A stretch of 64,000 nucleotides of DNA from Lentzea tibetensis (lineage in GTDB: Bacteria; Actinomycetota; Actinomycetes; Mycobacteriales; Pseudonocardiaceae), in the NCBI RefSeq assembly GCF_007845675.1, contig NZ_VOBR01000008.1, positions 186,001 to 250,000 of the forward strand, read 5' to 3'. The notes under the pieces were generated by a model. The model saw only the letters and a list, made by a program, of their open reading frames with translations. It did not search any database and was not told where the DNA came from. Positions 1-64,000 of the stretch are shown here, in pieces; the stretch's first letter is position 1, and every line of letters begins with the position of its first letter. The translations under genes were made by a program, and so were the position numbers.

Positions 1-489
1 AGCAGCAAGCTTCTCAGCCACAGCACTTCCGATATGGCCAGCTCCAACAATGAGTACACGTTTTCCTGCGAGAGTATCAGCGTCGAACCGGCGATGAGCC
101 CACGTATGTTCGTCCTGAAACCGCACCAACGCTGGCCAATGACGCAATTGAGCCAGAATCGCTGACAGCACCCACTCGGACACCGAACTAGCGTGCCCAC
201 CTCGCGCGCTCGCCAATGTCACATGATCGGGAACGTACGGCCTCCACTCGTCCACACCAGCAGATAGCAGTTGAACCATACGCAGCTTGGGCATCTGGTC
301 AACCAGCTCATACGGCCGATGACTCCCCCGGTACGGCGGCATCAAAATCTCAGCGGCAAGTTGCAACTCAGTGAGTGTCAAGTCATTCGGATCGTAGGTG
401 ACAACCTCAACACCTGGGATGGCAGAAAGATACTTGTGCCCCGCCTTATCATCAGCCTCGCCGCTAACAAGAATCCTTACCGCAGTCAC
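1..489 (-). CDS. D-2-hydroxyacid dehydrogenase family protein, N-terminal part (runs off the window)
   Basis: The first 163 codons are seen. They begin at a GTG at 489 with a GGAGG-like site about 13 nt upstream. The protein opens as a Rossmann-like substrate-binding half and reaches a dinucleotide-binding loop, VLIVGAGHIGSAVAEKL, just before the window edge. That order, with a segment close to LVQLLSAGVD ahead of the loop, is typical of D-isomer-specific 2-hydroxyacid dehydrogenases (phosphoglycerate/glyoxylate reductase family). The catalytic Arg, Glu and His lie outside the window. It sits 39 bp downstream of the GntR/P-loop gene on the same strand, so the two are probably co-transcribed as cargo of the first AICE. 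Substrate unknown; family call fairly secure. Confidence 0.75.
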   Translation of the reverse strand, partial: MTAVRILVSGEADDKAGHKYLSAIPGVEVVTYDPNDLTLTELQLAAEILMPPYRGSHRPYELVDQMPKLRMVQLLSAGVDEWRPYVPDHVTLASARGGHASSVSEWVLSAILAQLRHWPALVRFQDEHTWAHRRFDADTLAGKRVLIVGAGHIGSAVAEKLAA

Positions 490-528
490 GACCCTTACCG
501 CCCCTCCGTATCGACCCACAGCAACATA

Positions 529-1377
529 TCATCCCTGACTTACAACTCGGGAGACAAGATCGCGCGCCTGAGTTTGCAACGGGGCACCAGATGCACTGTT
601 GTCGATCGTCGCATGCGGAACTGGTGGACGAAATCCCACGTCGATCGAGTCGGTATAGCTGTCCCAGTTCTCAAGCTTATAGGAGTCTCGTGCAGCTCCG
701 CGTTGACGGATGTATGTGTGCATCGTGTCCACGTCACAATGAACCCATACGAAGGTAATTTTCGCGTTCATTGCAGCACAGGTGGCCTGCAACCTGTTGA
801 GCCAAGCAACATCCTTGAACTCTTTCATAAAAGGCGCAGTGACGATCGCACTGTTCCCGCACTGCACGTTCTCAGTCATTGCGTGAATTAGAGCCTCATA
901 CTCACGTGGGCGAATGCGTGAGACATAATCATCAGACTCGCGATCGTGAGGCGAACAGCCAAGAAGCTCAAGCGCCGCTTCGACTACCGGACGCGTCAAA
1001 GTGTCCTTGTCGAGGATTGCCCACCCGGTTTCACGTGCAAGGACGCGACCAAGCTCGGTCTTTCCGCTGCCCGCATAGCCGCCGACGAGGAGGACATGGG
1101 GCGATTCCGTGCGCACTTCGGTGTGCTCAGCTTGTTCAGGGGCGTTCACGACTCGTCCTGCACGAGGCTTGGTGACGACCACACCGTCAGCTACGAGCGT
1201 CTTCATCGCTTCGTTGATCGTGAACACACTCACGTCAAACCGCTCGGCCAGCTCGCGCGTAGACGGCAACGGCTGGCCGTCACGCAGCACGCCTGCCGCG
1301 ATCTGGTTGCGGATGTTCTTAGCCACCTGCTGATGCAGGGACTCCGCTCGCGAGACGCGAGGGCTCTTGCCGGGCAT
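529..1377 (-). CDS. GntR-type winged helix fused to a P-loop kinase-like domain
   Basis: This 282-aa protein has two parts. Residues about 8-75 are a GntR winged helix (QVAKNIRNQIAAGVL, LPSTRELAERFDVS, then a DGVVVTKPRAGRVV wing). Residues about 90-282 are a P-loop NTPase with Walker A GGYAGSGKTELGR, resembling small-molecule kinases of the AAA_33/zeta-toxin type. The start chosen is ATG 1377, preceded by GGAGG at 4 nt; an in-frame start at 1482 would add 35 poorly conserved residues. GntR proteins usually carry an effector-binding domain, so here the NTPase could act as sensor or be a separate enzyme. It is divergent from the AICE operon at 1562 and upstream of a dehydrogenase. Domain calls are seen; the regulatory role is inferred. 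Confidence 0.8.
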   Translation of the reverse strand: MPGKSPRVSRAESLHQQVAKNIRNQIAAGVLRDGQPLPSTRELAERFDVSVFTINEAMKTLVADGVVVTKPRAGRVVNAPEQAEHTEVRTESPHVLLVGGYAGSGKTELGRVLARETGWAILDKDTLTRPVVEAALELLGCSPHDRESDDYVSRIRPREYEALIHAMTENVQCGNSAIVTAPFMKEFKDVAWLNRLQATCAAMNAKITFVWVHCDVDTMHTYIRQRGAARDSYKLENWDSYTDSIDVGFRPPVPHATIDNSASGAPLQTQARDLVSRVVSQG

Positions 1378-1486
1378 GCGACCTCCGGTGCGCTCGTCCT
1401 GGCCAGGATCATACCAGTGGCCTAACAGGCGCATATCAGCGTCTGTGCAGGTAGAGGAGGTTTTTGGGAAAGTTTTGCCCATTCAG

Positions 1487-1515
1487 TTGACCTGTATTCC
1501 TAACAACTGTTAGCT
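1487..1515 (+). promoter_or_regulatory. Candidate promoter of the first AICE operon, with small palindrome
   Basis: TTGACC at 1487-1492 and TTAGCT at 1510-1515 are 17 bp apart, a good fit to a housekeeping-sigma promoter reading rightward into the gene at 1562. The -10 overlaps the palindrome CTAACAACTGTTAG (1500-1513), a plausible operator for the divergent GntR protein. Confidence 0.5.
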
Positions 1516-1561
1516 TCCTCTCATCGCCGATGTGGCGCCGGACACATGAGAGGGACACCCG

Positions 1562-1804
1562 ATGCACTCGCAGGAAGAGAGTCAGAACTGGTTCAGCCCG
1601 GACGGGCTGACCGCTGACGAGATCAGGTGGATGTTCGCCGACAGGCTCGCCGAAGAGGCGCCCCGTCCGACCAGTGCGTTGCTGGACGGTTCGGCTCTGG
1701 CGCAGCGGGAGCGGCGCGAGGCCAAGCGGCTGCTCAGCAGCACGGTGCGCGTTCTGCGCGTCCGCAGCATCACCTCCGCACCGACTGGGACGGAGGCCGC
1801 CTGA
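1562..1804 (+). CDS. Small AICE hypothetical protein, first gene of the transfer operon
   Basis: An 80-aa acidic-to-basic protein of no family I recognise. It starts at ATG 1562 about 7 nt after a GAGAGGG site, and its TGA overlaps the ATG of the next gene (TGATG). The N-terminal half contains an LTADEIRWMFADRL helix, and the C-terminal half is rich in Arg and Ala. First position in a tightly overlapping AICE operon suggests a role in transfer or control, but nothing in the sequence shows which. Confidence 0.6.
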   Translation: MHSQEESQNWFSPDGLTADEIRWMFADRLAEEAPRPTSALLDGSALAQRERREAKRLLSSTVRVLRVRSITSAPTGTEAA

Positions 1805-2625
1805 TGCTCACGATCACCCACCCTGGCCGCGTTCACCTCGCGCTTGACCTCGCGCACGGTCACGTCGAGGTCCACGTGGAAGACACCCGCAAGCACGCCG
1901 AGGTCACGCTCACGCCGATGCTGGACAGCGACACCACGGCCGCGCGGCTCATCGCCGACGCCCTGGTCACCGAGACCGGCGACCAGCTCTCGGTGACGGT
2001 GCCCCGCCCGAGCACTCCCTACAGCAGCGCGACCGTGATCCAGCCTGGTCGTGTCGTAGTCCAGACGTTCAGCGGAGTGGTCTTCGGCACCAACATCGTC
2101 AACGGCCGCGTGATCAGCGGCACGGACACGGCCGTTGTCCAGACCGGTGGCGGCGTCCGCATCGTTGCTCGCCTGCCGCTCGGCTCCACGCTGGCCGTGG
2201 TCTCCGAGACCGCGCCCGTGGTCGCTACCGGACATCTGCGCAGCCTGCGGTTCCACTCCCTGTCCGGTGATCTGACCGCGCACAGCGTCGACAACCTGGA
2301 CGTCGACACCACGTCCGGTTACGTCAGCGTGGCTTACGCAGGGCTCACCCTCGTGCACAGCGTCTCCGGTGACGTCGAGGTGGGCGAGGCGTTCGACGTC
2401 CTGGTGAGCACGACGTCCGGCGACGTCGACGTCGCCGAGCTGGTCAACACCGCACGGGTGCGCACGGTGTCCGGAGACATCTCGGTGCACGCGGTCCAAC
2501 CATCCAGTGTGGACGCCAACTCGGTGTCCGGGGACATCAGCCTCAACTCGGGTCCTGGTGTGCTGATCACGAGCAGGACCCGCACGGTGTCCGGCCGCGT
2601 GCGCAACCGCGCGGGGCGTGCGTGA
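1804..2625 (+). CDS. DUF4097-like beta-strand repeat protein
   Basis: A 273-aa protein with no signal peptide or membrane segment. From about residue 150 it is built of short repeated beta units ending in VSGDI/VSGDV/TTSGDV (for example HSVSGDVEVGEAF, STTSGDVDVAEL, VRTVSGDISVHA), the pattern of the DUF4097 single-stranded beta-helix family. Such proteins are often exported or envelope-linked, but this one looks cytoplasmic. The ATG overlaps the stop of the preceding gene, so it is probably translationally coupled. Its role in the element is unknown; the repeat fold is a confident inference. Confidence 0.75.
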   Translation: MLTITHPGRVHLALDLAHGHVEVHVEDTRKHAEVTLTPMLDSDTTAARLIADALVTETGDQLSVTVPRPSTPYSSATVIQPGRVVVQTFSGVVFGTNIVNGRVISGTDTAVVQTGGGVRIVARLPLGSTLAVVSETAPVVATGHLRSLRFHSLSGDLTAHSVDNLDVDTTSGYVSVAYAGLTLVHSVSGDVEVGEAFDVLVSTTSGDVDVAELVNTARVRTVSGDISVHAVQPSSVDANSVSGDISLNSGPGVLITSRTRTVSGRVRNRAGRA

Positions 2626-3056
2626 TGGCGGGCAAGACGTTCCCGTGGGTGCGGGCACAGGTGCCGTGGGCTACCGGGTGGCAGTTCACTCGAGGCACGC
2701 ATGACGGGTTGCCGCTGCTGTCCTACGACTGCGCCCCGCGCGACAAGCTCGCCACGTTCCGGCAGTTACGGGCGAAGGACCTGCGCCCCAACGGAAACGA
2801 CCCGGTCGCGGTGCTCTACGGACGGCACAACCGGTCCGGCGTGACGTGGTTCGCGTCGCTGTACCTGATCGCGACCGCCGCACCGGTCCGGCCGATGACT
2901 CCCGCCAAGTGGACCGCGCTGGCCAAGGCCAACCTCGCGCGCCGGATCTGTGCCGACTGCGGCCACGACCGCCTCTACGTCGTGCCGACCAGCACCCGCC
3001 AGTGCTGGACCTGCTTCGAGGCCAGCGAAAACCACGAGATGACGGAGGCCGCGTGA
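2625..3056 (+). CDS. Zinc-finger AICE accessory protein (RRQRL-motif type)
   Basis: A 143-aa protein with a C-terminal four-cysteine zinc knuckle, CADCG...CWTC (residues about 108-131). It has an FRQLRA stretch near residue 44 like that in the small RRQRL-motif zinc-binding proteins common in actinomycete integrative elements. The ATG at 2625 shares its A with the preceding TGA; a GTG one codon earlier is possible. The next gene again overlaps its stop. Likely a DNA- or protein-binding accessory factor of transfer, but that is inference. Confidence 0.65.
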   Translation: MAGKTFPWVRAQVPWATGWQFTRGTHDGLPLLSYDCAPRDKLATFRQLRAKDLRPNGNDPVAVLYGRHNRSGVTWFASLYLIATAAPVRPMTPAKWTALAKANLARRICADCGHDRLYVVPTSTRQCWTCFEASENHEMTEAA

Positions 3057-3163
3057 TGAACACGCAACGCCGTCTGATCGCCCCGAACCGGCGCACTCCC
3101 GCCAAGAAGTCGACGCCGGTCCGGGTCTCCAACACCCATCAGATGAGTCAGGAGATCACCAGC

Positions 3164-3493
3164 ATGTCCGACAGGACAGCACAGGACCAGACGGCCCCCC
3201 GGCACAACACTCGGATCGCCGTCGCCGTACTCAGCTTGGTCGTGCTCGTGGCCGGGTGCGGCCCGGCAACCGGTCCAGGCATCGCCCCGCAAGAGACCAC
3301 CGCCATCCCACCGCGCACTGTGGACGAGGTGTGGGGCGAGAACGTCACCGTCGATGGGCACAACGTCCCGTACTTCTCCGCCAAGTGCGACGCCAACAAC
3401 GAGCCGTACGACGTCAAGCCCCCGTACGACCTCACCGCCAAGGCCGCTGCGCGCAGGGTCTGCAAAGACGGCGAAGCGGAGGCCGGGCGATGA
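3164..3493 (+). CDS. Small predicted lipoprotein of the AICE transfer operon
   Basis: A 109-aa product with a charged N-terminus, a hydrophobic core and a lipobox LVAGC (Cys about residue 32), followed by a Gly/Pro linker and a short soluble domain with two further cysteines. The ATG at 3164 has AGGAG 10 nt upstream. The frame is open back to an ATG at 3056 that overlaps the previous stop, which would add 36 basic residues in front of the signal. The lipoprotein signal suggests it is tethered outside the membrane, perhaps at the mating surface. No family recognised. Confidence 0.6.
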   Translation: MSDRTAQDQTAPRHNTRIAVAVLSLVVLVAGCGPATGPGIAPQETTAIPPRTVDEVWGENVTVDGHNVPYFSAKCDANNEPYDVKPPYDLTAKAAARRVCKDGEAEAGR

Positions 3494-3813
3494 GCATCGT
3501 CGACAAGATCGAGCCGTGGATGCTGGTCGTCCTCGCGCTGAGCGTGCTGGTTCTCATCGCCGCAGTACGCGGCGGGGCCAAGGCCGCGCGGAAGACCCGC
3601 GAGGTGTCCCGCATGGGTGGCAACACCGTGCGGACGTTGCTGACCACGGCCGCGATCGGCGGGGCTCAGTGGCTGATCATCGCGAACGCCACCGACCCAC
3701 GGGTGACCGCTGCCGCTCTGGCCGTGCCCGCGTTCGTCACCGCTGCACTGATCGTGCGGGCTCTCACTGTCACCACCACCGAGCACGCACACACCAAGGG
3801 GGGCAAGCGATGA
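3490..3813 (+). CDS. Small membrane protein of the AICE transfer operon
   Basis: A 107-aa protein with three hydrophobic stretches: residues about 10-27 (MLVVLALSVLVLIAAV), 50-67 and 72-90. A basic loop (KAARKTREVSR) follows the first. Its ATG overlaps the preceding TGA and its own stop overlaps the next ATG. Small multi-pass proteins of this kind accompany the Spd (spread) and Tra functions of actinomycete plasmids and AICEs. I cannot match it to a named family. Confidence 0.6.
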   Translation: MSIVDKIEPWMLVVLALSVLVLIAAVRGGAKAARKTREVSRMGGNTVRTLLTTAAIGGAQWLIIANATDPRVTAAALAVPAFVTAALIVRALTVTTTEHAHTKGGKR

Positions 3814-4646
3814 CCAGCGCGTATCCGATCGAGATCGACACGCTCACCGAGCGGGTCAAGGCCCGTGCGATCGAGCTGGGTCAGGTCCCCTCCCGCAACA
3901 GGATCAAGACCGAGTTCAAGGTGGGCGCACCGAAGGCGAGCGCCGTGCTCGCTGCGCTGGAGGCGGCCGGATTCGACCCCACCCATCGCGACGCGGACGA
4001 GGTCGAAAGCCCGCGTCGGCTGCATTCGGTTCCGGCCACTGAGGTCGAGGACGCCGAGACCGTCGCAGTGGTCGACGCGGGTCCGGTCGCGGTGGTCGAG
4101 GTCGAGCCGATGACGGCCGCGACCGAGGTCACTGAGGTTGTGGACCCGGTCCCCGCTGTGGTCGATGCGGCCGAGGTTGCCGACGATGTGCCCGCGTCGG
4201 CGCCGGTCAAGCGGGTCCGGTCGTGGCCGCTGCTGTTGCTCGCCGCAGGCGCGTTCGTAGCCATCTGGGGCGGCTGGGTGGGGCTGGGTGAGCTGACCGG
4301 GTTCGGTCCGATCCGGTTGTTGCCCGGTATCGCGGACGGGTTCGTCATCAACTCCGCGATCACTCTGCCGATCGGTGTCGAGGCCTACGCCGCGTACGCA
4401 CTGCGGGTCTGGTTGTCCGGTGGCACCCGCTCGGTCAAGGCTCGCCGGTTCGCCCGCTGGTCTGCCATCGGCTCGCTCGTGCTCGGCGCGGCCGGACAGG
4501 TCGCCTACCACCTGATGGTCGCGGCCGGCGTCACCTCCGCCCCGTGGTGGATCACCACGTTCGTGTCCTGCCTGCCCGTGGTCGTACTCGGCTGCGGCGC
4601 GGCGCTGACTCACCTTCTGCACGACGAGACGGAGGCGCAGCGATGA
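3810..4646 (+). CDS. Membrane protein with N-terminal helix-turn-helix (Spd/DUF2637-like)
   Basis: A 278-aa protein. Residues about 10-55 (ERVKARAIELGQVPSRNRIK...GAPKASAVLAALEAAG) look like a compact winged helix. Residues 60-130 are an acidic Val/Glu-rich linker. Residues about 135-270 hold four membrane segments (WPLLLLAAGAFVAIWGGWVG and three more), as in DUF2637/Spd-type proteins of actinomycete conjugative elements, which are thought to help spread the element within the recipient mycelium. Start and stop both overlap neighbours by 4 bp. Family is a good guess; the spreading function is from family knowledge. Confidence 0.65.
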   Translation: MTSAYPIEIDTLTERVKARAIELGQVPSRNRIKTEFKVGAPKASAVLAALEAAGFDPTHRDADEVESPRRLHSVPATEVEDAETVAVVDAGPVAVVEVEPMTAATEVTEVVDPVPAVVDAAEVADDVPASAPVKRVRSWPLLLLAAGAFVAIWGGWVGLGELTGFGPIRLLPGIADGFVINSAITLPIGVEAYAAYALRVWLSGGTRSVKARRFARWSAIGSLVLGAAGQVAYHLMVAAGVTSAPWWITTFVSCLPVVVLGCGAALTHLLHDETEAQR

Positions 4647-6883
4647 GCACCCCCACCAAGCTCGGCACGCCCGACCCGGACCGCGACGACTCCGACAACG
4701 TCGTACCCCTGCGCCGCACCGTGACCAGCGAAGACACCACCGAGGTCACCGCGGCTTCCACCTCCAGCACCGAGATCGAGCGCAAGGTGTTCGACGGCGA
4801 GCTCGTCACGCCGCTGGACAGCGCCGCGCTGGACCGTCGCCTGTCCGCTCAGCGGGTGCGAGATGCGGGCGGTCAGGTCGTGCGGGTCCTCCGCACCTCG
4901 GACCAGACGGCGCGGCTGCGCTACCGGGTCAGGCAGTCGCCCCGCGACGCTCGGACGCTGGTCTGGTACTCGCTGCGCGGTCACTGGCGGTTCGTGGTCA
5001 AGGGGTGGACCTGGGCCACCTACGGCGACTTGCGTGCCGACGTGCGTGCCGCTCGGCTCGCTGGAGATGTCGAGGCGCGCCGTGCCGCTCAGGAGATGAT
5101 CCGGGCGGACGCGCATGCCCGGTGGACGCGGCTCGCGATGGTGCTGCGCCGTCTGTTGGTGACGGCCGCCGTGGTCGCGCCGATCGCCCTCGCGCTCGTC
5201 ATCGCAGGCGCGCTGTTCGAGCGCTCGGAGATGTGGGAGTGGCTCGCCTCGGTCTACGGCGTGCTCGACATCGTCGGCGCGGTACTCAGCACCGTGTGGT
5301 CTGTGGCGCTGTTCGTGGTCCCTGCGGGTGTGCTGGTCGCGTCGGTGTTCGAGGGTCGTGACCGCAAGCCCGGTGCGGGTTTCCTCGTGCAGCCCAACAG
5401 GGACGACAACGACTCCTATGTGGACGAGCGGATGATCTCGCAGGCGCTGGCGCACCTCGGGGTCGCTCCGCTGGACAAGTTCTTCAAGTCCGGTGGTCAG
5501 CTCGTCTACTCGGTCCCGGCCCGTGTGGACGGTGATGGCACCTACGCACAGGTTCGCCTGCCGATGGGTGTCACGGCAGACATGGTTGCGGGGCAACGGA
5601 AGAAGCTCGCCGCGAACCTCGGTCGTGCGTCACTGGAGACGTGGCCGACCGAGGGTAGCGAAGACGGCATCCTCGATCTGTGGGTGGCCGACAAGGGCAA
5701 GCTCGGTCGCGGCGCTGGTGACTGGCCGCTGTTGCATGACGGTCAGGTGGACCTGTTCGAGGGCGTGCCGTTCGGCCTGACGCAGCGCGGAATGCTGATC
5801 AACGCACCGCTGTTCGAGGCGAACTGGTTGGTCGGTGGCCGCCCCGGTCAGGGCAAGTCGGCCGCGTTGCGCACGGCGATGCTCGGTGCCGCGCTCGATC
5901 CGACCGCCGAGCTGTGGGCGTTCGTGATGGGTGAGTCGCCGGACTTCGACCCGTTCCGGCCGCGCCTCACGCGCTACGCGATGGGCATGGACGACAGCGT
6001 GGCGGAGGCCGCGTTGCAGGCCCTGCGCGACATGCTCGCCGAGATGGAGCGACGCGGAAAGGTGTTGGGGGAGATGGGAACCCCGAAGACCTCGCGCAAA
6101 CTCGCCGACAAGCGCGGCGTCGGCCTGCACCCGCTGGTCTGCGCGATCGACGAGGTCCACGAGCTGTTCCAGCACCCCACCTACGGTGAGGAAGCGGGCA
6201 AGCTCGCTATCCGGCTGATCAAGCGCGGCCGCAAGTACGGCGTGATCCTGCTGTTGGCGACGCAGTCGCCTACCAAGGACTCGATCCCGCGTGAGGTCAC
6301 CCGCAACATCTCGGTCGGCGTCGCATTCGCTGTCGCCGACCACGTCGCCAACGACGGTCTTCTCGGTGCTGGCAAGTACAAGCAGGGCATCCGCGCGACT
6401 GACCTGCGGATGAAGACCGACCGGGGCACGGCCGTCGCGGTTGGACTGACGGACAACGTGTTCGAGCTGGTCCGGGTGTTCTACATCGCGTTCGAGGACG
6501 GCCGCGACGACGTCACCCCCGTGATCACGCGGGCGATGCAGCTCATCGCCGACGCGGGACGCGACGTCCCGGTTGCCGACGATGTCGACGCCGCGCCGGA
6601 GCTGGTCGACCACCTCGCCGATATCGCGACCGTGCTGCGTGAGGACAAGCGCGTCCGCACTCAGGTGCTGCTCGGTCGGCTCGTCGAACACCGCCCCGAC
6701 GAGTACGAGGGCTGGACGTTCCAGGACCTCAAGAGCGCGCTCGCCGACGCGGGTGTGGAGGTCGCGAAGTCCAACGGGCACAGCGTCGTGCGCGCGGACG
6801 ACATCGCCACAGCTATCACCGAGCGTGACGACGTGGCGGCTGATGTCGAGGACTTCGACCGCGACGAGGACGCGGGGAAGTGA
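4643..6883 (+). CDS. TraB-type FtsK/SpoIIIE DNA translocase
   Basis: A 746-aa protein. After about 90 soluble residues comes a membrane region (about 165-240, with LLVTAAVVAPIALALVIAGA and a second pair). The motor domain has Walker A GRPGQGKSA (about 399-407), Walker B VCAIDEVHE (about 499-507) and the sensor-like LLATQSP. A winged-helix-like tail follows (VLLGRLVEHRPDEYEGW). This is the arrangement of TraB/TraSA proteins, septal FtsK-like motors that pump double-stranded DNA between hyphae without a relaxase. It is the last gene of the overlapping operon begun at 1562, and an inverted repeat follows it. Family assignment is strong. Confidence 0.9.
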   Translation: MSTPTKLGTPDPDRDDSDNVVPLRRTVTSEDTTEVTAASTSSTEIERKVFDGELVTPLDSAALDRRLSAQRVRDAGGQVVRVLRTSDQTARLRYRVRQSPRDARTLVWYSLRGHWRFVVKGWTWATYGDLRADVRAARLAGDVEARRAAQEMIRADAHARWTRLAMVLRRLLVTAAVVAPIALALVIAGALFERSEMWEWLASVYGVLDIVGAVLSTVWSVALFVVPAGVLVASVFEGRDRKPGAGFLVQPNRDDNDSYVDERMISQALAHLGVAPLDKFFKSGGQLVYSVPARVDGDGTYAQVRLPMGVTADMVAGQRKKLAANLGRASLETWPTEGSEDGILDLWVADKGKLGRGAGDWPLLHDGQVDLFEGVPFGLTQRGMLINAPLFEANWLVGGRPGQGKSAALRTAMLGAALDPTAELWAFVMGESPDFDPFRPRLTRYAMGMDDSVAEAALQALRDMLAEMERRGKVLGEMGTPKTSRKLADKRGVGLHPLVCAIDEVHELFQHPTYGEEAGKLAIRLIKRGRKYGVILLLATQSPTKDSIPREVTRNISVGVAFAVADHVANDGLLGAGKYKQGIRATDLRMKTDRGTAVAVGLTDNVFELVRVFYIAFEDGRDDVTPVITRAMQLIADAGRDVPVADDVDAAPELVDHLADIATVLREDKRVRTQVLLGRLVEHRPDEYEGWTFQDLKSALADAGVEVAKSNGHSVVRADDIATAITERDDVAADVEDFDRDEDAGK

Positions 6884-6891
6884 TCCACGGG

Positions 6892-6949
6892 AGGTCAGGG
6901 AGGCGGGGAAACTTCCCCACCCGCTTCCCTGCCCCCGCTTCCCTGACCT
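6892..6949. repeat. 17-bp near-perfect inverted repeat between transfer and replication genes
   Basis: Arms at 6892-6908 and 6933-6949 match with one G/T difference (AGGTCAGGGAGGCGGGG against AGGTCAGGGAAGCGGGG on the other strand). The 24-nt loop contains a third partial copy (CCCGCTTCCCT, 6920-6930). It could be the terminator of the transfer operon or part of the replication origin serving the prim-pol module just downstream. The rest of 6950-7137 is pyrimidine-rich with no gene seen. Confidence 0.6.
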
Positions 6950-7137
6950 GACCAGCGCGGACAGCCGACAGGGAACCGCGGTAACCGCAACCGGCTGACC
7001 TCGAAGAACGACCCAAATCGAGGGTCTTCGACCCGCTCACCCTCTTCCCTCCCTGCCCTGTCGGCACCCGTTCCGGGTGGCCGTCACGGCACCCCCTTGC
7101 CTTCCTACGAACACACACAGTCACCAGGAGATGTGAG

Positions 7138-8148
7138 ATGAACAGCGCCTCACTGGACCGCAACAGGCTGATGTTCCACGCGCTGGAGGCCGCAGAGATG
7201 GGCTTCCACGTGTTCCCTCTGCGCCCTGGTACCAAGCGTCCCGCGCTGCACAGCGAGACGCGGTGCCCGCGTACCAGCGTGTGCCGTGATGGTCACCAGA
7301 AGCCGGAGCAGCGCGCCACGACCGACGCGAATGTGATCCGGCAGTGCTGGGCGGCTGGAGCGTTCAACATCGGTATTGCCACCGGACCGAGCGGGCTGGT
7401 CGTGATCGACCTCGACACCCGCAAGTCACCCGAGGACGTGCCTCCACAGAGCTGGAGCCGGGAGGGGGTGCGCGACGGGCATGACGTGTTCACCATCGTC
7501 TGCGCGGACGCGGGTGAGCCCGTTCCGTGGGAGACACGGACCATCCGCACCGCGCGAGGCGGGACGCATCTGTACTTCCGTGAGCCGTCCGCTGTGGAAC
7601 TGCGCAACACCGAGGGCGAGCACGGCAACGGACTCGGCTGGAAAGTCGACACCCGCGCGCACGGTGGCTACGTCGTCGCGCCCGGTTCGATCACCCCGGA
7701 CGGCGAGTATTGGCTGACCGAGGACGTCGCGCCTGCCGAACTGCCCATCTGGTTGGTCCAGGCCCTCACTCCCAAGCCGCGTACGGCCGTCTCAGCGCCT
7801 GTTGTAGTGGCCGCTGAGCAGTTGCCGGGCTACGTCACGGCCGCACTGAACGGTGAGTGCGACAAGGTTTCTGCGGCGCAACCAGGCACGCACGACATGA
7901 CCGCGTTCGTCGCTGGAATCGCACTCGGTCAGCTCGTCGGTGCCGGGCTGCTCCCCTCGGCTACAGCAGAGGCGCGTCTCGTCGCAGCGGCAGCGCACAT
8001 GATCAGTGACAGGTGCGACTGCACCGAAGCGAAGGTGCGCCGCAGCATCCAGAACGGCATCCGTGCGGGAGCGTCCCGCCCGCGACGTGTGCCGGCCGAA
8101 TCGGTCGCGACGACCGCGCCCCTGTTCGCCGAGCGGGGTGCGGCATGA
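7138..8148 (+). CDS. Bifunctional DNA primase/polymerase (prim-pol)
   Basis: A 336-aa replication protein of the AEP prim-pol family. The catalytic DxD is in VIDLD (D91, D93). The conserved RTARGGTHLYF strand, GWKVDTRAHGGYVVAPGS and the C-terminal helical region are all visible. ATG 7138 is preceded by AGGAG at 7 nt. With the overlapping DUF3631 ATPase it forms the replication module of the element, in place of the RepSA initiator used by the second AICE in this window. It probably primes and starts copying of the excised circle. Well supported. Confidence 0.9.
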   Translation: MNSASLDRNRLMFHALEAAEMGFHVFPLRPGTKRPALHSETRCPRTSVCRDGHQKPEQRATTDANVIRQCWAAGAFNIGIATGPSGLVVIDLDTRKSPEDVPPQSWSREGVRDGHDVFTIVCADAGEPVPWETRTIRTARGGTHLYFREPSAVELRNTEGEHGNGLGWKVDTRAHGGYVVAPGSITPDGEYWLTEDVAPAELPIWLVQALTPKPRTAVSAPVVVAAEQLPGYVTAALNGECDKVSAAQPGTHDMTAFVAGIALGQLVGAGLLPSATAEARLVAAAAHMISDRCDCTEAKVRRSIQNGIRAGASRPRRVPAESVATTAPLFAERGAA

Positions 8149-9260
8149 GCGACACCCACAACGGCGCTGAGGTGCTGGACGCGGTGCGGGCGTTCCTGTC
8201 CCGGTTCAACGCGTTCCCCGATGAGCACTGCGCCCCGATGCTGGCGCTCTGGTACGCGCACACCTGGGCGGCCGAGCACTTCTACGTCACGCCCCGGCTC
8301 GTGCTGTCCAGCGTCGAACCGGGTTCCGGCAAGACACGGGCGCTGGAGGTGGCACGCCACCTCGTGAAAGCACCGGAGATGACGTTCTCCGCGACGTCGG
8401 CCGCGCTGTTCCGCATGGTCGGCGCAGGCCCGATCTCCATCCTGTTCGACGAGGTGGACGCGATCTTCGACGCCAAGGGGTCAGGGAACGAAGACCTGCG
8501 CGCACTACTGAACGCGGGCTACAAGCGGTCTGCGATGGTCGCCCGCTGCAAAGGCGATGCGAACAACATGATGATCGAGCGGTTTCCGGTCTACGCGCCT
8601 GCCGCACTGGCGGGTATCGCCGGACGGATGCCCGCGACCATCACCACGCGCGCCATCACCATCCACATGCGCCGACGTCGAGTCGACGAGAAAGTGGACG
8701 CGTTCCGCGAACGGCGGGTGGAAGTCGAGTCCGAACCGATCCGCGACGCGCTCGCAACGTGGATGGAATGCGTCGGCGAACGGGTCGGCGCGGCCGTGCC
8801 GGAGATGCCCGAGGGTGTCACCGACCGGCCTGCCGAAATCTGGGAACCGTTGCTCGCGATCGCGGATGTTGCCGGAGGGCACTGGCCGGACACCGCTCGT
8901 GCGTCGTGCGTGCATTTCGTGACGACCGCGAACGCCACGCCGACCTCTCCCGGTATCCGGCTACTGGCAGACCTGCGGACGATTTTCAACGAACGCAACG
9001 TCCTGCGGATGAGCACCGTGGAAATCCTCGCCGTGCTGCACAGCATGGACGAGGCCCCGTGGGGAGACCTCTACGGAAAGCCGCTCACCGCGCGCGGACT
9101 GGCCTCCGAGCTGGGTGTCTACGGAGTCAAGGTCACGCCGTACAAGAGCAATAACAAGACGTTCAAGGGCTACGTGGTCGAGGGGCAAACCGGACTCGGC
9201 GACGCATGGGCACGCTATCTGCCTGCCGAGGTATCCACCGCATCGCCGGAAGGGCTCTGA
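8145..9260 (+). CDS. DUF3631-domain ATPase (AICE replication helicase-like)
   Basis: A 371-aa protein starting in a 4-bp overlap with the prim-pol gene. Walker A is EPGSGKTRAL (K63), Walker B ILFDEVDAIFD (D102), with an arginine-rich sensor region TTRAITIHMRRRR. The C-terminal half (AIADVAGGHWPDTAR onwards) is the DUF3631 domain. Such proteins sit beside prim-pol genes in actinomycete integrative elements and are presumed to unwind or load the replication machinery. Function inferred from neighbourhood; family clear. Confidence 0.85.
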   Translation: MSDTHNGAEVLDAVRAFLSRFNAFPDEHCAPMLALWYAHTWAAEHFYVTPRLVLSSVEPGSGKTRALEVARHLVKAPEMTFSATSAALFRMVGAGPISILFDEVDAIFDAKGSGNEDLRALLNAGYKRSAMVARCKGDANNMMIERFPVYAPAALAGIAGRMPATITTRAITIHMRRRRVDEKVDAFRERRVEVESEPIRDALATWMECVGERVGAAVPEMPEGVTDRPAEIWEPLLAIADVAGGHWPDTARASCVHFVTTANATPTSPGIRLLADLRTIFNERNVLRMSTVEILAVLHSMDEAPWGDLYGKPLTARGLASELGVYGVKVTPYKSNNKTFKGYVVEGQTGLGDAWARYLPAEVSTASPEGL

Positions 9261-9261
9261 C

Positions 9262-9480
9262 ATGGACGAGAACGACCGGACGTCTGTCGAGTACATCGTG
9301 TTGACGGTGGAGCAGGCGGCAAAGCGACTCAACATCGGCCGGACGCTCATGTACGAGCTGGTCAGCAATGGCGAGGTGGAGTCGGTGCACATCGGCCGCC
9401 TGCGCCGCATTCCTTTGGACGCGCTTACGAGGTACGTCGCAAAGCTCATGTCCAGCACGCCCAGCCCGGAAGCTGCGTAG
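9262..9480 (+). CDS. xis: Excisionase (Xis), MerR/BldC-like helix-turn-helix
   Basis: A 72-aa protein with the excisionase signature LTVEQAAKRLNIGRTLMYEL, then HIGRLRRIPLDAL. It begins 1 nt after the DUF3631 stop and ends 11 nt before the integrase. The expected role is to bend DNA at the attachment site so that the integrase excises rather than inserts the element. The family is clear from sequence, and the position between replication and int genes is standard. Confidence 0.9.
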   Translation: MDENDRTSVEYIVLTVEQAAKRLNIGRTLMYELVSNGEVESVHIGRLRRIPLDALTRYVAKLMSSTPSPEAA

Positions 9481-9491
9481 GAGGGGGAACC

Positions 9492-10757
9492 ATGGGACGC
9501 AAGTCGAATGGCGAGTCGAGCATCTACGAAGGTTCTGACGGCTACTGGCACGGGCGCGTCACGGTCGGAACAAAGGATGATGGCAGTCCCGATCGACGGC
9601 ATGTGCAGGCCCTAACGCGGCCGGAGGTTGCGAAGAAGGTTGCCAAGCTCGAACAAGAGCGCGACGCGGGCAAAGTTCGTAAGACCGGCAAAGCCTGGAC
9701 GGTCGAGAAGTGGCTGAACCATTGGCTGGAGAACATAGTTGCCCCGCCTGCTATCACTGAGAACGCATTCAGCGCTTACGAGGTCGCGGCACGCGTGCAT
9801 CTCATCCCCGGCATCGGCAAGCATCGGATCGACAAGCTCGAACCGGAACACCTGGAGAAGTTCTACCGAAAGATGATCCGCGAAGGCGCGAAGTCGTCGC
9901 GTGCTCACCAGGTGCACCGGACGATCCGAGCGGCGCTGAACATCGCCGTGCGACGTAAGCACATCACCGAGAACCCGGCATTGCTCGCGCATGCTCCCAA
10001 GATCGAGGATTTCGAGGTCGAGCCCTACACCGTGGACGAGGTCAAGAAGCTGCTTGAAGCGGCGCAGGCACGGCGCAACAGCGCGCGATGGGCAATCGCA
10101 CTCGCGCTCGGTTTGCGCCAGGGTGAGGCTCTTGGCCTGCGATGGGCAGACGTCAATCTCGATGTCGGCACGCTGAACGTGCGTCGTAGCCGTCTGCGTC
10201 CTCGGTGGAAGCACGGGTGCGCTGACTCCTGCGGTCGCAAGCTCGGTGGTCATTGCCCTCAGCGGGTGCCCCTGCGGAAGGAGACGGCCGGTACGAAGTC
10301 ACGAGCGGGTACGCGCGGGATCGGCCTACCTGACGAGCTTGTGACGTTGCTGGAGCAGCACAGGGCCACGCAGGGCAGGGAGCGGCAGCGCGCGGCGCAG
10401 CTCTGGACGGAGAGCGGCTATGTGTTCACCACGCCGACCGGTGGCCCCTTGAATCCGCGCACGGACTACACCGAGTGGAAGAGGCTGCTGAAGGCCGCAG
10501 GTGTCCCGGACGGTCGGCTGCACGATGCTCGGCACACGGCCGCGACGGTGCTGCTGTTGCTCGGCGTCGCCGAGCGGACGGTGATGGGGATCATGGGCTG
10601 GTCGAACACGGCGATGGCTGCCAAGTACCAGCACATCACGGCAGCGATCCGGCGAGACGTCGCTCAGCGCGTCGGTGGGCTGCTCTGGAGGCCTGCCGAG
10701 GCGGCCGACGAATCGGGCGACGAGGACGGCACGGCAGCGGTACCGGTTCCGGCCTAG
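9492..10757 (+). CDS. int: Tyrosine site-specific integrase
   Basis: A 421-aa tyrosine recombinase. An N-terminal arm-binding beta domain (YWHGRVTVGTKDDG) and core-binding SAM-like helices precede the catalytic domain with R209 (LRQGEALGLRW), H344xxR347 (HDARHT), the GWSN segment and nucleophile Y379 (AKYQHI). An insertion near residues 236-255 (GCADSCGRKLGGHC) places three Cys and a His together and may bind zinc. RBS GGAGGGGG precedes ATG 9492. The gene ends beside 12-bp tandem repeats, a hairpin and the tRNA-Ser 3' end, its presumed target. Confidence 0.92.
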   Translation: MGRKSNGESSIYEGSDGYWHGRVTVGTKDDGSPDRRHVQALTRPEVAKKVAKLEQERDAGKVRKTGKAWTVEKWLNHWLENIVAPPAITENAFSAYEVAARVHLIPGIGKHRIDKLEPEHLEKFYRKMIREGAKSSRAHQVHRTIRAALNIAVRRKHITENPALLAHAPKIEDFEVEPYTVDEVKKLLEAAQARRNSARWAIALALGLRQGEALGLRWADVNLDVGTLNVRRSRLRPRWKHGCADSCGRKLGGHCPQRVPLRKETAGTKSRAGTRGIGLPDELVTLLEQHRATQGRERQRAAQLWTESGYVFTTPTGGPLNPRTDYTEWKRLLKAAGVPDGRLHDARHTAATVLLLLGVAERTVMGIMGWSNTAMAAKYQHITAAIRRDVAQRVGGLLWRPAEAADESGDEDGTAAVPVPA

Positions 10758-10762
10758 CGGCC

Positions 10763-10786
10763 ACAACTGAGACGACAATTGAGACT
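10763..10786. repeat. Tandem 12-bp repeats, candidate integrase arm-binding sites
   Basis: ACAACTGAGACG (10763-10774) is followed directly by ACAATTGAGACT (10775-10786), two 12-bp units differing at two positions. They lie just inside the right end of the element, where arm-type sites of tyrosine integrases are expected. Confidence 0.6.
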
Positions 10787-10792
10787 AGATGA

Positions 10793-10830
10793 CAGAGCCC
10801 CGATCACCTGTGGTGGTGATCGGGGCTCTG
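10793..10830. terminator. 16-bp perfect hairpin between integrase and tRNA-Ser
   Basis: Arms 10793-10808 and 10815-10830 are perfect complements (CAGAGCCCCGATCACC) with a 6-nt loop. It lies between two convergent genes and probably ends both the integrase and the tRNA transcript. Confidence 0.8.
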
Positions 10831-10835
10831 ACCTG

Positions 10836-10920
10836 CGGTGGCGGTGGGATTTGAACCCACGGAGGGTTGCCCCTCACACGCTTTCGAGGCGTGCTCCTTC
10901 GGCCGCTCGGACACGCCACC
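10836..10920 (-). tRNA. tRNA-Ser(CGA)
   Basis: The minus strand folds as a class II tRNA. The acceptor GGTGGCG pairs with CGCCACC, the anticodon loop CTCGAAA gives CGA, there is a long variable arm, and the T arm contains GGTTCAAAT. The 3' CCA is not encoded (discriminator G is followed by CAG). Its 3' end faces the AICE integrase, so it is the likely attachment site. Confidence 0.95.
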
Positions 10921-10952
10921 GCTAAGAACAATACAAGACGAAGGCCATCGAC

Positions 10953-11408
10953 TTAACGCTGCCCCCGGAAGAACGATTCGAGCAGGTCAACGCACTCGGC
11001 CTCGAGCACACCGCCGCGCACCTCGGGCCGGTGGTTGAGTCTGCGGTCCCGCACCACGTCCCAAAGCGACCCCACAGCCCCGGTTTTGGGCTCCCATGCG
11101 CCGAAGATCACACGGGACACGCGCGCGAGCACTAGGGCCCCGGCGCACATCGTGCAGGGCTCGACGGTCACCGCCAGGGTGCAGCCGTCCAACCGCCACC
11201 CGTCGCCGAACTCCGCGGCGGCGGCGCGGAGGGCCAGGATCTCGGCGTGCGCGGTGGGATCACCGAGTGCCTCACGCGCGTTGCACGCGGAGGCCAGCGC
11301 GGAACCGGACGGTGAGAACACGACGGCACCGATGGGCACGTCGGCACCCGAATCACGCGCAACGCGAAGCGCCGCGCGGATCATGTCCTCATCAGACGGC
11401 AACGTCAC
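10953..11408 (-). CDS. tadA: tRNA-specific adenosine deaminase TadA
   Basis: A 151-aa zinc-dependent deaminase that converts A34 to inosine in tRNA-Arg(ACG). Visible motifs are the catalytic HAE (H54, E56) and PCTMC (C85, C88), with the family's usual length and the C-terminal FFRGQR. It overlaps the upstream partner gene by 4 bp. A tRNA-Arg(ACG), its natural substrate, is encoded at 47150-47225 in this window and is the integration target of the second AICE. Confidence 0.95.
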   Translation of the reverse strand: MTLPSDEDMIRAALRVARDSGADVPIGAVVFSPSGSALASACNAREALGDPTAHAEILALRAAAAEFGDGWRLDGCTLAVTVEPCTMCAGALVLARVSRVIFGAWEPKTGAVGSLWDVVRDRRLNHRPEVRGGVLEAECVDLLESFFRGQR

Positions 11409-11893
11409 GCCTGAATGGTGTCCAGGAGCTTGACGAACTCGTCGCCGAACCCGACCCGCTGCGCGATCATCTGGAGCTGCTCGTCGGGGTAGAGGTCGAC
11501 CTCGTCCACGATGATCTGCAGCTCGTGCGACGGCATGCCTAGGTCGGCGAGCACCGAGAGATCACCCTCGGGCCACAGCTCGTTGTCCTCTTCGTCGGGT
11601 GGTTCGACGCGGAGCAGGTCCAGCACGTCGGCCGCGATGTCGTAGTCCAGCGCGGCGGCGGCGTCGGACAGCAGCAGCGCGACTCCGCCTGGCACCGGCC
11701 TCAGGATGATGAAGAACTCGTCGTCGACGGCGAGAAGTCCGAAGAACGCTCCCGTCGATCGCATCTGACGCAGCTGGGTGATCGCCGCATCGAGCTCGGA
11801 CAGCGCGGAACTGTCCATCCTGCTGCACCGCCAACGGCCGTCCTCTCGGACCACCGCCACCGCGAAGCCGTTGACCGGCTCCTGCTCCGTCAT
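11405..11893 (-). CDS. tRNA adenosine deaminase-associated protein
   Basis: A 162-aa acidic protein of the family found immediately upstream of tadA in actinobacteria. Its start (ATG 11893) is followed by EPVNGFAVAVVREDGRWRC. Later segments LLLSDAAAALDYDIAADVLDLL and LGMPSHELQIIVDEVDLYPDEQL are characteristic. ATGA overlap with tadA implies co-translation. Biochemical role unknown; a regulatory or scaffold function is only suggested by the tight pairing. The reading frame extends far upstream as an open shadow, which I do not take as coding. Confidence 0.85.
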   Translation of the reverse strand: MTEQEPVNGFAVAVVREDGRWRCSRMDSSALSELDAAITQLRQMRSTGAFFGLLAVDDEFFIILRPVPGGVALLLSDAAAALDYDIAADVLDLLRVEPPDEEDNELWPEGDLSVLADLGMPSHELQIIVDEVDLYPDEQLQMIAQRVGFGDEFVKLLDTIQA

Positions 11894-11971
11894 GGTCACA
11901 CCGTAGGGGTCGGACGACCTTCCCGGTAGCTGAGCCCCCGCACATCGCGTGACGGCTGTCACTATCGAGTC

Positions 11972-13186
11972 ATGAGCACAACCACGACGGATCCCCGGTT
12001 CACCGGCCTGCTCGAGGCCGCCCGCGCGCTGCAGCCCCGCACGGTGGCGCTCCGGCGGCAGATCCACAAGCACCCCGAACAGGGGCTGAAGCTGCCGAAC
12101 ACCCAGGCTTCGGTGTTGCACGCGCTGGAGGGGCTGCCGTTGCACGTGACCACGGGGAAGTCGACGACGTCGGTCGTCGCGGTGCTCGACGGTGAGGAGC
12201 CCGGACCGACGGTGCTGCTGCGCGGCGACATGGACGCGCTGCCACTCCAGGAGGCGACGGGGCTCAACTACTCGTCCGAAGTGGACGGCTCGATGCACGC
12301 CTGCGGGCACGACACGCACGTGGCGATGCTGGCGTCGGCGGCGCGGCTGCTCGCGGACCGCAAGGGCGCGTTGAAGGGCAAGGTCGTGTTCATGTTCCAG
12401 CCGGGCGAGGAGGGCTTCCACGGCGCCCGCTTCATGCTGGACGAGGGTCTGCTGGACGTGGCGGGGCGGCCGGTGGAGAAGGCGTTCGCGCTGCACATCA
12501 CGTCGACGCTGCGCAGCGGTGTGGTGACGTGCAGGCCGGGGCCGATCATGGCGAGCGCGGACACGTTCCACGTGCACGTGAAGGGGCGTGGCGGGCACGG
12601 TGCGATGCCGCACGACGCGCTGGACCCGGTGCCCGCGGCGGCGGCGATGGTGGGTGCGCTGCAGACGATGGTCGGCAGGCGGGTGAGCGTGCACGCGCCC
12701 GCGGTCGTGACGGTCGCGCACCTCAAGGCGGGCACGACGACCAACATCATCCCGGAGACGGCGACGCTCGAGGGCACGATCCGGACGTTGTCCGAGGCCA
12801 CCCGCGGCCTGGTCCACAAGGAGCTCAAGCAGGTCGTCAAGCACACGGCCGCCGCGTACGGCTGCCACGCCGAGGTCAGCATCGTGCCCGGATATCCGGT
12901 CACGGTGAACGACGACCGCGTCGGGCAGCACGTCGTCGACCTGGCCGCCGAGTCGATGGGCGCGCGGTGGAGCGAGCCGATGACGGACCCGCTGATGGGT
13001 GCCGAGGACTTCTCGTACGTGCTGCAGAAGGTGCCGGGCGCGCTGGCGTTCCTCGGGGCCTGCCCGCGCGGTGTCGATCTGGCCGAAGCGGCGCCGAACC
13101 ACTCCAACCGCGTGCTGTTCGACGAGGCCGCGATGGAGCACGGCGTCGCGACGTATGCGGCGTTCGCACTGGACGCTCTCCGGTGA
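11972..13186 (+). CDS. M20-family amidohydrolase (hippurate/indole-acetyl-amino acid hydrolase type)
   Basis: A 404-aa metal-dependent amidohydrolase. Metal-site motifs are GDMDALPLQE, HACGHDTHVAML, QPGEEG and the late MGAEDFSYVLQKVPGALAFLG. The dimerisation domain starts near GRGGHGAMPHDALDP. Family members hydrolyse N-acyl amino acids or amidohydrolase-type conjugates in the cytoplasm, and the natural substrate cannot be read from the sequence. Divergent from the tadA pair across 78 bp and 7 bp before tyrA, so possibly co-expressed with it. Confidence 0.9.
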   Translation: MSTTTTDPRFTGLLEAARALQPRTVALRRQIHKHPEQGLKLPNTQASVLHALEGLPLHVTTGKSTTSVVAVLDGEEPGPTVLLRGDMDALPLQEATGLNYSSEVDGSMHACGHDTHVAMLASAARLLADRKGALKGKVVFMFQPGEEGFHGARFMLDEGLLDVAGRPVEKAFALHITSTLRSGVVTCRPGPIMASADTFHVHVKGRGGHGAMPHDALDPVPAAAAMVGALQTMVGRRVSVHAPAVVTVAHLKAGTTTNIIPETATLEGTIRTLSEATRGLVHKELKQVVKHTAAAYGCHAEVSIVPGYPVTVNDDRVGQHVVDLAAESMGARWSEPMTDPLMGAEDFSYVLQKVPGALAFLGACPRGVDLAEAAPNHSNRVLFDEAAMEHGVATYAAFALDALR

Positions 13187-13193
13187 GAGCAGA

Positions 13194-14144
13194 ATGTCTC
13201 GTGTGCGAGACGTGTGCGTGGTCGGACTGGGACTGATCGGCGGCTCCGTGCTGCGCGCCGCGAAGGCGGCGGGGCGGACGGTCTGGGGCGCGGCCGAGCT
13301 GGCGGACGCGGTGAAGGCCGAACAGGACGGCTTCACCGTGTTCCCGCTCGACGAGGCACTCGCGAAGGCGAGAGACGAAGACGCGCTCGTGGTGCTCGCC
13401 GTCCCGCTGCCCGCGGTGCCGGACGTGCTGCGCAAGGTCCGTCCCGGCACCCGGCTCACCGACGTCACGAGCGTCAAGGGGCCGGTCTCCGACGCCGTCC
13501 ACCGGTACGCGCCGGAGGCCAGGTTCGTCGGCGGCCACCCCATGTCCGGCACGAGCCGCAGCGGCTGGGAAGCGGGCCGGGCGGACCTGTTCCGCGGCGC
13601 CGCGTGGGTGGTCACGCCCGAGCAGCTGGACGACGTGCTGATCGACGTGATCACGCTGGCGCTCGACACGGGTGCGCACGTCGTGCCGACGACGCCGGAG
13701 GAGCACGACGCGGCGGTCGCCCGGATCAGCCACCTGCCGCACGTCATGGCGGCGGTGCTCGCGGCGGTCGGCGCGGACGGCGGGCCGCTGGCGCTCGCGC
13801 TGGCGGCGGGCAGCTTCGGTGACGGCACGCGGGTCGCGGGCAGCAGGCCGGAGCTGGTGCGCGCGATGTGCGAGGGCAACAGGGACGCGCTGCTCGGCGC
13901 GGTCGACGACGCGCTGGGCAGGCTCGGCGCGGCCCGCGGTTCGCTCGCCAGCACCGGTGGGCTCGCGAAGACCATCGACGCTGGTCACCAGGCCCGCCAG
14001 CAGCTGGTCACCCAGCCGGACCGGACGCCGCTGACGATCGACCTGACCGCGCCGGAAGCACTGGACGCGCTCAGGAGCCTTGGCGCGCGTGGCGGCCGGA
14101 TCATTGCTCTGAACGGCACAACCGCGAAAGCGGAAACCTCGTAG
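13194..14144 (+). CDS. tyrA: Prephenate dehydrogenase
   Basis: A 316-aa NAD-dependent enzyme converting prephenate to 4-hydroxyphenylpyruvate for tyrosine synthesis. The N-terminal dinucleotide loop is VVGLGLIGGSVLRAA. Conserved segments TDVTSVKGPV, FVGGHPMSGTSRSGWEAG and HDAAVARISHLPHV follow, as in TyrA proteins without an ACT or chorismate mutase domain. The start chosen is ATG 13194, 7 bp after the amidohydrolase stop. Assignment is strong. Confidence 0.92.
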   Translation: MSRVRDVCVVGLGLIGGSVLRAAKAAGRTVWGAAELADAVKAEQDGFTVFPLDEALAKARDEDALVVLAVPLPAVPDVLRKVRPGTRLTDVTSVKGPVSDAVHRYAPEARFVGGHPMSGTSRSGWEAGRADLFRGAAWVVTPEQLDDVLIDVITLALDTGAHVVPTTPEEHDAAVARISHLPHVMAAVLAAVGADGGPLALALAAGSFGDGTRVAGSRPELVRAMCEGNRDALLGAVDDALGRLGAARGSLASTGGLAKTIDAGHQARQQLVTQPDRTPLTIDLTAPEALDALRSLGARGGRIIALNGTTAKAETS

Positions 14145-14153
14145 GGTCGCCGG

Positions 14154-15812
14154 GTGGATCGACGGAAAATCGCCGCCGTCGCCGGTGGGCTCGTGCTCGT
14201 GACCGCCACTGCTGTCGTGCTGCGCCTGGAGAGCACCCCGCAAGGCCTGCAGAAGTTCGTCGACCCTTCAGTCGAGCTGGTCGCCGCGCCCGAGCCGGAG
14301 AAGCCGGTCAACGCGCGCACGTCCGCACTCGAACCGGACACCCTGCAACTCGCCTGGGCGGGCAACTCCGACGCCTACGAGGTGCGCTGGGGCGACCACT
14401 CGCAGCTGGTCAGCGCGGCGGAGGCCGAGCTGACCGGGCTCGTGCCCGACCAGTCGGTCGACGTCGAGATCCGCAGCGTGAACCCGGTCGGCAAGCGGTC
14501 GGACCCGCTCGTCGTGGACGCCGTCCCGCGGCAGGTGCACGCCGACCACGGGTCGGGCAAGCTCAACCAGCCGATCGACCGGTTCGACGGCCCGGAGAGC
14601 CTCGACCCGCGCCAGTGGCGGGTGCTCGGCGACCCGGCGTGCCTCGGGCTGAGGCCGTTCGGCGCGGGCAAGCGCCTCGACGTCAGCTGCTCCACCTCCC
14701 TGCAGTCGAACCGGCCGCTGCGGCTCGCCGTGCCGGACGACGAGGGCGTGGTCGGCCGCGTGATGCTGACGGCCGCAGGCGGCGACGAGAGCTCCATCAA
14801 GCTCCAGCTGCTGCCCGAGCCGCTGCACGACGCGATGCCCCTGGTCGACCCCGTGCAGGGCATGGTGCAGCTCGAGCTCACCAGCCAGGGCACGCGGCTG
14901 CGCGCGGACCCGATCCTCCCGCTCACCGAGAAGCTGATCCCGCTGGGTGACTCCCCGGCGACCGGGCTCGCACCGGAGGCGCGGCATCGCTGGGAGGTGC
15001 GCATCCTCAAGGACGCGGTCATCGCGCTGCGGGACGGCGTGGTCGTCGCGGCCGAGGCGGTCACCGTGCCGTGGACCGTCGCCCGCCCGCGGATCCTGGT
15101 GGACAAGCAGGCGATGCTGGACTCGTTCGGCATCGGCGGCGTGCCGGAACGCGAGATCCCGGCGAGCCGCGTGGGTCTCGGCGAGGGCACCGACCTCGGC
15201 AAGGTGCCGAGCCAGCAGCTCGACGACGCGGTGGCCGCGCGCCTGGTGCTCGCGGTCGCGCCCGAGGCGAAGGGGCCGGTGACCGTCGACTACGGCGGCC
15301 TCCCGCTCACCACCAAGGAGATGAACACCGTCGATCCGAGGTACGTGTACGTCGACGTGCCGCTGAACCGCAGGGAGCCGGCCGTCCGCACGAACGTGCC
15401 GATCCTGATGTCGTCGCTGATCCTCACGCACAAGCCCGGCGCGCGACCGGGCCCGCTGCCCCGCCTGTCCGACCACCAGCCCGCCGCCAACTCGGTGCCG
15501 CCCAAGGTGAAGGCCGTGCACGACTCCGGGATCGAGCCCGCGACGCAGTTCCCGCGCACCGGCCGGGTGCTGATCACCGCCGAGGTCGCCAACGGCAACC
15601 ACGAGGGCATCGAGCTGGAGATCGACGGCAAGCGCCTGCTGACCCTGCCGACGACCGAGGACGGTCCCGCCGCCAGGGGCAGGCACGAGATCTGGGTGAA
15701 GACCACCGACTACTCACCCGGCGGCCACCGGGTGAAGCTGACCGTTCTGCCGCCGGATCATGGCGAACCCGTTACCACCGAAACCGTGTTCGAGGTGCGG
15801 GAAACGTCTTAG
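14154..15812 (+). CDS. Membrane-anchored exported protein with FN3-like and LamG-like regions (paralogue 1)
   Basis: A 552-aa protein with an N-terminal membrane anchor (residues 5-24, KIAAVAGGLVLVTATAVVL). A short FN3-like unit follows (LQLAWAGNSDAYEVRWG ... VDVEIRSVNPVGKRSDP), then a concanavalin-like region opening with DRFDGPESLDPRQWRV. The C-terminal unit may be another beta sandwich (VANGNHEGIELEIDGKR). It closely parallels the next gene in order of motifs, so the two are tandem paralogues. The GTG start is 10 nt after tyrA. Probably binds an extracellular glycan or polymer, but no ligand or catalytic motif is visible. Confidence 0.75.
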   Translation: MDRRKIAAVAGGLVLVTATAVVLRLESTPQGLQKFVDPSVELVAAPEPEKPVNARTSALEPDTLQLAWAGNSDAYEVRWGDHSQLVSAAEAELTGLVPDQSVDVEIRSVNPVGKRSDPLVVDAVPRQVHADHGSGKLNQPIDRFDGPESLDPRQWRVLGDPACLGLRPFGAGKRLDVSCSTSLQSNRPLRLAVPDDEGVVGRVMLTAAGGDESSIKLQLLPEPLHDAMPLVDPVQGMVQLELTSQGTRLRADPILPLTEKLIPLGDSPATGLAPEARHRWEVRILKDAVIALRDGVVVAAEAVTVPWTVARPRILVDKQAMLDSFGIGGVPEREIPASRVGLGEGTDLGKVPSQQLDDAVAARLVLAVAPEAKGPVTVDYGGLPLTTKEMNTVDPRYVYVDVPLNRREPAVRTNVPILMSSLILTHKPGARPGPLPRLSDHQPAANSVPPKVKAVHDSGIEPATQFPRTGRVLITAEVANGNHEGIELEIDGKRLLTLPTTEDGPAARGRHEIWVKTTDYSPGGHRVKLTVLPPDHGEPVTTETVFEVRETS

Positions 15813-15821
15813 CTTGGCCCC

Positions 15822-17561
15822 ATGGACCGCCGCCGGGTCGTCATCGTCGCCGCCGCTGTGGCGCTGGTCGGCGGTGTCGTCATCCTGCGCACGGTCGGTG
15901 CGGGCGACGACCTGAAGCAGCCCAAGAAGCCGCCGCCGACCGCGCTGACGGCGTACGCGGTGGACGGTGTGCTGATCCCGAGTACCAAGGACCGGCCGCA
16001 CTCGCCGGCCAACCCGGTGACGAGCCCCGGCCACCACCGGCTGAAGGTGCGCTGGGACGGCGACGCGCCGGGCTACGAGGTGCGCTGGGGCGGCAACGTC
16101 CGGTTCGTGACCAGGCAGGCGATCCAGCTCGACGGGCTGGAGAACGAGAAGGAGCAGCAGCTCGAGATCCGCGCCGTCGACGCGTTCGGCCAGCGCTCCG
16201 AGCCGGTCACCGCGAAGGGCACGCCGCGCGCGGACAACGCCCAGTACGCGTTCGTGGACCGCTTCGACGGCCCCAACTCCCCTGATCCAACGCGCTGGCG
16301 GTTCGCGAAGCGCACGGACTGCGCGCGGGCGACCCCCGGCGACGGTGACGACCACCAGCGGCTCGTGGTCAGCAGCAACTGCGCGACGAACGTGGTGTCG
16401 CTGCGGTCGCGCGCGCCGTTCGTTCGGGCGGAGGAGAGCCGGTTCGTCGTCGAGACGGACGCGCCGAACAGCGGTGGCCAGCTGCTGCTCGACCTGGTGC
16501 CGGGGCCGGTGAGCATCCAGCCGGACGAGGTGCTGCCGCAGGCCGTGCGACTGGCCGTCACGACGGACGCCTCGGGGAACTCGCTGGTCGAGCTGTTCCC
16601 GAACGGCACGTCGAAGTCGCTCCCGCAGGCGCCGCCCGGTCTGAGCTCGCGCTGGGAGCTGGTGATCACGCCGAGCGGGATCCGGGCGGAACGCGACGGC
16701 CAGGTCGTCGCGACGTCGCCGTTCGTGCCGCCGTGGCAGGAGGCGACGGCGCTGGTCGGCGTCGCCGCGCTGGCGGGTGACCGGACCCGCGCGGGCATCG
16801 ACCTGGTCGGGTTCCGCGGTGGTGCGACGAAGCCGCCGGAGCTGGGTCCGACGCCGGACCTGAACGTCGACGTCAACATCCCGCGGCCGGCGCCGGAACC
16901 GAAGCTGCCCGGTGTCAGCGGTGGCCACCTGCGGCTGGTGATCGTCCCGGCCGAGGCGATGGACCCGAACATGAAGGTGCTGTTCGGCGGCGCCGAGGTG
17001 ACGCTGCGGCCCGCGTTGCCCGGCATCGAGTGGCAGGCGGGCATCGAGTACCCGGCGATCGCCGACCTGCCGCCCGAGGCGATCACCGAGCCCATCAGGG
17101 CCTCGCTGACCTCCGCGACACGCGTGCAGGTCACGCACGCCGACGTGGAGCTGACACCCACTCCCGGTTCCAGCCACCCGCCGCCGTCGACCCCCACTGA
17201 GCCGCTGAGCGGCCAGCACACGCGGCTCGCGCAGCCGCGAGCCGAACTGCTCGACGCGACCGCGCAGCCGGTCCCGCAGGGCGAGGGGCTGGCGCGCGGA
17301 CGGCTCGTGCTCGAGGTGCGGATGGACTCGCTGGCCAGCGCGGTCTCCGGGCTCGCGGGGTTCGACGTGCGGATGGACGACACGCGCATCGCCACCGTCG
17401 CGACCGCGGCGGACGGACCGGGCGTCGGAGGCCGGTGGCGGATCTCACTGAACACCTCGACGCTGTCCACGAGCCCGCACACCATCGAGATCAGAGCCTT
17501 CAGCACCGATTCAGAGACCCCGACCGAGTCCGCACACGTTTCCTTCGTGCTGAAGCCCTGA
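15822..17561 (+). CDS. Membrane-anchored exported protein with FN3-like and LamG-like regions (paralogue 2)
   Basis: A 579-aa product starting at ATG 15822, 10 nt after its paralogue. The anchor is VVIVAAAVALVGGVVILRTV (residues 6-25). The shared landmarks are GYEVRWGGNVRF, LEIRAVDAFGQRSEPV, and DRFDGPNSPDPTRWRF. A Pro-rich linker (PTPGSSHPPPSTPTEP) separates the C-terminal beta domain. The same layout in tandem indicates duplication followed by divergence, particularly in the C-terminal halves. Function unknown; likely outside the membrane. Confidence 0.75.
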   Translation: MDRRRVVIVAAAVALVGGVVILRTVGAGDDLKQPKKPPPTALTAYAVDGVLIPSTKDRPHSPANPVTSPGHHRLKVRWDGDAPGYEVRWGGNVRFVTRQAIQLDGLENEKEQQLEIRAVDAFGQRSEPVTAKGTPRADNAQYAFVDRFDGPNSPDPTRWRFAKRTDCARATPGDGDDHQRLVVSSNCATNVVSLRSRAPFVRAEESRFVVETDAPNSGGQLLLDLVPGPVSIQPDEVLPQAVRLAVTTDASGNSLVELFPNGTSKSLPQAPPGLSSRWELVITPSGIRAERDGQVVATSPFVPPWQEATALVGVAALAGDRTRAGIDLVGFRGGATKPPELGPTPDLNVDVNIPRPAPEPKLPGVSGGHLRLVIVPAEAMDPNMKVLFGGAEVTLRPALPGIEWQAGIEYPAIADLPPEAITEPIRASLTSATRVQVTHADVELTPTPGSSHPPPSTPTEPLSGQHTRLAQPRAELLDATAQPVPQGEGLARGRLVLEVRMDSLASAVSGLAGFDVRMDDTRIATVATAADGPGVGGRWRISLNTSTLSTSPHTIEIRAFSTDSETPTESAHVSFVLKP

Positions 17562-17579
17562 TCCAGCAAGATGGGATGC

Positions 17580-18764
17580 ATGCCGCGCCCACTGATCCTC
17601 GACGCCACCCGGACCCCGTTCGGCCGCTACCGCGGCGGGCTGGCCGGCATCCGGGTCGACGACCTCGCCGCACTGCCGATCGTCGAACTGCTGCGCAGGC
17701 ACGACCGGCTCGATCCCGCGCGCGTCGACGACGTGCTGCTGGGCAACACGAACGGTGCCGGTGAGGAGAACCGGGACGTCGCGCGGATGGCCGTGCTGCT
17801 GGCGGGCATGCCTGCCACGGTGCCGGGCGTGACGCTGAACCGGCTGTGCGCGTCGGGCGGTGAGGCGATCATCCAGGCCTCGCGGACGCTGGCGGCCGGT
17901 GACGCGGACCTGCTGATCGCGGGCGGCGTCGAGGGCATGTCGCGCGCACCGTTCGTGACCGCGCGGCCGGAGAAGGCGTTCCCGGACCGGCTCGAGACCG
18001 TGTCGACGGCGCTGGGCTGGCGGCTGGTGAACCCGCGCATGCCGAAGCAGTGGACCGTGCCGCTCGGGCTCGCAGCCGAGCAGGTCGCGGTCGAGCTGGG
18101 CATCACGCGCGAGCAGATGGACACCTTCGCGCTGCGCTCGCACCGGCGTGCCGCGGCCGCGTGGGACGCGGGCGTGCACGAGGGGTTCGCGTTCTCCGTG
18201 CAGCTCGCGGACGGCGGGTGCGTGCGGCGCGACGAGTCGGTGCGGCCGGAGACGTCGCTGGACAAGCTGGGCAAGCTCAAGTCCGCGTTCTCCGACCACG
18301 GACCGGTGACCGCGGGCAACTCGTCGCCGCTGAACGACGGCGCGGCGGCCGTGCTGATGGGCACCGAGGCCGTCGCCGCCGAGCTCGGCGTCGAGCCGAT
18401 CGCCGAGGTGCTGGGCAGCGCCGTGACCGCAGAAGAGCCGCACCGGTTCACGCTGGCGCCCGTCTCCGCGATCAGGAAGCTGCTGAAGCGGTTGCGCGTG
18501 CAGGCCGAGGACGTGGACCTCTGGGAGATCAACGAGGCGTTCGCGGCGATGGCGCTCTCGGTGCTGCACCACCTGCCCGAGGTGGACCGGGAGAAGGTCA
18601 ACGTGCACGGCGGCGCGCTCGCCTACGGGCACCCGCTGGGCGCGTCGATGCCGCGCGTGATCGTCGACGTGGCGCGGCACCTGCGGGCACGTGGCGGTGG
18701 CCTCGGCATCGCGGCCGCGTGCGTCGGGGTCGGGCAGGGCGTCGCGGTGGCCGTTCGGGCCTAG
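17580..18764 (+). CDS. Acetyl-CoA acyltransferase (thiolase)
   Basis: A 394-aa thiolase II-type enzyme. Active-site cysteine C90 is in NRLCASGGEA, the conserved His in GHPLGAS (H351) and the second cysteine in AAACVGVGQG (C381), where the common GGG is GVG. The N-terminus PLILDATRTPFGRYRGGLA is typical. ATG 17580 is preferred because it matches the usual N-terminus; an ATG at 17571 in frame would add three residues. It condenses or cleaves acyl-CoA (beta-oxidation or acetoacetyl-CoA metabolism). An acetoacetyl-CoA synthetase is encoded at 47508 but is not linked. Confidence 0.92.
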   Translation: MPRPLILDATRTPFGRYRGGLAGIRVDDLAALPIVELLRRHDRLDPARVDDVLLGNTNGAGEENRDVARMAVLLAGMPATVPGVTLNRLCASGGEAIIQASRTLAAGDADLLIAGGVEGMSRAPFVTARPEKAFPDRLETVSTALGWRLVNPRMPKQWTVPLGLAAEQVAVELGITREQMDTFALRSHRRAAAAWDAGVHEGFAFSVQLADGGCVRRDESVRPETSLDKLGKLKSAFSDHGPVTAGNSSPLNDGAAAVLMGTEAVAAELGVEPIAEVLGSAVTAEEPHRFTLAPVSAIRKLLKRLRVQAEDVDLWEINEAFAAMALSVLHHLPEVDREKVNVHGGALAYGHPLGASMPRVIVDVARHLRARGGGLGIAAACVGVGQGVAVAVRA

Positions 18765-18776
18765 CCGTGCTTCGAG

Positions 18777-18814
18777 TTGTCCACAGGGCTCGCTGCGGGC
18801 GTGAGTTGTCCACA
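18777..18814 (+). repeat. Pair of DnaA-box-like sites
   Basis: TTGTCCACA occurs at 18777-18785 and 18806-18814, same orientation, 29 bp apart. Both sit inside a longer shared GAGTTGTCCACAGGG. This is the high-GC actinomycete DnaA-box consensus. They sit in the gap after the thiolase gene. Confidence 0.55.
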
Positions 18815-18937
18815 GGGTCGGCTGTTCGCGCGCCGAATTGTCGGTGCTCGCTGGGAGAATGAAAGTCAGGGGTTCCCCCGGCGGGGACGCCTGCGCGAGC
18901 ACGGCCCGAGCGGTTTCCGCCCGGCTAGTCTCCGGCT

Positions 18938-19687
18938 GTGCTGAGCGAACTCCTGCGCGCGGTCCCGCTGCCGCCGGGCCGGATCGTCCACGCCACCGAG
19001 GGTGCGCCCGCGTTCTGGCTCAGCGACGACCCCGTCGACGCCGCCCTGTGGCGACGACTGGACCACGACGGGCTGTGGCCGCTCGTGCTGACCACGTCCG
19101 AGGTCGACGATCCGGGCCGTCCGTGGGCGTCCGGCGAGGTCTGGCACGCCGGGAACACCGCACCCGAGAACCACGACCCCGAGCAGCTGATGGCCGGCTG
19201 GTGGCACGGCCTGGCCGAGCCTGATCCCGACGAGGAAGAACTGGTCACCGATCCGTTCGGCAGGCAGTGGCCTGGGCTCGCTCCCCCACACCCGCAGCGG
19301 CACGACCCCGGCGAGGCGGCCTCGCGGCTGGCGGAGAGCCTGATGACCGAACGGGCGCGGCTGGGTCTGGTCGCAGCGCGGCGCGGATCCGACGCGCTGG
19401 TGGCGATGGGGTGGAAGGGGCCGACCAACTACGTCAGCGACATCGGCAGGCTCGCCTCGGTGCTGCGGTCGTGGGAGGACCGGTTCGGCGCGCGCGTGGT
19501 CGGGCTGGAGAGCCACGCGTTGCTGCACGTGAGCGTGGCCGCGCCGCCGGTGGACCACGAGCAGGCGCTGCGGGTCGCGGCCGAGCACTTCACGTTCTGC
19601 CCGGAGAACGTCCGCACCAGCTCGACCATCGGCGACTACGCCGAAGAACTCGTCGGCAGCACCGAATGGGGATTCTGGTGGGACTAG
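18938..19687 (+). CDS. DUF4253-domain protein
   Basis: A 249-aa cytoplasmic protein. The C-terminal third carries the DUF4253 landmarks: ALVAMGWKGPTNY, SVLRSWEDRFGARVVG, HVSVAAPPVDHEQALRVAAEH and the terminal YAEELVGSTEWGFWWD. These proteins are common in actinobacteria, often near immunity genes of polymorphic toxins, but their activity is not established. The GTG start at 18938 has no strong ribosome-binding site. Family call secure, function unknown. Confidence 0.85.
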   Translation: MLSELLRAVPLPPGRIVHATEGAPAFWLSDDPVDAALWRRLDHDGLWPLVLTTSEVDDPGRPWASGEVWHAGNTAPENHDPEQLMAGWWHGLAEPDPDEEELVTDPFGRQWPGLAPPHPQRHDPGEAASRLAESLMTERARLGLVAARRGSDALVAMGWKGPTNYVSDIGRLASVLRSWEDRFGARVVGLESHALLHVSVAAPPVDHEQALRVAAEHFTFCPENVRTSSTIGDYAEELVGSTEWGFWWD

Positions 19688-19688
19688 G

Positions 19689-20321
19689 TCAGATGCGGCG
19701 GGAGATCGTCGGGTAGTCGACGACGATGCCGGTCGCGTCGACGGTGATGTCCTGGTCGAACTCGCCGCTGGTGAAGTTGACGACCGACCCGGTGTCGCCG
19801 ACGGACACCGTGCGGTAGCTCTGCCGCACCGCGCTCACCGTCAGGTCCGGCAGGGTCACCTTCACGACGGGCAGGTCGTGCTCGCCCGGCTCGCGGTGCA
19901 ACCCGAGCCTGCGGATCGGGATCGCGTTGAACAGCACGGAGAACTGCACGTCCACGTCCAGCGCGCCGTCGAACGTCGCGCGTTCGGCGCCCTTGCCGTG
20001 GTCGACGAGCCACGCGCCGTCCTCGCTGCGGGCGATGGAGACCTGACGCTCCTCCTCGACCGTGGCCGTGCGCAGCAGCACCCGTTTCACCTGGCCACCC
20101 TCACCGACGGACAGCTCGAAGGAAGCGCTGAACTGCTCCCTCGGCCCCGCGGCGACGAGTCTGCCGGACGCGCGGAGCCGTTTGTCCGGCGAGAGCAGGA
20201 GTCTCACCTGCTCCAGCCGCGGCTCGGCGTAGCCCTGCCAGGTGACCATTTCGGGCCTGCGTGCGGCAGGACGGGCCTCCCCGCTGGGGGCGACCCGTTC
20301 GGCCGTGTTCGAGGAGTTCAC
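19689..20321 (-). CDS. Putative glycolipid-binding family protein
   Basis: A 210-aa protein matching the glycolipid-binding family (PF06475) by its core VTWQGYAEPRLEQVRL, the beta-rich middle and the end FDQDITVDATGIVVDYPTISRRI. The GTG at 20321 directly abuts the stop of the upstream antitoxin-like gene, implying coupling. An ATG at 20249 lacks a ribosome-binding site but begins at the conserved core, so it is the alternative start. Predicted to be a soluble beta-barrel. No signal peptide; ligand unknown. Confidence 0.75.
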   Translation of the reverse strand: MNSSNTAERVAPSGEARPAARRPEMVTWQGYAEPRLEQVRLLLSPDKRLRASGRLVAAGPREQFSASFELSVGEGGQVKRVLLRTATVEEERQVSIARSEDGAWLVDHGKGAERATFDGALDVDVQFSVLFNAIPIRRLGLHREPGEHDLPVVKVTLPDLTVSAVRQSYRTVSVGDTGSVVNFTSGEFDQDITVDATGIVVDYPTISRRI

Positions 20322-20492
20322 TCACCCACCCGGAAGAATGTCCTTGATCTTGTCGGCGACCGACTCGATCTGCTCTTCATGACCGAACTTGCCCGCGACC
20401 GCCTTGGCTGCCGCGTCAACGCCCTGGTCGACCTTCTCGTGGTGCTCCTCGGCCAGGTCCATCGCCTTGTTCTTGATCTCGTCGAAGTTCAT
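20322..20492 (-). CDS. MT0933/Rv0909-type antitoxin-like small protein
   Basis: A 56-aa highly charged helical protein, MNFDEIKNKAMDLAEEHHEK at the start and DKIKDILPGG at the end. This matches the small MT0933/Rv0909 antitoxin family, which is common in actinobacteria and whose members often have no obvious toxin. A GGGAG site precedes the ATG. It abuts the glycolipid-binding gene, whereas Rv0909 itself is paired with an SRPBCC-fold protein, so a toxin-antitoxin reading of this pair is speculative. Confidence 0.75.
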   Translation of the reverse strand: MNFDEIKNKAMDLAEEHHEKVDQGVDAAAKAVAGKFGHEEQIESVADKIKDILPGG

Positions 20493-20658
20493 CGGTGCTC
20501 CCTCGCACTCCTGTCGCAGGGTACCGGACCGGTTCCCCGTCACGGCTGGCCAAATCACGCTACAGCCGCCTGGACAACTCGGCTCGATGCCGGTGATGAT
20601 GGCCGCGCCGCCGCCTGGTCGGCCGCATCCGCGCGGCCAGAACCAGGAGGAACGCCAC

Positions 20659-21987
20659 ATGTCACGGCTCGTGCGCCGGATTCTTCCGGTTGTGCTGCTA
20701 GTGCCATTCGTTGTCACCGCTCCAGCGGACGCCACCCCTGGAGCACCGAAGTTCTCGACCACGACGGTCGCCACGTCCGTCGCGGCCCGCAGCGACCGCA
20801 GGCCGGTGGCCGGTGGGCTGTACGACGCGAAGGTGCGCAAGACCTTCATCTCGTGGGCCGGCAAGTACGAGGACAACTTCGTCCAGGCCTACGACCACCG
20901 CAGCTCCGCGTGGTCCACGCCGGTGCGGGTCGCCGACGGCGACTCCGACTCGCACAACTACCCCACGATGATCCAGGCACCCGACGGGCACCTGCTCGTC
21001 TTCCGCGGCATGCACAACATCGAGCTGCGGATGTCCCGCTCGCCGCAGGCGCACTCCGCCGAAGGCACGTGGACCGAGACACTGGTCTCCAAGAACGCCG
21101 CCACGTACCCGATGCCGTTCGTGACCCGCGACGGCACGATCTACGTCTTCTACCGGGAGACCTCGCGCGACCTCGACCCGACGAAGCCGACCGACACCAG
21201 GCCGATGCTCTACATGGTGTCCAAGGACAGCGGCAAGACGTGGAAGAGCTCCAAGGACATCACCGGTGACGAGTTCGCGATCGGCTCGACCAGCCGTGCG
21301 GACAACATGAACGAGATCTACATCGGCCAGCTGCGGCAGGAGCGCAACGGCCGGGTGCGGATCGTCTACACGCTCGCCGGTGGCGGCACCGAGGGCCATC
21401 TGCACGACCGGTACCACCGCAACATCTACTACGCCTGGTTCGACCCGAGGAACCTGCACTTCTACTCGGTGACCGGACGCGATCTCGGCACCCAGATCGA
21501 CGACGCGGACCAGGAGAAATATCTGAAGGTCGCGGAGACCCCGCTGACGCTGCCGAACGCCGTGAAGTCGCCGGACTACATCCAGCTCGTCGGCACCACG
21601 CTGGGCCAGAAGCCGTTCCTGCTGTGGTTCACGGGCGACCCGGACAAGGGCCCGCTGCACAACTACATGTCCACTTGGAACGGTCGCAGGTGGGAGACGA
21701 CCGAGGTGGCGCGCGGCCTGCGCACCAGGGACATGGAGCAGCTGGACCCGTTGACGTGGCGGGTGTACGCGACGGAGGACGGCAAGCCGAACGTCAACAC
21801 CTACATCGTGCGCTGCGGGAAGTGGACGCCGGAGACGGTGATCCCGACCGCGAAGCCGGTGCAGCGCGTGGAGATCCTGGAGAACTTCCGCGATCCGGTG
21901 CGAGCGTTGTTCTCCGGCGCGTCGAGCGACCGCGACGTGTCCATTGCGGACGGTGACATCACCGTGGCGGGCTTCGCACGCCGTTAG
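20659..21987 (+). CDS. Secreted BNR-repeat protein (sialidase/neuraminidase-like fold)
   Basis: A 442-aa protein with an AGGAGG ribosome-binding site 8 nt before ATG 20659. The Sec signal peptide spans residues 1-27 (LVRRILPVVLLVPFVVTAPADA). The mature part matches BNR_4-type proteins: GGLYDAKVRKTFISWAGK, YDHRSSAWSTPVRVADGDSDSHNYPTM, FRGMHN, and the Asp-box-like SKDSGKTWKSS. This is a six-bladed propeller fold used by polysaccharide-active enzymes and lectins. It is probably an extracellular glycan-active or -binding protein. Catalytic class not assignable here. A strong terminator follows. Confidence 0.85.
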   Translation: MSRLVRRILPVVLLVPFVVTAPADATPGAPKFSTTTVATSVAARSDRRPVAGGLYDAKVRKTFISWAGKYEDNFVQAYDHRSSAWSTPVRVADGDSDSHNYPTMIQAPDGHLLVFRGMHNIELRMSRSPQAHSAEGTWTETLVSKNAATYPMPFVTRDGTIYVFYRETSRDLDPTKPTDTRPMLYMVSKDSGKTWKSSKDITGDEFAIGSTSRADNMNEIYIGQLRQERNGRVRIVYTLAGGGTEGHLHDRYHRNIYYAWFDPRNLHFYSVTGRDLGTQIDDADQEKYLKVAETPLTLPNAVKSPDYIQLVGTTLGQKPFLLWFTGDPDKGPLHNYMSTWNGRRWETTEVARGLRTRDMEQLDPLTWRVYATEDGKPNVNTYIVRCGKWTPETVIPTAKPVQRVEILENFRDPVRALFSGASSDRDVSIADGDITVAGFARR

Positions 21988-21997
21988 AAACGCAGAA

Positions 21998-22035
21998 GAA
22001 CGCCCCCTGAGCCGGCGCGGGCTCAGGGGGCGTTC
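21998..22035. terminator. Bidirectional 16-bp hairpin terminator
   Basis: GAACGCCCCCTGAGCC (21998-22013) pairs perfectly with 22020-22035 across a 6-nt loop. It separates the convergent BNR and thioester-protein genes. Confidence 0.9.
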
Positions 22036-22068
22036 GCTTCAGTCGACTTCGGACCGAAGATCAGTGGG

Positions 22069-23265
22069 TCAGGCGCTGGCCTTCTTGCGGCGCAGGAAGA
22101 ACAGCGCACCGGCGCCCGCGCCCAGCAGGCCGAGGCCGATGCCGAGCGGGACGAAGATCGACGCACCCGTGCTGGCCAGGTCGTCGTCGTTGCCGCCGCC
22201 ACCCGGCGCGGGGGCCGGCTTGGTGGTGGTCGTGGTCGTCGGCGTCGTCGGCGTGGTGGACGGCGTCGAGCTCGGCGTGCTCGGCTGCGTCACGACCGGA
22301 GCGGCGACCCACTTGGCGGCCGCGTCGGCGTCGACGGTGACCTTCGACGGGGCCGCGACGATCAGCGACTGCGTCTTCTTGTCGTTGCCCGGCTCGCTCT
22401 GGACGAACAGGCGGCCCTTCTCCAGGGTGGCGTTCACCTCGAGCGCGAACTTCGCCTCACCGGCGGCCGCGTCCTGCGGGACGTTCACGAAGAACTCGGT
22501 GACCTTGTCACCGGGAGCCGCGGCACCCTTGAGCTCGGCGTCGTTGACCTGCTCGAGCGGCTTGCCGTCCTTGTCGGTGATGGTGACGCCCTTGGGCAGC
22601 TTGCCCTTCACCTTGACCTGGTCGGCCGTCGTGCTGACGGTGAACGGGCCGATCTTCTCGCCCGCCTTGCCCTCCTTGAAGGTCGGGTCGACCTTCAGCG
22701 TGGGCTCCGGCTGCACGTCGAGGCCGACGTTGTCCTTGCCGGTCAGGTACTCGTACAGCTTCACGACGTCGTCGTTGCCCGTGCGGTCCGCGTCGAGCTT
22801 GGCGCCGTCGCTGAAGTGCCACACGGCGGCCTGCGTGCCCGCGATGGCTTCCTTCTGGTCCAGGTCGAGGCCCTTGATGATGTCCTTGGGCTTCTTCTCC
22901 GGGTAGGAGTTGTGCAGGATCCAGTTGATCTTCTCGCGGTTGCGGTCCGGGTTCTTGCGGAACAGCGAGTCCGTGTTCGGGTGCTGGTCCCACGGAACTT
23001 CCTTGAGCCCCAGGCTGTTCTTGAGGGGCGTCGGCAGCTCGACGCAGTACGCCTGGACCTTCACCTTCTCGCCGTCGATGACCTGGAGGCCGATGAGGCT
23101 CGTGTCCAGCTTGCCGTTCATGCCCTGGAGGTAGACGTCCAGGCCGTCCTGGCTGGCGCTGTTGTCCGGCTTCACCACGACCTCAGCCGTGGCGGGGAGT
23201 GCCGAGAGTGTCAATGCGACGGAGGCGCCGAGCAGTGCCGCGCCGATCCGCAACCGGGAAGCCAT
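22069..23265 (-). CDS. Thioester-domain surface protein with LAXTG sortase signal
   Basis: A 398-aa precursor. The Sec signal (residues 1-27, ending ATAE) is followed by a thioester domain with the reactive Cys in QAYCVELPTP (C74) and the TQXA-type partner Gln in AGTQAAVWH (Q145). These form an internal Cys-Gln thioester in Gram-positive adhesins. A beta-sandwich region follows, then a Thr/Pro-rich wall linker, LASTG, a hydrophobic segment and a KK tail, the signal of class E sortases. RBS AAGGAG precedes ATG 23265. Expected to be covalently attached to peptidoglycan and to bind a surface amine covalently. Confidence 0.9.
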   Translation of the reverse strand: MASRLRIGAALLGASVALTLSALPATAEVVVKPDNSASQDGLDVYLQGMNGKLDTSLIGLQVIDGEKVKVQAYCVELPTPLKNSLGLKEVPWDQHPNTDSLFRKNPDRNREKINWILHNSYPEKKPKDIIKGLDLDQKEAIAGTQAAVWHFSDGAKLDADRTGNDDVVKLYEYLTGKDNVGLDVQPEPTLKVDPTFKEGKAGEKIGPFTVSTTADQVKVKGKLPKGVTITDKDGKPLEQVNDAELKGAAAPGDKVTEFFVNVPQDAAAGEAKFALEVNATLEKGRLFVQSEPGNDKKTQSLIVAAPSKVTVDADAAAKWVAAPVVTQPSTPSSTPSTTPTTPTTTTTTKPAPAPGGGGNDDDLASTGASIFVPLGIGLGLLGAGAGALFFLRRKKASA

Positions 23266-23560
23266 GGGTCTCCTTGCTCGCTGAAGTTAGCCCGAACGCA
23301 TGAGAAAGTCGTGACCTGATCAGAGCGGCCGGTACCCCTACCAACACAGAACTGACAGGAAGCGAACCGCACGGTATCCGATCGGGTTACCCTCGATCGG
23401 GCAGGTCTCACGCTTCGCACACGAACGGCTACACCAGGGCAAATGAGACGCATTGGTCCACTATGGACGTCGCTGTACAGCGGCAGCGACCAGCGTTAAC
23501 AGTCAACACAACTGGATTCGTTGCCGAACAGTTACATGTGGACAGACGCCGGACATGCGA
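23266..23560. other. Intergenic region upstream of the thioester protein
   Basis: About 295 bp with no convincing gene on either strand. It contains paired CCGATCG elements (around 23375-23401) that may be a regulatory palindrome for the thioester-protein promoter reading leftward. Confidence 0.4.
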
Positions 23561-23591
23561 AAGGGCGGCGGATCGGTGATCCGCCGCCCTT
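23561..23591. terminator. 14-bp hairpin terminator
   Basis: AAGGGCGGCGGATC (23561-23574) and its complement (23578-23591) with a 3-nt loop, followed by T-rich bases on either strand. Ends the small secreted-protein gene at 23633. Confidence 0.85.
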
Positions 23592-23632
23592 TGCGCGCCC
23601 GCGCCCCCGAAGAAGCGCGGGCGGAAGCAGTC

Positions 23633-23902
23633 TCAGCCTTCCGCCGGGACGTACTCGACGTCACCGAGGCCGGTCACGTCCTGCCCGTAGAACACGGCCG
23701 AGGACGGGATGCCCAGCCAAGCGGCGGAAACCATGGAGGCCGCGCCGTAGCCGATCGCGCCACCGCCGTTGTTCCACTGGTCGTTCAGCGCGTCCAGGGT
23801 CGGGGCCTGGTTCGGGGCGTCGTCGGCCTGAGCCGTACCGGCGCCGAGCATGCCGGCGATGGCCGCAACGGGGACGAGCGCGCCGAGGAGGGTCTTGCGC
23901 AT
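23633..23902 (-). CDS. Small secreted protein
   Basis: An 89-aa precursor with a clear Sec signal (MRKTLLGALVPVAAIAGML...AQA, cleavage about residue 26), leaving a mature peptide of about 63 residues with no cysteines. A Gly/Asn patch, QWNNGGGAIGYGAASMV, dominates the middle. RBS AAGGAG precedes the ATG. It resembles the many short exported proteins of filamentous actinomycetes that coat the surface or signal, but I recognise no family. Confidence 0.75.
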   Translation of the reverse strand: MRKTLLGALVPVAAIAGMLGAGTAQADDAPNQAPTLDALNDQWNNGGGAIGYGAASMVSAAWLGIPSSAVFYGQDVTGLGDVEYVPAEG

Positions 23903-24098
23903 TGGGGATTACTCCTTCAAAAGAACCCAGCAATCCATGCACGAGATGGGTTTCCGTGCAGTCGGCTTGGGGATGCGCAGAGATTTCATCGACCAAATGG
24001 AACGCCTGCAACCATAGACACGCCCTATCACCGCATCAGGGGACAGTGATCACCCGGACCAGTGAAAGATCGTTGTGCTCGTTAACGCCCGAAAGAGT

Positions 24099-25304
24099 TC
24101 ACGCGACAAGTTCGGTCGCCGCGACCGGCCTGATGTCGCCGGGGCGCAGGGAAGTGCCGCGCAGGCACAGTTCCCGCGCGGCCGGTCGGTGGCCGGTGAG
24201 AATCCATTTCACGAGCGCCGCGAGCTGGTGCGCGATGAGCGGCGGAACCGCGTCGCCGACGTGCCGGTAGGCGTTGCCGAGTATCGAAACGTCGAACTTG
24301 AACGAACGCGGAAATCCCTGGAGAAGTGCCATTTCCCGGACCGTGCACAGGCGGTTCTGCACGGGGTGCGCGTACCGGCCGTTGCCGACGTGCGCGCATT
24401 CGCGCTTGATCGTGCGCGCGGGCTCGTCCCACCACATCCGCCCGTAGACGTCGGGGTGCGAACCCCACCGCCCGGCTTCGACGATCTTGAGCTGGGCGGG
24501 GTTGAGCAGCTGCTCGGTGTCCGGTGACCGGAGCAGGTCCGCCCACGAGCCGCCGTCCGCGGGGATCGCGCGCATGCGGTCCATCGTGCGGTCCTGGGTG
24601 AACCGCGGTGACACGTGGATCGGGTCTTCCGCGTGCGCCTCGCCCGCCTCGATCACGGGCAGCTTGCTGATCGCGCGGCGCACGGTGACCGCGTTCTCGC
24701 GGATCTCCCTGCCGTCCCACAGGTCTTCCATCGTGAGCAGCGGCAACCCGGTGTCGACGGCGACCATCAGCGACCGCTCGCGCAGCTGCGGCAGCCCGAA
24801 GCGGGAGAACATGTGCGTGTCGCCGCGCACCTGGTAGCCGATGCGGGTCAGCTCGTCCGCGAGCCGCTCGAAGTGGTGCCGCTGCTTGCCCTTGACGAGC
24901 TCGCGCGCGTTCTCCAGCAGCACGACCTTGGGCCGCAGCTCCTCTGCGTAGACGGCGATGCGCCCGACGAGCGAGTTGCGCGGGTCGTCGCGCAGGTGGT
25001 TGGCCGCGGTGATGCGGCTGAAGCCGGAGCACGGCGGGCACGCGAGCAGCACGTCGAGCTGGCCTCTGCGCAGGCCCCACACCTCGCGCAGGGCGGACGG
25101 CGACACGGTCGCGAGGTCGACCTCGAGCGGGTTGATCCCGATGTTCGCGTGGTAGGTGTCGTTGCAGCGCAAGGAGCCCAGTCGCGACGACGGCTTCCCG
25201 ATCTGCGCATCGGCGGCCCCGACCACGCGGAAGTCCCGGTGGGCGTGGAAGCCGTAGCTCATGCCGCCGGCTCCCGAGAAGATGTCGGCCACCGTGTAGG
25301 ACAC
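24099..25304 (-). CDS. Orphan DNA (cytosine-5)-methyltransferase
   Basis: A 401-aa m5C methyltransferase. Motif I is DIFSGAGGMS, motif IV carries the catalytic cysteine in CPPCSGFS (C92), motif VI is ENAREL, motif VIII QLRERS, motif IX REMALLQGFP and motif X VGDAVPPLIA. The start at GTG 25304 is favoured because TACGAT lies 6 nt upstream, as for a leaderless transcript; GTG 25343 would add 13 residues. No restriction endonuclease is adjacent, so it may act in regulation or self-protection. Target sequence unknown. Confidence 0.9.
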   Translation of the reverse strand: MSYTVADIFSGAGGMSYGFHAHRDFRVVGAADAQIGKPSSRLGSLRCNDTYHANIGINPLEVDLATVSPSALREVWGLRRGQLDVLLACPPCSGFSRITAANHLRDDPRNSLVGRIAVYAEELRPKVVLLENARELVKGKQRHHFERLADELTRIGYQVRGDTHMFSRFGLPQLRERSLMVAVDTGLPLLTMEDLWDGREIRENAVTVRRAISKLPVIEAGEAHAEDPIHVSPRFTQDRTMDRMRAIPADGGSWADLLRSPDTEQLLNPAQLKIVEAGRWGSHPDVYGRMWWDEPARTIKRECAHVGNGRYAHPVQNRLCTVREMALLQGFPRSFKFDVSILGNAYRHVGDAVPPLIAHQLAALVKWILTGHRPAARELCLRGTSLRPGDIRPVAATELVA

Positions 25305-25366
25305 GGCTTGATCGTACGGCTGCGCCAACCGGGCGAAGACCACGACATCCCGTAGCGTTCTCGCGC

Positions 25367-26173
25367 ATGGAGCTGCCGCGTGCGTGGCAACGGCCTGATC
25401 CGTTGCGTGGACTCGACAGGATTCCCTGGCACGAACTCTCCGACGGGCGTGGAAGTGCCGAGGGAGTCGACCGCTTGCTGCGCGCGCTCGTCGCCTCCGC
25501 GCGCGACGAGCGCGAACGCGCGCTGGTCTCGTTGTCGGACAGACTCCTGACCGACGACACGGTGTCCGAGGCCAGCGCCTACGCCGTGCCGTTCCTGGTC
25601 GAGCTCGGTGCCTCGTACAAGGTCGCGGCCCACGTCCGCGACCGCGTGGTCTTCCTGCTGGCCGCGCTCGCGTTGGCGGGCAAGGGCTTCACCGAGGACG
25701 GCAAGCGCACCCGCCGCCGCTGGAACTCCGCGGGCCGCGAGCTCCCGCGCACCGCGCCCGACTGGATCACCCAGACCCGGCACGCCGTGGCCGTCGGGGC
25801 ACCCAAGATCTTCGAGGCGCTGGCGCAGGAACGCGTCGGGTGCGTGGTCGCGCTGGCGTGCGCGGTGGCCGACCGGTGCCCCGAGTACGTCGAGGCGCTG
25901 ATGAGCGACATCGCCAACGAGTGCGACCAGACCGACACCATGCTGCGCGAGTCCGCCGACATCGCCCTGCACCTGCTGCAGAAGCAGGACACACCCGACC
26001 TGCTGGTGCGCGGGCTGGCTCAGGGGCACCCGGACGTGCTGCGGGAGTACGAGACCAACGCCCGGCCCGCTCACCAGCCTCGCGAGATCACCGTCGCCCA
26101 GATCGGCTACCGGTTCGCCCTCATCTCCGCGTACGGCGACGAGGAACTCGAGATGCCGTCGGGGCCACCCTGA
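25367..26173 (+). CDS. Helical-repeat hypothetical protein divergent from the methyltransferase
   Basis: A 268-aa cytoplasmic protein that is almost entirely helical (VDRLLRALVASARDERERAL, YAVPFLVELGA, DRVVFLLAALALAG), in the manner of HEAT/ARM-type repeats. It is divergent from the cytosine methyltransferase with only 62 bp between the two chosen starts, so they share a control region. Similar helical-repeat proteins are frequent orphans in actinobacteria. No catalytic motif seen; functional link to the methyltransferase unproven. Confidence 0.65.
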   Translation: MELPRAWQRPDPLRGLDRIPWHELSDGRGSAEGVDRLLRALVASARDERERALVSLSDRLLTDDTVSEASAYAVPFLVELGASYKVAAHVRDRVVFLLAALALAGKGFTEDGKRTRRRWNSAGRELPRTAPDWITQTRHAVAVGAPKIFEALAQERVGCVVALACAVADRCPEYVEALMSDIANECDQTDTMLRESADIALHLLQKQDTPDLLVRGLAQGHPDVLREYETNARPAHQPREITVAQIGYRFALISAYGDEELEMPSGPP

Positions 26174-26200
26174 CGAAGGTGGCCCCGGCGGGCACAGCAG

Positions 26201-27628
26201 CTAGGCGATGACCGCCTCGGACTGCATCGACTCCTCGGACTGCATGTCCTCGACCGCGAGAGCGGGCTCCAGCGGGCCGAGGCCCGTGCCCCACTCCTGG
26301 TCGGCCAGCGCGAAGGCGGCGACGGTGAGCGACACGACCGGGCGTCCGATCTCGACGGTCTCCCGGTGCAGGTCGAGCTCCAGCCGCCCGCCGATGGGCG
26401 ACGGGCTCAGCCGCAGCGTGGCGTGCGACGGCTCATCGCCGTGCGCGAACCGGCAGTTCCACCCGTTGAACACGACGCGCCGCTCGACCTGCTCGGTCGG
26501 CTGGATCGCGCGCACGTTGGCGCCGACGGACCCGGCGCGCACGTGGTCGGCGGACTGCAGCAGCAGGTCCTCGAACTCCATGGACGTGATGCCGAGATCC
26601 CAGCCCGCCACCAGGGCGACCTGGACCAGCGCGAGCGGGAGCTGCGGCTGGGCGTCCTCGAAGCACACCATCGCGCCGCCGTAGCGGGTGTTGATCTCGG
26701 TCGGCAGGAAGCCGTCCTCGGTGGCGATGCCGTCGAGCGTGAACGTGCCGCGGTAGTCGACCGTCTCGCGCAGCCGCTCGCCGACGCGGCGGGCCAGGTT
26801 GCGCATCTCGTCGCGGATCCAGACGGGCGGGTCGTAGTACGACGCGCAGCCCGCGTAGAGGAACCGGGCCGAGTTCTGGCGGCGCGGCACGACCATCTCG
26901 ATCGGACGGAGCACCGCGGTGCCGTCCGGGAAGACGACGCCGTGCACGCTGACCGGGATGCCTTCCAGGAACGGCATCACGCGGACCTGCTCGCACTTCG
27001 GCTCGAGCACGGCGAAGGCGTCGCGCGCCTCCTCCGGCGAGCGCACCCGGCGGACGAAGTTCGCGCCGCCGTTGATCGCGGGGCCGTCGCCGGACCACAC
27101 GACGCCAGCGCCGCGGTCGAGCAGCTCGGAGGCCGCCCACAGGTGCTCGAAGTCGAGGTCGAACACCATCGCGGGCGCGCGCGGGGCGGACAGCTCGTCC
27201 CACAGCGCGTCGATGGTGGTCTTGTTCTCCAGCTCGACCCAGTCGGCGCGGCGGTGGTTGAGCACCGGCCTGCCCTGGAACGACGGGATCTCGTTGTACG
27301 GCGTGCTGATCACGACCGCTTCGCTGTCCGGGTCGAAGTCGCGCAGGATCGCGCGCACCTCGGGCGCCGGCTTGCTCAGCAGCTTGCCCAGCCTGCGCTG
27401 CTCGATCGCGACGAACCCGCCCTTGATGCCCAGCGACACCCAGCGGGCGATGTCGGAATCATGCAGCGGCGCGTGATCATCGGTATCGAGCACGAGGGTA
27501 TGGCGAGCGCCGAGCGCATGGAGTTCATGCGCGCGCTTCGCCAACCGCGTACCGCCGGCCAGCACGACCAGCCGATCTCCGAACAACCTGCCGAGGCGCT
27601 CGTTGAGCGCTGCGAGAACATGATTCAT
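26201..27628 (-). CDS. ATP-grasp family ligase
   Basis: A 475-aa protein. A Rossmann-like N-terminal part (VVLAGGTRLAKRAHEL) precedes an ATP-grasp domain with nucleotide and metal-site landmarks ARAPAMVFDLDFEH, GDGPAINGGANFVRRV, PFLEGIPVSVHGVVFPDG and the late FLPTEINTRYGGAM. ATP-grasp enzymes join a carboxylate to an amine or thiol through an acyl-phosphate. The C-terminus ends in a doubled MQSEES/MQSEAV peptide. The substrate is unknown; a peptide or amino-acid ligase is a reasonable guess. A small gene at 27807 lies upstream on the same strand. Confidence 0.7.
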   Translation of the reverse strand: MNHVLAALNERLGRLFGDRLVVLAGGTRLAKRAHELHALGARHTLVLDTDDHAPLHDSDIARWVSLGIKGGFVAIEQRRLGKLLSKPAPEVRAILRDFDPDSEAVVISTPYNEIPSFQGRPVLNHRRADWVELENKTTIDALWDELSAPRAPAMVFDLDFEHLWAASELLDRGAGVVWSGDGPAINGGANFVRRVRSPEEARDAFAVLEPKCEQVRVMPFLEGIPVSVHGVVFPDGTAVLRPIEMVVPRRQNSARFLYAGCASYYDPPVWIRDEMRNLARRVGERLRETVDYRGTFTLDGIATEDGFLPTEINTRYGGAMVCFEDAQPQLPLALVQVALVAGWDLGITSMEFEDLLLQSADHVRAGSVGANVRAIQPTEQVERRVVFNGWNCRFAHGDEPSHATLRLSPSPIGGRLELDLHRETVEIGRPVVSLTVAAFALADQEWGTGLGPLEPALAVEDMQSEESMQSEAVIA

Positions 27629-27806
27629 CGCCGAGAACCCGCTTTGTGAGAAGCGATGGATGTGTCCGGCGAGCGCCGGGTGACGCGTAGCGTAGATGCA
27701 CCCGGTATGTGCGGCGAAGCACGGTCCGGCAACGGCCGGATGAAGGTTGTTGCGAGCCGGTCGATCTTCGGCTTGTCGGGCCCCGGCGAGGGGTTCGGTG
27801 CGGCGC

Positions 27807-28034
27807 CTACTGGCGCGCGGCGTCCCTCAGAACCTGGTCGACCCTGCTGAGGAACGAGCGAGGAGTCGTGACGGCGGGCGCGGGCAGCTCGGGGAGCTGA
27901 ACCTCAGGCGCGGGCGCGGCACCGACGATGTCTGCGACGTTGCGGAGGAACTCCTGACGCTTGTACTCGTGCACGGCGTGGTCGTGCAGGAGGCCTGCGA
28001 TGCTTGTGTGCACAGCGCGGTGGGGGTAACTCAC
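27807..28034 (-). CDS. Small hypothetical protein
   Basis: A 75-aa reading frame from GTG 28034 with natural protein texture: a His-rich start (YPHRAVHTSIAGLLHDHAVH), an EYKRQEFLRNVADIVGA helix, a Pro/Ala/Glu linker and a SFLSRVDQVLRDAARQ end. No ribosome-binding site is evident; the start may be leaderless. It is transcribed toward the ATP-grasp gene and divergent from the epimerase. Short length leaves real doubt. Confidence 0.5.
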   Translation of the reverse strand: MSYPHRAVHTSIAGLLHDHAVHEYKRQEFLRNVADIVGAAPAPEVQLPELPAPAVTTPRSFLSRVDQVLRDAARQ

Positions 28035-28079
28035 TCGTGTGTTATCGGCGTAGTTCCCGTCCACCTTTAGGGTCAACTT

Positions 28080-28934
28080 GTGCGAGTTCTCGTGACGGGC
28101 GCCACTGGGTACGTCGGCCGAGCAGTCGTCCCTGAGCTGCGGTTTCGCGGCTGGGACGTGATCTGCCCTGCTCAGCGGCTGCACGAGCCCTTCGACGCGA
28201 CCGGTGTCGACGCGGTGGTCCACCTGGCCGCACTCGGCAACGTGCGGGAGTCGTTCCAGCAGCCGCTGCGCTACTACGAGGTCAACGTCGGGGGCACGCT
28301 GAACCTGCTCTCCGCGCTCGACGGGCACCGGGTCGTGCTGGCGTCGACGGCGGGTGTTTACGGTGCGCCCCTTGATCAACCGATCACCGAGGACTGCCCG
28401 CGCGCACCCTCGTCGCCCTACGCCGCGTCGAAGGCGGCGGCCGAGGACCTGCTCGCCTGGACGGCTGCTTCCGGCCGGATCGGGGGGACGGTGCTGCGGC
28501 TCTTCAACGCGGCCGGTGGAGGCGACACGGACACCAGTCGGGTGATCACCCGACTGGTGGGTGCGGCCGCCGGGGAGGTCCCCGGATTCGAGGTGTTCGG
28601 CGACGGGTCGGCAGTGCGGGACTTCGTGCACGTGCGCGACATCGCGAGCGCCGTGGCGATCGCGCTGGAGAACTGCGAGGTGGGCGAGTCGGCCGTCTAC
28701 AACGTCGGCGCGTGCGCGGCGTCCGTCAACGACGTCCTGGCGGCCGTGGAGCGCGTCACCGGGCGGGCGGTGGACGTCACGCGGCGGCCCGCGCACCCCG
28801 GCGAGGTGCGCGAGCTGCGCGCGGACACGTCACGGCTGCGCGCGCTCGGCTGGAAGCCGGAGCACTCGACGCTGGACGAGATCGTCAGCGACCAGTGGCT
28901 CGCTTCGGCACCGGGATCCGGTCGAGGTCGCTAG
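28080..28934 (+). CDS. NAD-dependent epimerase/dehydratase (UDP-glucose 4-epimerase-like)
   Basis: A 284-aa extended SDR. The cofactor loop is [15 protein letters not shown], followed by [13 protein letters not shown]. The catalytic Tyr-Lys is in [14 protein letters not shown], and the sugar-nucleotide half has [13 protein letters not shown] and [15 protein letters not shown]. Family members epimerise or dehydrate nucleotide sugars. The GTG start is at 28080. Its last 50 bp overlap the 3' end of the ribonuclease Z gene on the other strand. Confidence 0.88.
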
Positions 28935-29796
28935 CGACGACGACGTCGCCGTCGAACACCGCCTTGGCCTCCGCGTAGAACTCCTTGGGGTCGTCGTAGC
29001 GCTGGGAGAAGTGGGTCAGCACGAGCGTGCGCACCCGGCTCTCCTGCGCGACGCGCGCCGCCTGCTTCGCCGTGAGGTGGCCGTGGTCGCCCGCGAGCTG
29101 CACGTCCCGGTCGAGGTAGGTCGACTCGATCACGAGCAGGTCGGCGTGGTCGGCGAGCTCGTAGACGCCGTCGCACAGCCGCGTGTCCATGACGAACGCG
29201 AACTTCTGCCCCGGCCTCGGCTCGCTGACCTCCTCCAGCGTCACGCCGTCCAGCACGCCGTCGCGTTGCAGGACCGACACCTGCCTGCCGGAGATGCCGC
29301 GCGCCTTGAGCTCATCCGGGAGGATGCGCCTGCCGTCCGGTTCGACGAGCCGGTAGCCGAAGCTCTCGATGCCGTGGTCGAGCCGGTGCGCCTCGAGCGT
29401 GCCGAACCTGCCGGTCGCGATCACGCCGCTGCTCTCGACGGGCTCCTCCTTGATGTCCACCGCGTCGTAGAACGCGCTGGCGTAGCGGAGGCGTTCGAAG
29501 AAGTGGCTGCCGGACTTCGGGAAGTGCGCGTGGACGGTGTGCTGGACCTTGTCCAGGCTCAGCCGCTGCACGATGCCGGGCACGCCGAGGCAGTGGTCGC
29601 CGTGGAAGTGCGTGATGCACAGCCGGGTGATGTCGCTCGCGGCCGCGCCGCTGCGCAGGAGCTGGCGCTGCGACCCGTCACCGGGGTCGAACAAGAAGCC
29701 CTCGCCGTCCCAGCGCAGCAGGTAGCCGTTGTGGTTGCGGCTGCGCGTCGGCACCTGGCTCGAGGTGCCGAGGACGATCAGTTCCCGGACTGTCAC
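28885..29796 (-). CDS. rnz: Ribonuclease Z
   Basis: A 303-aa metallo-beta-lactamase-fold endonuclease that removes tRNA 3' trailers. The metal-binding signature is THFHGDH (H63, H65, D67, H68), with later VMDTRLCDG and [10 protein letters not shown] and the exosite-like insertion region. This maturation route matters for tRNAs without an encoded CCA, such as tRNA-Ser(CGA) here. The 3' end overlaps the epimerase gene tail to tail by 50 bp, with no room for a terminator. Confidence 0.93.
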
Positions 29797-29819
29797 TCTT
29801 GAACGTTAACGTCTGGCCC

Positions 29820-30635
29820 ATGGAGAGCGTGCGGTTGGCGGGTTCGTGGCCGGTGGAGAACGCGGCGGCGGCCGTGGTGTCCTCGTCGGGCTCGGTCTTG
29901 GGGTCGTTCGGCGACCAGTCGCGGGTGTTCCGGCTCGCATCGGTGACGAAGCTGCTCACCTCGTACGCGGTGCTCGTCGCCGTCGAGGAGGGCGCCGTCG
30001 AGTGGGACCAGCCGGCCGGCCCGCCCGGATCGACCCTGCGCCACCTCATCTCGCACACGTCCGGGCTCGCGTTCGACTCGTCGTCGGTCCAGGCCGAGCC
30101 GGGCACCCGGCGGATCTACTCCAACGCCGGGTTCGAGGTGATGGCGTCGTTCGTCGAGTCGGCGTGCGAGATCAAGTTCGCCTCCTACCTCGACGAGGCC
30201 GTGTTCCAGCCGCTCGGGATGACGTCGACGCGGCTGGAGGGCAGCCCCGCGGCCGGAGCGGTGTCGTCGGTGGCGGACCTGGCGCTGTTCGCGGCCGAGC
30301 TGCAGGCACCGCGGCTCGTGTCCGCCGAGCTGGTGCTGGAAGCGTCCTCCGTCGTTCTTCCAGGGCTCTCCGGTGTGCTGCCGGGGTACGGGCACCAGCG
30401 GCCGAACGACTGGGGGCTGGGGTTCGAGATTCGATCGTCGAAGTCGCCGCACTGGACCGGGACCGGCAACTCGCCCCGGACGTTCGGCCACTTCGGGCAG
30501 ACCGGGACGTTCCTGTGGGTGGATCCGGAGGCGGGGGTGGCGTGCGTGGCGTTGACCGACCGGGCGTTCGGCCCGTGGGCCGTCTCCGCGTGGACCCCGT
30601 TTTCCGACGCCGTGCTGGAGGAACTTCGTGCGTGA
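29820..30635 (+). CDS. Serine hydrolase of the beta-lactamase/class C fold
   Basis: A 271-aa protein. The nucleophile motif SVTK (FRLASVTKLLTSYAVL) and the second motif YSN (RIYSNAGFEV) are present, with HTSG before and the FGHFGQTGTFLWVDP third element. No signal peptide, so probably cytoplasmic, unlike secreted penicillin-binding proteins. ATG 29820 is preferred to TTG 29799, which would leave no space for the divergent rnz promoter. Its stop overlaps the start of the aminotransferase gene, so they form an operon. Confidence 0.85.
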   Translation: MESVRLAGSWPVENAAAAVVSSSGSVLGSFGDQSRVFRLASVTKLLTSYAVLVAVEEGAVEWDQPAGPPGSTLRHLISHTSGLAFDSSSVQAEPGTRRIYSNAGFEVMASFVESACEIKFASYLDEAVFQPLGMTSTRLEGSPAAGAVSSVADLALFAAELQAPRLVSAELVLEASSVVLPGLSGVLPGYGHQRPNDWGLGFEIRSSKSPHWTGTGNSPRTFGHFGQTGTFLWVDPEAGVACVALTDRAFGPWAVSAWTPFSDAVLEELRA

Positions 30636-31335
30636 GACCACTGTCACCGACCTGTTGGCCAACTACGGCCACTTCACGTCCATGCAGGTCCGCGACCTGC
30701 GCGTGCGCGGGCTGTCGTTGCACTGGGAGCGGTTGAGGTCCGCAACGCAGGAGTTGTACGGCGTCCCGCTGCCGGACGATCTGCCCGCGCGTGTGCTGGC
30801 GGCGCTGGGCGCACGCCGGGACGCGACCGTGCGGATCACCGTGGTGGGCGTGGAGCCGACGCTCGTCGTGTCGCTGCGCGACCCGAACCCCGGCCGCGGG
30901 GCGCGGCGGCTGCTGAGCGTCGACTACGTGCGGCCGGTGCCGCACATCAAGCACGTCGGCACGTTCGCACAGACCCACTTCGGCAACGTGGCCGTTCAGG
31001 CGGGTTTCGACGACGCGCTGCTGGTGGCGCCGGACGGGCTGGTCACCGAGACGACGATCGCGAACGTCGGTTTCTTCGACGGGTCGGACGTGGTGTGGCC
31101 GTCGGCTCCTCAACTGCACGGCACGACGATGCAGCTGCTGGAGTCCTTGGTGCCGTCACGGCGCCAGGAAGTGCGGCTGGCGGACGTCGGCTCGTTCTCC
31201 GGCGCTTTCGTGACGAATTCGGCCGGCGTTTCGCCGGTGACCGCGATCAACGGGCACGAGTTCGCGGTCGACGAGCACCAGGTGAAAGCACTCGTCGACG
31301 CGTACGAATCGGTTCCGTGGGACTCGATCGGCTAG
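30628..31335 (+). CDS. PLP-dependent class IV aminotransferase family protein
   Basis: A 235-aa protein with fold type IV signatures. The PLP lysine is in PHIKHVGTF (K108). DDALLVAPDGLVTETTIANVGFF matches the conserved E-TT-N cofactor-binding segment. Members include branched-chain aminotransferases and aminodeoxychorismate lyase; the short N-terminal domain leans toward the lyase-like group, but substrate is not readable. GTG 30628 lies inside the last codons of the serine hydrolase gene, so the two are coupled. Confidence 0.85.
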   Translation: MRETTVTDLLANYGHFTSMQVRDLRVRGLSLHWERLRSATQELYGVPLPDDLPARVLAALGARRDATVRITVVGVEPTLVVSLRDPNPGRGARRLLSVDYVRPVPHIKHVGTFAQTHFGNVAVQAGFDDALLVAPDGLVTETTIANVGFFDGSDVVWPSAPQLHGTTMQLLESLVPSRRQEVRLADVGSFSGAFVTNSAGVSPVTAINGHEFAVDEHQVKALVDAYESVPWDSIG

Positions 31336-31619
31336 ATGAAGTCCCAGGTGACCTTGATCCGACCTTTGGCGCGCGGCGCGAGCTTGTCGAACGCAGCCGG
31401 CGACAGGTCGATGTCACCCGACAAGCACGTCACGCACAGGGTGGCGACCGTGGCGGTCGTCGTGGCGCCGTTTTCCCCGGTGACCTGGATCTCGTCACCG
31501 CCGTGAGCACCACCGAGGAACTGCAGCAACGACACCCCGGCCACCAGATCGGCGTCCGCGTGCGTTTCACCGCACACTCCCAAGCCGGGGAAGTAGACCC
31601 AGGCGCTGCCGTTGAACAA
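31332..31619 (-). CDS. Signal-less DPBB (papain-inhibitor/expansin-like) protein, probably truncated
   Basis: A 95-aa frame from a TTG start. The sequence GSAWVYFPGLGVCGETHADADLV, shown here only by its ends GSAWVY and DADLV, and the end GDIDLSPAAFDKLAP ... GRIKVTWDF fit the double-psi beta-barrel of Streptomyces papain inhibitor and related secreted proteins. There is no signal peptide, and an upstream in-frame TAA blocks extension. One of the usual disulfide cysteines is also lacking (GGAHGGDEI in place of a Cys-containing strand). Likely a 5'-truncated remnant, or an intracellular variant. Confidence 0.6.
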   Translation of the reverse strand: MFNGSAWVYFPGLGVCGETHADADLVAGVSLLQFLGGAHGGDEIQVTGENGATTTATVATLCVTCLSGDIDLSPAAFDKLAPRAKGRIKVTWDFI

Positions 31620-31674
31620 TGCCCGAGATTAGACATGCCGTTGAGATCAAAACAACCCGTGAATTTTGTGAGAC

Positions 31675-32019
31675 TCACTCAACATTTCGCTCGGCGAGCT
31701 GAATGGCGAGCGCGCGGAGGACTTCCTTGACATCCACGTCTGGGCAGTCGTTCTCGTAGGCCTGCACGACACCGCGGAACGCGAACATGAACCCGGCGGT
31801 GAACCAGGCGAACTGCGAGAGCACCTGATCGAGTGCCTGCTTCACGACCTCTTCGGTGCCCGGCGCGGGCGGTTCGCCGAGCGCGACCTCGTAGCTGAAC
31901 ACGCCCTGCTGCAGAACCTTGAGGGCGGCGCGCAGGTCGTCTCCCGCCTCAGCCGCCTCGTGGTCGTACGTGAGCATCAGTACGCCGAGCGCCCGCTGCA
32001 TGATCTCCACCTTGTCCAC
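31675..32019 (-). CDS. Conserved-looking hypothetical helical protein
   Basis: A 114-aa acidic helical protein starting at GTG 32019 (VEIMQRALGVLMLTYDHEA ...). It has a mildly hydrophobic segment, FAWFTAGFMFAFRG, near residue 75, too polar for a firm membrane call. It ends 55 bp before the DPBB remnant on the same strand. I do not recognise the family. No signal peptide. Confidence 0.6.
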   Translation of the reverse strand: MDKVEIMQRALGVLMLTYDHEAAEAGDDLRAALKVLQQGVFSYEVALGEPPAPGTEEVVKQALDQVLSQFAWFTAGFMFAFRGVVQAYENDCPDVDVKEVLRALAIQLAERNVE

Positions 32020-32316
32020 GGGGAGATCCTGGCCGCCGAGTGCGCCGCAGTCCAGCCGGGTCGTACGGAAACAAATAAATCCTGCATGGCCGAGTACGCA
32101 TAAATGGATTCACACGTCCGGGTGACGGAACAGTTGTTGAAACTCCCTTGCGCGCGACTACCACATAGTGGGCGCGTCTCATTCCACGTCGCGGAGCGTA
32201 TATCTCAATTGGATGTTATCAATCCGTTTCAGCCAGTTCAGCGATCGACGTGACCTGCGGATTCACCAGAGGATTGCCTTGTCGTTGTCAGACAATTCCC
32301 CTCCCTGGAGTTAGTT
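32020..32316. other. AT-richer intergenic region with divergent promoters
   Basis: About 300 bp, clearly lower in GC than its surroundings (AAATAAATCC near 32070, ATAAATGG near 32100, TATCTCAATTGGATG near 32200), holding no convincing gene. It must contain the promoters of the genes at 32019 (leftward) and 32317 (rightward). Confidence 0.5.
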
Positions 32317-32739
32317 GTGCGTAACACCGTCGCCCGCATCGCCAAGCCCGCCGTCATCGCCCTCGCAGGCGCGGCCGCGATGCTCTCCGTCGGCACCCAG
32401 GCGTCCGCCGCGGAGACCCACGAGGCGCCCCGAGTGCCCGGCGAGGTCCTCGACGCGGTCGGTCAGGTGCCCGGCAAGATCGCTGCCGTGCCCGTGAACG
32501 TCGCCAAGGTCCCGCTGGCCGCCGCCAGCACCGTCGCCGAGGTCGCCACCAACGCCCCGGTCGCGGGCTCCGTCGTCGCCGGCGCCCCCGTCGTCGGCGC
32601 GATGGCCGAGAACCACGAGTCGATCGGCGAGGCCGTCGGCCGCGTCCCCGGCAAGGTCGTCGATGTCCCCCTGGCCGTGGCCAACGTGCCGCTCACGGCC
32701 GCGGGCGTCGTGGCCGGCAACCTCCCGGTCGGCCACTGA
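32317..32739 (+). CDS. Small secreted protein with an internal duplication
   Basis: A 140-aa precursor with a Sec signal ending near QASAA (residue 32). The mature part has two copies of a Val/Pro unit: VGQVPGKIAAVPVNVAKVPL (about residues 50-69) and VGRVPGKVVDVPLAVANVPL (about 108-127). These are separated by a hydrophobic Ala/Val linker. It has no cysteine and no wall anchor. The start is GTG 32317 with CTGGAG upstream. The amphipathic Val-Pro repeats suggest a surface-active or cell-wall protein, but no family is recognised. Confidence 0.75.
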   Translation: MRNTVARIAKPAVIALAGAAAMLSVGTQASAAETHEAPRVPGEVLDAVGQVPGKIAAVPVNVAKVPLAAASTVAEVATNAPVAGSVVAGAPVVGAMAENHESIGEAVGRVPGKVVDVPLAVANVPLTAAGVVAGNLPVGH

Positions 32740-32747
32740 ACGGCGGG

Positions 32748-32777
32748 ACGGGGGCGGCAACGGAGCGCCGCCCCCGT
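32748..32777. terminator. 11-bp GC-rich hairpin terminator
   Basis: ACGGGGGCGGC (32748-32758) pairs with 32767-32777 across an 8-nt loop, 9 bp after the stop of the secreted-protein gene. Confidence 0.8.
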
Positions 32778-32860
32778 TCAGCCCCCGTCACCGGCACGTG
32801 CTTCGGGGACGTGCCCGGCACGCGGGCGCCCCGCTCCATTCGTCAGGAAACATGACCCAA

Positions 32861-32934
32861 CCCCCTGTTAGTTCGACCCTCACCAGTTGTCTAACAGGGG
32901 GTGAGTTGTCTGGCTTCGGTGTTCAGCGCTGAAC
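32861..32934. repeat. Inverted repeat and adjacent palindrome
   Basis: CCCCCTGTTAG (32861-32871) and its complement (32891-32901) form an 11-bp inverted repeat with a 19-nt loop. GTTCAGCGCTGAAC (32921-32934) is a perfect 14-bp palindrome. Both lie just downstream of the SDR pseudogene and may end its transcript or bind a regulator. Confidence 0.55.
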
Positions 32935-32954
32935 AAACAACGCCGTACAACCGG

Positions 32955-33724
32955 TCAGAGCCAGCGTTGGGCGGGCGGCGCCTCGAGCGCCCCGCCGAGC
33001 GCGCCGAACTCGGCGACGTCCTCCTTCGGCCCCATCTGCCGGATCACGAAGAGCCTGCCGTTCGCGAACCGGATGAGCTGGCCGGTGACGTCAGCTGACT
33101 CGTCGCTCAGCAGGTGGGTCACGAGCGGTGCGACTTTTCCGGAGGGTCGCCGCCCGGCCCCATCCGCGTGACGGCGACGGGGCAGATGGCGTTGACCCGA
33201 ATTCCTCGACTCTTCAGTTCGACGGCCCAGCCGACCGTCATCGAGGCGACCGCGCCTTTCGACGCGGAATAGGCCGTGACACCCGGCTGCCCCACCATGG
33301 AAACAGAGCCGAGGTTGACCATCGAGCTGCCGGGCCGCATCACTTTCGCGGCATTGATGGCGCAGTGGAACGTGCCGAGGACGTTCACCTCGATCAGTTC
33401 TTTCAACCGCGCGGGATCTTCGTCCGCGAGCGGCGACTCGTGCCGGAGCCCGGGGTTGTTGACGAGCCCGTCGACCTTCCCGAACGCCGCGAGGCAGTCC
33501 TCGATGACGGCCGCCGCCTGCTCCGGCGCCGCGACAGATCTCACGCTGGCCGAGGCGCGGCCGCCGAACCCCCTGATCCCTGCGGCCACCGCCTCGGCCA
33601 GCTCCCCCTCGACGTCGTTGACCACCACGGCGGCCCCCTCACGGGCCGCGTGCTCGGCGAACGCCCGGCCCAGCCCCTGCGCTGCGCCGGTGACCACCAC
33701 GGCCTTCCCGTCGAGTCTCCCCAC
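32955..33724 (-). pseudogene. Short-chain dehydrogenase/reductase with a frameshift near its 3' end
   Basis: The first 201 codons (GTG 33724 to TGA 33119) form an SDR: GKAVVVTGAAQGLGRAFAEH, LVNNPGLRH, NLGSVSM and the catalytic YSASKGAVASM. The frame then shifts by one base around 33131-33140. The continuation VAPLVTHLLSDESADVTGQL and IRFANGRLFVIRQM, natural SDR C-terminal sequence, reads on to TGA 32955. Restoring one G in GAAAAGTC rebuilds a full-length enzyme of about 256 residues. Could be a true inactivating deletion, a sequencing error, or -1 frameshifting at AAAAG. Note also NNPG in place of the usual NNAG. Confidence 0.8.
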
Positions 33725-33838
33725 ACCTCGAGTGTGGGGAGCGGACCGACTACGCGCCGCCCCTCGGACGACAAGAGGTTGCGGATCATCGGTAAGCGGT
33801 TTCCAGCTGACCCGCCAACGTGACCCGTCGCGCTATAG

Positions 33839-33874
33839 GTGAGCCCCCTGCCGGTCTTCCGGCAGGGGGCTCAC
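33839..33874. terminator. 16-bp perfect hairpin terminator
   Basis: GTGAGCCCCCTGCCGG (33839-33854) pairs perfectly with 33859-33874 around the stable tetraloop TCTT, 12 bp after the stop of the RTX-like gene on the minus strand. Confidence 0.88.
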
Positions 33875-33886
33875 TACCTCGGTCGA

Positions 33887-34705
33887 TCAGCCGAGGACGG
33901 TCTCGCAGCTGACGAAGGTCGGGCCACCCGTGCAGGTGTCGGTGTTCGCGCCGCCGTTGACCGTGTTGGTGTGAGCGCCACCCTCGAGGTTGTCGTCACC
34001 GTTCTCGCCCAGCAGGGTGTCGTTGCCGTTGAAGCCGCGCATGTGGTCGTTGCCGTCGCCACCGCGCATGGTGTCGTTGCCGGAGTCGCCCCACATGTAG
34101 TCGTTGCCCTGCTGGCCGTCCATCTCGTCGTTCTTCGAACCGCCGTACATGTCGTCGTCGCCGCCACCGCCGACGATGAAGTTGCCGGACGTGTTGTCGG
34201 CGATCGTGCGGTGACCACCGAACAGGGTGTCGTTGCCCTGGTTGCCGTAGACCCGGTCGAAGTCGCTGCCGCCCTCGACGACGTCGTTGCCGTTCTGGCC
34301 GGCGAGCAGGTCGTCGCCCGTGCCGCCCAGGATGAGCATCGGGATCCACACGCTGTGCACGCGAGCGTCGACGATGTCGTCGCCACCGGCGGTGTAGATG
34401 CTGATCGACGCGATGCCCGCGCCCCCGCACCGCACGACGGTCTTGTCGTGGCCCGGCATCCAGGAGCAGCCGTTGCCCGGCGCGAGGTCGACGATGTCGT
34501 CGAACCAGTAGAAGCCGGCGTCCTGGGTCACCTCGAGGTTGTTGTTGGCGCCACCGCTCGCGATGTACGCGATCTGGTTGCCGGAAGTGCTGACCGTTGC
34601 ACCGGCCGCGGCATGAGCCGTGCCGACGCTGACCAGGGCAGCCGCGGAGACGACGGTCGCGACAGCGCCGGCCTTCAGAGCGGCAACTCGCAGGTTCTTC
34701 AACAT
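33887..34705 (-). CDS. Secreted RTX-like calcium-binding repeat protein
   Basis: A 272-aa precursor with a Sec signal (LRVAALKAGAVATVVSAAALV ... AHAAA, cleavage about residue 32). The C-terminal half is made of nonapeptide repeats of the GGxGxDxxx type (GGTGDDLLAGQNGNDVVEGG, GNQGNDTLFGG, GGDGNDHMRGFNGNDTLLGE), which form a calcium-loaded parallel beta-roll. A final pair of Cys (TCTGG...SCETVLG) could make a disulfide. Exported by Sec rather than by a type I system. Start ATG 34705 chosen for the signal; the frame is open further upstream. Role probably at the cell surface; ligand unknown. Confidence 0.85.
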   Translation of the reverse strand: MLKNLRVAALKAGAVATVVSAAALVSVGTAHAAAGATVSTSGNQIAYIASGGANNNLEVTQDAGFYWFDDIVDLAPGNGCSWMPGHDKTVVRCGGAGIASISIYTAGGDDIVDARVHSVWIPMLILGGTGDDLLAGQNGNDVVEGGSDFDRVYGNQGNDTLFGGHRTIADNTSGNFIVGGGGDDDMYGGSKNDEMDGQQGNDYMWGDSGNDTMRGGDGNDHMRGFNGNDTLLGENGDDNLEGGAHTNTVNGGANTDTCTGGPTFVSCETVLG

Positions 34706-34884
34706 AAGACGGTCTATCCCCTCGCTGAGGCGCAAGGCCTCACTTTGATTTCCGCACACCCTCTGTGCGTCGAAACCAATTCGAGTGGGCCTCACCACAC
34801 GCCCGCCACACCACATCCACAGTGGACGAAACTTCTGTGTTCCTTGCGCCATAAGGCCTATGCGCCTCGCGCACATGCAGAAAC

Positions 34885-35466
34885 CTAACTCGCGGTTGAC
34901 GAATCGTCGTCCGCCGAGTGCTTGCTCTCCAGGTACCTCCGGCGCCTCTCTTCGTACCTCTGGTGCTGGGCTTCCTCCCATTCGTCGATGGTGGCGTAGT
35001 GGGTACCGGTGTACCGCCGTTCGAGGTACGCGACGAACGCGAGGCGGTCCGCGTCATCGATGAGCACGAGCCTGTGTTCGGCGCGGGACCGCTCACCCAG
35101 GTCCAGCAGGTAGCCACCGCCGGGCTGGGGAACGCACCGGATCAGGCCACCACGTCCTGGGTGGCCGGCGTTCGTGTGCGCGCTCTTGACGTACAGGTGG
35201 AACCAGTCCTGGTCTTCCCACTCGCGGATGTAGTCCACCCACTCGCGGAACCGCTGCTCCTGCCACCACACATCCATGCTGGCGAACTTGTCGCCGCAGT
35301 ACTGACGCTCGAGGTAGGTCACGAACGCGACGCGTTCCGCGTCGTCGGCGAGGACCCACTCTTCACCGAGCTCCAAGCCGCCCGCGGCCGCGATCTGGTA
35401 AGCCCGGTAGATGGCCATGTGACCCTGAGTGCGCTCGAGTTGGTCGGCGCAGGCACGTAAATCCAC
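34885..35466 (-). CDS. Hypothetical protein with internal duplication
   Basis: A 193-aa cytoplasmic protein from GTG 35466; an ATG at 35418 is an alternative. Two halves repeat the same unit, DDAERVAFVTYLERQYCGDK (residues about 41-60) and DDADRLAFVAYLERRYTGTH (about 136-155). Each is followed by a Trp/Glu helix (MDVWWQEQR; IDEWEEAQH). The duplication, with many aromatic and charged residues, suggests a two-domain binding protein. I do not recognise the family. It lies just outside the left end of the second AICE. Confidence 0.65.
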   Translation of the reverse strand: MDLRACADQLERTQGHMAIYRAYQIAAAGGLELGEEWVLADDAERVAFVTYLERQYCGDKFASMDVWWQEQRFREWVDYIREWEDQDWFHLYVKSAHTNAGHPGRGGLIRCVPQPGGGYLLDLGERSRAEHRLVLIDDADRLAFVAYLERRYTGTHYATIDEWEEAQHQRYEERRRRYLESKHSADDDSSTAS

Positions 35467-35560
35467 GCGCGCAGCCTAGACCTGGCCGTTGAATGTTCCA
35501 GGTCTGCAGATCGGTCCTATGCCTGCGTGAAAAACGGTGAATGAGACCCAAAAAGAGACT

Positions 35561-35592
35561 AGAGGCCCGGTACCAAGCGGTACCGGGCCTCT
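35561..35592. terminator. 14-bp perfect hairpin at the left outside edge of the second AICE
   Basis: AGAGGCCCGGTACC (35561-35574) pairs with 35579-35592 with loop AAGC. Before integration it would have stood directly behind the tRNA-Arg gene and served as its terminator. Confidence 0.8.
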
Positions 35593-35597
35593 GAGCA

Positions 35598-35640
35598 GCG
35601 CGCTCGGCAGGATTCGAACCTGCAACCTTCTGATCCGTAG
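35598..35640. repeat. attL, 43-bp direct repeat of the tRNA-Arg 3' half
   Basis: These 43 bases are identical to 47152-47194 and cover the tRNA-Arg(ACG) sequence from the anticodon loop to the discriminator base plus one C. The identity ends sharply on both sides, marking the left junction of the element. The rest of 35641-35926 holds arm-type repeats and an 8-bp inverted repeat (GTCAAGGC at 35813 and 35831), but no gene I can support. Confidence 0.93.
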
Positions 35641-35725
35641 GAAGCTGCCGATGCGCTGACCAGGCGTTCTGCTGGCTCGACCATCGGTGCAGAGGGTGCA
35701 CGAGTTGCCCTCGTTGGCATGTCGT

Positions 35726-35745
35726 TGCGGTCAGGACTGCGGTCG
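35726..35745. repeat. Left arm-type repeats of the second AICE
   Basis: TGCGGTCA at 35726-35733 and TGCGGTCG at 35738-35745 have 12-bp spacing. The same octamer occurs twice with the same spacing at the right end (47093 and 47105), as expected for integrase arm-binding sites. Confidence 0.6.
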
Positions 35746-35926
35746 GGTTTGGGCTGCCCACACCTCCGGCATCACCCCGACCCGAAGCCGATCTCGCGGT
35801 CAGTGGTGGCGGGTCAAGGCACGCTTTCCCGCCTTGACGCGACGCCGCTGGCCGTGACTGATCATGGCGGGTCGGGGTGAAGCCACCCCAGTGAAACGGT
35901 TGGTAGTGAACCGCGATAGCAGGGAC

Positions 35927-36397
35927 ATGCCCATCTGGTTATCCGCTGTGATCCCTGCCTTCGCTGCCCTCGCTGGTGCCTCCATCGGCTTCTTTGCATC
36001 CGTGCTCGGACATCAGATGACACTGCGAGCTGCCGTGAAGCGCGACGAGCGCAGCTCTGCAAGCCGCCTGCGTGATGAGCGTAAAGAAGCGGTACTCCGC
36101 TACCTCTCGCAGGCTCGGGAGTTGGAACGGCTTGCCGAGCGCCGTTGGCACGGTGACAAGATCGACGATGACTACTGCTCAGAGCAGACGAGCCAGATGT
36201 GGTACGCCGATGCCGAGCTGCTCGTCTTGTGTTCGCGTGACGTGCACGATCGTGCTCTCGCCTTAACCGAGATGATCACAGATCTCGCTTGGAATCGACG
36301 TGATGAACAACCCTGGACGGTGCTGGCACCCGTTAAGCACCGGGCCCTGCTGGCCGCCAGGAGAGAACTCGGCCTGGCTGCCCCGGCCAGCTCATGA
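35927..36397 (+). CDS. Membrane-anchored hypothetical protein, AICE cargo
   Basis: A 156-aa protein with one N-terminal membrane helix (IWLSAVIPAFAALAGASIGF, residues 3-22, plus FASVLG) and a long soluble helical tail rich in Arg and Glu (RDERSSASRLRDERKEAVLR), which may form a coiled coil facing the cytoplasm. ATG 35927 puts the helix at the N-terminus; in-frame starts at 35864 or 35906 are possible. Similar single-span helical proteins are common cargo in mobile elements of actinomycetes. No family recognised. Confidence 0.55.
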   Translation: MPIWLSAVIPAFAALAGASIGFFASVLGHQMTLRAAVKRDERSSASRLRDERKEAVLRYLSQARELERLAERRWHGDKIDDDYCSEQTSQMWYADAELLVLCSRDVHDRALALTEMITDLAWNRRDEQPWTVLAPVKHRALLAARRELGLAAPASS

Positions 36398-36818
36398 TGT
36401 AAGGACAACTCATTGGCCGTTGGCGCGGAGCGTCAGCGGGCGTCGATCGCCCGTGCCAGCTCAGTCCGCGGTGACCACGGTGCGATCGCCACGGCCTTGC
36501 AGGCCGGAACCAGTTCGGTTCTGCGCGCCGTCGTCGGCGGCGCTGTCCGAGGCGGCTGTGCCGCGCCGCCCGGCCGACAGGCGGAGCGAAGCGGGAGCCT
36601 GGCGTGCCGGGATGGATGTGGACACGGTGCCAAGGCGACGGGCACAGCGCGCCGCCGACGGCGGCGCGCCTTGATCCCATAGAGCTAGGTTCGGCAACGG
36701 ATTGAAACGCATCCGGCTACCGGACCGATGTCCCATCCACACGGCGACGTCATGCTGTCGGGTGCTAGAAGCGAGCTGAAGGACGGACTACTTTCGATCG
36801 GACCGGAGAGGGGGCGAC
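36398..36818. other. Intergenic region with a GC hairpin, upstream of the cargo cassette
   Basis: About 420 bp with only short overlapping frames and no ribosome-binding site to support one. A 10-bp hairpin (GCGCGCCGCC, 36647-36656 with 36660-36669) may terminate upstream reading. GC drops after about 36680, and GGAGAGGGGGCGAC precedes the ATG at 36819. Confidence 0.5.
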
Positions 36819-37925
36819 ATGCGGGATTCACCATGGGCGATCAGCAGGTTCGATGAGGCGTTGCTCGAACTGCTGGGCCAGGGTCAGAAGCACCTGTCGC
36901 TGGCGGACGCGGTCGATGCTATCGGTATTGAATCAGGCGAGCAGATCAATGTCGAAACCATCCTCGCCGAATCGAACAGCCCACTGGAGTCACTTCTCCC
37001 TCGCGCGCTTTCAGGTACCGAAAAAGACCGACGCGGAGTGCAGCACTTAGAAATCGTTGACAACCGCGGAAGTTTTGTAATTTCTGCCTGGCCAACGGCC
37101 CACAGAGGCGTCTTCCATCTGGCAGCAACCACGCCTTTTACCGATCCTCGGTGGCAGAAGGTTGAGCGCTGGATCGGACGCGCCAATCCCGAGGTTGTCC
37201 CATGCTTCCTAAACCATGCCGACTTCATCGACATCGGTAGGGCCCTGAGCGAAATTGGCGACGCAGAAGTCAGCCGCCTTACGGCACGCAACCTAGTCGA
37301 TCAATCGTCCCTTGGCCGCAGTTGGAAAAGTAGGTCTGACGGCCTACGTCTCTCCCCTCTCGAAGCCATCGCCGAAGTTGAAGCCAACCATGCATCCGTA
37401 CGCACAATGACAATGCGGGTCGGTCAACTTCTTTCGCTGCACCTTCGTAGGCTTGCAGGAGCAACGTTTTATTCGGGCAACTTCACCGCCTTCGATGATG
37501 TCGTACTGTCTCGTCTTGCCAAGGCTGGCGCGACGCGCAGAAGCCTCATGGCAAACCGGCACAGACGAGTGGGAAAGCCAGTCGGAACGCCAATATCAGT
37601 GAAGCTTCCAGGCGCTTTCCTTGGCACAGAAATCGACACGTCCGAAGTTCTTGAAACTTTGGAAGAACTCAGTCAGGTCAGCGTTGCAGTTCTACACCGA
37701 AACCCCTATCTGCATGTAGTCGTAACCGACTACTCAGATGGATCAAACTTCGATCTGTTTGTCACCGACGCAGATTCGATCGATATCTACCCAGGTTTTC
37801 GAGCAAGCCGCGGATCTTTGACTCGACTTAGCCAGCGACTTGGCGAAAGGTTCCTCGCAACAGATATCTCCGATGCGGCCGAAGACGACGAGGTCTCTCT
37901 CGACGACCTAGTGGCAAGCAGGTAG
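36819..37925 (+). CDS. Unrecognised cargo protein, first gene of a candidate defence cassette
   Basis: A 368-aa soluble protein with no family I recognise. The N-terminal third is helical (ALLELLGQGQKHLSLADAVDAI). The middle contains beta strands ending FVISAWPTAHRGVFHLAATT. The C-terminal half has a basic segment, GATRRSLMANRHRRVGKPVG, and strands VAVLHRNPYLHVVVTDYSDG, with an acidic tail EDDEVSLDDLV. GC is visibly lower than in neighbouring genes and codon 77 is TTA, rare in this genome type. It ends 4 nt before the next gene, so they form one operon. Cargo position and composition suggest recent acquisition; a defence role is inference. Confidence 0.6.
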   Translation: MRDSPWAISRFDEALLELLGQGQKHLSLADAVDAIGIESGEQINVETILAESNSPLESLLPRALSGTEKDRRGVQHLEIVDNRGSFVISAWPTAHRGVFHLAATTPFTDPRWQKVERWIGRANPEVVPCFLNHADFIDIGRALSEIGDAEVSRLTARNLVDQSSLGRSWKSRSDGLRLSPLEAIAEVEANHASVRTMTMRVGQLLSLHLRRLAGATFYSGNFTAFDDVVLSRLAKAGATRRSLMANRHRRVGKPVGTPISVKLPGAFLGTEIDTSEVLETLEELSQVSVAVLHRNPYLHVVVTDYSDGSNFDLFVTDADSIDIYPGFRASRGSLTRLSQRLGERFLATDISDAAEDDEVSLDDLVASR

Positions 37926-37929
37926 CCAC

Positions 37930-39051
37930 GTGGCGGCGAAGGACGAAAAGACCGCGAATTGTGAGAGAAAGCTACTCGAAGACTTCGCCACCTACGATCA
38001 GCACGTTGATGTCGTGTCAGCCTTCGAATGGATGTTTACCGACCCAAACGTTAAGTCGTTGCCGTCGACGGTAAAACATTTCGAACGCTTCCCCAAGATT
38101 AAAGTTTCAAATACGTTGACGCTTACCCCAGATTTTACCGTGCTTTTTGCAGACAATACGGCAATTGTTGGCGAGATAGCCAAGTTTGCAACGCATGAGA
38201 ACAGTGTAGATAAGCTTTGCAAGCAACTCGCGAACTACGACACACTACCAGGAATCCCGGCTGGGGCCGGGAAGCTAGCAAAGGCTTCTCATGCCGACGT
38301 AATGCAGATCGTCAGTATGAGGTTAGGCCCACAAGCCGTTCAGCGCATCATCATTGATAGACTAAGGAATCCCGACCACCCATACAAGCCTTCACACGCT
38401 CCTGTCATAGTTCAGTACGCGCGCGAAGACCAGACCTACATGTTCCAGAGGGTACTCCGTAAGGAGAATGGCAGCCTTCATTGCAATGAACGTCAGCCAA
38501 ACATTGGCGACTACCTTGACGAGGGCCTTAATATCTCCGCATCACGGTTCGTGAAGATAAAGTCCGCACGTGCGCTGATCAATGACCAAGCAGATCGCCT
38601 GTACTTGGCCACACATCTATGGGCAAAGACATGGCCTACGGCTTACGGCGTCGGCACTAGTGACATCTCGATCAACCCTGCCGACACAGCAGTTCTTCTC
38701 CGTAAACACCACGGCGTCGGCACCGCTAACGATGTTAGACGCGCGTTGGAGTTGCTCGAAAGCGCAGGACTCGCAGCCAAGGAACCTGAGGGTAGGTGGC
38801 TGATCTCTCGAAAGTTACTTGGACGAAGCGGAAAAAGAGAGGTCCATTCGATCATAGCCCGCCGGGCATGCCAGCCTGATGCGCCGAAGACGGTATCTGC
38901 AAAGCGGCGCAGAAGCCGGCATACAACCCTAGGGCAGGGCAGCTTGTTCGAATTGCCATTCGAGCCCGAGCCCGAGCCCGAGCCTATTCTCGAACTGCCA
39001 TCAAAACCGATTTTGGCAATAGAAGGACCGTCACGGGAGGCTAGCGAGTAG
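37930..39051 (+). CDS. Candidate PD-(D/E)xK-like nuclease with winged helix, second gene of the cassette
   Basis: A 373-aa protein from GTG 37930. Residues about 60-104 read as a restriction-endonuclease-like core: TPDFTVLFADN (P67-D68), a strand then GEIAKF (E82, K85), and a following helix KQLANYD with Q99. The E-to-K spacing is one residue longer than the textbook ExK, so catalysis is not assured. Residues about 248-298 (PADTAVLLRKHHGVGTANDV ... RRALELLESAG) look like a winged helix. The tail is basic, then Glu/Pro-rich (EPEPEPEP). Codon 132 is TTA. Its 3' end overlaps the HAD gene by 21 bp. Confidence 0.6.
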   Translation: MAAKDEKTANCERKLLEDFATYDQHVDVVSAFEWMFTDPNVKSLPSTVKHFERFPKIKVSNTLTLTPDFTVLFADNTAIVGEIAKFATHENSVDKLCKQLANYDTLPGIPAGAGKLAKASHADVMQIVSMRLGPQAVQRIIIDRLRNPDHPYKPSHAPVIVQYAREDQTYMFQRVLRKENGSLHCNERQPNIGDYLDEGLNISASRFVKIKSARALINDQADRLYLATHLWAKTWPTAYGVGTSDISINPADTAVLLRKHHGVGTANDVRRALELLESAGLAAKEPEGRWLISRKLLGRSGKREVHSIIARRACQPDAPKTVSAKRRRSRHTTLGQGSLFELPFEPEPEPEPILELPSKPILAIEGPSREASE

Positions 39052-39738
39052 TAGCGCGATGCTCGTTACAATGGCAATCGGAGACCGGTTGGCGAACAAC
39101 TCGATCTTGCCGGGTTTGTTGGCGTACCCAATCACCAGCACACCGGAATCATGGGCGGCCTGAATGTCAGTCAGCGAGTCGCCCACGAGGGTACATTCCG
39201 CCGCAGCAATCCCCAGAGCATCGCTCGCCTGACGAAGTAGGAATGTACTCGGCTTCAATAGTGAGGGGTCAGGCTCAGTGCGCGCAGATACGTAACTGAC
39301 GTGGGGAGCCAATCCGTGAAGGTGAAGGTATTCCTCAACCGCGGCAGCACTGTTGTTGCTGACGATGGCCAGTTTCCGACCGTCAGAATGCCATGCACGG
39401 ACGAGATCATGAGCACCGAAAGTGGGCTCAGCAGTCGCAATCGCCTCGACTTCATGAGCTCGCAATGCGGCCTCTACGTAGCGCGCTTCCTCACTGCCCA
39501 GAGTGGACGCGAAGGTTAAGATATCGAACGGATCATCGGTCTTCTGAACTGCGAAGGGAAGATCATGGCATGCACCCTCTGCGAGAACTTCGCGAAGTTG
39601 TTCAGCTACGACAGGGGCGGGAAAACCTGCGAAAACTGAACAGATAGGACCGTCAAAGTCCAGCAGAAGCGTTTTCGTGTCGGCCAAGATGCGATGAATT
39701 ATCGAAGGATCGTCCACCGACACGCGGCTGCTCGTCAC
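39031..39738 (-). CDS. HAD-superfamily hydrolase coupled to the AICE GntR regulator
   Basis: A 235-aa phosphatase-like protein. Motif I is LLLDFDGPICSVF (D27, D29), with the usual T after DG replaced by P. Motif II is IVSNNSAAA, the motif III lysine lies in LLKPSTF and motif IV is GDSLTDIQAA. The GTG start overlaps the regulator's stop (GTGA), implying coupling; an in-frame ATG at 39783 lies inside the regulator gene. Substrate unknown. HAD or Nudix enzymes near AICE regulators can modulate transfer or clean up metabolites; that role is inferred. Confidence 0.8.
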   Translation of the reverse strand: MTSSRVSVDDPSIIHRILADTKTLLLDFDGPICSVFAGFPAPVVAEQLREVLAEGACHDLPFAVQKTDDPFDILTFASTLGSEEARYVEAALRAHEVEAIATAEPTFGAHDLVRAWHSDGRKLAIVSNNSAAAVEEYLHLHGLAPHVSYVSARTEPDPSLLKPSTFLLRQASDALGIAAAECTLVGDSLTDIQAAHDSGVLVIGYANKPGKIELFANRSPIAIVTSIALLLASLP

Positions 39739-40577
39739 CGCTGGTACTCCGTTGAGACCGTGCTCCACATGGAGTCGAACCACATGCGGGCTTGCTCGAC
39801 GTACTGACTGCCAGTGCTGGTGTCGTCGTCGGTGACGCTGTGGTGGAAGAGGATGGCTTCCTTGCCCACCAGGTCGTAGATCGGCTTGGGCTCTCCGTCG
39901 AAGCGGATCACGTGCTCACGAACCGGGTAGAAGCCGAAGAAGGCTTCCTCGTTGTTGAGCAGGTAGAGCTTGAACAGCGGTGCTGCCCTGTGAACCTTGA
40001 TCTCCGCGGAGACGTCCTTCACCAGGCCTAGGTCTCCGAGCTCCTGAACGTTGTCGATGATCGAGAGGGTGTGGCGGCGCATGATCTCGTCCATGCGCTT
40101 GCGGAAACCTGGGCTGTCCTGCAAGTCATCGACCTGGCAGGGAATCGACCACGGCTGAGATGTGTCCGGGACGAGCATCCGAATGTTGATCGAGGCGGGT
40201 GTCAGCCGGCCGATTCGGATCTTGTCCAGCGGCTCCTGCATGACACCTTGAAGTGTCTCGCCAGAGAAGCCTGCGAAGTCGATCGACACGTGCTCGGCGT
40301 CGAAGGCGCGCTCGATGTGCGGACGCAGGCCGACCGGGCGCTCGGTGCGCTCGCGGACGAAGACGCCGCTGCCCTGTCGGGAGACGATCAGGCCTTCGTC
40401 GCGCAGTTCGCGCAGGGCGTTTTGCACGGTCATCGGTGCGACTTCGTACTTCTTCGCCAGCTCGGCGCGTGAGGGGAGCTTGTCCCCCGCCTTGAAGACC
40501 TTGGTCAGGATGGCGGCCCGCAGAGCGTTCGCCACCTGCACATACGGCGGTCGCGGGTCATCCGGGTCCAGCGCCAT
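39735..40577 (-). CDS. GntR/HutC-family transcriptional regulator (KorSA-like)
   Basis: A 280-aa repressor. The winged helix is at residues about 10-75 (PPYVQVANALRAAILTKVF, LPSRAELAKKYEVAPMTVQ, NALRELRDEGLIVSRQGSG, then GVFVRE). The C-terminal effector domain continues to about 270. GAGGAGG lies 6 nt before ATG 40577. In pSAM2 the GntR protein KorSA represses transfer and replication genes. Here the gene is divergent from the transfer operon across a region with a 13-bp inverted repeat and CTAGCC repeats, its likely operators. Effector unknown. Confidence 0.85.
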   Translation of the reverse strand: MALDPDDPRPPYVQVANALRAAILTKVFKAGDKLPSRAELAKKYEVAPMTVQNALRELRDEGLIVSRQGSGVFVRERTERPVGLRPHIERAFDAEHVSIDFAGFSGETLQGVMQEPLDKIRIGRLTPASINIRMLVPDTSQPWSIPCQVDDLQDSPGFRKRMDEIMRRHTLSIIDNVQELGDLGLVKDVSAEIKVHRAAPLFKLYLLNNEEAFFGFYPVREHVIRFDGEPKPIYDLVGKEAILFHHSVTDDDTSTGSQYVEQARMWFDSMWSTVSTEYQR

Positions 40578-40601
40578 TGCCTGCCTCCTCTGGTGTCTCG
40601 C

Positions 40602-40637
40602 GACTTGCGACTCGCGGTAAGGCACGAGTCGCAAGTC
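40602..40637. promoter_or_regulatory. 13-bp perfect inverted repeat, candidate GntR operator
   Basis: GACTTGCGACTCG (40602-40614) and CGAGTCGCAAGTC (40625-40637) are perfect complements with a 10-bp spacer, so half-site centres are 23 bp apart, about two helical turns. It lies 25 bp upstream of the regulator gene. Confidence 0.7.
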
Positions 40638-40650
40638 AGGTTACCCAGTG

Positions 40651-40754
40651 TTGTCTAGCCCGCCTAGTGAGCTAGCTCGATTGAACTTGCCTCGCCAGCC
40701 GCTTGACTTGTCTAGCCAACCTGGCTTACCTTCTACTTGGCTAGCCCGGCTAGC
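40651..40754. repeat. Cluster of CTAGCC-type repeats before the transfer operon
   Basis: TTGTCTAGCCCGCCTAG (40651-40667), TTGTCTAGCCAACCTGG (about 40709-40725) and TTGGCTAGCCCGGCTAG (about 40738-40754) share a core, with further GCTAGC between. The form resembles HutC-type GntR operators (GTnTAnAC). The cluster covers the probable promoter of the gene at 40773. Confidence 0.6.
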
Positions 40755-40772
40755 GAAGTTGCGGAGGTTGTC

Positions 40773-41249
40773 ATGGCTGTTCCGTACGGCACGCGCTTCA
40801 ACGCCGTGTTTGACCAGGTGTTTCCCATGGGTGCGCTGATGGTCGGTGAGGTCGCCCCGGACATGGAGTACATGAGCCAGGAGGACAAGGCCCGCGGTAA
40901 GCAGGCCAAGCAGAAGATCGACGAACGTTCGGGCAAGCGGCAGTGGAAGGTCGTCGTCACGGACCCGTCTGCCGAGAAGGAACGGGACGCCTCCGTCACG
41001 ATCACCGTGCTGGCGGACGTCCAGCCTGTTCCACCGCAGGCCGTGCAGGTCATGCCCGGTGTCGAAGTGCGGCCGGTCGCGTTCGAAGGGCTGACTGTCG
41101 AGCCGCGCGTCATGGGGGACCGGTTCAAGTACCAGGGCTTCATCGTCCGGGCCATGGCCATCAGCTCGCCGCAGGTCGGCACGCCGCCGAAGCGCGAGAG
41201 CAAGCCTGCGGGTCAGCAGGGTCAGAACGAGCAGAAGCCGGCGGCCTGA
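40773..41249 (+). CDS. SCO3933-family AICE regulatory/accessory protein
   Basis: A 158-aa protein that opens the rightward AICE operon, with GGAGG 6 nt before the ATG. It is beta-rich (VLADVQPVPPQAVQVMPGVEV, RPVAFEGLTVEPRVMG, FKYQGFIVRAMAI), with a Gln/Lys-rich tail. This layout matches the small SCO3933-type proteins that occupy the same place in many Streptomyces AICEs. Its biochemical role is not established. Position next to the operator region suggests control of transfer genes. Confidence 0.65.
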   Translation: MAVPYGTRFNAVFDQVFPMGALMVGEVAPDMEYMSQEDKARGKQAKQKIDERSGKRQWKVVVTDPSAEKERDASVTITVLADVQPVPPQAVQVMPGVEVRPVAFEGLTVEPRVMGDRFKYQGFIVRAMAISSPQVGTPPKRESKPAGQQGQNEQKPAA

Positions 41250-41251
41250 GG

Positions 41252-41521
41252 GTGGCGCGGCCGTCGCGTGAGGCGGTCGCTCGCTGGAACACCGCGTATG
41301 CGGAGCAGACAGCAGCGTTGTTCGCCGCGTCCAGCACGGGCGATCAGCAGGCGCTGCTCCGGCTCGCTCTTGGCTACTCGGCCGTGGCGCAGGCGTGGCG
41401 GATCTTGGCCGCTGATCTGGCGGTGCCTTTGTGGGCTCGCCATGCCTGCTCCATCGCTGCGGAGGAGTTCGAGCGGCGCGCGCGGTTGGAGCTCTCCCGA
41501 ACTGAGGACGAGGAACAGTGA
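41252..41521 (+). CDS. Small AICE hypothetical protein
   Basis: An 89-aa helical protein from GTG 41252, 2 nt after the preceding stop, with an Ala/Arg-rich composition (SREAVARWNTAYAEQTAALF, LAVPLWARHACSIAAEEFER). No domain recognised. Its stop overlaps the next ATG, so it belongs to the same tightly packed operon and is likely to be translated. Confidence 0.6.
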   Translation: MARPSREAVARWNTAYAEQTAALFAASSTGDQQALLRLALGYSAVAQAWRILAADLAVPLWARHACSIAAEEFERRARLELSRTEDEEQ

Positions 41522-41769
41522 TGCTCAAGCTGATGGTGTCGCCGGGGCCGAACGCCAAGGCGGAGGTCGTGCCCTGGCCCGCGGTGACCTACGCGTACTG
41601 CCTGCGGCTCCATCTCGATCCTTCGATGATCGTTATCCACATGCCGGAAGGGCCTGACGCGCAGAAGGAGATGGCCGCTTTCCTGCGGTCGCTGGCCAAT
41701 GAGGCCGGACTTCTCGCTCTGGTGCTCGATCCGCGTCCGGAGAACCTGCCCGGTCAACGGGAGGCGTGA
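41521..41769 (+). CDS. Small AICE hypothetical protein
   Basis: An 82-aa mixed alpha/beta protein (LKLMVSPGPNAKAEVVPWPA, then AAFLRSLANEAGLLALVLDP). Start and stop both overlap neighbours by 1-4 bp. It has no membrane segment or cysteine cluster and I do not recognise the family. Operon position suggests a transfer or replication accessory role. Confidence 0.6.
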   Translation: MLKLMVSPGPNAKAEVVPWPAVTYAYCLRLHLDPSMIVIHMPEGPDAQKEMAAFLRSLANEAGLLALVLDPRPENLPGQREA

Positions 41770-41960
41770 CGAAGCTACGGCTGCTGGCGCGGTTCAGGTA
41801 CGCGATGGGCTGGACCGCGGTGCATCCGATGACTCGTCGCGTGCGGATGGAGTGGCGGAACTGCACACGCTGCCTGGGCGGCGGCTGGTTCCGCAGCAAC
41901 GAGAAACGGCCGCTGTGCTCCTGGTGCAAGGCGCTGAATCGGCGGCTCGGCCAAGGCTGA
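41766..41960 (+). CDS. Small zinc-ribbon protein
   Basis: A 64-aa very basic protein from GTG 41766 with a four-cysteine zinc ribbon: CTRC, 16 residues, then CSWC. Short zinc-ribbon proteins of this kind recur in AICE operons and are likely nucleic-acid or protein binding. Overlaps the preceding gene by 4 bp. Specific role unknown. Confidence 0.65.
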   Translation: MTKLRLLARFRYAMGWTAVHPMTRRVRMEWRNCTRCLGGGWFRSNEKRPLCSWCKALNRRLGQG

Positions 41961-42093
41961 TCGACAACTGAAGAAACCGTGTTGGTGTGTCGCGCGGGAA
42001 ACAGTCCAAGTCTTGGCGGGCTCGACTGTTCCCCGGCGACTTACACCGACTCGAACGACCCTGAAATCGTTGGGACACAAGGAGATTCGAGTC

Positions 42094-42300
42094 ATGCAGA
42101 GCGTATCCGCTCTCCGGGGGAGCGCGTCAACTCGACGCTATCCGCCAGGTGGTTGGAAGTTGCGCAATGGCCGCAAGTGCCAGCGCTGCAAGCGGTTCGG
42201 CGTGTTCGCGCCTGGACAGATCAGGTGCTGCGCCTGCCTCGGGTGGTTGTCGCTGATCTTCGTCAACGTCGTGGTCATCAACTGCGGCGGTGAGCGATGA
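42094..42300 (+). CDS. Small zinc-ribbon protein with hydrophobic tail
   Basis: A 68-aa protein with AAGGAG upstream of ATG 42094. The four-cysteine knuckle (CQRCKRFG ... CCAC) is followed by a hydrophobic stretch, LGWLSLIFVNVVVIN, that could insert in the membrane. Its stop overlaps the next ATG. The preceding 133 bp (41961-42093) hold no gene and probably a second promoter. Function unknown. Confidence 0.6.
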   Translation: MQSVSALRGSASTRRYPPGGWKLRNGRKCQRCKRFGVFAPGQIRCCACLGWLSLIFVNVVVINCGGER

Positions 42301-42551
42301 ACGCAGCAGAGAAGCAGGAGCTCTTCGCCAGGGTGGTTGCCAGCAAGCAGGCGGTGAGGACGTACGCCGTTCTTCTCGATGACGGGCAGCTCGTCAGTCT
42401 CGAACTGTCGGAAGCACAGGTCGAAGGCTTCGAGTGCATGACCTGCAAGACGTTGTGCACCTCCGGTCTCGGTGCGTTCCGGCCGGCCGGGCGCGTCCTC
42501 AACGTGGGCACCGTCTTCCAGTGCGTTGCTTGCACGGGCGGTGCGCGATGA
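42297..42551 (+). CDS. Small cysteine-knuckle AICE protein
   Basis: An 84-aa protein beginning AAEKQELFARVVASKQAVRTY. Four cysteines are arranged as CMTC ... CVAC plus one internal Cys, typical of a zinc ribbon. Overlaps both flanking genes by 4 bp, directly upstream of the translocase gene, so likely co-translated with it. No specific family recognised. Confidence 0.6.
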   Translation: MNAAEKQELFARVVASKQAVRTYAVLLDDGQLVSLELSEAQVEGFECMTCKTLCTSGLGAFRPAGRVLNVGTVFQCVACTGGAR

Positions 42552-44020
42552 GCGGAACCAAGTGGGTCGATCCTGCACCGTTCGAAGGTGCCCGTCCGCG
42601 GTTTCCCTGGTGGGTGTGGCTGCCCAACTGGGCGAAGGTCGCGGCGGCTCCGTTCGTCCTGCTGTGGCTGCTGGCACGGCTGGCCGTACGTCTGGTCCTC
42701 GTCGTGGTCCGCTACCCCGTCTCAACGCTTCTGCCGCTCAGCGGCTACGTGTTCTACCTCCACTTCGGCCTGTCGCCACTGGTGCTGGCGCTGCTGGCTC
42801 TCACGGCTGCGTTGGTGCTCTGGTGCGGCCTCGACCGGACATCGTTCCTCCGGCTCGGGTGGCACCGACTGCTGACCGAATGGCGGCGGGCAACGGTGTA
42901 CGTACCGCAGTGGCGGACGGTCATGCGGCTCGCTGACCTCGCCAAGGAGAACCGGGGCAAGGAGTACCGCCCGAAACTGCGTCGCGTCCGGTCCGAGGGT
43001 TGGCGGGACAAGGTGCGGGTCCGCATGATCCCCGCCCAGTCCCCGGAGCAGTGGGAAGCGCGGAGGGACAACCTGGCGCACTCCTTCAACTCGAAGTCAT
43101 GCCGGGTGCGGGTGCTCAAGCCTCGGGTTCTCGAACTCGACTTCATCCACTCAGACCCGCTGACACGTCCTGTGGCCGTTCCGCAGCTGTCGGACTCGAC
43201 TGAGGTTGACCTCAAGAAGGTGGTCGTCGGCCGAACCGAGACCGGAAAGCCTTGGCGGCTGCGTCTCCTCGGCTCACAGGTTCTTGTCGTCGGTGTGCCT
43301 GGCGCGGGCAAGGGCTCGGTGCTGTGGTCGATCGTCTGGCAGCTGGCACCCGCTATCCGTGCTGGCCTCGTCCGGCTCGTCGGCATCGATCCCAAGGGCG
43401 GCATGGAGCTGGGCCAGTGCCCGGACGCCTTCGACAAGGTCGTCTACGACAACGGGGCGGACGCCGTCGAACTGCTCGAGGAAATCGCGGCGGAGGTCAA
43501 GGAGCGGGCCTCGCGATACCGGGGCATCCGTCGACTGTGGGCACGCTCGACCGGTGAGCCGTTCACCGTCCTGGTGGTCGACGAGCTGGCAGACCTCGTC
43601 GCGTACCAGCAGGACAAGCAACTGCGCGAACGTGCCACCCGCGCAATCCAGACGATCACCTCGCAGGGACGGGCACCCGGCTACGCCGTCGTCGGCCTGG
43701 TGCAGGACCCGCGCAAGGAGGTCGTGAGCTTCCGGCACCTGTTCACCACCCGTGTTGCCCTGCGCCTCGACGAACCGCAGCAGGTCGACATGGTGCTGGG
43801 CGACGGCGTACGGCAGCGGGGCGCGGCTGCTCACGAGATCAGCGAGAACACACCCGGTGTCGCCTGGCTCAAGGAGGACGGGCAACGGGAACCGGAGCGA
43901 GCAAGGGCCTTCCATGTCACGGACGCGGACCTGGTTGAGCTCGGTCTGTTCTTCGCCAAGGCCACAGTCCATGACCTCCCCGGTCGACCTGGCGGCAACG
44001 AAGGGAGCGCGGCGGCATGA
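42548..44020 (+). CDS. traSA: TraSA-like FtsK/SpoIIIE DNA translocase
   Basis: A 490-aa transfer motor. An N-terminal membrane region (residues about 30-100, AAAPFVLLWLLARLAVRLVL and two further helices) leads to the ATPase with Walker A GVPGAGKGS (249-257), Walker B LVVDELADL (D345, E346) and QTITSQGRAPGYAVVGLVQDP. It is shorter than the translocase of the first AICE (746 aa) and not closely similar outside the motor. Expected at hyphal contact sites, pumping the double-stranded element. Overlaps repSA by 4 bp. Strong family call. Confidence 0.9.
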   Translation: MSGTKWVDPAPFEGARPRFPWWVWLPNWAKVAAAPFVLLWLLARLAVRLVLVVVRYPVSTLLPLSGYVFYLHFGLSPLVLALLALTAALVLWCGLDRTSFLRLGWHRLLTEWRRATVYVPQWRTVMRLADLAKENRGKEYRPKLRRVRSEGWRDKVRVRMIPAQSPEQWEARRDNLAHSFNSKSCRVRVLKPRVLELDFIHSDPLTRPVAVPQLSDSTEVDLKKVVVGRTETGKPWRLRLLGSQVLVVGVPGAGKGSVLWSIVWQLAPAIRAGLVRLVGIDPKGGMELGQCPDAFDKVVYDNGADAVELLEEIAAEVKERASRYRGIRRLWARSTGEPFTVLVVDELADLVAYQQDKQLRERATRAIQTITSQGRAPGYAVVGLVQDPRKEVVSFRHLFTTRVALRLDEPQQVDMVLGDGVRQRGAAAHEISENTPGVAWLKEDGQREPERARAFHVTDADLVELGLFFAKATVHDLPGRPGGNEGSAAA

Positions 44021-45648
44021 ACGCAGCCATCCCCACTCTCCCCGCCGATGTTGGAGCACAGACCCGCGCGGAACGGATGAGACAGCCCGCGGCTATCGAC
44101 GTCGCCAAGGCTGCTGCTGAGCAGCACGGAGTCTGCGTCCGGCCGTTCACGATGGAGGTCGAGGATCACGAGACCTTCGAGATCCGCTACGTCGCGGTGC
44201 CGTGCGGCTCGACGGTCGAGAGCGTGTGCGCACCCTGCGCCAAGAAGGCCAAGGCGTTGCGGATGACCCAGTGCCGTGAGGGCTGGCACATGGAGGTCGA
44301 GCCGGACTTCACGCCGGAACCTCCGACCAAAGACCAGACAGAGCTGCTGACATACCGAGCTGACCTGATGAAGGCGTACCAGGAGGAGGGCAACTCTCCA
44401 GAAGCCGACGAGCTGCGAGAAGAGATCCACAGCGTCGACGCGGAACTTCGGCAACTCGGCGTTCGTGGTCGGCTGCCCTCGCCGGACGACCCCGGCAAGC
44501 GGCCGGTGAAGCGCTCGACGAAGCGTCGGCAGGATGCGCCGGAACTTCCTCGGCGGCGGGTGGAGAAGCGGACGATCGGGCGGGAGTTCGCCGGCGCGTT
44601 CCGGCCGTCGATGTTCGTGACGCTCACGCTCGACACCTACGGGCGGGTGCACGAGGACGGCACGCCCGTTGATCCGGACCGCTACGACTATCGCCGTGCC
44701 GCTCGGGACGCGGTGCACTTCGCGTCGCTGGTCGACCGGTGGTGGCAGAACCTGCGGCGGGCAGTCGGGTGGGACGCCCAGTACTTCGCCACGGTCGAGC
44801 CCCAGAAACGGGCTGCTCCGCACCTGCACGCGGCGATCCGCGGTTCGATCCCGCACGACGTGATCAGGCTGGTCACGGCGGCTACCTACCACCAGGTGTG
44901 GTGGCCCAACCACGACGAGCGGATCTACTTCGGCAACGAGCTGCCGGTCTGGGACGGCAAGGCGGAAGCGTTCGTCGACCCGGACACCGGCAAGGCCTTG
45001 TCCACTTGGGATGACGCCGAGGTCGAGGAACCGGCGCACGTCGTCACCTTCGGCCGCCAGGTGCACTCCAAGGGCATCCTCGGCGGCTCGGAGGAGTCCG
45101 GGCGGCACATCGGCTACCTGACCAAGTACCTCACGAAGTCCATAGGTGAGGTGATCGAGCAAGACACCGACCGGCAGCGCAGGCACGCGGACCGGCTGGC
45201 AGACGAGCTCGCCGTCACCCCGTGCTCGGAGCGGTGCCCGGTGTGGCTGCTCTACGGCGTCCAGCCTCGCGGGGCCAACTCGCGGATGACTGCGGGGCGC
45301 TGCAAGGGAAGGGCGCATCGGCGGACCACGCTCGGGCTGCCTGGACGGCGGGTGCTCGTCTCGCGGAAGTGGTCGGGCAAGACGCTGGCCGATCACCGGG
45401 CGGACCGGAAGCGGTTCGTCGTCCAGGCGCTTGCTGCGGTCGGCATCGAGAAGCCGGTGAAGGACACGTCGCGGCTGGTCTGGCACAAGGTCCGGCCTGG
45501 TGACCCGAACGTGCCTCCGAGGGCGCACCTGCTCATGCATGCCATCGCCCAGCGGGTCACGTGGAGAGCCGAATACGACCGCGCGATGCTCGCGGCCGGC
45601 TGCTCTCCCCCAGACCCGATTGTTTCGGCAACTCCGCTCGCGGCTTGA
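44017..45648 (+). CDS. repSA: RepSA-like rolling-circle replication initiator
   Basis: A 543-aa initiator of the pSAM2 RepSA family. The HUH metal motif is in APHLHAAI (H269, H271). Candidate catalytic tyrosines lie in YLTKYLTKS (Y367, Y371). An N-terminal CAPCAKKAKAL cysteine pair and the late CSERCPVW pair may bind zinc. It nicks the origin of the excised circle to start rolling-circle replication; in pSAM2 the origin lies within or near repSA. Family and motifs clear. Confidence 0.9.
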   Translation: MNAAIPTLPADVGAQTRAERMRQPAAIDVAKAAAEQHGVCVRPFTMEVEDHETFEIRYVAVPCGSTVESVCAPCAKKAKALRMTQCREGWHMEVEPDFTPEPPTKDQTELLTYRADLMKAYQEEGNSPEADELREEIHSVDAELRQLGVRGRLPSPDDPGKRPVKRSTKRRQDAPELPRRRVEKRTIGREFAGAFRPSMFVTLTLDTYGRVHEDGTPVDPDRYDYRRAARDAVHFASLVDRWWQNLRRAVGWDAQYFATVEPQKRAAPHLHAAIRGSIPHDVIRLVTAATYHQVWWPNHDERIYFGNELPVWDGKAEAFVDPDTGKALSTWDDAEVEEPAHVVTFGRQVHSKGILGGSEESGRHIGYLTKYLTKSIGEVIEQDTDRQRRHADRLADELAVTPCSERCPVWLLYGVQPRGANSRMTAGRCKGRAHRRTTLGLPGRRVLVSRKWSGKTLADHRADRKRFVVQALAAVGIEKPVKDTSRLVWHKVRPGDPNVPPRAHLLMHAIAQRVTWRAEYDRAMLAAGCSPPDPIVSATPLAA

Positions 45649-45663
45649 TCAATGGGGGATTCG

Positions 45664-45849
45664 ATGTCTGACAGGAACCAGCTTCTACCAGTGCAAACAG
45701 TCGCAGACCTGCTCTCGGTCAGCCGGTGGACCGTCTACCGCCTGATCTGGGACGGCTATCTGCATTCGGTTCAGGTGGGCCGTTGTCGACGTGTTCCGCA
45801 AGGCGCGTTGGACGCCTATCTCGGCGGACTGCTCGGGGAGGTGGCCTGA
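45664..45849 (+). CDS. xis: Excisionase (XisSA-like)
   Basis: A 61-aa helix-turn-helix protein, LPVQTVADLLSVSRWTVYRL then VGRCRRVPQGALDAYL. ATG 45664 is used; ATG 45652 in frame would add four residues. Its TGA overlaps the integrase ATG, so both are made together, as in pSAM2. It should direct the integrase toward excision. Clear family match. Confidence 0.9.
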   Translation: MSDRNQLLPVQTVADLLSVSRWTVYRLIWDGYLHSVQVGRCRRVPQGALDAYLGGLLGEVA

Positions 45850-47090
45850 TGGGTCGCAGGGCGAACGGCGAAGGGACGATCAAGCAGCGGAAGGACGGCC
45901 GGTACGAAGCGCAGGTCTTCGTCTGCACGCCTGAGGGCGAATGGAAGCGGAAGTGCGTCTACGGGAAGAGCTGGGAGGAGTGCAACGACAAGAAGATCGC
46001 GCTTCAGGACGCCAACCGGCGCGGTGTCCCAGTTGCTACGACCAAGCTCACCGTCGCGGAGTTCTTCGCCTACTGGGTGAAGGAGATCGCGGAGCCTTCG
46101 GTTCGTCGGACGACGTACAGCTCGTACGAGGGACTGACGCGGCTCTACATCGTTCCGGGCATAGGCAAGAAGAAGCTCAAGGAGCTGACGGCCCAGCACA
46201 TCCGCACGTGGCTCAACACGGTGAGCAAGACGTGCCAATGCTGCGCGCAGGGCAAAGACGTGAAATGGGCGGAGAAGGAAGGACGAGAAGCACGCTGCTG
46301 CGCCAAGAAGCCCAAGGAGTGCTGCAACAAGGTCCCGTCTTCGGCAAGCGTGCGGTACCTGCTCCGGCTGCTGCGTGCAGCGCTTCAAGACGCAATCGAA
46401 GAAGACCTGCTCACCCGGAATGTCGCGACTTTGGTCAAGCTGCCCAACAACGGGAAGCGAAAGCACAGGGCGTGGACTGCGCAGGAAGCGAAGAAGTTCC
46501 TCGCGACGGCCAAGGAGCACCGCCTGTACGCGCTGTGGGCGGTGGGTCTGAGCATCGGCCTACGGCGTGGTGAAGCGCTCGGTCTGCGGTGGGACGACGT
46601 CGACCTGGCCGGCCAGAAGGTCACCATCGCGCAGGCACTGCACCGGGTCGACGGGAAGTTGAAGCTCGACGAGGTGAAGACCGACTCGTCGGCGGCGACG
46701 ATCCCGCTACCCACTCCCCTGGTCGCCGTCCTCAAGCGACACAGGGCGGTGCAGGTGGGCGAACGGCTGGCAGCTGGCAAGCGTTGGCAGGACAGCGGTC
46801 TGGTCTTCACAACGCCCAAGGGCACACCGATCGAGCCGCGGAACATCAACCGCGCGTTCGAGGCGTTGTGCCACAAGGCGGGCGTCCGGGTCATCCGCGT
46901 CCATGACCTCCGACACTCGTGCGCGACGCTCCTCTTCGCCATGGGCGTCGATGCCGCGACGGTGCAACGGATCCTGCGGCACAGCTCGATCAGCGTCACC
47001 ACGGGCACCTACATCGAGGTGATCGAGAGCGTGCAGCAAGAAGCGGTCAACAAGATGGGTGTGTTCTTCGACGAAGCAGCCGAGAAGTGA
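45849..47090 (+). CDS. int: Tyrosine site-specific integrase (IntSA-like)
   Basis: A 413-aa tyrosine recombinase with R239 (LRRGEALGLRW), H352xxR355 (HDLRHS), the HSSISVTTGTY segment and nucleophile Y388. The core-binding domain is interrupted at residues about 125-160 by a cysteine-rich insert (CQCC ... CC ... CC, seven cysteines), probably a zinc-stabilised loop, known in other AICE integrases. The gene ends 62 bp from the tRNA-Arg target. It should recombine the 43-bp att core. Confidence 0.93.
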   Translation: MGRRANGEGTIKQRKDGRYEAQVFVCTPEGEWKRKCVYGKSWEECNDKKIALQDANRRGVPVATTKLTVAEFFAYWVKEIAEPSVRRTTYSSYEGLTRLYIVPGIGKKKLKELTAQHIRTWLNTVSKTCQCCAQGKDVKWAEKEGREARCCAKKPKECCNKVPSSASVRYLLRLLRAALQDAIEEDLLTRNVATLVKLPNNGKRKHRAWTAQEAKKFLATAKEHRLYALWAVGLSIGLRRGEALGLRWDDVDLAGQKVTIAQALHRVDGKLKLDEVKTDSSAATIPLPTPLVAVLKRHRAVQVGERLAAGKRWQDSGLVFTTPKGTPIEPRNINRAFEALCHKAGVRVIRVHDLRHSCATLLFAMGVDAATVQRILRHSSISVTTGTYIEVIESVQQEAVNKMGVFFDEAAEK

Positions 47091-47092
47091 AC

Positions 47093-47112
47093 TGCGGTCA
47101 CAAATGCGGTCA
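47093..47112. repeat. Right arm-type repeats of the second AICE
   Basis: TGCGGTCA at 47093-47100 and 47105-47112, 12 bp apart, matching the pair at the left end. Confidence 0.6.
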
Positions 47113-47146
47113 GAGCCCCTGTGGAAACTTCTCCACAGGGGCTCTG
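47111..47146. terminator. 15-bp hairpin between integrase and tRNA-Arg
   Basis: CAGAGCCCCTGTGGA (47111-47125) pairs perfectly with 47132-47146 with a 6-nt loop. It came with the element and now follows the tRNA-Arg gene, replacing the hairpin left at 35561-35592. Confidence 0.85.
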
Positions 47147-47149
47147 AGC

Positions 47150-47225
47150 TGGCGCGCTCGGCAGGATTCGAACCTGCAACCTTCTGATCCGTAGTCAGAT
47201 GCTCTATCCGTTGAGCTACGAGCGC
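47150..47225 (-). tRNA. tRNA-Arg(ACG) with encoded CCA
   Basis: The minus strand folds as a standard tRNA: GCGCTCG pairs with CGAGCGC, the anticodon loop CTACGGA gives ACG, and the T arm contains GGTTCGAAT. The discriminator G (47153) is followed by CCA (47152-47150). The last two bases of CCA come from the integrated element, not from the host. A34 is the expected substrate of TadA. Confidence 0.95.
47152..47194. repeat. attR, 43-bp direct repeat within tRNA-Arg(ACG)
   Basis: Identical to 35598-35640. Here it is part of the intact tRNA gene, covering its 3' half plus one C, and forms the right junction of the element. Confidence 0.93.
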
Positions 47226-47264
47226 ATGTATTCAATTGTATCCGAGCCCGGAGGCTCGGCCTTG

Positions 47265-47354
47265 CGGAGGCTCCGGGATTTGAACCCGGGATGGGGGGTA
47301 ACCCCAAACCGCATTAGCAGTGCGGCGCCATAGACCAGACTAGGCGAAGCCTCC
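47265..47354 (-). tRNA. tRNA-Ser(GCT)
   Basis: A class II tRNA on the minus strand: acceptor GGAGGCT with AGCCTCC, anticodon loop CTGCTAA giving GCT, a long variable arm rich in G and C, and T arm GGTTCAAAT. CCA is not encoded. It lies 39 bp upstream of tRNA-Arg and may share its transcript. Confidence 0.95.
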
Positions 47355-47423
47355 CGGGGCCCTCGGCCACGACGCATAGATTACACAGGTCCTCAACCGA
47401 GAAGCAAAACGCCCCCCTCGTAC

Positions 47424-47457
47424 CGGTGTTTGCCCAGCTCAGACCGGGCAAACACCG
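47424..47457. terminator. 12-bp hairpin terminator
   Basis: CGGTGTTTGCCC (47424-47435) pairs with 47446-47457. It lies 51 bp downstream of the acetoacetyl-CoA synthetase gene (minus strand). Confidence 0.8.
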
Positions 47458-47507
47458 ATCAAGGGACCCCGTTCAGGCGCTGTTCACGCACGAACGAGTG
47501 ACGTAGA

Positions 47508-49463
47508 TCATCCGCTGGCGATGTCGAGGAACGGTTGCAGGGCAGCGGGATTGCGCAGTGCGTCGATGGAGACGGCCCGTTCGGGGGCCACTCCGGCCAG
47601 GATCTTCTTGACCGGGACCTCGCACTTCTTGCCGTTCAGGGTGCGCGGGATCTCGGTGACGGCGACGAAGCGGTTGGGCACGTGGCGCGGGGACAGGTTC
47701 AGGCGGAGTTCCGCGCGCAGCACCGGTTCCACGTCGGAGAGAGCGACGCCTGGCGACAGGACGACGAAGCACAGGAGCTCGCCGTCGGACTGGCCCGCGC
47801 CGGACGTGTCGATCACGAGTGAGTCCTCGATGCCTTCCAGGCCTTCGACGACGCGGTAGAACTCGGACGTGCCCATGCGGACGCCGCCGCGGTTCAGCGT
47901 CGAGTCGCTGCGGCCGTAGATGACGGCTGAGCCGCGCGAGGTGATGCGGATCCAGTCGCCGTGGCGCCAGATGCCCGGATAGGTCTCGAAGTAGGCCTCA
48001 CGGAGTCGTGAGCCGTCTTCGTCGCCCCAGAAGTACACCGGCATCGACGGCATGGGCGCCGTGATCACCAGCTCGCCGACCTGTTCGACGACAGCCGTTC
48101 CGGACTCGTCGAAAGCCTCGACGGCAGCGCCCAGGGCGCGGCAGGACAGTTCGCCCAGCCACACCGGGCGGTCCGGGGACGCGGCCACGAAAGCCGTGCA
48201 GAGGTCGGTTCCGCCGGACACCGAGGCGATCTGGACGTCCTTGCCCACGGCCGAGGCGATCCAGCGGAAGCCCTCCGGGGTGAGTGGCGCGCCGGTCGAG
48301 CCGACCACGCGCAGGCCCGTCAGGTCGTAGCGGGACGACGGGGTCAGGCCCTCCTTCAGACACGACTGGACGTACGGCGCGGAGGTGCCGAAGTAGGTGA
48401 CGCGGTGCTGTTCGGCCAAGTGCCACAACACGTTCAGGTCCGGGTGGGCGGGGCTGCCGTCGAACAGGACGATCGTGGTGCCCACCAGGAGGCCGGAGAC
48501 GAGGTAGTTCCACATCATCCAGCCGGTGGTGGTGAACCAGAAGAACCTGTCCCCCGGCCCGAGGTCGCTGTGCAGCGCCAGCATCTTCACGTGCTCCAGC
48601 ACGATGCCGCCGTGGCCCTGGACGATGCCCTTGGGCAGGCCGGTGGTGCCGGACGAGTAGAGGATCCACAGCGGGTGGTCGAACGGGACGGGCGTGAAGT
48701 CCAGAGCCGAACCCGCGAACGACGACATCAGGGACGACCACGAGACGGTGTCGTCCAGAGCGGCGCCGTTGTCCAGGTAGTCGATCAGCACGGTGGCGCG
48801 CAGCGACGGGATCTGGGAGCGAATCTCCTCGACGACCGGGCGGGTGTCGAAGGACCGGCCGTTGTAGACGTAGCCGGACACCGCCACGAACACCGTCGGC
48901 GAGATCTGGGTGAAGCGGTCGGCCACCGCGCGGGCGCCGAAGTCCGGGGAGCAGGACGACCACGTGGCGCCGAGCGACGCGGCCGCCAGGAAGGCGATCA
49001 GCGCCTCCGGCGAGTTCGGTACCAGACCGACCACCCGGTCGCCTGAAGTGACGCCCAGGGACACGAGAGCGGCCCGGAACGCGGCGACGCGGGTGCGCAG
49101 GACGCCGAACGTCAGGTGCGCGGACAGGCCGTCCTCGCGGTGGAAGATCACCGCCAGGTCGTCGTCGGCGCCCTTGCGGAGTGCGTGCTCCGCGTAGTTG
49201 AGGGTCGCGCCGGGGAACCAGGTCGCGCCCGGCATGGCCGACGACGCCAGCACTCGGGACGGTGGCGCGTGGAACGCGATGTCGAAGTAGGCCGCGATCG
49301 CGTCCCAGAAGCCCTCGAGGTCGCTCACGGACCACTGCCAGAGGTCCTCGTAGGAGGCGAAGTCGTGGCCGCGCTCTTCGCGCAGCCACGACCGGAACGC
49401 GAGCATCCCGTTGTCCCTGGTGGGGTCCGGGCGCCAGAGCACTTCGACGTCGGTGTCGGTCAT
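47508..49463 (-). CDS. aacS: Acetoacetyl-CoA synthetase
   Basis: A 651-aa adenylate-forming enzyme. It has the acetoacetate-CoA ligase N-terminus (VLWRPDPTRDNGMLAFRSWL), AMP-binding motif YSSGTTGLPKGIVQGHGGI, TTTGWMMWNYLVSGLL, GGTDLCTAF, HGDWIRITSRGSAVIYGRSD and the C-terminal lysine region RTLNGKKCEVPVKKIL. It activates acetoacetate to acetoacetyl-CoA in the cytoplasm for polymer, mevalonate or lipid pathways. ATG 49463 is preferred over 49505 because it matches the family N-terminus. Confidence 0.93.
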   Translation of the reverse strand: MTDTDVEVLWRPDPTRDNGMLAFRSWLREERGHDFASYEDLWQWSVSDLEGFWDAIAAYFDIAFHAPPSRVLASSAMPGATWFPGATLNYAEHALRKGADDDLAVIFHREDGLSAHLTFGVLRTRVAAFRAALVSLGVTSGDRVVGLVPNSPEALIAFLAAASLGATWSSCSPDFGARAVADRFTQISPTVFVAVSGYVYNGRSFDTRPVVEEIRSQIPSLRATVLIDYLDNGAALDDTVSWSSLMSSFAGSALDFTPVPFDHPLWILYSSGTTGLPKGIVQGHGGIVLEHVKMLALHSDLGPGDRFFWFTTTGWMMWNYLVSGLLVGTTIVLFDGSPAHPDLNVLWHLAEQHRVTYFGTSAPYVQSCLKEGLTPSSRYDLTGLRVVGSTGAPLTPEGFRWIASAVGKDVQIASVSGGTDLCTAFVAASPDRPVWLGELSCRALGAAVEAFDESGTAVVEQVGELVITAPMPSMPVYFWGDEDGSRLREAYFETYPGIWRHGDWIRITSRGSAVIYGRSDSTLNRGGVRMGTSEFYRVVEGLEGIEDSLVIDTSGAGQSDGELLCFVVLSPGVALSDVEPVLRAELRLNLSPRHVPNRFVAVTEIPRTLNGKKCEVPVKKILAGVAPERAVSIDALRNPAALQPFLDIASG

Positions 49464-49473
49464 GCTCCAGTTT

Positions 49474-50235
49474 CTAGTTGGTGGACAACAGCTCGTCCAC
49501 CGCACCGGTGAGTCGTGCCTGATCGGTGGGCGCCAGAACGAGCCAACCGTCCGCCTGCCGGACGAGGTAGCGGCCCTCGCGAGTGTCCAACCAGGACACC
49601 GTGCGGCCGGTCGGCCGCGCGTTGCCGTCGCGGTTGCGGGCCGTCAGGCCGAGCTGGCCGCCGCCTATGCGGTTCGTCACAGCGCGCATCAGCGTGTACG
49701 CCTCGGGCTCGCGGATGCCCGCGTAGCGCAGCACCTCCATGAAGCCCGGCACGCCTTCGCGCTCACCGGCCTCGCCCGCGCGGACGTAGTCGTCCCAGCG
49801 CACGTTCACGGCGCGCCCGTTGCCCGCCTGCAACGCCGGGAGCGACGCGACGGTGGCCGACGCGAGCGCGGTGGCGCGGAACGAGCGCAGGTGCACGTCG
49901 TCGCCGACGCGGGCCGCGAACGTGCCGCTCCAGCCCGCCGTGGCGAGGCCGCGGGCCATGTCCGTGCCCTTGAAGAACACGATCTCCAGTGCCTTCTCGA
50001 ACTCGGCCAGGCCGCTGACCAGTGCGCGGAGGTCGGGATCCGGGCGGGTGATCGTGCCGAGGCCGCGCCGGTACAGCTCCTGCGAGGTCTCCTCGACCAT
50101 GCGCTGACGCGCCGCTCGGGTGCGCCCGAAGTGGGGCGTGCCGAGCGGCACCTCGCGTTCTTCGCCGTGCACCGCCTGCCAGAGCAGGAAGAACTCGCGC
50201 GTGCTGAGCTTGAAGCCTCTGTCGGACTCGCTCAT
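49474..50235 (-). CDS. espG: ESX secretion-associated protein EspG
   Basis: A 253-aa protein of the EspG family, cytosolic chaperones that bind PE/PPE-type substrates of type VII secretion. Recognisable segments are FKLSTREFFLLWQAVHGEE near the start, RPDPDLRALVSGLAEF, and the C-terminal GRYLVRQADGWLVLAPTDQA. Start ATG 50235 overlaps the stop of the PPE-like gene by 4 bp, matching chaperone-substrate pairing. No ESX core genes (EccA-E) lie in the window. Confidence 0.88.
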   Translation of the reverse strand: MSESDRGFKLSTREFFLLWQAVHGEEREVPLGTPHFGRTRAARQRMVEETSQELYRRGLGTITRPDPDLRALVSGLAEFEKALEIVFFKGTDMARGLATAGWSGTFAARVGDDVHLRSFRATALASATVASLPALQAGNGRAVNVRWDDYVRAGEAGEREGVPGFMEVLRYAGIREPEAYTLMRAVTNRIGGGQLGLTARNRDGNARPTGRTVSWLDTREGRYLVRQADGWLVLAPTDQARLTGAVDELLSTN

Positions 50236-51455
50236 TGCCCGATCACCGGCGGAGCGGCCTTGCGGTCGAGCCCGAACACGTTGTCGTCCTCTTCGAGATA
50301 AGCGGCGTGCTTGTACTCGCGCTCGTCCTCGCGACCACCGGCCGCCGCGGGCGCGGCGCCCATCGGCGCGGCACCCATCTGGAGCGGGTTCTGGAACGCC
50401 TTGGTCTGGTTGACGTTGCCCGCGGCCGCCGCGGCACCCGCGCCGGCACCGGAACGCACCGACTCGGCGCTGCCCGCGACACCGGCCGCACCGCCCGAAC
50501 TGGGCGCGCCCGCACCGCCACCGCCCGCACCACCCGCCGACGCGGCGGGAGGCATGAACGTGCGGCTGTAGCTGCCGCCACCACCGCCACCGCCCGTGGG
50601 CACGCGGCCGAAGCTGCCACCACGCGAGGACGACGTGCGCGTGTTGCTGGTCTGCCCGCCGGAACCCACCGGCACCGGCGCGCCGGTGGCCGACGTGCCG
50701 CCGTCCGGCGTGCCCGTCGTCTTCGGGACGGATGCTCCGCCGGGTCCGACGTTCTGGTTGACCGGATTGGTCGGCGGCGCGAGCTGCGGCACGGTCTGGT
50801 CGACCGCGATCGAGTTGCGCTGGAACGCGGCCATCACGTCGGCCGCCTGCCGGTGCGCGGCGTCGCTGGCGACCACCGTGTCGACGGTGCCGGACGCGAT
50901 GACCGGGGCGTTGGCGAACGGGTTCGCCGGCGACTGCGCGGTGATGCCGCCGAACTGCGCCCCGGTGATGTCGTGCTGCATCATCAGGTCCTCGCGCACG
51001 GCCCACGCACCGATCGGCGTCGGGGTCGGCGGCGGCACGGGCACGGGAGGCGGCGCGGGAGCCGGGGGCGGCGGCATCGCGTTGATCGCGTCCGTCACGT
51101 TCTTGATCTCGGTGTCGATGGCCTTGGCGACGGAGCCCGCGTGCTCGGCGGTGTCCGACGCCCAGGTCGTCACCGACCGCAGACCGTCGCGCGCCTTCTC
51201 CGCGGACTCGCCTTCCCAGCCCTTGTCCGAGTTGTCGATGGCCGTGTTCAGCTTCGTCTGCACGTCGGCGAGAACGCTGCTGAGCTTGGCCCAGCCGTCC
51301 TTCACCTCGTGCGCGCTGCCGAGCTCGACGCCCTTGGTGAGCATGTCGTACAGCTGCTGGTGCGTGTACGTCATCCAGTCGACCGGCTCGTGGAGGTCCT
51401 TCGAGTCCGACTCGTCGTCGTGGCGCTTGTCTTCTTCCGAGTGCGGCTTCGTCAT
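50232..51455 (-). CDS. PPE-like type VII secretion substrate
   Basis: A 407-aa protein. The N-terminal helical domain (residues about 25-130: DWMTYTHQQLYDMLTKGVEL, WAKLSSVLADVQTKLN, and a W-E-G turn KGWEGESAEKARDGL) has the WXG/PPE helical-hairpin form. The rest is a low-complexity Gly/Ala/Pro/Ser region with polyproline (PPPPAPAPPPVPVPPPTPTP) and glycine runs. It ends FGLDRKAAPPVIGQ, typical of actinobacterial PPE-domain proteins outside Mycobacterium. Flanked by EspG and a smaller helical gene with which it overlaps. Likely secreted or wall-associated. Confidence 0.82.
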   Translation of the reverse strand: MTKPHSEEDKRHDDESDSKDLHEPVDWMTYTHQQLYDMLTKGVELGSAHEVKDGWAKLSSVLADVQTKLNTAIDNSDKGWEGESAEKARDGLRSVTTWASDTAEHAGSVAKAIDTEIKNVTDAINAMPPPPAPAPPPVPVPPPTPTPIGAWAVREDLMMQHDITGAQFGGITAQSPANPFANAPVIASGTVDTVVASDAAHRQAADVMAAFQRNSIAVDQTVPQLAPPTNPVNQNVGPGGASVPKTTGTPDGGTSATGAPVPVGSGGQTSNTRTSSSRGGSFGRVPTGGGGGGGSYSRTFMPPAASAGGAGGGGAGAPSSGGAAGVAGSAESVRSGAGAGAAAAAGNVNQTKAFQNPLQMGAAPMGAAPAAAGGREDEREYKHAAYLEEDDNVFGLDRKAAPPVIGQ

Positions 51456-51931
51456 CAGCTCGCCCCGTTCCTCTTCATGTCCTGCGCCAGGTCCTCGTCG
51501 GCGTGCTGCGTCGTCGTGACCGCGTTCTTCACCGTGTCCTCGACGTCGTGCAGGATGTAGATCAACCTCTCCATCACGTACACGGCCGACGACTCGCTGC
51601 CGACGGAGATGTCCGTGAACTTGGCGCTGATCGCGTCGGCAACGGGGTTCGACCCGAACTTCAGCGGCGTCTCGAGCTTCGGCTTCGCCTCGTCGTAGAG
51701 GCTCTGCACCTGGTCGCGCGCGTCAGCGAGCGCCTTGATCAACGCTTCAGCCGATCCCTCGTCGAGCTGGAGCTTGCCCTTGCTGACCGCGGAGTCCATC
51801 GCGCTCACGGCCTTGTCGGCCATGTACACGTCGGAGTGCATGACCTTCAACGACTGGGTCGTCGCGGTCTCGCTGGTCACATTGGTCGTCGTCGCCGGTG
51901 TGGAACCCGGAATCTCCGTGCCTTCAGCCAT
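51455..51931 (-). CDS. Small helical partner of the ESX substrate (PE-like)
   Basis: A 158-aa helical protein from ATG 51931. A Thr-rich N-terminus precedes helices covering residues about 25-150 (YMADKAVSAMDSAVSKGKLQ, EALIKALADARDQVQSLYDE, VMERLIYILHDVEDTVKNAV). Its stop abuts the ATG of the PPE-like gene with 1-bp overlap, so it probably forms the PE-like half of a heterodimer with it. No signal peptide. Family inferred from size, helicity and neighbours. Confidence 0.7.
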   Translation of the reverse strand: MAEGTEIPGSTPATTTNVTSETATTQSLKVMHSDVYMADKAVSAMDSAVSKGKLQLDEGSAEALIKALADARDQVQSLYDEAKPKLETPLKFGSNPVADAISAKFTDISVGSESSAVYVMERLIYILHDVEDTVKNAVTTTQHADEDLAQDMKRNGAS

Positions 51932-52040
51932 CCCTACCCCCTGCACTGCACCTCGCCACAGCAGCACCAAGCGTTACCTCACGCCGCACCCATTAGATGT
52001 ACCTGGGGCGCCGTTCGGTTCCAATCCGCCGTAAAGACCC

Positions 52041-52679
52041 TTAACGGAGATGTGCGTCGAACCAGTTAAGCGCACGCTGCCACGCTTCGTCGCTGGTCTT
52101 GTCGAAACGGACCACATCGGACGCGGTCTCGCCGGCGATCACCGCGTCCCTGAGCTTCTCGACCGCCTCGGACTCGTCGTCGCCGTAGATCCCGAGCCAC
52201 GGGCACGTCAGCTCGCCGGCCACGTCCACCAGCGCCGGGAGTCCGTCGGACAGCGGTTCGAGGATCCCTGGTCCCTGCACGGTCACGGCCGCCCCGATGG
52301 TCCGGCTGGCCGCGACGACCATCGCCACCGAGCCGCCGAGGTCGAACCCGACCACGCCCATCCGGTCCGCGCTGACGCCCTGCTGGCCCAGCCACACGAA
52401 CGCGACGTCCGTGTCCTCCAGCACCGCGTCACCCGAAAGCCTGCTCACCTGGTCGTGCACATCGGCACCGTGCACCCGGTCCGCCTCGCCGTAGAGATGA
52501 GGTGCGACCGCGAGCCAGCCCTCCGCGGCGAGGCTCTTCACGAGGCTGCGCACGCCGGTGGTGATCCCGCGCGCCTCGTGCAGCACGACGAGCCCACCGC
52601 GTACCGCGTTCTCCGGTTCAGCGACGGTCATGCGCAGCTGGCGGCCGTCGGTCAGGGAGAGAGTCTCGATGCGGGTCAT
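52041..52679 (-). CDS. Dienelactone-hydrolase-like alpha/beta hydrolase with atypical nucleophile
   Basis: A 212-aa alpha/beta hydrolase of the dienelactone hydrolase family. The HEARGI segment supplies the conserved Glu, and there is a late CPWLGIYGDDESEAV loop with Asp and WFDAHLR at the end. The nucleophile elbow reads GFDLGGS where the family usually has Cys (GxCxGG). The Asp could act as in haloalkane dehalogenase-type enzymes, or the protein may have lost the original activity. ATG 52679 chosen as the first start in family register. Divergent from the aminotransferase gene. Confidence 0.8.
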   Translation of the reverse strand: MTRIETLSLTDGRQLRMTVAEPENAVRGGLVVLHEARGITTGVRSLVKSLAAEGWLAVAPHLYGEADRVHGADVHDQVSRLSGDAVLEDTDVAFVWLGQQGVSADRMGVVGFDLGGSVAMVVAASRTIGAAVTVQGPGILEPLSDGLPALVDVAGELTCPWLGIYGDDESEAVEKLRDAVIAGETASDVVRFDKTSDEAWQRALNWFDAHLR

Positions 52680-52755
52680 GCCCCCCAGCCTTCCACGACC
52701 GCGTGAACAAAAGTCAACGTGACCAATCGGACGGAGCAGTGAAAGGATCCGGGGC

Positions 52756-53823
52756 ATGACCGTCCGAACCCGCCCAGACCTGGCCACCTTGCCCGCGTAC
52801 GTGCCGGGCAGGTCCATCCCCGGTGCGATCAAGCTCGCCAGCAACGAGGTGTCCGCGGGCCCGTTGCCGAGCGTCGTGCAGGCGATCGCGGACGCCGCGA
52901 CGGCGATCAACCGGTATCCGGACAGCGCCGCCGTCGAGCTCACCACCCGGCTCTCCGAGAAGCTGGGCGTGCCCGCGGAGACCATCGCGGTCGGCTGCGG
53001 ATCGGTGTCGCTGTGCCAGCAGTTGGTGCAGGCGACCTGCACCGAGTCCGACGACGTGCTGTTCGCGTGGCGCTCGTTCGAGGCGTACCCGATCGTCACG
53101 CACGTCGCGGGCGCCGGTCAGGTGCGCGTGCCGCTGACCGACGGCCACGTGCACGACCTGGACGCGATGGCCGCGGCGATCAGGCCGAAGACGCGCATGG
53201 TCTTCGTGTGCAACCCGAACAACCCGACCGGCACCGCGGTGACGACCGAGCAGATCGAGGCGTTCATCGAGAAGGTCCCGTCGGACGTGCTCGTCGTGCT
53301 CGACGAGGCGTACAAGGAGTTCGTCGACGACCCGGACGTCCCGGACGGCGTCGAGCTCGCCAAGGCCCAGTGGGCGAAGGGCCGCGACAACGTGGCCGTG
53401 CTGCGGACGTTCTCCAAGGCGTACGGGCTCGCGGGCCTGCGCGTGGGCTACGCGGTCGCGCCGCCCGCGGTCGCCGAGGCGCTGCGCAAGGTGTTCGTGC
53501 CGTTCAGCGTGAACGCGCTCGCACAGGTCGCCGCGCTCGCGTCGCTGGACGCCGAGGACGAGCTGATGGTCCGCTGCCGCGCGATCGTCGCCGAGCGCGG
53601 CCGGGTGCGCGACGAGCTGGTCTCCGCGGGCTTCGAGGTGCCGGTGTCGCAGGCGAACTTCGTGTGGCTGCCGCTCGGTGAGCGCACCGCCGCGTTCAAC
53701 GAGCACTGCCTGTCGCACAAGGTCGTCGTGCGCGCGTTCGCCGGTGAGGGCTGCCGCGTCACGATCGGGGAGCCCGAGGAGAACGACGCGTTCCTGGCGG
53801 CCGCGCTGTCGTTCAATTCTTAG
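52756..53823 (+). CDS. hisC: HisC/aromatic aminotransferase (class I PLP)
   Basis: A 355-aa fold type I aminotransferase of the histidinol-phosphate/aromatic group. Landmarks are IKLASNEVSAGPLPSVVQAI, VFVCNPNNPTGTAV, VVLDEAYKEFV, and the PLP lysine in TFSKAYGLAGLRVGY. It is not near other his genes, so it may be the aromatic aminotransferase (Pat) of phenylalanine/tyrosine synthesis, fitting with the prephenate dehydrogenase at 13194, rather than the histidine enzyme. Reaction class certain, substrate not. Confidence 0.88.
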   Translation: MTVRTRPDLATLPAYVPGRSIPGAIKLASNEVSAGPLPSVVQAIADAATAINRYPDSAAVELTTRLSEKLGVPAETIAVGCGSVSLCQQLVQATCTESDDVLFAWRSFEAYPIVTHVAGAGQVRVPLTDGHVHDLDAMAAAIRPKTRMVFVCNPNNPTGTAVTTEQIEAFIEKVPSDVLVVLDEAYKEFVDDPDVPDGVELAKAQWAKGRDNVAVLRTFSKAYGLAGLRVGYAVAPPAVAEALRKVFVPFSVNALAQVAALASLDAEDELMVRCRAIVAERGRVRDELVSAGFEVPVSQANFVWLPLGERTAAFNEHCLSHKVVVRAFAGEGCRVTIGEPEENDAFLAAALSFNS

Positions 53824-53828
53824 GCGCT

Positions 53829-54584
53829 TCACTTCGTGAGCAGCTGAACGATCGCCGCGACTCCCACCACGACGATGACCGCGCGCAGCGCGACCGGTGG
53901 GAGTTTGCGGCCGATCTTCGCGCCGATCTGGCCGCCGACGACGGAGCCGACGGCGAGCAGTGCCACGGCGACCCACGAGACGTGGGCGATGAAGATGAAC
54001 AGGATGCCCGCGACCAGGTTCACGAACGCGGTCAGCAGGTTCTTCAGCGCGTTCATCCGCTGCAGGTGCTCGTTCATCAGCACGCCCATGAGCCCCATGA
54101 CCAGCACGCCCTGCGCGGCACCGAAGTAGCCGCCGTAGACGCCCGCGAGGAACACGCCGATCCACAGCGCGATGCCGCCGTGTTCTTCGTTGGTCCGCTC
54201 GGCGAGCTTCCTGTTCAGCCACGGCTGGAGCACGACCAGCACCAGCGCGATGACGATCAGCACCGGCACGATCCCGGTGAACGCCTTCTCCGGCAGCGTG
54301 ACCAGCAGGATCGCGCCGACGATGCCGCCGAGGATCGACGCGGGCAGCAGCCTGGCGATCCGGCTCTGCTGGCCCTTCAGCTCCTCGCGGTACCCCCACG
54401 CGCCGCTCAGGCTGCCCGGCACCAGGCCGAGGCTGTTGGACACGTTCGCCACGACGGGCGGGTAGCCGACTGCGAGCAGGACGGGGAACGTCACGAGCGT
54501 GCCGGAGCCCACGACGGTGTTGATCCCGCCGGCGAACACGCCTGCCAGCACGACGATGACCGCTTCGAGCAGCGTCAGCTCCAT
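53829..54584 (-). CDS. TSUP-family membrane transporter (TauE/SafE-like)
   Basis: A 251-aa protein with about eight membrane segments and the two family landmarks, GGINTVVGSGTLVTFPVLLA near the N-terminus and GVYGGYFGAAQGVLVMG in the middle. Members export or import small organic sulfur or carboxylate anions. ATG 54584 (MELTLLEAVIVV) is preferred over 54653, which adds a charged extension. Convergent with the aminotransferase, 5 bp apart. Substrate unknown. Confidence 0.9.
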   Translation of the reverse strand: MELTLLEAVIVVLAGVFAGGINTVVGSGTLVTFPVLLAVGYPPVVANVSNSLGLVPGSLSGAWGYREELKGQQSRIARLLPASILGGIVGAILLVTLPEKAFTGIVPVLIVIALVLVVLQPWLNRKLAERTNEEHGGIALWIGVFLAGVYGGYFGAAQGVLVMGLMGVLMNEHLQRMNALKNLLTAFVNLVAGILFIFIAHVSWVAVALLAVGSVVGGQIGAKIGRKLPPVALRAVIVVVGVAAIVQLLTK

Positions 54585-54640
54585 AATGGTTAGCAACGCT
54601 AACACTCCATTCGGGACGACGCGCTGTGGTCCGCGCAACA

Positions 54641-54675
54641 CAAAGGGCGACACCCGCGCGGGATGCCGCCCTTTG
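54641..54675. terminator. Hairpin terminator behind the giant surface protein
   Basis: CAAAGGGCG (54641-54649) pairs with CGCCCTTTG (54667-54675) around a GC-rich inner loop, 15 bp after the stop of the gene at 54690. Confidence 0.75.
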
Positions 54676-54689
54676 CGCGCACTACGCGA

Positions 54690-57600
54690 TCAGCTCATCC
54701 TGCGACGGCTCGCGGCGCGGGCGCCGAAGCCGAACGCCAGCAGGAGCAGGCCGGCCACCGACAGACCGAGCACGCTCGCACCCGTCTTGGCGAGCGCCTC
54801 ACGCTTGCCGGCCGGAGGCTTGGGCTTGTGGTCACCCGGCGGCGCCGGCTCCTCGGGGAAGCCGGGGTCCGGCACCTCGGGACCGGCCTCGACGTAGATG
54901 TTCTGCGGCTCCTGCCGACCGCGGATGACGTCGTAGCCGTCGCTCTGCCCGCGGAACACGACCTTCCACGGGCCGACGACGACCGGCGTGTAGCGGCCGA
55001 CCGGCACGTTCGGGAAGGTGAACTTCCCGTCGGCGTCGCTCACCGCACGGGCAACGGGCTTGCCGCTCTCCCGGTCCAGCAGGACCGCCGTGGTGCGCGC
55101 GACCGGCGTTCCGTCGTCGGCCCGCAGGATCTGCCCGTGGGTCGTCCACACCGCGCCCGGCACCTTGGCGACGGCGCTGATCCACGGGGCGCCCGGCTCG
55201 AACGGCTTCGGCCCGAACGAGCACGACACCGCGACGATGCCGTAGTCGGCGGCGTAGGACGGGATCGGGCTGCTGACCTTGATCACCTTCGTCTCGCCGA
55301 CCGCGAACAGGACTCCGGGACCACCCTCCCTGAGCGGACCCCAGCCGTCGCCGTTCTCGATGCTGTAGAGCTCACCGCCGCACGAGGCGAAGGCGGTGAA
55401 CGCCGTGCCCGTGTTGTTGTTGACCGTGATGGTGAGCGTGGCCGGTTCGTCGATCTTGAAGGCCGGCTTGTCGAACTTCGTGGACACGACCAGCTTGTCC
55501 GACAGCGGCCGGACGGTCCGGATCTGCAACCGCAGCGGCTCGTCGGCCTTGAGCTCGAACTTGACCACCTGCTCCGGCAGCAGCCAGCCGTCCGCGGAGT
55601 TGACCATCAGCCGGTAGTTGCCGACCGGGATGTCGTCGAACTCGACCTTGCCCGATGCATCGGTCTGCTTCCGGAACCAGCGGAAGATCACGCCGCCCTC
55701 GATCTCGACGGGGGTGTTCTTCAGCTCCTCACCCTGGTCGAACTTGCCGTTCTCGTTGCGGTCGCCGTAGACGGTGATCACGGCGTCGCCGGTCTTGTGC
55801 GTGACGGCGGCGGTGATGAGGAACCCGTTGTTGGACTCGTCGACGTCGCCGGACGCCTTGACGATGCCCTTGAGGTTGACCGTGCCCCCGGTGGCGTGCT
55901 CGAGCGTGCCCTTCAGCGTGACCACGTGCACGTCACCGGGTTCGATGGTCTTGCCGGGTCCACGCGGTCGCAGGTCGCCCCACTGGTCGAGGTCGTAGAA
56001 GTAGGAAGTGTCGACGAACACCGGCTGGAACACGGCGGTGGCGGTGCTGTTGCCCCGGTTCTTGATCGTGACGCTGACCTCGGCGGTGTCGCCGATGTCG
56101 TACGACGTCCTGTCGAAGCTCGCGGTCACCTCGAGGTCGGGCCCGACGGGACCGGGCGCGACGAAGTGCGTGACCTCGCGGGAGTCGTCGCCGTCGAAGA
56201 TCCGCACGAAGCCCGCGTTGCCCTCGGTGAAGCGCCACGGCCCGAGCAGCACCGTGTCGTAGGTGCCGGCGGGGACGTTGGTGAACTGGAAGATCCCGTC
56301 CGCGTTCGTCTCGGCGACCGCGACGCGCGTGCGCGAGTCCCAGTCGAGCAGGACGAGCTTCGTGCCCACGCCCTCGCCCGCGTCGACGGTGCGGTTGTTG
56401 TTCTTGTCCTGCGCGACCGTGCCGCTGAACCCGCCGAAGCCGCCGGGCACCTTGGCCGAGTCACTCGCCTCAGGGCCGTCGCCGTTGTCTGCGGAGTTCG
56501 GCTCGAAGTCGCACGTGACCTGCACCGTGCCGTACGACCTGGCGTCGTCCGGAACGATCTCGGTCGCGGTGATCGTCTTGGACTCGCCCGCCGCCAGGTC
56601 GACACCAGTGGTGAGCGCACCCCAGCCGGGACCGCCGTTGAGGTGGTTGCCCTCGCCGATGCGGTTGCAGCCGGCCTGGATGCCGGTGATCGGGAAGGTG
56701 CTCTTGTTGGCCAGCCGCACCGTGATCGTCGCGGTGTCGCCTGCCAGGTAGGTGTCCTGGCCGAGCGCGAGGCTCGCGGTGAGCGACTCGGCCATCGGCC
56801 GCACGGCGCCCGCGGTCACGTCGGCGGGCTTGCCGGGCACGACGTCGAACCGGTGCGCGGCACCGTCGGTGTGCCGGACGACCCAGCCACCGGGCAGGTC
56901 GTACCAGGCGTCGTAGTGGCCGGACGCGATGTCCGGCAACGTCCAGCGGCCGTCCGCGCCGGTCGTCGTCTGGTGGCTGCCGCTGGGCGAGCCGCCGTAG
57001 ACCGTGACGACCGCACCCGCGACCGCCTCGCCGATGTCGGCCTTGCCGTTGCGGTTCACGTCGGCGTAGACGAGGCCGCCCGCGCCGCCCTTGGTGGCGG
57101 TGACGTCCGCCTTGGCGCTGAAGTAGTTGTCCTGGAGGAACGCGTCACCGTCGTCGGAGCGGACGCTGCCCGAGAAGTCGACCTTGCCGCCTGCGATCTC
57201 GGCGATCGAGCCGGTGACCGTGACGACGTGCGTCGCCCCCGCCTCGATGCGCACGCCCGGCTTGTCCTGACGCAGGTCGCCCCACTGGGCGTGGTCCACC
57301 AGCAGGCCGGTGTTGAAGACGTGGTGCACGCGCTGCGCGGCCACGTTGCTCTTGTTCGTGATCGTGACCGTCGCGCGGACCGTCTCGTGCGACTCGTAGC
57401 TCGCCTTGTCCAGCGTCGCCGTGACGCGCAGGTCCGCCTTCGGCTCCTCGGCCTTCACCTTCGGTTCAGCAGGCTTGGGCTGGGTGCTCGTCGGCTGCGG
57501 CTGCGTCGGCTGCGTCGGCTGAGTTGGTTGCGTCGGCTGGGTCGGTGCCGGTTCGGACGACGACGGTGGCGTGCTCGGCGTCGTGGTCCCGGCAGGCGGC

Positions 57601-57752
57601 TCGGTGGTGCTCGGCGGAGCCGTGGTCTCGGTCGGCAGCGACGGCGGCTCCGTCTCCTGCGCGGCCGCGTTGGACGCGCCGAACAGGAGCACCGCCGCGG
57701 TGGTCACCGCACCCAGCCGGAGCAGGGTCCGGCTGATCGATCTGTCGGACAA
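54690..57752 (-). CDS. Giant sortase-anchored surface protein with SdrD B-like repeats (paralogue A)
   Basis: A 1020-aa precursor from TTG 57752. The Sec signal (residues 1-31) is followed by a Thr/Pro-rich stretch with TQPTQP repeats. Alternating beta domains then follow: CARDB-like units starting DLRVTATLDKASYESHETVR, DLEVTASFDRTSYDIGDTAE and KLVVSTKFDKPAFKIDEPAT, with SdrD B/carboxypeptidase-regulatory-like units (GLVYADVNRNGKADIGEAVA, GTVAQDKNNNRTVDAGEGVG, and ITVYGDRNENGKFDQGEELK). It ends with LAKTG, a hydrophobic span and an RRR tail, a class E sortase signal. The DxNxNGKxDxGE loops probably bind calcium. Wall-anchored stalk or adhesin; ligand unknown. Confidence 0.85.
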   Translation of the reverse strand: MSDRSISRTLLRLGAVTTAAVLLFGASNAAAQETEPPSLPTETTAPPSTTEPPAGTTTPSTPPSSSEPAPTQPTQPTQPTQPTQPQPTSTQPKPAEPKVKAEEPKADLRVTATLDKASYESHETVRATVTITNKSNVAAQRVHHVFNTGLLVDHAQWGDLRQDKPGVRIEAGATHVVTVTGSIAEIAGGKVDFSGSVRSDDGDAFLQDNYFSAKADVTATKGGAGGLVYADVNRNGKADIGEAVAGAVVTVYGGSPSGSHQTTTGADGRWTLPDIASGHYDAWYDLPGGWVVRHTDGAAHRFDVVPGKPADVTAGAVRPMAESLTASLALGQDTYLAGDTATITVRLANKSTFPITGIQAGCNRIGEGNHLNGGPGWGALTTGVDLAAGESKTITATEIVPDDARSYGTVQVTCDFEPNSADNGDGPEASDSAKVPGGFGGFSGTVAQDKNNNRTVDAGEGVGTKLVLLDWDSRTRVAVAETNADGIFQFTNVPAGTYDTVLLGPWRFTEGNAGFVRIFDGDDSREVTHFVAPGPVGPDLEVTASFDRTSYDIGDTAEVSVTIKNRGNSTATAVFQPVFVDTSYFYDLDQWGDLRPRGPGKTIEPGDVHVVTLKGTLEHATGGTVNLKGIVKASGDVDESNNGFLITAAVTHKTGDAVITVYGDRNENGKFDQGEELKNTPVEIEGGVIFRWFRKQTDASGKVEFDDIPVGNYRLMVNSADGWLLPEQVVKFELKADEPLRLQIRTVRPLSDKLVVSTKFDKPAFKIDEPATLTITVNNNTGTAFTAFASCGGELYSIENGDGWGPLREGGPGVLFAVGETKVIKVSSPIPSYAADYGIVAVSCSFGPKPFEPGAPWISAVAKVPGAVWTTHGQILRADDGTPVARTTAVLLDRESGKPVARAVSDADGKFTFPNVPVGRYTPVVVGPWKVVFRGQSDGYDVIRGRQEPQNIYVEAGPEVPDPGFPEEPAPPGDHKPKPPAGKREALAKTGASVLGLSVAGLLLLAFGFGARAASRRRMS

Positions 57753-57771
57753 GAGGTTCCCCGTTTCGTCG

Positions 57772-57805
57772 AAGGGGGCGGCACCGGATGTGGTGCCGCC
57801 CCCTT
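57772..57805. terminator. 14-bp hairpin between the two giant surface genes
   Basis: AAGGGGGCGGCACC (57772-57785) pairs with 57792-57805 with a 6-nt loop. It ends the upstream paralogue, so the downstream one needs its own promoter in the same short gap or depends on read-through. Confidence 0.85.
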
Positions 57806-57817
57806 CCGCTGACTAGC

Positions 57818-60800
57818 TCACGCGATCACCGGTCGACGGCGGCCGCGCAGGGCTGCACCCGCCATGACCAGCAGCAGTCCGAACGCGGTCAGTCCGACCA
57901 CGCTCACACCGGTGGTGGCGAGACCGCCACCCTTGACCTTGCCCAGCGGCGGGTTGCCGCCGTGCGGCGGAGGCACGACCACCAGGTCACCGGTGTCCGG
58001 GTCCGCCACGTTCGGGCCGGGCTCGACGTAGACGTTCACCGGGTTCGGGTCGCCCTTGACGACGCCGAACAGCGGTCCCTGCCGGTGCGAGACGACCTTC
58101 CACGGCCCCACGACGACCGGCGTGTAGTGGCCGACCGGCAGGTCCGGGAACGTGAAGGCGCCCTGCGCGTCGGTCGTGGTGCGCGCGACCGGCTTGTTGG
58201 TGTCGGGGTCGAGGAGGACGACCTTCGTGCCGCCGACGCCCTTCTCCTCCGCACCGCTGGTCAGCACCGAGCCGCTCGTGGTCCAGGTCGCCCCCGGCAC
58301 CTTCGCCTTGGCGTCGGCGCGCGGGTTGCCCCACGCCATCGGGTCCGTGCCGAAGCTGCACGCCACGCCGACGAGACCGTGGTCAGGAGCCACCGCGGGC
58401 ATCGGCTGCTCGACGTACAGGCTCACCGTCCGGTGCGGCTCGACCTCGTAGCCCTCACCATCGAAGATCCACTTGCCCCACCGGACGTTGTCGTTGGTGA
58501 GGTAGTAGGCCGGCACCTCGCCGTAGCACGCCGCCTTGACCTGCACCGGCTTGTCACCGTTGTTCTGCACGGTGACGAACAGCGAGACCTGCTCGCCCGG
58601 CCGGTACGAGGACTTGCCGAACTGGAGGCTCGCCTCGACCGTGTGCGACAGCGGACGGACCATGCGGACCGCGACCTGGGTCTCCACGCCGTTGTTGACG
58701 GTCGTGCGGACGTACTGGCTGCTCTCCGGCACCCACTCGTCGTCATGGGCGATGTCCTGCGAGACCTCGTACCCGCCCGCGCTGAGGCCGCGGAACGCGA
58801 CCTTGCCCGCCGCGTCTGTGCTGCCTTCGACGGACTTGTAGGGGCGGCCACCGAAGACCGAGATCTTGCGGCCGGCGAGCTCCTCGCCGGCGTCCTGCGC
58901 GCCGTTGTCGTTGCGGTCGCCGTAGACGGTGACGACCGCGTCGCCGACGCCGTAGGTGACCTTCGAGCTGACGTCGACCGAGTTGTTGGCCGGGTTGGAG
59001 TCGTCGCCGGTGCTGATGTTCGCCTTGAACGCCACCGTGTCCTTCGGCGAGTACGGGCTCACCGTGCCGACCAGGGTCGCTTCCCTGCTCTCACCCGGCC
59101 ACAGGCCCTGCGTCATGCCGCGCAGCGGCGCGAGCTGCGAGTCGTCGAAGTCGAGGCGGTTGTCCAGGTGGTCGACCTGGAGGTACCCGCTCCACGACGG
59201 GAAGCCGGTGCCGATGTTCGCGATCTTGACCTTGAGCTGGATCTGGTCGTAGACGTCGTAGGACGGCTTGTCGAAGACCGCGGTGAGCGCGAGGTCCGGC
59301 TTGTGGACCGTCGGGTCGGGAACGACGGGGCCGGGCACGACCACGAGATCGGCCGTCACCTCACCGCCACCGATCACCTTCACGGGCAGCCCCGTGCTGC
59401 CGTCGGCGAGCTTCCACGGGCCGGCCGCGGTGAGCACGAGGTCGCCCTTGCGCACGCCGTACATCCGCCACTCGCCGGTGGCGTCGGCGTTGGTGGCGGC
59501 ACCGGGGACAGGCCTGCGGGTGACCGGGTCGAGCCCGATGATCCGCGCGCTCGCCACGGCCGAGCCGTCGTCCTGGTTGACGACCTTGCCCTGGACGATG
59601 CCGAACGCTCCCTCGACCACCGCCCAGTCCGAGGCGCCGACGGTGCCGAACGGGTTGCGGCCGTTGTTGCCGAAGTTGCAGGCGACGCCGAGCTGGCCCT
59701 GGAGGTAGGCGGCCTCGGGAACGACGTCGGTGACGGTGACGACCTTGGTCTCACCGGCCGCGATGGACAGGCCGGGACCGTCCGGGTTCAACGGTGCCCA
59801 GCCGGGACCGTCGCCCCTGAGGTAGTAGTCGGGCCCGCCGGTGTCGCACAGCGCGACCACACCGGTCAGCGGCGCCTTGCCGGTGTTGGTCAGGGTGACC
59901 TTGACCGAGATCGGGTCGTCCTTGCCGTAGATGTTGCGGTCGAGCTCGACGACGGGCTTGAGCGAGTCCATCGTCGTCTCGATCACGGCGAGTTCGACGG
60001 AGGTGTTCTTGCCCTCCTCGACGACCACCACGCCCGGCTTCGGCGTGAGCTTGGGGGTGTCGAGGCGCAGCGCGTACTTGCCCGCGTTCACCGGGTAGCT
60101 CGCGAAGCGGCCGTTCTCGTCCGTCCGGGCGCTCAGGTAGCCGCGCGGCGAGCCGCCCTCACCGCTGATGTAGGTGTTGGCAACGCCTTCGCCCGCGTCG
60201 GCCTTGCCGTTGCCGTTGCGGTCGGCGTACAGGACGCCGGACACGGTGCCGGTCCGCTGGATGACGCGCGCCGAGGCACGCGACTCGTTGTTGTTGGGCG
60301 TGGGGTCGGCGATGCCGTCCAGGTACGCGCGGGCCGAGAGGTCGACGACGCTGTTGCTGCTCGACTTGGCGGCGGCCGTGAGCTTGATCGTCTTCTGCTC
60401 GCCGGGACCGAGGGTCGGACGCGAGCCGAGCTGCTCGTGGCCGGTGCGCAGCCAGATGGTGTTCGTCTCGGTCGCGAAGCGGATGTCCTGCGCGGGCACG
60501 GCACCGACGTTCGCGACGGTGACCGTGATGCCGAAGTCCACACCGGCCTCGTACTCGGCCTTGTCGAACGCCGCCGTGACCTTCAGGTCGGCCTTCTTCT
60601 GCTCCTGCTCCAGCTTCGGCTGTTCGGCAGGCTTCTCCGGCGTGGCCGGCGTCTCGGACGGCTTCGACGGCTCGGTCGGCGTGCTCGGCTGCGTCGGTTG
60701 CGACGGCTCGCTCGGCTGGGTCGGCTGCGTCGGCGTCTCGGAAGACGGCGGCGTCTCCACCGGCGGAGTGGTGCTGGGCGGTGCCGTCGTCTCGGTCGGG

Positions 60801-60916
60801 ACGGTCGGCGGCTCCGTCTCCTGAGCGGACGCGGGCGCCGCGCCGAACAGGAGCGCGGCAGCAGTGGTCACCGCGCCGAATCTGAGCAGGGCACGGCTGA
60901 TCGATCTCTCGGACAA
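57818..60916 (-). CDS. Giant sortase-anchored surface protein with SdrD B-like repeats (paralogue B)
   Basis: A 1032-aa precursor from TTG 60916, preceded by GGGGACC. The N-terminus LSERSISRALLRFGAVTTAA is nearly the same as paralogue A. A Pro/Thr/Ser linker (TQPSEPSQPTQPSTPTEPS) leads to alternating CARDB-like (DLKVTAAFDKAEYEAGVDFG) and SdrD B-like units (GVLYADRNGNGKADAGEGVA, TVYGDRNDNGAQDAGEELAG). It ends with LATTG, a hydrophobic span and a GRRRP tail. It should be cleaved and fixed to the wall by a class E sortase encoded elsewhere. An earlier in-frame start at 61027 is rejected because it breaks the signal. Confidence 0.85.
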   Translation of the reverse strand: MSERSISRALLRFGAVTTAAALLFGAAPASAQETEPPTVPTETTAPPSTTPPVETPPSSETPTQPTQPSEPSQPTQPSTPTEPSKPSETPATPEKPAEQPKLEQEQKKADLKVTAAFDKAEYEAGVDFGITVTVANVGAVPAQDIRFATETNTIWLRTGHEQLGSRPTLGPGEQKTIKLTAAAKSSSNSVVDLSARAYLDGIADPTPNNNESRASARVIQRTGTVSGVLYADRNGNGKADAGEGVANTYISGEGGSPRGYLSARTDENGRFASYPVNAGKYALRLDTPKLTPKPGVVVVEEGKNTSVELAVIETTMDSLKPVVELDRNIYGKDDPISVKVTLTNTGKAPLTGVVALCDTGGPDYYLRGDGPGWAPLNPDGPGLSIAAGETKVVTVTDVVPEAAYLQGQLGVACNFGNNGRNPFGTVGASDWAVVEGAFGIVQGKVVNQDDGSAVASARIIGLDPVTRRPVPGAATNADATGEWRMYGVRKGDLVLTAAGPWKLADGSTGLPVKVIGGGEVTADLVVVPGPVVPDPTVHKPDLALTAVFDKPSYDVYDQIQLKVKIANIGTGFPSWSGYLQVDHLDNRLDFDDSQLAPLRGMTQGLWPGESREATLVGTVSPYSPKDTVAFKANISTGDDSNPANNSVDVSSKVTYGVGDAVVTVYGDRNDNGAQDAGEELAGRKISVFGGRPYKSVEGSTDAAGKVAFRGLSAGGYEVSQDIAHDDEWVPESSQYVRTTVNNGVETQVAVRMVRPLSHTVEASLQFGKSSYRPGEQVSLFVTVQNNGDKPVQVKAACYGEVPAYYLTNDNVRWGKWIFDGEGYEVEPHRTVSLYVEQPMPAVAPDHGLVGVACSFGTDPMAWGNPRADAKAKVPGATWTTSGSVLTSGAEEKGVGGTKVVLLDPDTNKPVARTTTDAQGAFTFPDLPVGHYTPVVVGPWKVVSHRQGPLFGVVKGDPNPVNVYVEPGPNVADPDTGDLVVVPPPHGGNPPLGKVKGGGLATTGVSVVGLTAFGLLLVMAGAALRGRRRPVIA

Positions 60917-61131
60917 AGGTCCCCCATGTAGAGCCCCAGTGGTGGCCCGACGGTTCCCCGCGCCCCCGCACGCTCCCGTCGAACGCCCGGAAAGTACCTC
61001 AACCGGGTGATGCCGGGAAGAATCCACACCAAATCTTCACCGGCCCACCGTTAACCGCGTGCGTGGTGTGGTGAATGCGATCTGACAACCATTCAAGATC
61101 CTCTTCGGATTGTTCGTCAGTGGTGCGTGGC

Positions 61132-61563
61132 ATGCTCGGGGATGTGACGCCGGAGGACCTCACCCACCTGCGCCGCGCGCGTGACTTCATGGACCGCGAG
61201 TACGCGCGCCCGCTCGACGTGCCGACGATGGCGCGCGCCGCGCTGATGTCCCCGTCGCACTTCTCCCGGCAGTTCCGCGCCGCGTACGGCGAAACCCCGT
61301 ACGGCTACCTCATGACCCGCCGCATCGAGCGGGCGAAAGCGTTGCTGCGCCGCGGCGACCTCTCGGTGACCGAGGTGTGCATGGAAGTCGGCTGCACGTC
61401 ACTGGGCTCGTTCAGCGCGCGGTTCACCGAACTGGTCGGCGAGTCGCCGAGGGCCTACCGCGCCCGTTCGCACGAGGCCGTGGCACGGGTGCCCGCGTGC
61501 ATCGCGAAGGGCATGACCCGACCGAGCAGGAACGGAGAAGCGCGCGGCCGCCCGGCTTCCTAG
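61132..61563 (+). CDS. AraC-family transcriptional regulator
   Basis: A 143-aa protein that is essentially one AraC DNA-binding domain: DFMDREYARPLDVPTMARAA, HFSRQFRAAYGETPYGYLMT, RRIERAKALLRRGDLSVTEV and GSFSARFTELVGESPRAYRA. No ligand-binding domain. The start could be ATG 61132, GTG 61144 or ATG 61075. The VOC gene begins 10 bp after its stop, a common actinobacterial pair, and is its likely target. Confidence 0.9.
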   Translation: MLGDVTPEDLTHLRRARDFMDREYARPLDVPTMARAALMSPSHFSRQFRAAYGETPYGYLMTRRIERAKALLRRGDLSVTEVCMEVGCTSLGSFSARFTELVGESPRAYRARSHEAVARVPACIAKGMTRPSRNGEARGRPAS

Positions 61564-61573
61564 GGTCGGTCGC

Positions 61574-61981
61574 ATGGACCTCAAGCTCTCGCACTCGTTC
61601 ATCTACGTGCACGACCAGGACGCCGCGCTCACGTTCTACCGGGACGCGCTCGGCCTCGAGGTGCGCGTCGACGCCACCATGGACCACATGCGCTGGCTGA
61701 CCGTCGGGCCCGCGTCGCAGCCCGAGGTCGAGATCGGCCTGCTCAAGATCGGGCCGCCCATCCCCGCGCCGGATCACGACACGATGAAAGCCCTGCTGGC
61801 CAAGGGGTCGTTGAGCGGCGTCATCTTCGCGACCGACGACGTGGACAAGACCTTTGAGGACATTCGCTCGTCCGGGGCCGAGGTGTTGCAGGAGCCCATC
61901 GACCAGGCCTACGGAATGCGCGACTGCGCATTCCGCGACCCGTCCGGAAACATGATCCGGTTCTCCCAGCCGCTGGGCTGA
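61574..61981 (+). CDS. VOC-family (glyoxalase-like) protein
   Basis: A 135-aa vicinal-oxygen-chelate protein with the paired beta-alpha-beta-beta-beta units (SFIYVHDQDAALTFYRDALG, GLEVRVD, then GVIFATDDVDKTFEDIRSSG) and the end AFRDPSGNMIRFSQPLG. Members include glyoxalases, dioxygenases and antibiotic-binding proteins; the pairing with an AraC regulator suggests an inducible detoxification or stress role. GTCGC precedes ATG 61574. Confidence 0.9.
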   Translation: MDLKLSHSFIYVHDQDAALTFYRDALGLEVRVDATMDHMRWLTVGPASQPEVEIGLLKIGPPIPAPDHDTMKALLAKGSLSGVIFATDDVDKTFEDIRSSGAEVLQEPIDQAYGMRDCAFRDPSGNMIRFSQPLG

Positions 61982-61991
61982 CGCTCAGCCC

Positions 61992-62888
61992 CTAGCCCAG
62001 GTTGTTCGTGCCGAACGTGTCGCAGCGCGCCGGGTCGCCCGTGTTCAGGCCCTGCGTGAACCACTTCTGCCGCTGCGCGGAGCTGCCGTGGCTGAACTGG
62101 GTGGTGTCGACCTGCCCGCCGCCCAGTTCGCGCTGGATGAAGTCGTCGCCGATGCGGGACGCGGCGTCCAGAGCGGCGGCGACGTCCTCCTGGGTGATGT
62201 TCGAGATCAGGGGTTGACCGTTGGCGGTCGGGAGCTTCGTCGCGGCGTTGCCCCAGGCGCCCGCGTAGCAGTCGGCCTGGAGTTCCAGCCGGACCGAGTC
62301 GGACGTCGGGCCCTGGCGGGTGCGGACGCGGTCGGACGTGCCGAGCAGGTTCTGGATGTGGTGGCCGTACTCGTGGGCCAGCACGTAGGCCTCGACGAAC
62401 GGGCCGCCGGTGGCGCCGAACTTGGTGCGCAGTTCCTGGAAGAAGTTCAGGTCGATGTAGACCTGCGAGTCGGCCGGGCAGTAGAAGGGGCCGACGGCCG
62501 AGGTGGCGTTGCCGCAGCGGGTGTTCACGCTGCCGCGGAAGAAGTTCGTGGTGGTGACCTGGTAGGTGTTGCCGCTGCGGGCGAACTGGTCCTTCCAGAA
62601 GGCCTGGATCGAGTTGATCGTCGCGACGATCCGGCAGTCGTCGTCGCGGTTCGCGTCCGCGCCCGTCTTGCACTTCTCCGCCAGCTGCGACGACTCGACC
62701 TGCTGGTCCTGGCCGAGGTCGGGCAGGCCGCCTGCGGGGAGCTGCACGCCGGTGAACTGCTGGACCAGGAAGAAGATGATGACGCCGACGATGCCGAGGC
62801 CACCGCCACCCAGAGCCACTCGGCCGCCGACACCGCGGAGGTCCTCGACCTGCGATACGTCTAGTTCCGCACCCTCGTTGAACTGCAC
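61992..62888 (-). CDS. YpfJ-type neutral zinc metallopeptidase
   Basis: A 298-aa membrane-anchored metallopeptidase. The start is GTG 62888 with AGGAGG 6 nt upstream, giving QFNEGAELDVSQVEDLRG as in the family. One membrane helix (GIVGVIIFFLVQQF, about 32-45) precedes the extracytoplasmic protease domain with HEYGHH (H172, E173, H176), CPADSQVYIDL and the late LQADCYAGAWG. Physiological substrate unknown. Convergent with the VOC gene, 10 bp apart. Confidence 0.9.
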   Translation of the reverse strand: MQFNEGAELDVSQVEDLRGVGGRVALGGGGLGIVGVIIFFLVQQFTGVQLPAGGLPDLGQDQQVESSQLAEKCKTGADANRDDDCRIVATINSIQAFWKDQFARSGNTYQVTTTNFFRGSVNTRCGNATSAVGPFYCPADSQVYIDLNFFQELRTKFGATGGPFVEAYVLAHEYGHHIQNLLGTSDRVRTRQGPTSDSVRLELQADCYAGAWGNAATKLPTANGQPLISNITQEDVAAALDAASRIGDDFIQRELGGGQVDTTQFSHGSSAQRQKWFTQGLNTGDPARCDTFGTNNLG

Positions 62889-63411
62889 CGCGTGCCTCCT
62901 GAACAAGGACCTGATTGCGGCACACCATAAAGCACGAAAGACGCCTCGGTGCGGGGCCCGACGTCGGGGCACCGCACCGAGGCTTTCCCATTTGGAAGTG
63001 ACGACGACGGCCGGCGGAAGGTCGGCGTGGCGCTCGACCGGTGACGCCCAGAGACGAAACCGATGTCGAGCTCAACAGCGTCGTAGTGCACCGAGCGACG
63101 CCTATGGCGCCTGGGCACCCGAGACCCCGTCTGCGCTGCTCGCATTCGCGCCCGGAGCGGCTATGTCCGATCCGATCGCGGGGATGCAGCTGACCGCGTA
63201 TCGCCACAGCGAGGAGTTACCTGCACGGCACCACCTACCCCTTCTGGGCGTGGCCTCCGGGTGGCCATTCGTACACCTGCCGGTTGCCAGCTCGTTATCG
63301 AGCATGCGCTTGATCAGCCCCAATCTCAACACCTCACCCGGAACCTGAATTGGTGAAGTGGAGTGTCTCCGTCTCGGGTGAACGGGTGTGCGCAGAGCGA
63401 CCGGGAAAGCG
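62889..63411. other. Intergenic region without a supportable gene
   Basis: About 520 bp upstream of the metallopeptidase. Short frames on both strands lack ribosome-binding sites and protein-like composition. I see nothing definite except a palindromic GAGGCG/CGCCTC-like background. Confidence 0.5.
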
Positions 63412-63449
63412 TTTGCCCGGAGGTTCCTCGCGAGGAACCTCCGGGCAAA
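63412..63449. terminator. Long perfect hairpin terminator (19-bp arms)
   Basis: TTTGCCCGGAGGTTCCTCG (63412-63430) followed directly by its complement (63431-63449). It lies 10 bp after the stop of the chaplin-like gene on the minus strand. Confidence 0.92.
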
Positions 63450-63459
63450 GTGGACTGAC

Positions 63460-64000
63460 TCAGGCCTGGCGACGGGCGGCGCGGCGCGCCATCTGGCCGC
63501 TCACGACGAGCGCGGCCGCGGCGAGCAGCATCTGCAGCGCGTCGACACCGGTCTTCGGCAGCGGCTTCACGGGCTCGGACGCCTGCGCGGACGGCGAGCC
63601 GATCAGCGACGGACGGCCGAGGCCCAGGTGGTCACCGATCTCGTCGAGGTCGGAGCCGGGAGGGGTCGGGCCGTTGTTCGGCGGCTGGTTTCCGGGGGGC
63701 TGGTTTCCGGGCGGCTCGGTGCCGGGGGGCTCCTCACCCGGCGGCTCCTCACCGGGCGGCTCCTCGCTCTTGCCGCAGTCGCCGGAGGCGTCGCCGCCCA
63801 CGCCGACGCCGTTGCCGCACACCGTCACGGGCGCGGAGATCAGCGAGCCGCCGGGCTCGGACGACGGCGGCTCACCGCAGCTGCCGCTGCCGCCACCGAG
63901 CACGCCGACCGAGTTGCCGCAGACGGTCACCGGCGCCGAGATCAGCGGCTCGTTGGCCGCGCGCGGAGCGGGCTGGGCGGGCGGGCAGGTCGCGTCGCCG
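63460..64000 (-). CDS. Chaplin-like sortase-anchored surface protein, C-terminal part (runs off the window)
   Basis: At least 179 codons are seen, the start lying beyond base 64000. Two chaplin-like units, ISAPVTVCGNSVGVLGGGSG plus SC, and ISAPVTVCGNGVGVGGDASG plus DC, each have the paired cysteines of chaplins. A Pro/Gly/Glu spacer follows (EEPPG repeats, then NQPPG), then LPKTG, a hydrophobic span and an RRAARRQ tail. Long chaplins are wall-anchored by sortase and help aerial hyphae become hydrophobic. The units are shorter and more Gly-rich than classical chaplin domains, so the family call is good but not certain. Confidence 0.8.
   Translation of the reverse strand, partial: GDATCPPAQPAPRAANEPLISAPVTVCGNSVGVLGGGSGSCGEPPSSEPGGSLISAPVTVCGNGVGVGGDASGDCGKSEEPPGEEPPGEEPPGTEPPGNQPPGNQPPNNGPTPPGSDLDEIGDHLGLGRPSLIGSPSAQASEPVKPLPKTGVDALQMLLAAAALVVSGQMARRAARRQA

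Follow-up and report, generated by a model that had tools for sequence, protein, structure and literature searches.

The question raised by a mobile element of Lentzea tibetensis is what its two cargo genes, neither of which belongs to a named family, may be doing there. The window that we analysed is a stretch of 64,000 nt from this organism (NZ_VOBR01000008.1, positions 186,001-250,000), and all coordinates below are window positions unless a locus is named. A preliminary description of this DNA had pointed to a compact two-gene cassette of lower GC, carried by an AICE and possibly representing an undescribed defence system. Our own reading, to which we would give a probability of roughly 0.47, is that the two genes (called A and B below) would encode the two subunits of a mobile and rare system acting on DNA at the replication sliding clamp and cutting invaders. 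The features needed for the argument are the following.

35598..35640, no strand: attL-like 43-bp repeat, an exact copy, left boundary of the element
36819..37925, plus strand: gene A, 368 aa, undescribed family, TBP/RdgC-like predicted fold
37695..37766, plus strand: most conserved block of A, residues 293-316 (HRNPYLHVVVTDYSDGSNFDLFVT), from an alignment of 19 rows
37893..37913, plus strand: conserved C-terminal tail of A, VSLDDLV, residues 359-365, from the alignment
37930..39051, plus strand: gene B, 373 aa, GTG start, undescribed family with a nuclease-like core, a winged helix and a disordered tail
37975..38523, plus strand: PD-(D/E)xK-like core of B, residues ~16-198, from the AlphaFold model and structural matches
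38128..38133, plus strand: P67-D68 of B, from the alignment
38173..38175, plus strand: E82 of B, in 19/19 bacterial rows
38224..38238, plus strand: Q99-x3-Y103 of B, in 19/19 bacterial rows
38587..38829, plus strand: predicted winged helix of B, residues ~220-300, from the AlphaFold model
38935..38949, plus strand: putative beta-clamp-binding motif QGSLF of B, residues 336-340, from a motif match
39031..39783, minus strand: HAD-like hydrolase of the element, convergent with B, 3' ends overlapping; context, outside the module
39735..40634, minus strand: GntR-type regulator of the element; context
47152..47194, no strand: attR-like 43-bp repeat, right boundary of the element, forming the 3' part of a tRNA-Arg gene

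A and B are real genes. They lie on the plus strand, separated by 4 nt (CCAC), with the positions and lengths first proposed for them; a purine-rich stretch stands 5' of the ATG of A, and the closest homologues that we found, in a locus of a Saccharothrix MAG (L013), have identities of 68% (A) and 64% (B). The element is 11,597 bp long between exact 43-bp direct repeats at the tRNA-Arg gene, and we consider it to be an AICE because genes for an FtsK-like protein, RepSA (E 1e-101) and a tyrosine integrase are found between these repeats: tRNA att repeats, integrase, RepSA-type replication protein and FtsK/Tra protein are thus all present. The GC content of the pair is 0.544, below that of the remaining element (0.648) and of the DNA on either side of it (0.688), in agreement with the lower GC first noticed. 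The pair also ends against the regulatory genes, as had been said, B sharing its last 21 nt with the convergent HAD gene and the GntR gene coming next.

The pair is a true two-gene module and is co-inherited. A is followed immediately by B in every relative found, whether from Actinobacteria, from haloarchaea or from one Thermoplasmatales MAG. This order was found in all 22 loci obtained by a search for related loci (21 from genome contigs and one from IMG/VR), in the five places besides its own given by a search of the order and in all five plasmid records that carry the pair (two from Arthrobacter, three haloarchaeal), six of these last ten, namely the order-search genomes and one plasmid, overlapping with the 22 loci. 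It was found again in 9/9 later loci reached through A, one of which (L070) is the genome of L030. The distance matrices of A and B are correlated with r 0.95 for 24 loci and r 0.89 for the 17 bacterial loci, and in each case none of 2000 permutations gave a value as high. No third gene family is widespread at the pair: near-identical and sister loci aside, the commonest others are common to three loci, and some of these are AICE genes. Two records may be mentioned here. The IMG/VR locus, L034 (IMGVR_UViG_2919069694_000001), has the pair on a contig catalogued as viral, and for plasmid pJ337-114 (L007:8858-9976) the record annotates the last 114 aa of A, the whole frame of 372 aa being open.

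The module is rare in the genome sets that we searched, all of them samples from larger groups. It is present in 5/397 genomes of the order sample and 2/396 of the phylum sample (own genome included in both), and in 8/242 of the haloarchaeal sample (centre included); the class sample of 394 genomes gave the own genome and one spurious match, and nothing else. It also behaves as cargo, as the preliminary description had proposed, since none of 11 other regions with a related integrase, picked by hand and 16.5-18.5 kb long each, encodes A or B at E<=1e-4. Seven of these regions have a match to FtsK, five to RepSA and eight to at least one of both; RepSA is 57-69% identical in three, and one region, whose integrase is 63% identical, sits at a tRNA-Arg of identical anticodon with the same tRNA-Ser next to it. 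L013 has the same AICE core as the window, with GntR, FtsK and RepSA 80-84% identical and A-B beside the same HAD and GntR genes (L013:10001-19811 and window:36819-47087), together with an integrase that is 38% identical to that of the window, and this looks like the swap of an integrase module. Finally, the GC of the pair is below that of its flanks in 20 of the 22 loci (by 7 points on average), and the pair is located on a conjugative plasmid, a mobilisable plasmid and AICEs.

The statement that the first protein matches no known defence family stands, and it can be extended to the second. A and B remain below every Pfam and NCBIfam family cut-off, with weak partial matches in NCBIfam, and PADLOC-DB 2.0.0 contains no family for either at E<=1. 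A itself has no Pfam match at E<=1; when 19 members of A and 20 of B were scanned with Pfam at E<=0.1, the former gave no match and the latter weak ones, the best being GntR in 4/20 (E 0.004). In PHROGs, A has a single weak match (E 0.29) and the winged helix of B matches a "transcriptional regulator" (E 4e-4), and a PDB sequence search with the profiles of A and B gave nothing below E 0.1. Two protein families without a Pfam model are thereby named.

What can be said about B comes from its predicted structure and from the conservation of its residues. It had been proposed that B combines a restriction-nuclease-like core (P67-D68, E82, K85, Q99) with a C-terminal winged helix, and fold prediction had been suggested as the check. 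The AlphaFold model of B (pLDDT 87.3) contains the alpha-beta-beta-beta-alpha-beta core (H6-37, E48-53, E69-73, E77-83, H90-104, E121-129) and supports the winged helix; over residues 13-198, the structural matches are mostly PD-(D/E)xK nucleases, each of them weak, and several we take to belong to that fold. The best Foldseek match is SduA (E 3e-3, prob 0.85), the query-normalised TM-scores being at most 0.25.

For those residue counts, here and below, that rest on 19 bacterial and 14 archaeal rows, L070 was omitted; the near-identical or duplicate loci L015, L028 and L033 were omitted from alignments A3 and A4 and from later counts, L017 from A3 and A4, and the A protein of L022 from the alignments of A, since the open frame of 538 aa that encodes it (GTG start) continues into B. 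The aspartate and glutamate of a PD-(D/E)xK active site are present in all bacterial rows (D68 and E82, 19/19), Q99 and Y103 are likewise intact in 19/19 and P67 is conserved too, the whole forming what is presumably the RecB-type pattern PD...E...QxxxY. The proposed K85, however, did not hold up: it is present in the window B, but it is one residue out of the ExK register and is a lysine in only 4/18 bacterial rows. The position of the ExK lysine is A or S in bacterial B, K95 in the next helix is a lysine in 15/18 bacterial rows, and a regular EIK is found in B of L009, L029, L031 and L072, all archaeal. The nuclease assignment is mostly right for bacteria, but the D68/E82/Q99/Y103 set is broken in 10/14 archaeal rows and whole in 4/14. 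Five of the broken rows are haloarchaeal (L073-L077) and have E82 changed in 5/5 (to D in three) and D68 lost in 4/5, with the A-B pair kept. The other five keep D68 and have lost E82, Q99 and Y103 together, which suggests that these three residues form one site.

The fold of A is predicted to be TBP/RdgC-like, on structural matches that are weak. Residues ~35-240 match E. coli RdgC (Foldseek prob 0.99-1.00), phage RdgC (prob 1.00) and Iml3 (E 1.5e-5), a likeness to RdgC/TBP-like folds that also takes in CENP-L/Iml3, with TM-scores of 0.24-0.30 (0.28-0.30 for E. coli RdgC) and an rmsd of at least 5 Å. A is set apart from RdgC by the low TM-scores and the lack of a sequence family match, and it has an additional C-terminal TBP/KA1-like domain and a conserved tail. 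In 19 aligned rows, H293, N295, P296, Y297, D304 and T316 are invariant. The tail is SLDDLV-like in bacterial relatives and resembles a PCNA box without its Q in archaeal ones: [VT][SNT][LIM]x[DE]L occurs in 13/17 bacterial rows and h-x-[DEK]-[FY]-[FVL] in 12/14 archaeal rows, against 1/230 and 0/80 for neighbour proteins of the same loci, counts that are descriptive since the patterns were written after the tails had been viewed.

The part of the pair that the preliminary description missed is the C-terminal tail of B, and it is this tail that tells most about the way in which the system may work. In the window model this tail is of low confidence (pLDDT ~45-62), a short motif after a variable linker. 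A strict QxxLF is found in the last 45 residues of B in 14/19 bacterial rows (9/13 clusters at 60% identity), and three more have LF at or near the end without the Q; a strict Q-x-x-[LIM]-x-x-[FYW] is found in 8/14 archaeal rows (4/8 clusters). An exposed terminus of B thus carries a clamp motif, of QxxLF form in those bacterial rows and of QxxhxxF/Y form in those archaeal ones, and there is no crossover, no archaeal row having QxxLF and no bacterial row a PCNA box in its last 12 residues. Among neighbour proteins of the same loci, after removal of every A and B and omission of near-identical loci, QxxLF occurs in 1/230 and the PCNA box in 0/80, and shuffled B tails gave a mean of 0.1 matches for each set. 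The published motifs cited here are QLxLF for the beta-clamp (PMC4549789) and, for archaeal PCNA, QxxLxxFx in Haloferax (PMC7776575) and QXXhXXaa (PMC4929162). The NucS of the Lentzea host itself ends in EFRLF, close to the clamp-binding tail published for actinobacterial NucS (PMC8228993). Because the tails of B match the beta-clamp motif in bacteria and the PCNA motif in archaea, and such motifs are nearly absent from the neighbours, a tether to the sliding clamp, of the kind that NucS has, is probable for B. This clamp-type tail, and its match to the clamp of each domain, are new from the present analysis.

The tail and the nuclease residues do not vary in the same way in the two domains. 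In bacterial B the intact residues and QxxLF coincide, whereas among archaeal copies the strict PCNA box is present in 7/10 rows with a broken nuclease versus 1/4 intact ones, so that the clamp tail may serve more than cutting. This distribution can be seen by comparing L010, L011, L030, L032 and L071 with L009, L029 and L072, the box being mostly on broken copies, and two B proteins of L073-L077 still end in a PCNA-box-like QPTIGEF/Y. The window B has a further 33 residues, rich in EPEPEP, past QGSLF (38950-39051), and it is this extension that overlaps the HAD gene; most bacterial relatives of B end at the motif or within a few residues after it.

Which known system does this recall? The closest comparison is with NucS/EndoMS, described from Archaea and Actinobacteria with a RecB-like core and a C-terminal clamp tail (PMC8228993, PMC4929162). 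B shares with it the RecB-like core, an E...Q-x3-Y register, a C-terminal clamp tail (that of NucS binding beta in Actinobacteria and PCNA in Archaea) and occurrence in the same two groups. The order of domains differs, NucS having an N-terminal DNA-binding domain and then a C-terminal nuclease domain, whereas B has an N-terminal nuclease-like core and then a winged helix, and B differs again by that winged helix, by its constant partner A and by being mobile and rare instead of core. We considered homology of B with NucS and rejected it because the profile comparison (hhalign) gave a probability of 0.8% over 31 columns, GEIAK...QLANY of B being aligned opposite VEIKR...QLTRY of NucS. NucS may thus be taken as the nearest working analogue of B. 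Shedu (SduA), NucC, Card1, LmuA and McrC also have a restriction-nuclease-like core, but B is set apart from Shedu and the other PD-(D/E)xK defence nucleases by the lack of a sequence family match and by its low TM-scores, and A is without a PADLOC model; we know of no clamp tethering for Shedu, NucC, Card1, LmuA or McrC. The tails have a parallel in IS1634 transposases, also proteins of mobile elements with a domain-matched C-terminal clamp motif, QLxLF-like in bacteria and PCNA-box-like in archaea (PMC4549789); these are transposases, unlike A and B, and we saw no common family. No clamp-tethered two-gene defence nuclease was found in the titles and abstract openings searched, which do not extend to preprints and most subscription papers, and the main text of a survey of archaeal immunity (PMC12988326) has no occurrence of "pcna" or "sliding clamp".

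Restriction, Hma, Iet and Thoeris genes are more frequent in the neighbourhoods of the pair than in blind control regions. By single-protein PADLOC scans or record annotation, restriction or Hma-type genes lie near the pair in 5/24 loci: a DNA methyltransferase and a helicase in L007 (with a type III methyltransferase in the PADLOC tally), an HmaB-like methylase in L009, a type I restriction subunit in both L019 and L022, and HmaC and HEC-05 in L026. When 20 large neighbours were scanned singly, eight matched at 1e-10, two weakly, and one is probably the FtsK gene of an AICE. A wider PADLOC tally at E<=1e-8 gave 151 families among 115 neighbour proteins versus 7 among 111 proteins of control regions, figures that are not protein counts, because families overlap, and that compare protein sets drawn by non-identical rules: 117 of 186 neighbours were selected manually with size as the main criterion (an ORF of 1835 aa being omitted), and 115 scanned, and the controls come from 12 blind regions placed by hand in 8 pair-carrying genomes. 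The first 25 of the 151 families include IetA, ThsB, REase_I and MTase_III, and none such is among the 7 control families. The defence reading of the preliminary description is therefore plausible and partly supported, by the defence-rich neighbours, the sporadic spread, the mobile contexts and the low GC; the defence activity itself is what we infer from these.

The most economical model for all this, in our opinion, is a clamp-tethered nuclease complex. B would be a PD-(D/E)xK-type nuclease with a winged helix, whose flexible C-terminal tail would dock on the clamp of the host, beta in bacteria and PCNA in archaea. A, with its TBP/RdgC-like fold, would be a DNA-binding subunit, its task probably being either to recognise the target or to license cutting, and its conserved tail may contact the clamp or B. 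Once brought to DNA in replication, the A-B complex would there cut the DNA of an invading phage or plasmid; for the nuclease-broken haloarchaeal versions, blocking instead of cutting is one possibility. A bolder form of the model, which we find doubtful, sees a cross-domain immune system patrolling replication, a clamp-riding complex with domain-matched tails in which A would inspect clamp-loaded DNA and B would cut or, in broken archaeal copies, block, possibly with both subunits tethered in archaea.

The resemblance of B to NucS in tail type and motif register, and the fact that NucS likewise combines a RecB-like core with a clamp tail in Archaea and Actinobacteria, would also fit a role of A and B as an accessory module for DNA repair or genome maintenance carried by mobile elements, clamp-tethered and NucS-like, working on aberrant replication intermediates and not on invaders. 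This is unlikely in our view, since NucS is already encoded in 7/7 of the A-B host genomes examined, and neither the very patchy spread nor the defence-rich neighbourhoods are what it predicts; action on incoming DNA is favoured over core repair because the distribution is mobile, patchy and defence-associated. One could also imagine that the pair aids the replication, transfer or kin exclusion of its carrier by recruiting or occupying the host clamp, the nuclease being secondary or lost. The carriers themselves (a conjugative plasmid, a mobilisable plasmid, AICEs), the same slot occupied in two related AICEs and the excess of PCNA boxes on broken archaeal copies all speak for it, but the pair is absent from 11/11 other related-integrase regions, among them the three with a RepSA 57-69% identical, genes for replication or transfer do not recur beside it from locus to locus and the loci include varied chromosomal contigs, so that we hold this explanation to be no likelier than repair.

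A still more improbable view takes B for a winged-helix regulator whose nuclease fold has decayed and A for its effector (toxin or enzyme), the two making a toxin-antitoxin-like or abortive infection pair. The nuclease residues are kept in every bacterial row, a clamp-type tail is unexpected on a local repressor, and the match of B to RnlA concerns residues 98-193 of the RnlA chain and not its C-terminal part; moreover, two proteins of ~370 aa each are large for a toxin-antitoxin pair. To return to the clamp-tethered nuclease complex, the main fact that it leaves unexplained is the loss of nuclease residues in haloarchaea that have retained the pair and, in many cases, its PCNA box, and the question why so many copies there have taken this course is one that the present data raise. 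If the model is true, it would describe a new principle of defence, in which the sliding clamp of the host serves as the base from which foreign DNA in replication is found and cut, and in which the same cassette is used in Bacteria and Archaea with a tail matched to the local clamp.

Two genes of the window outside the element can be recorded in addition: just beyond the element, at 33887-34981 on the minus strand, a protein with RTX-type calcium-binding nonapeptide repeats (PF00353) is encoded, and ~10 kb to the left of the element, at 24099-25343 on the minus strand, there is a C-5 cytosine DNA methylase (PF00145).
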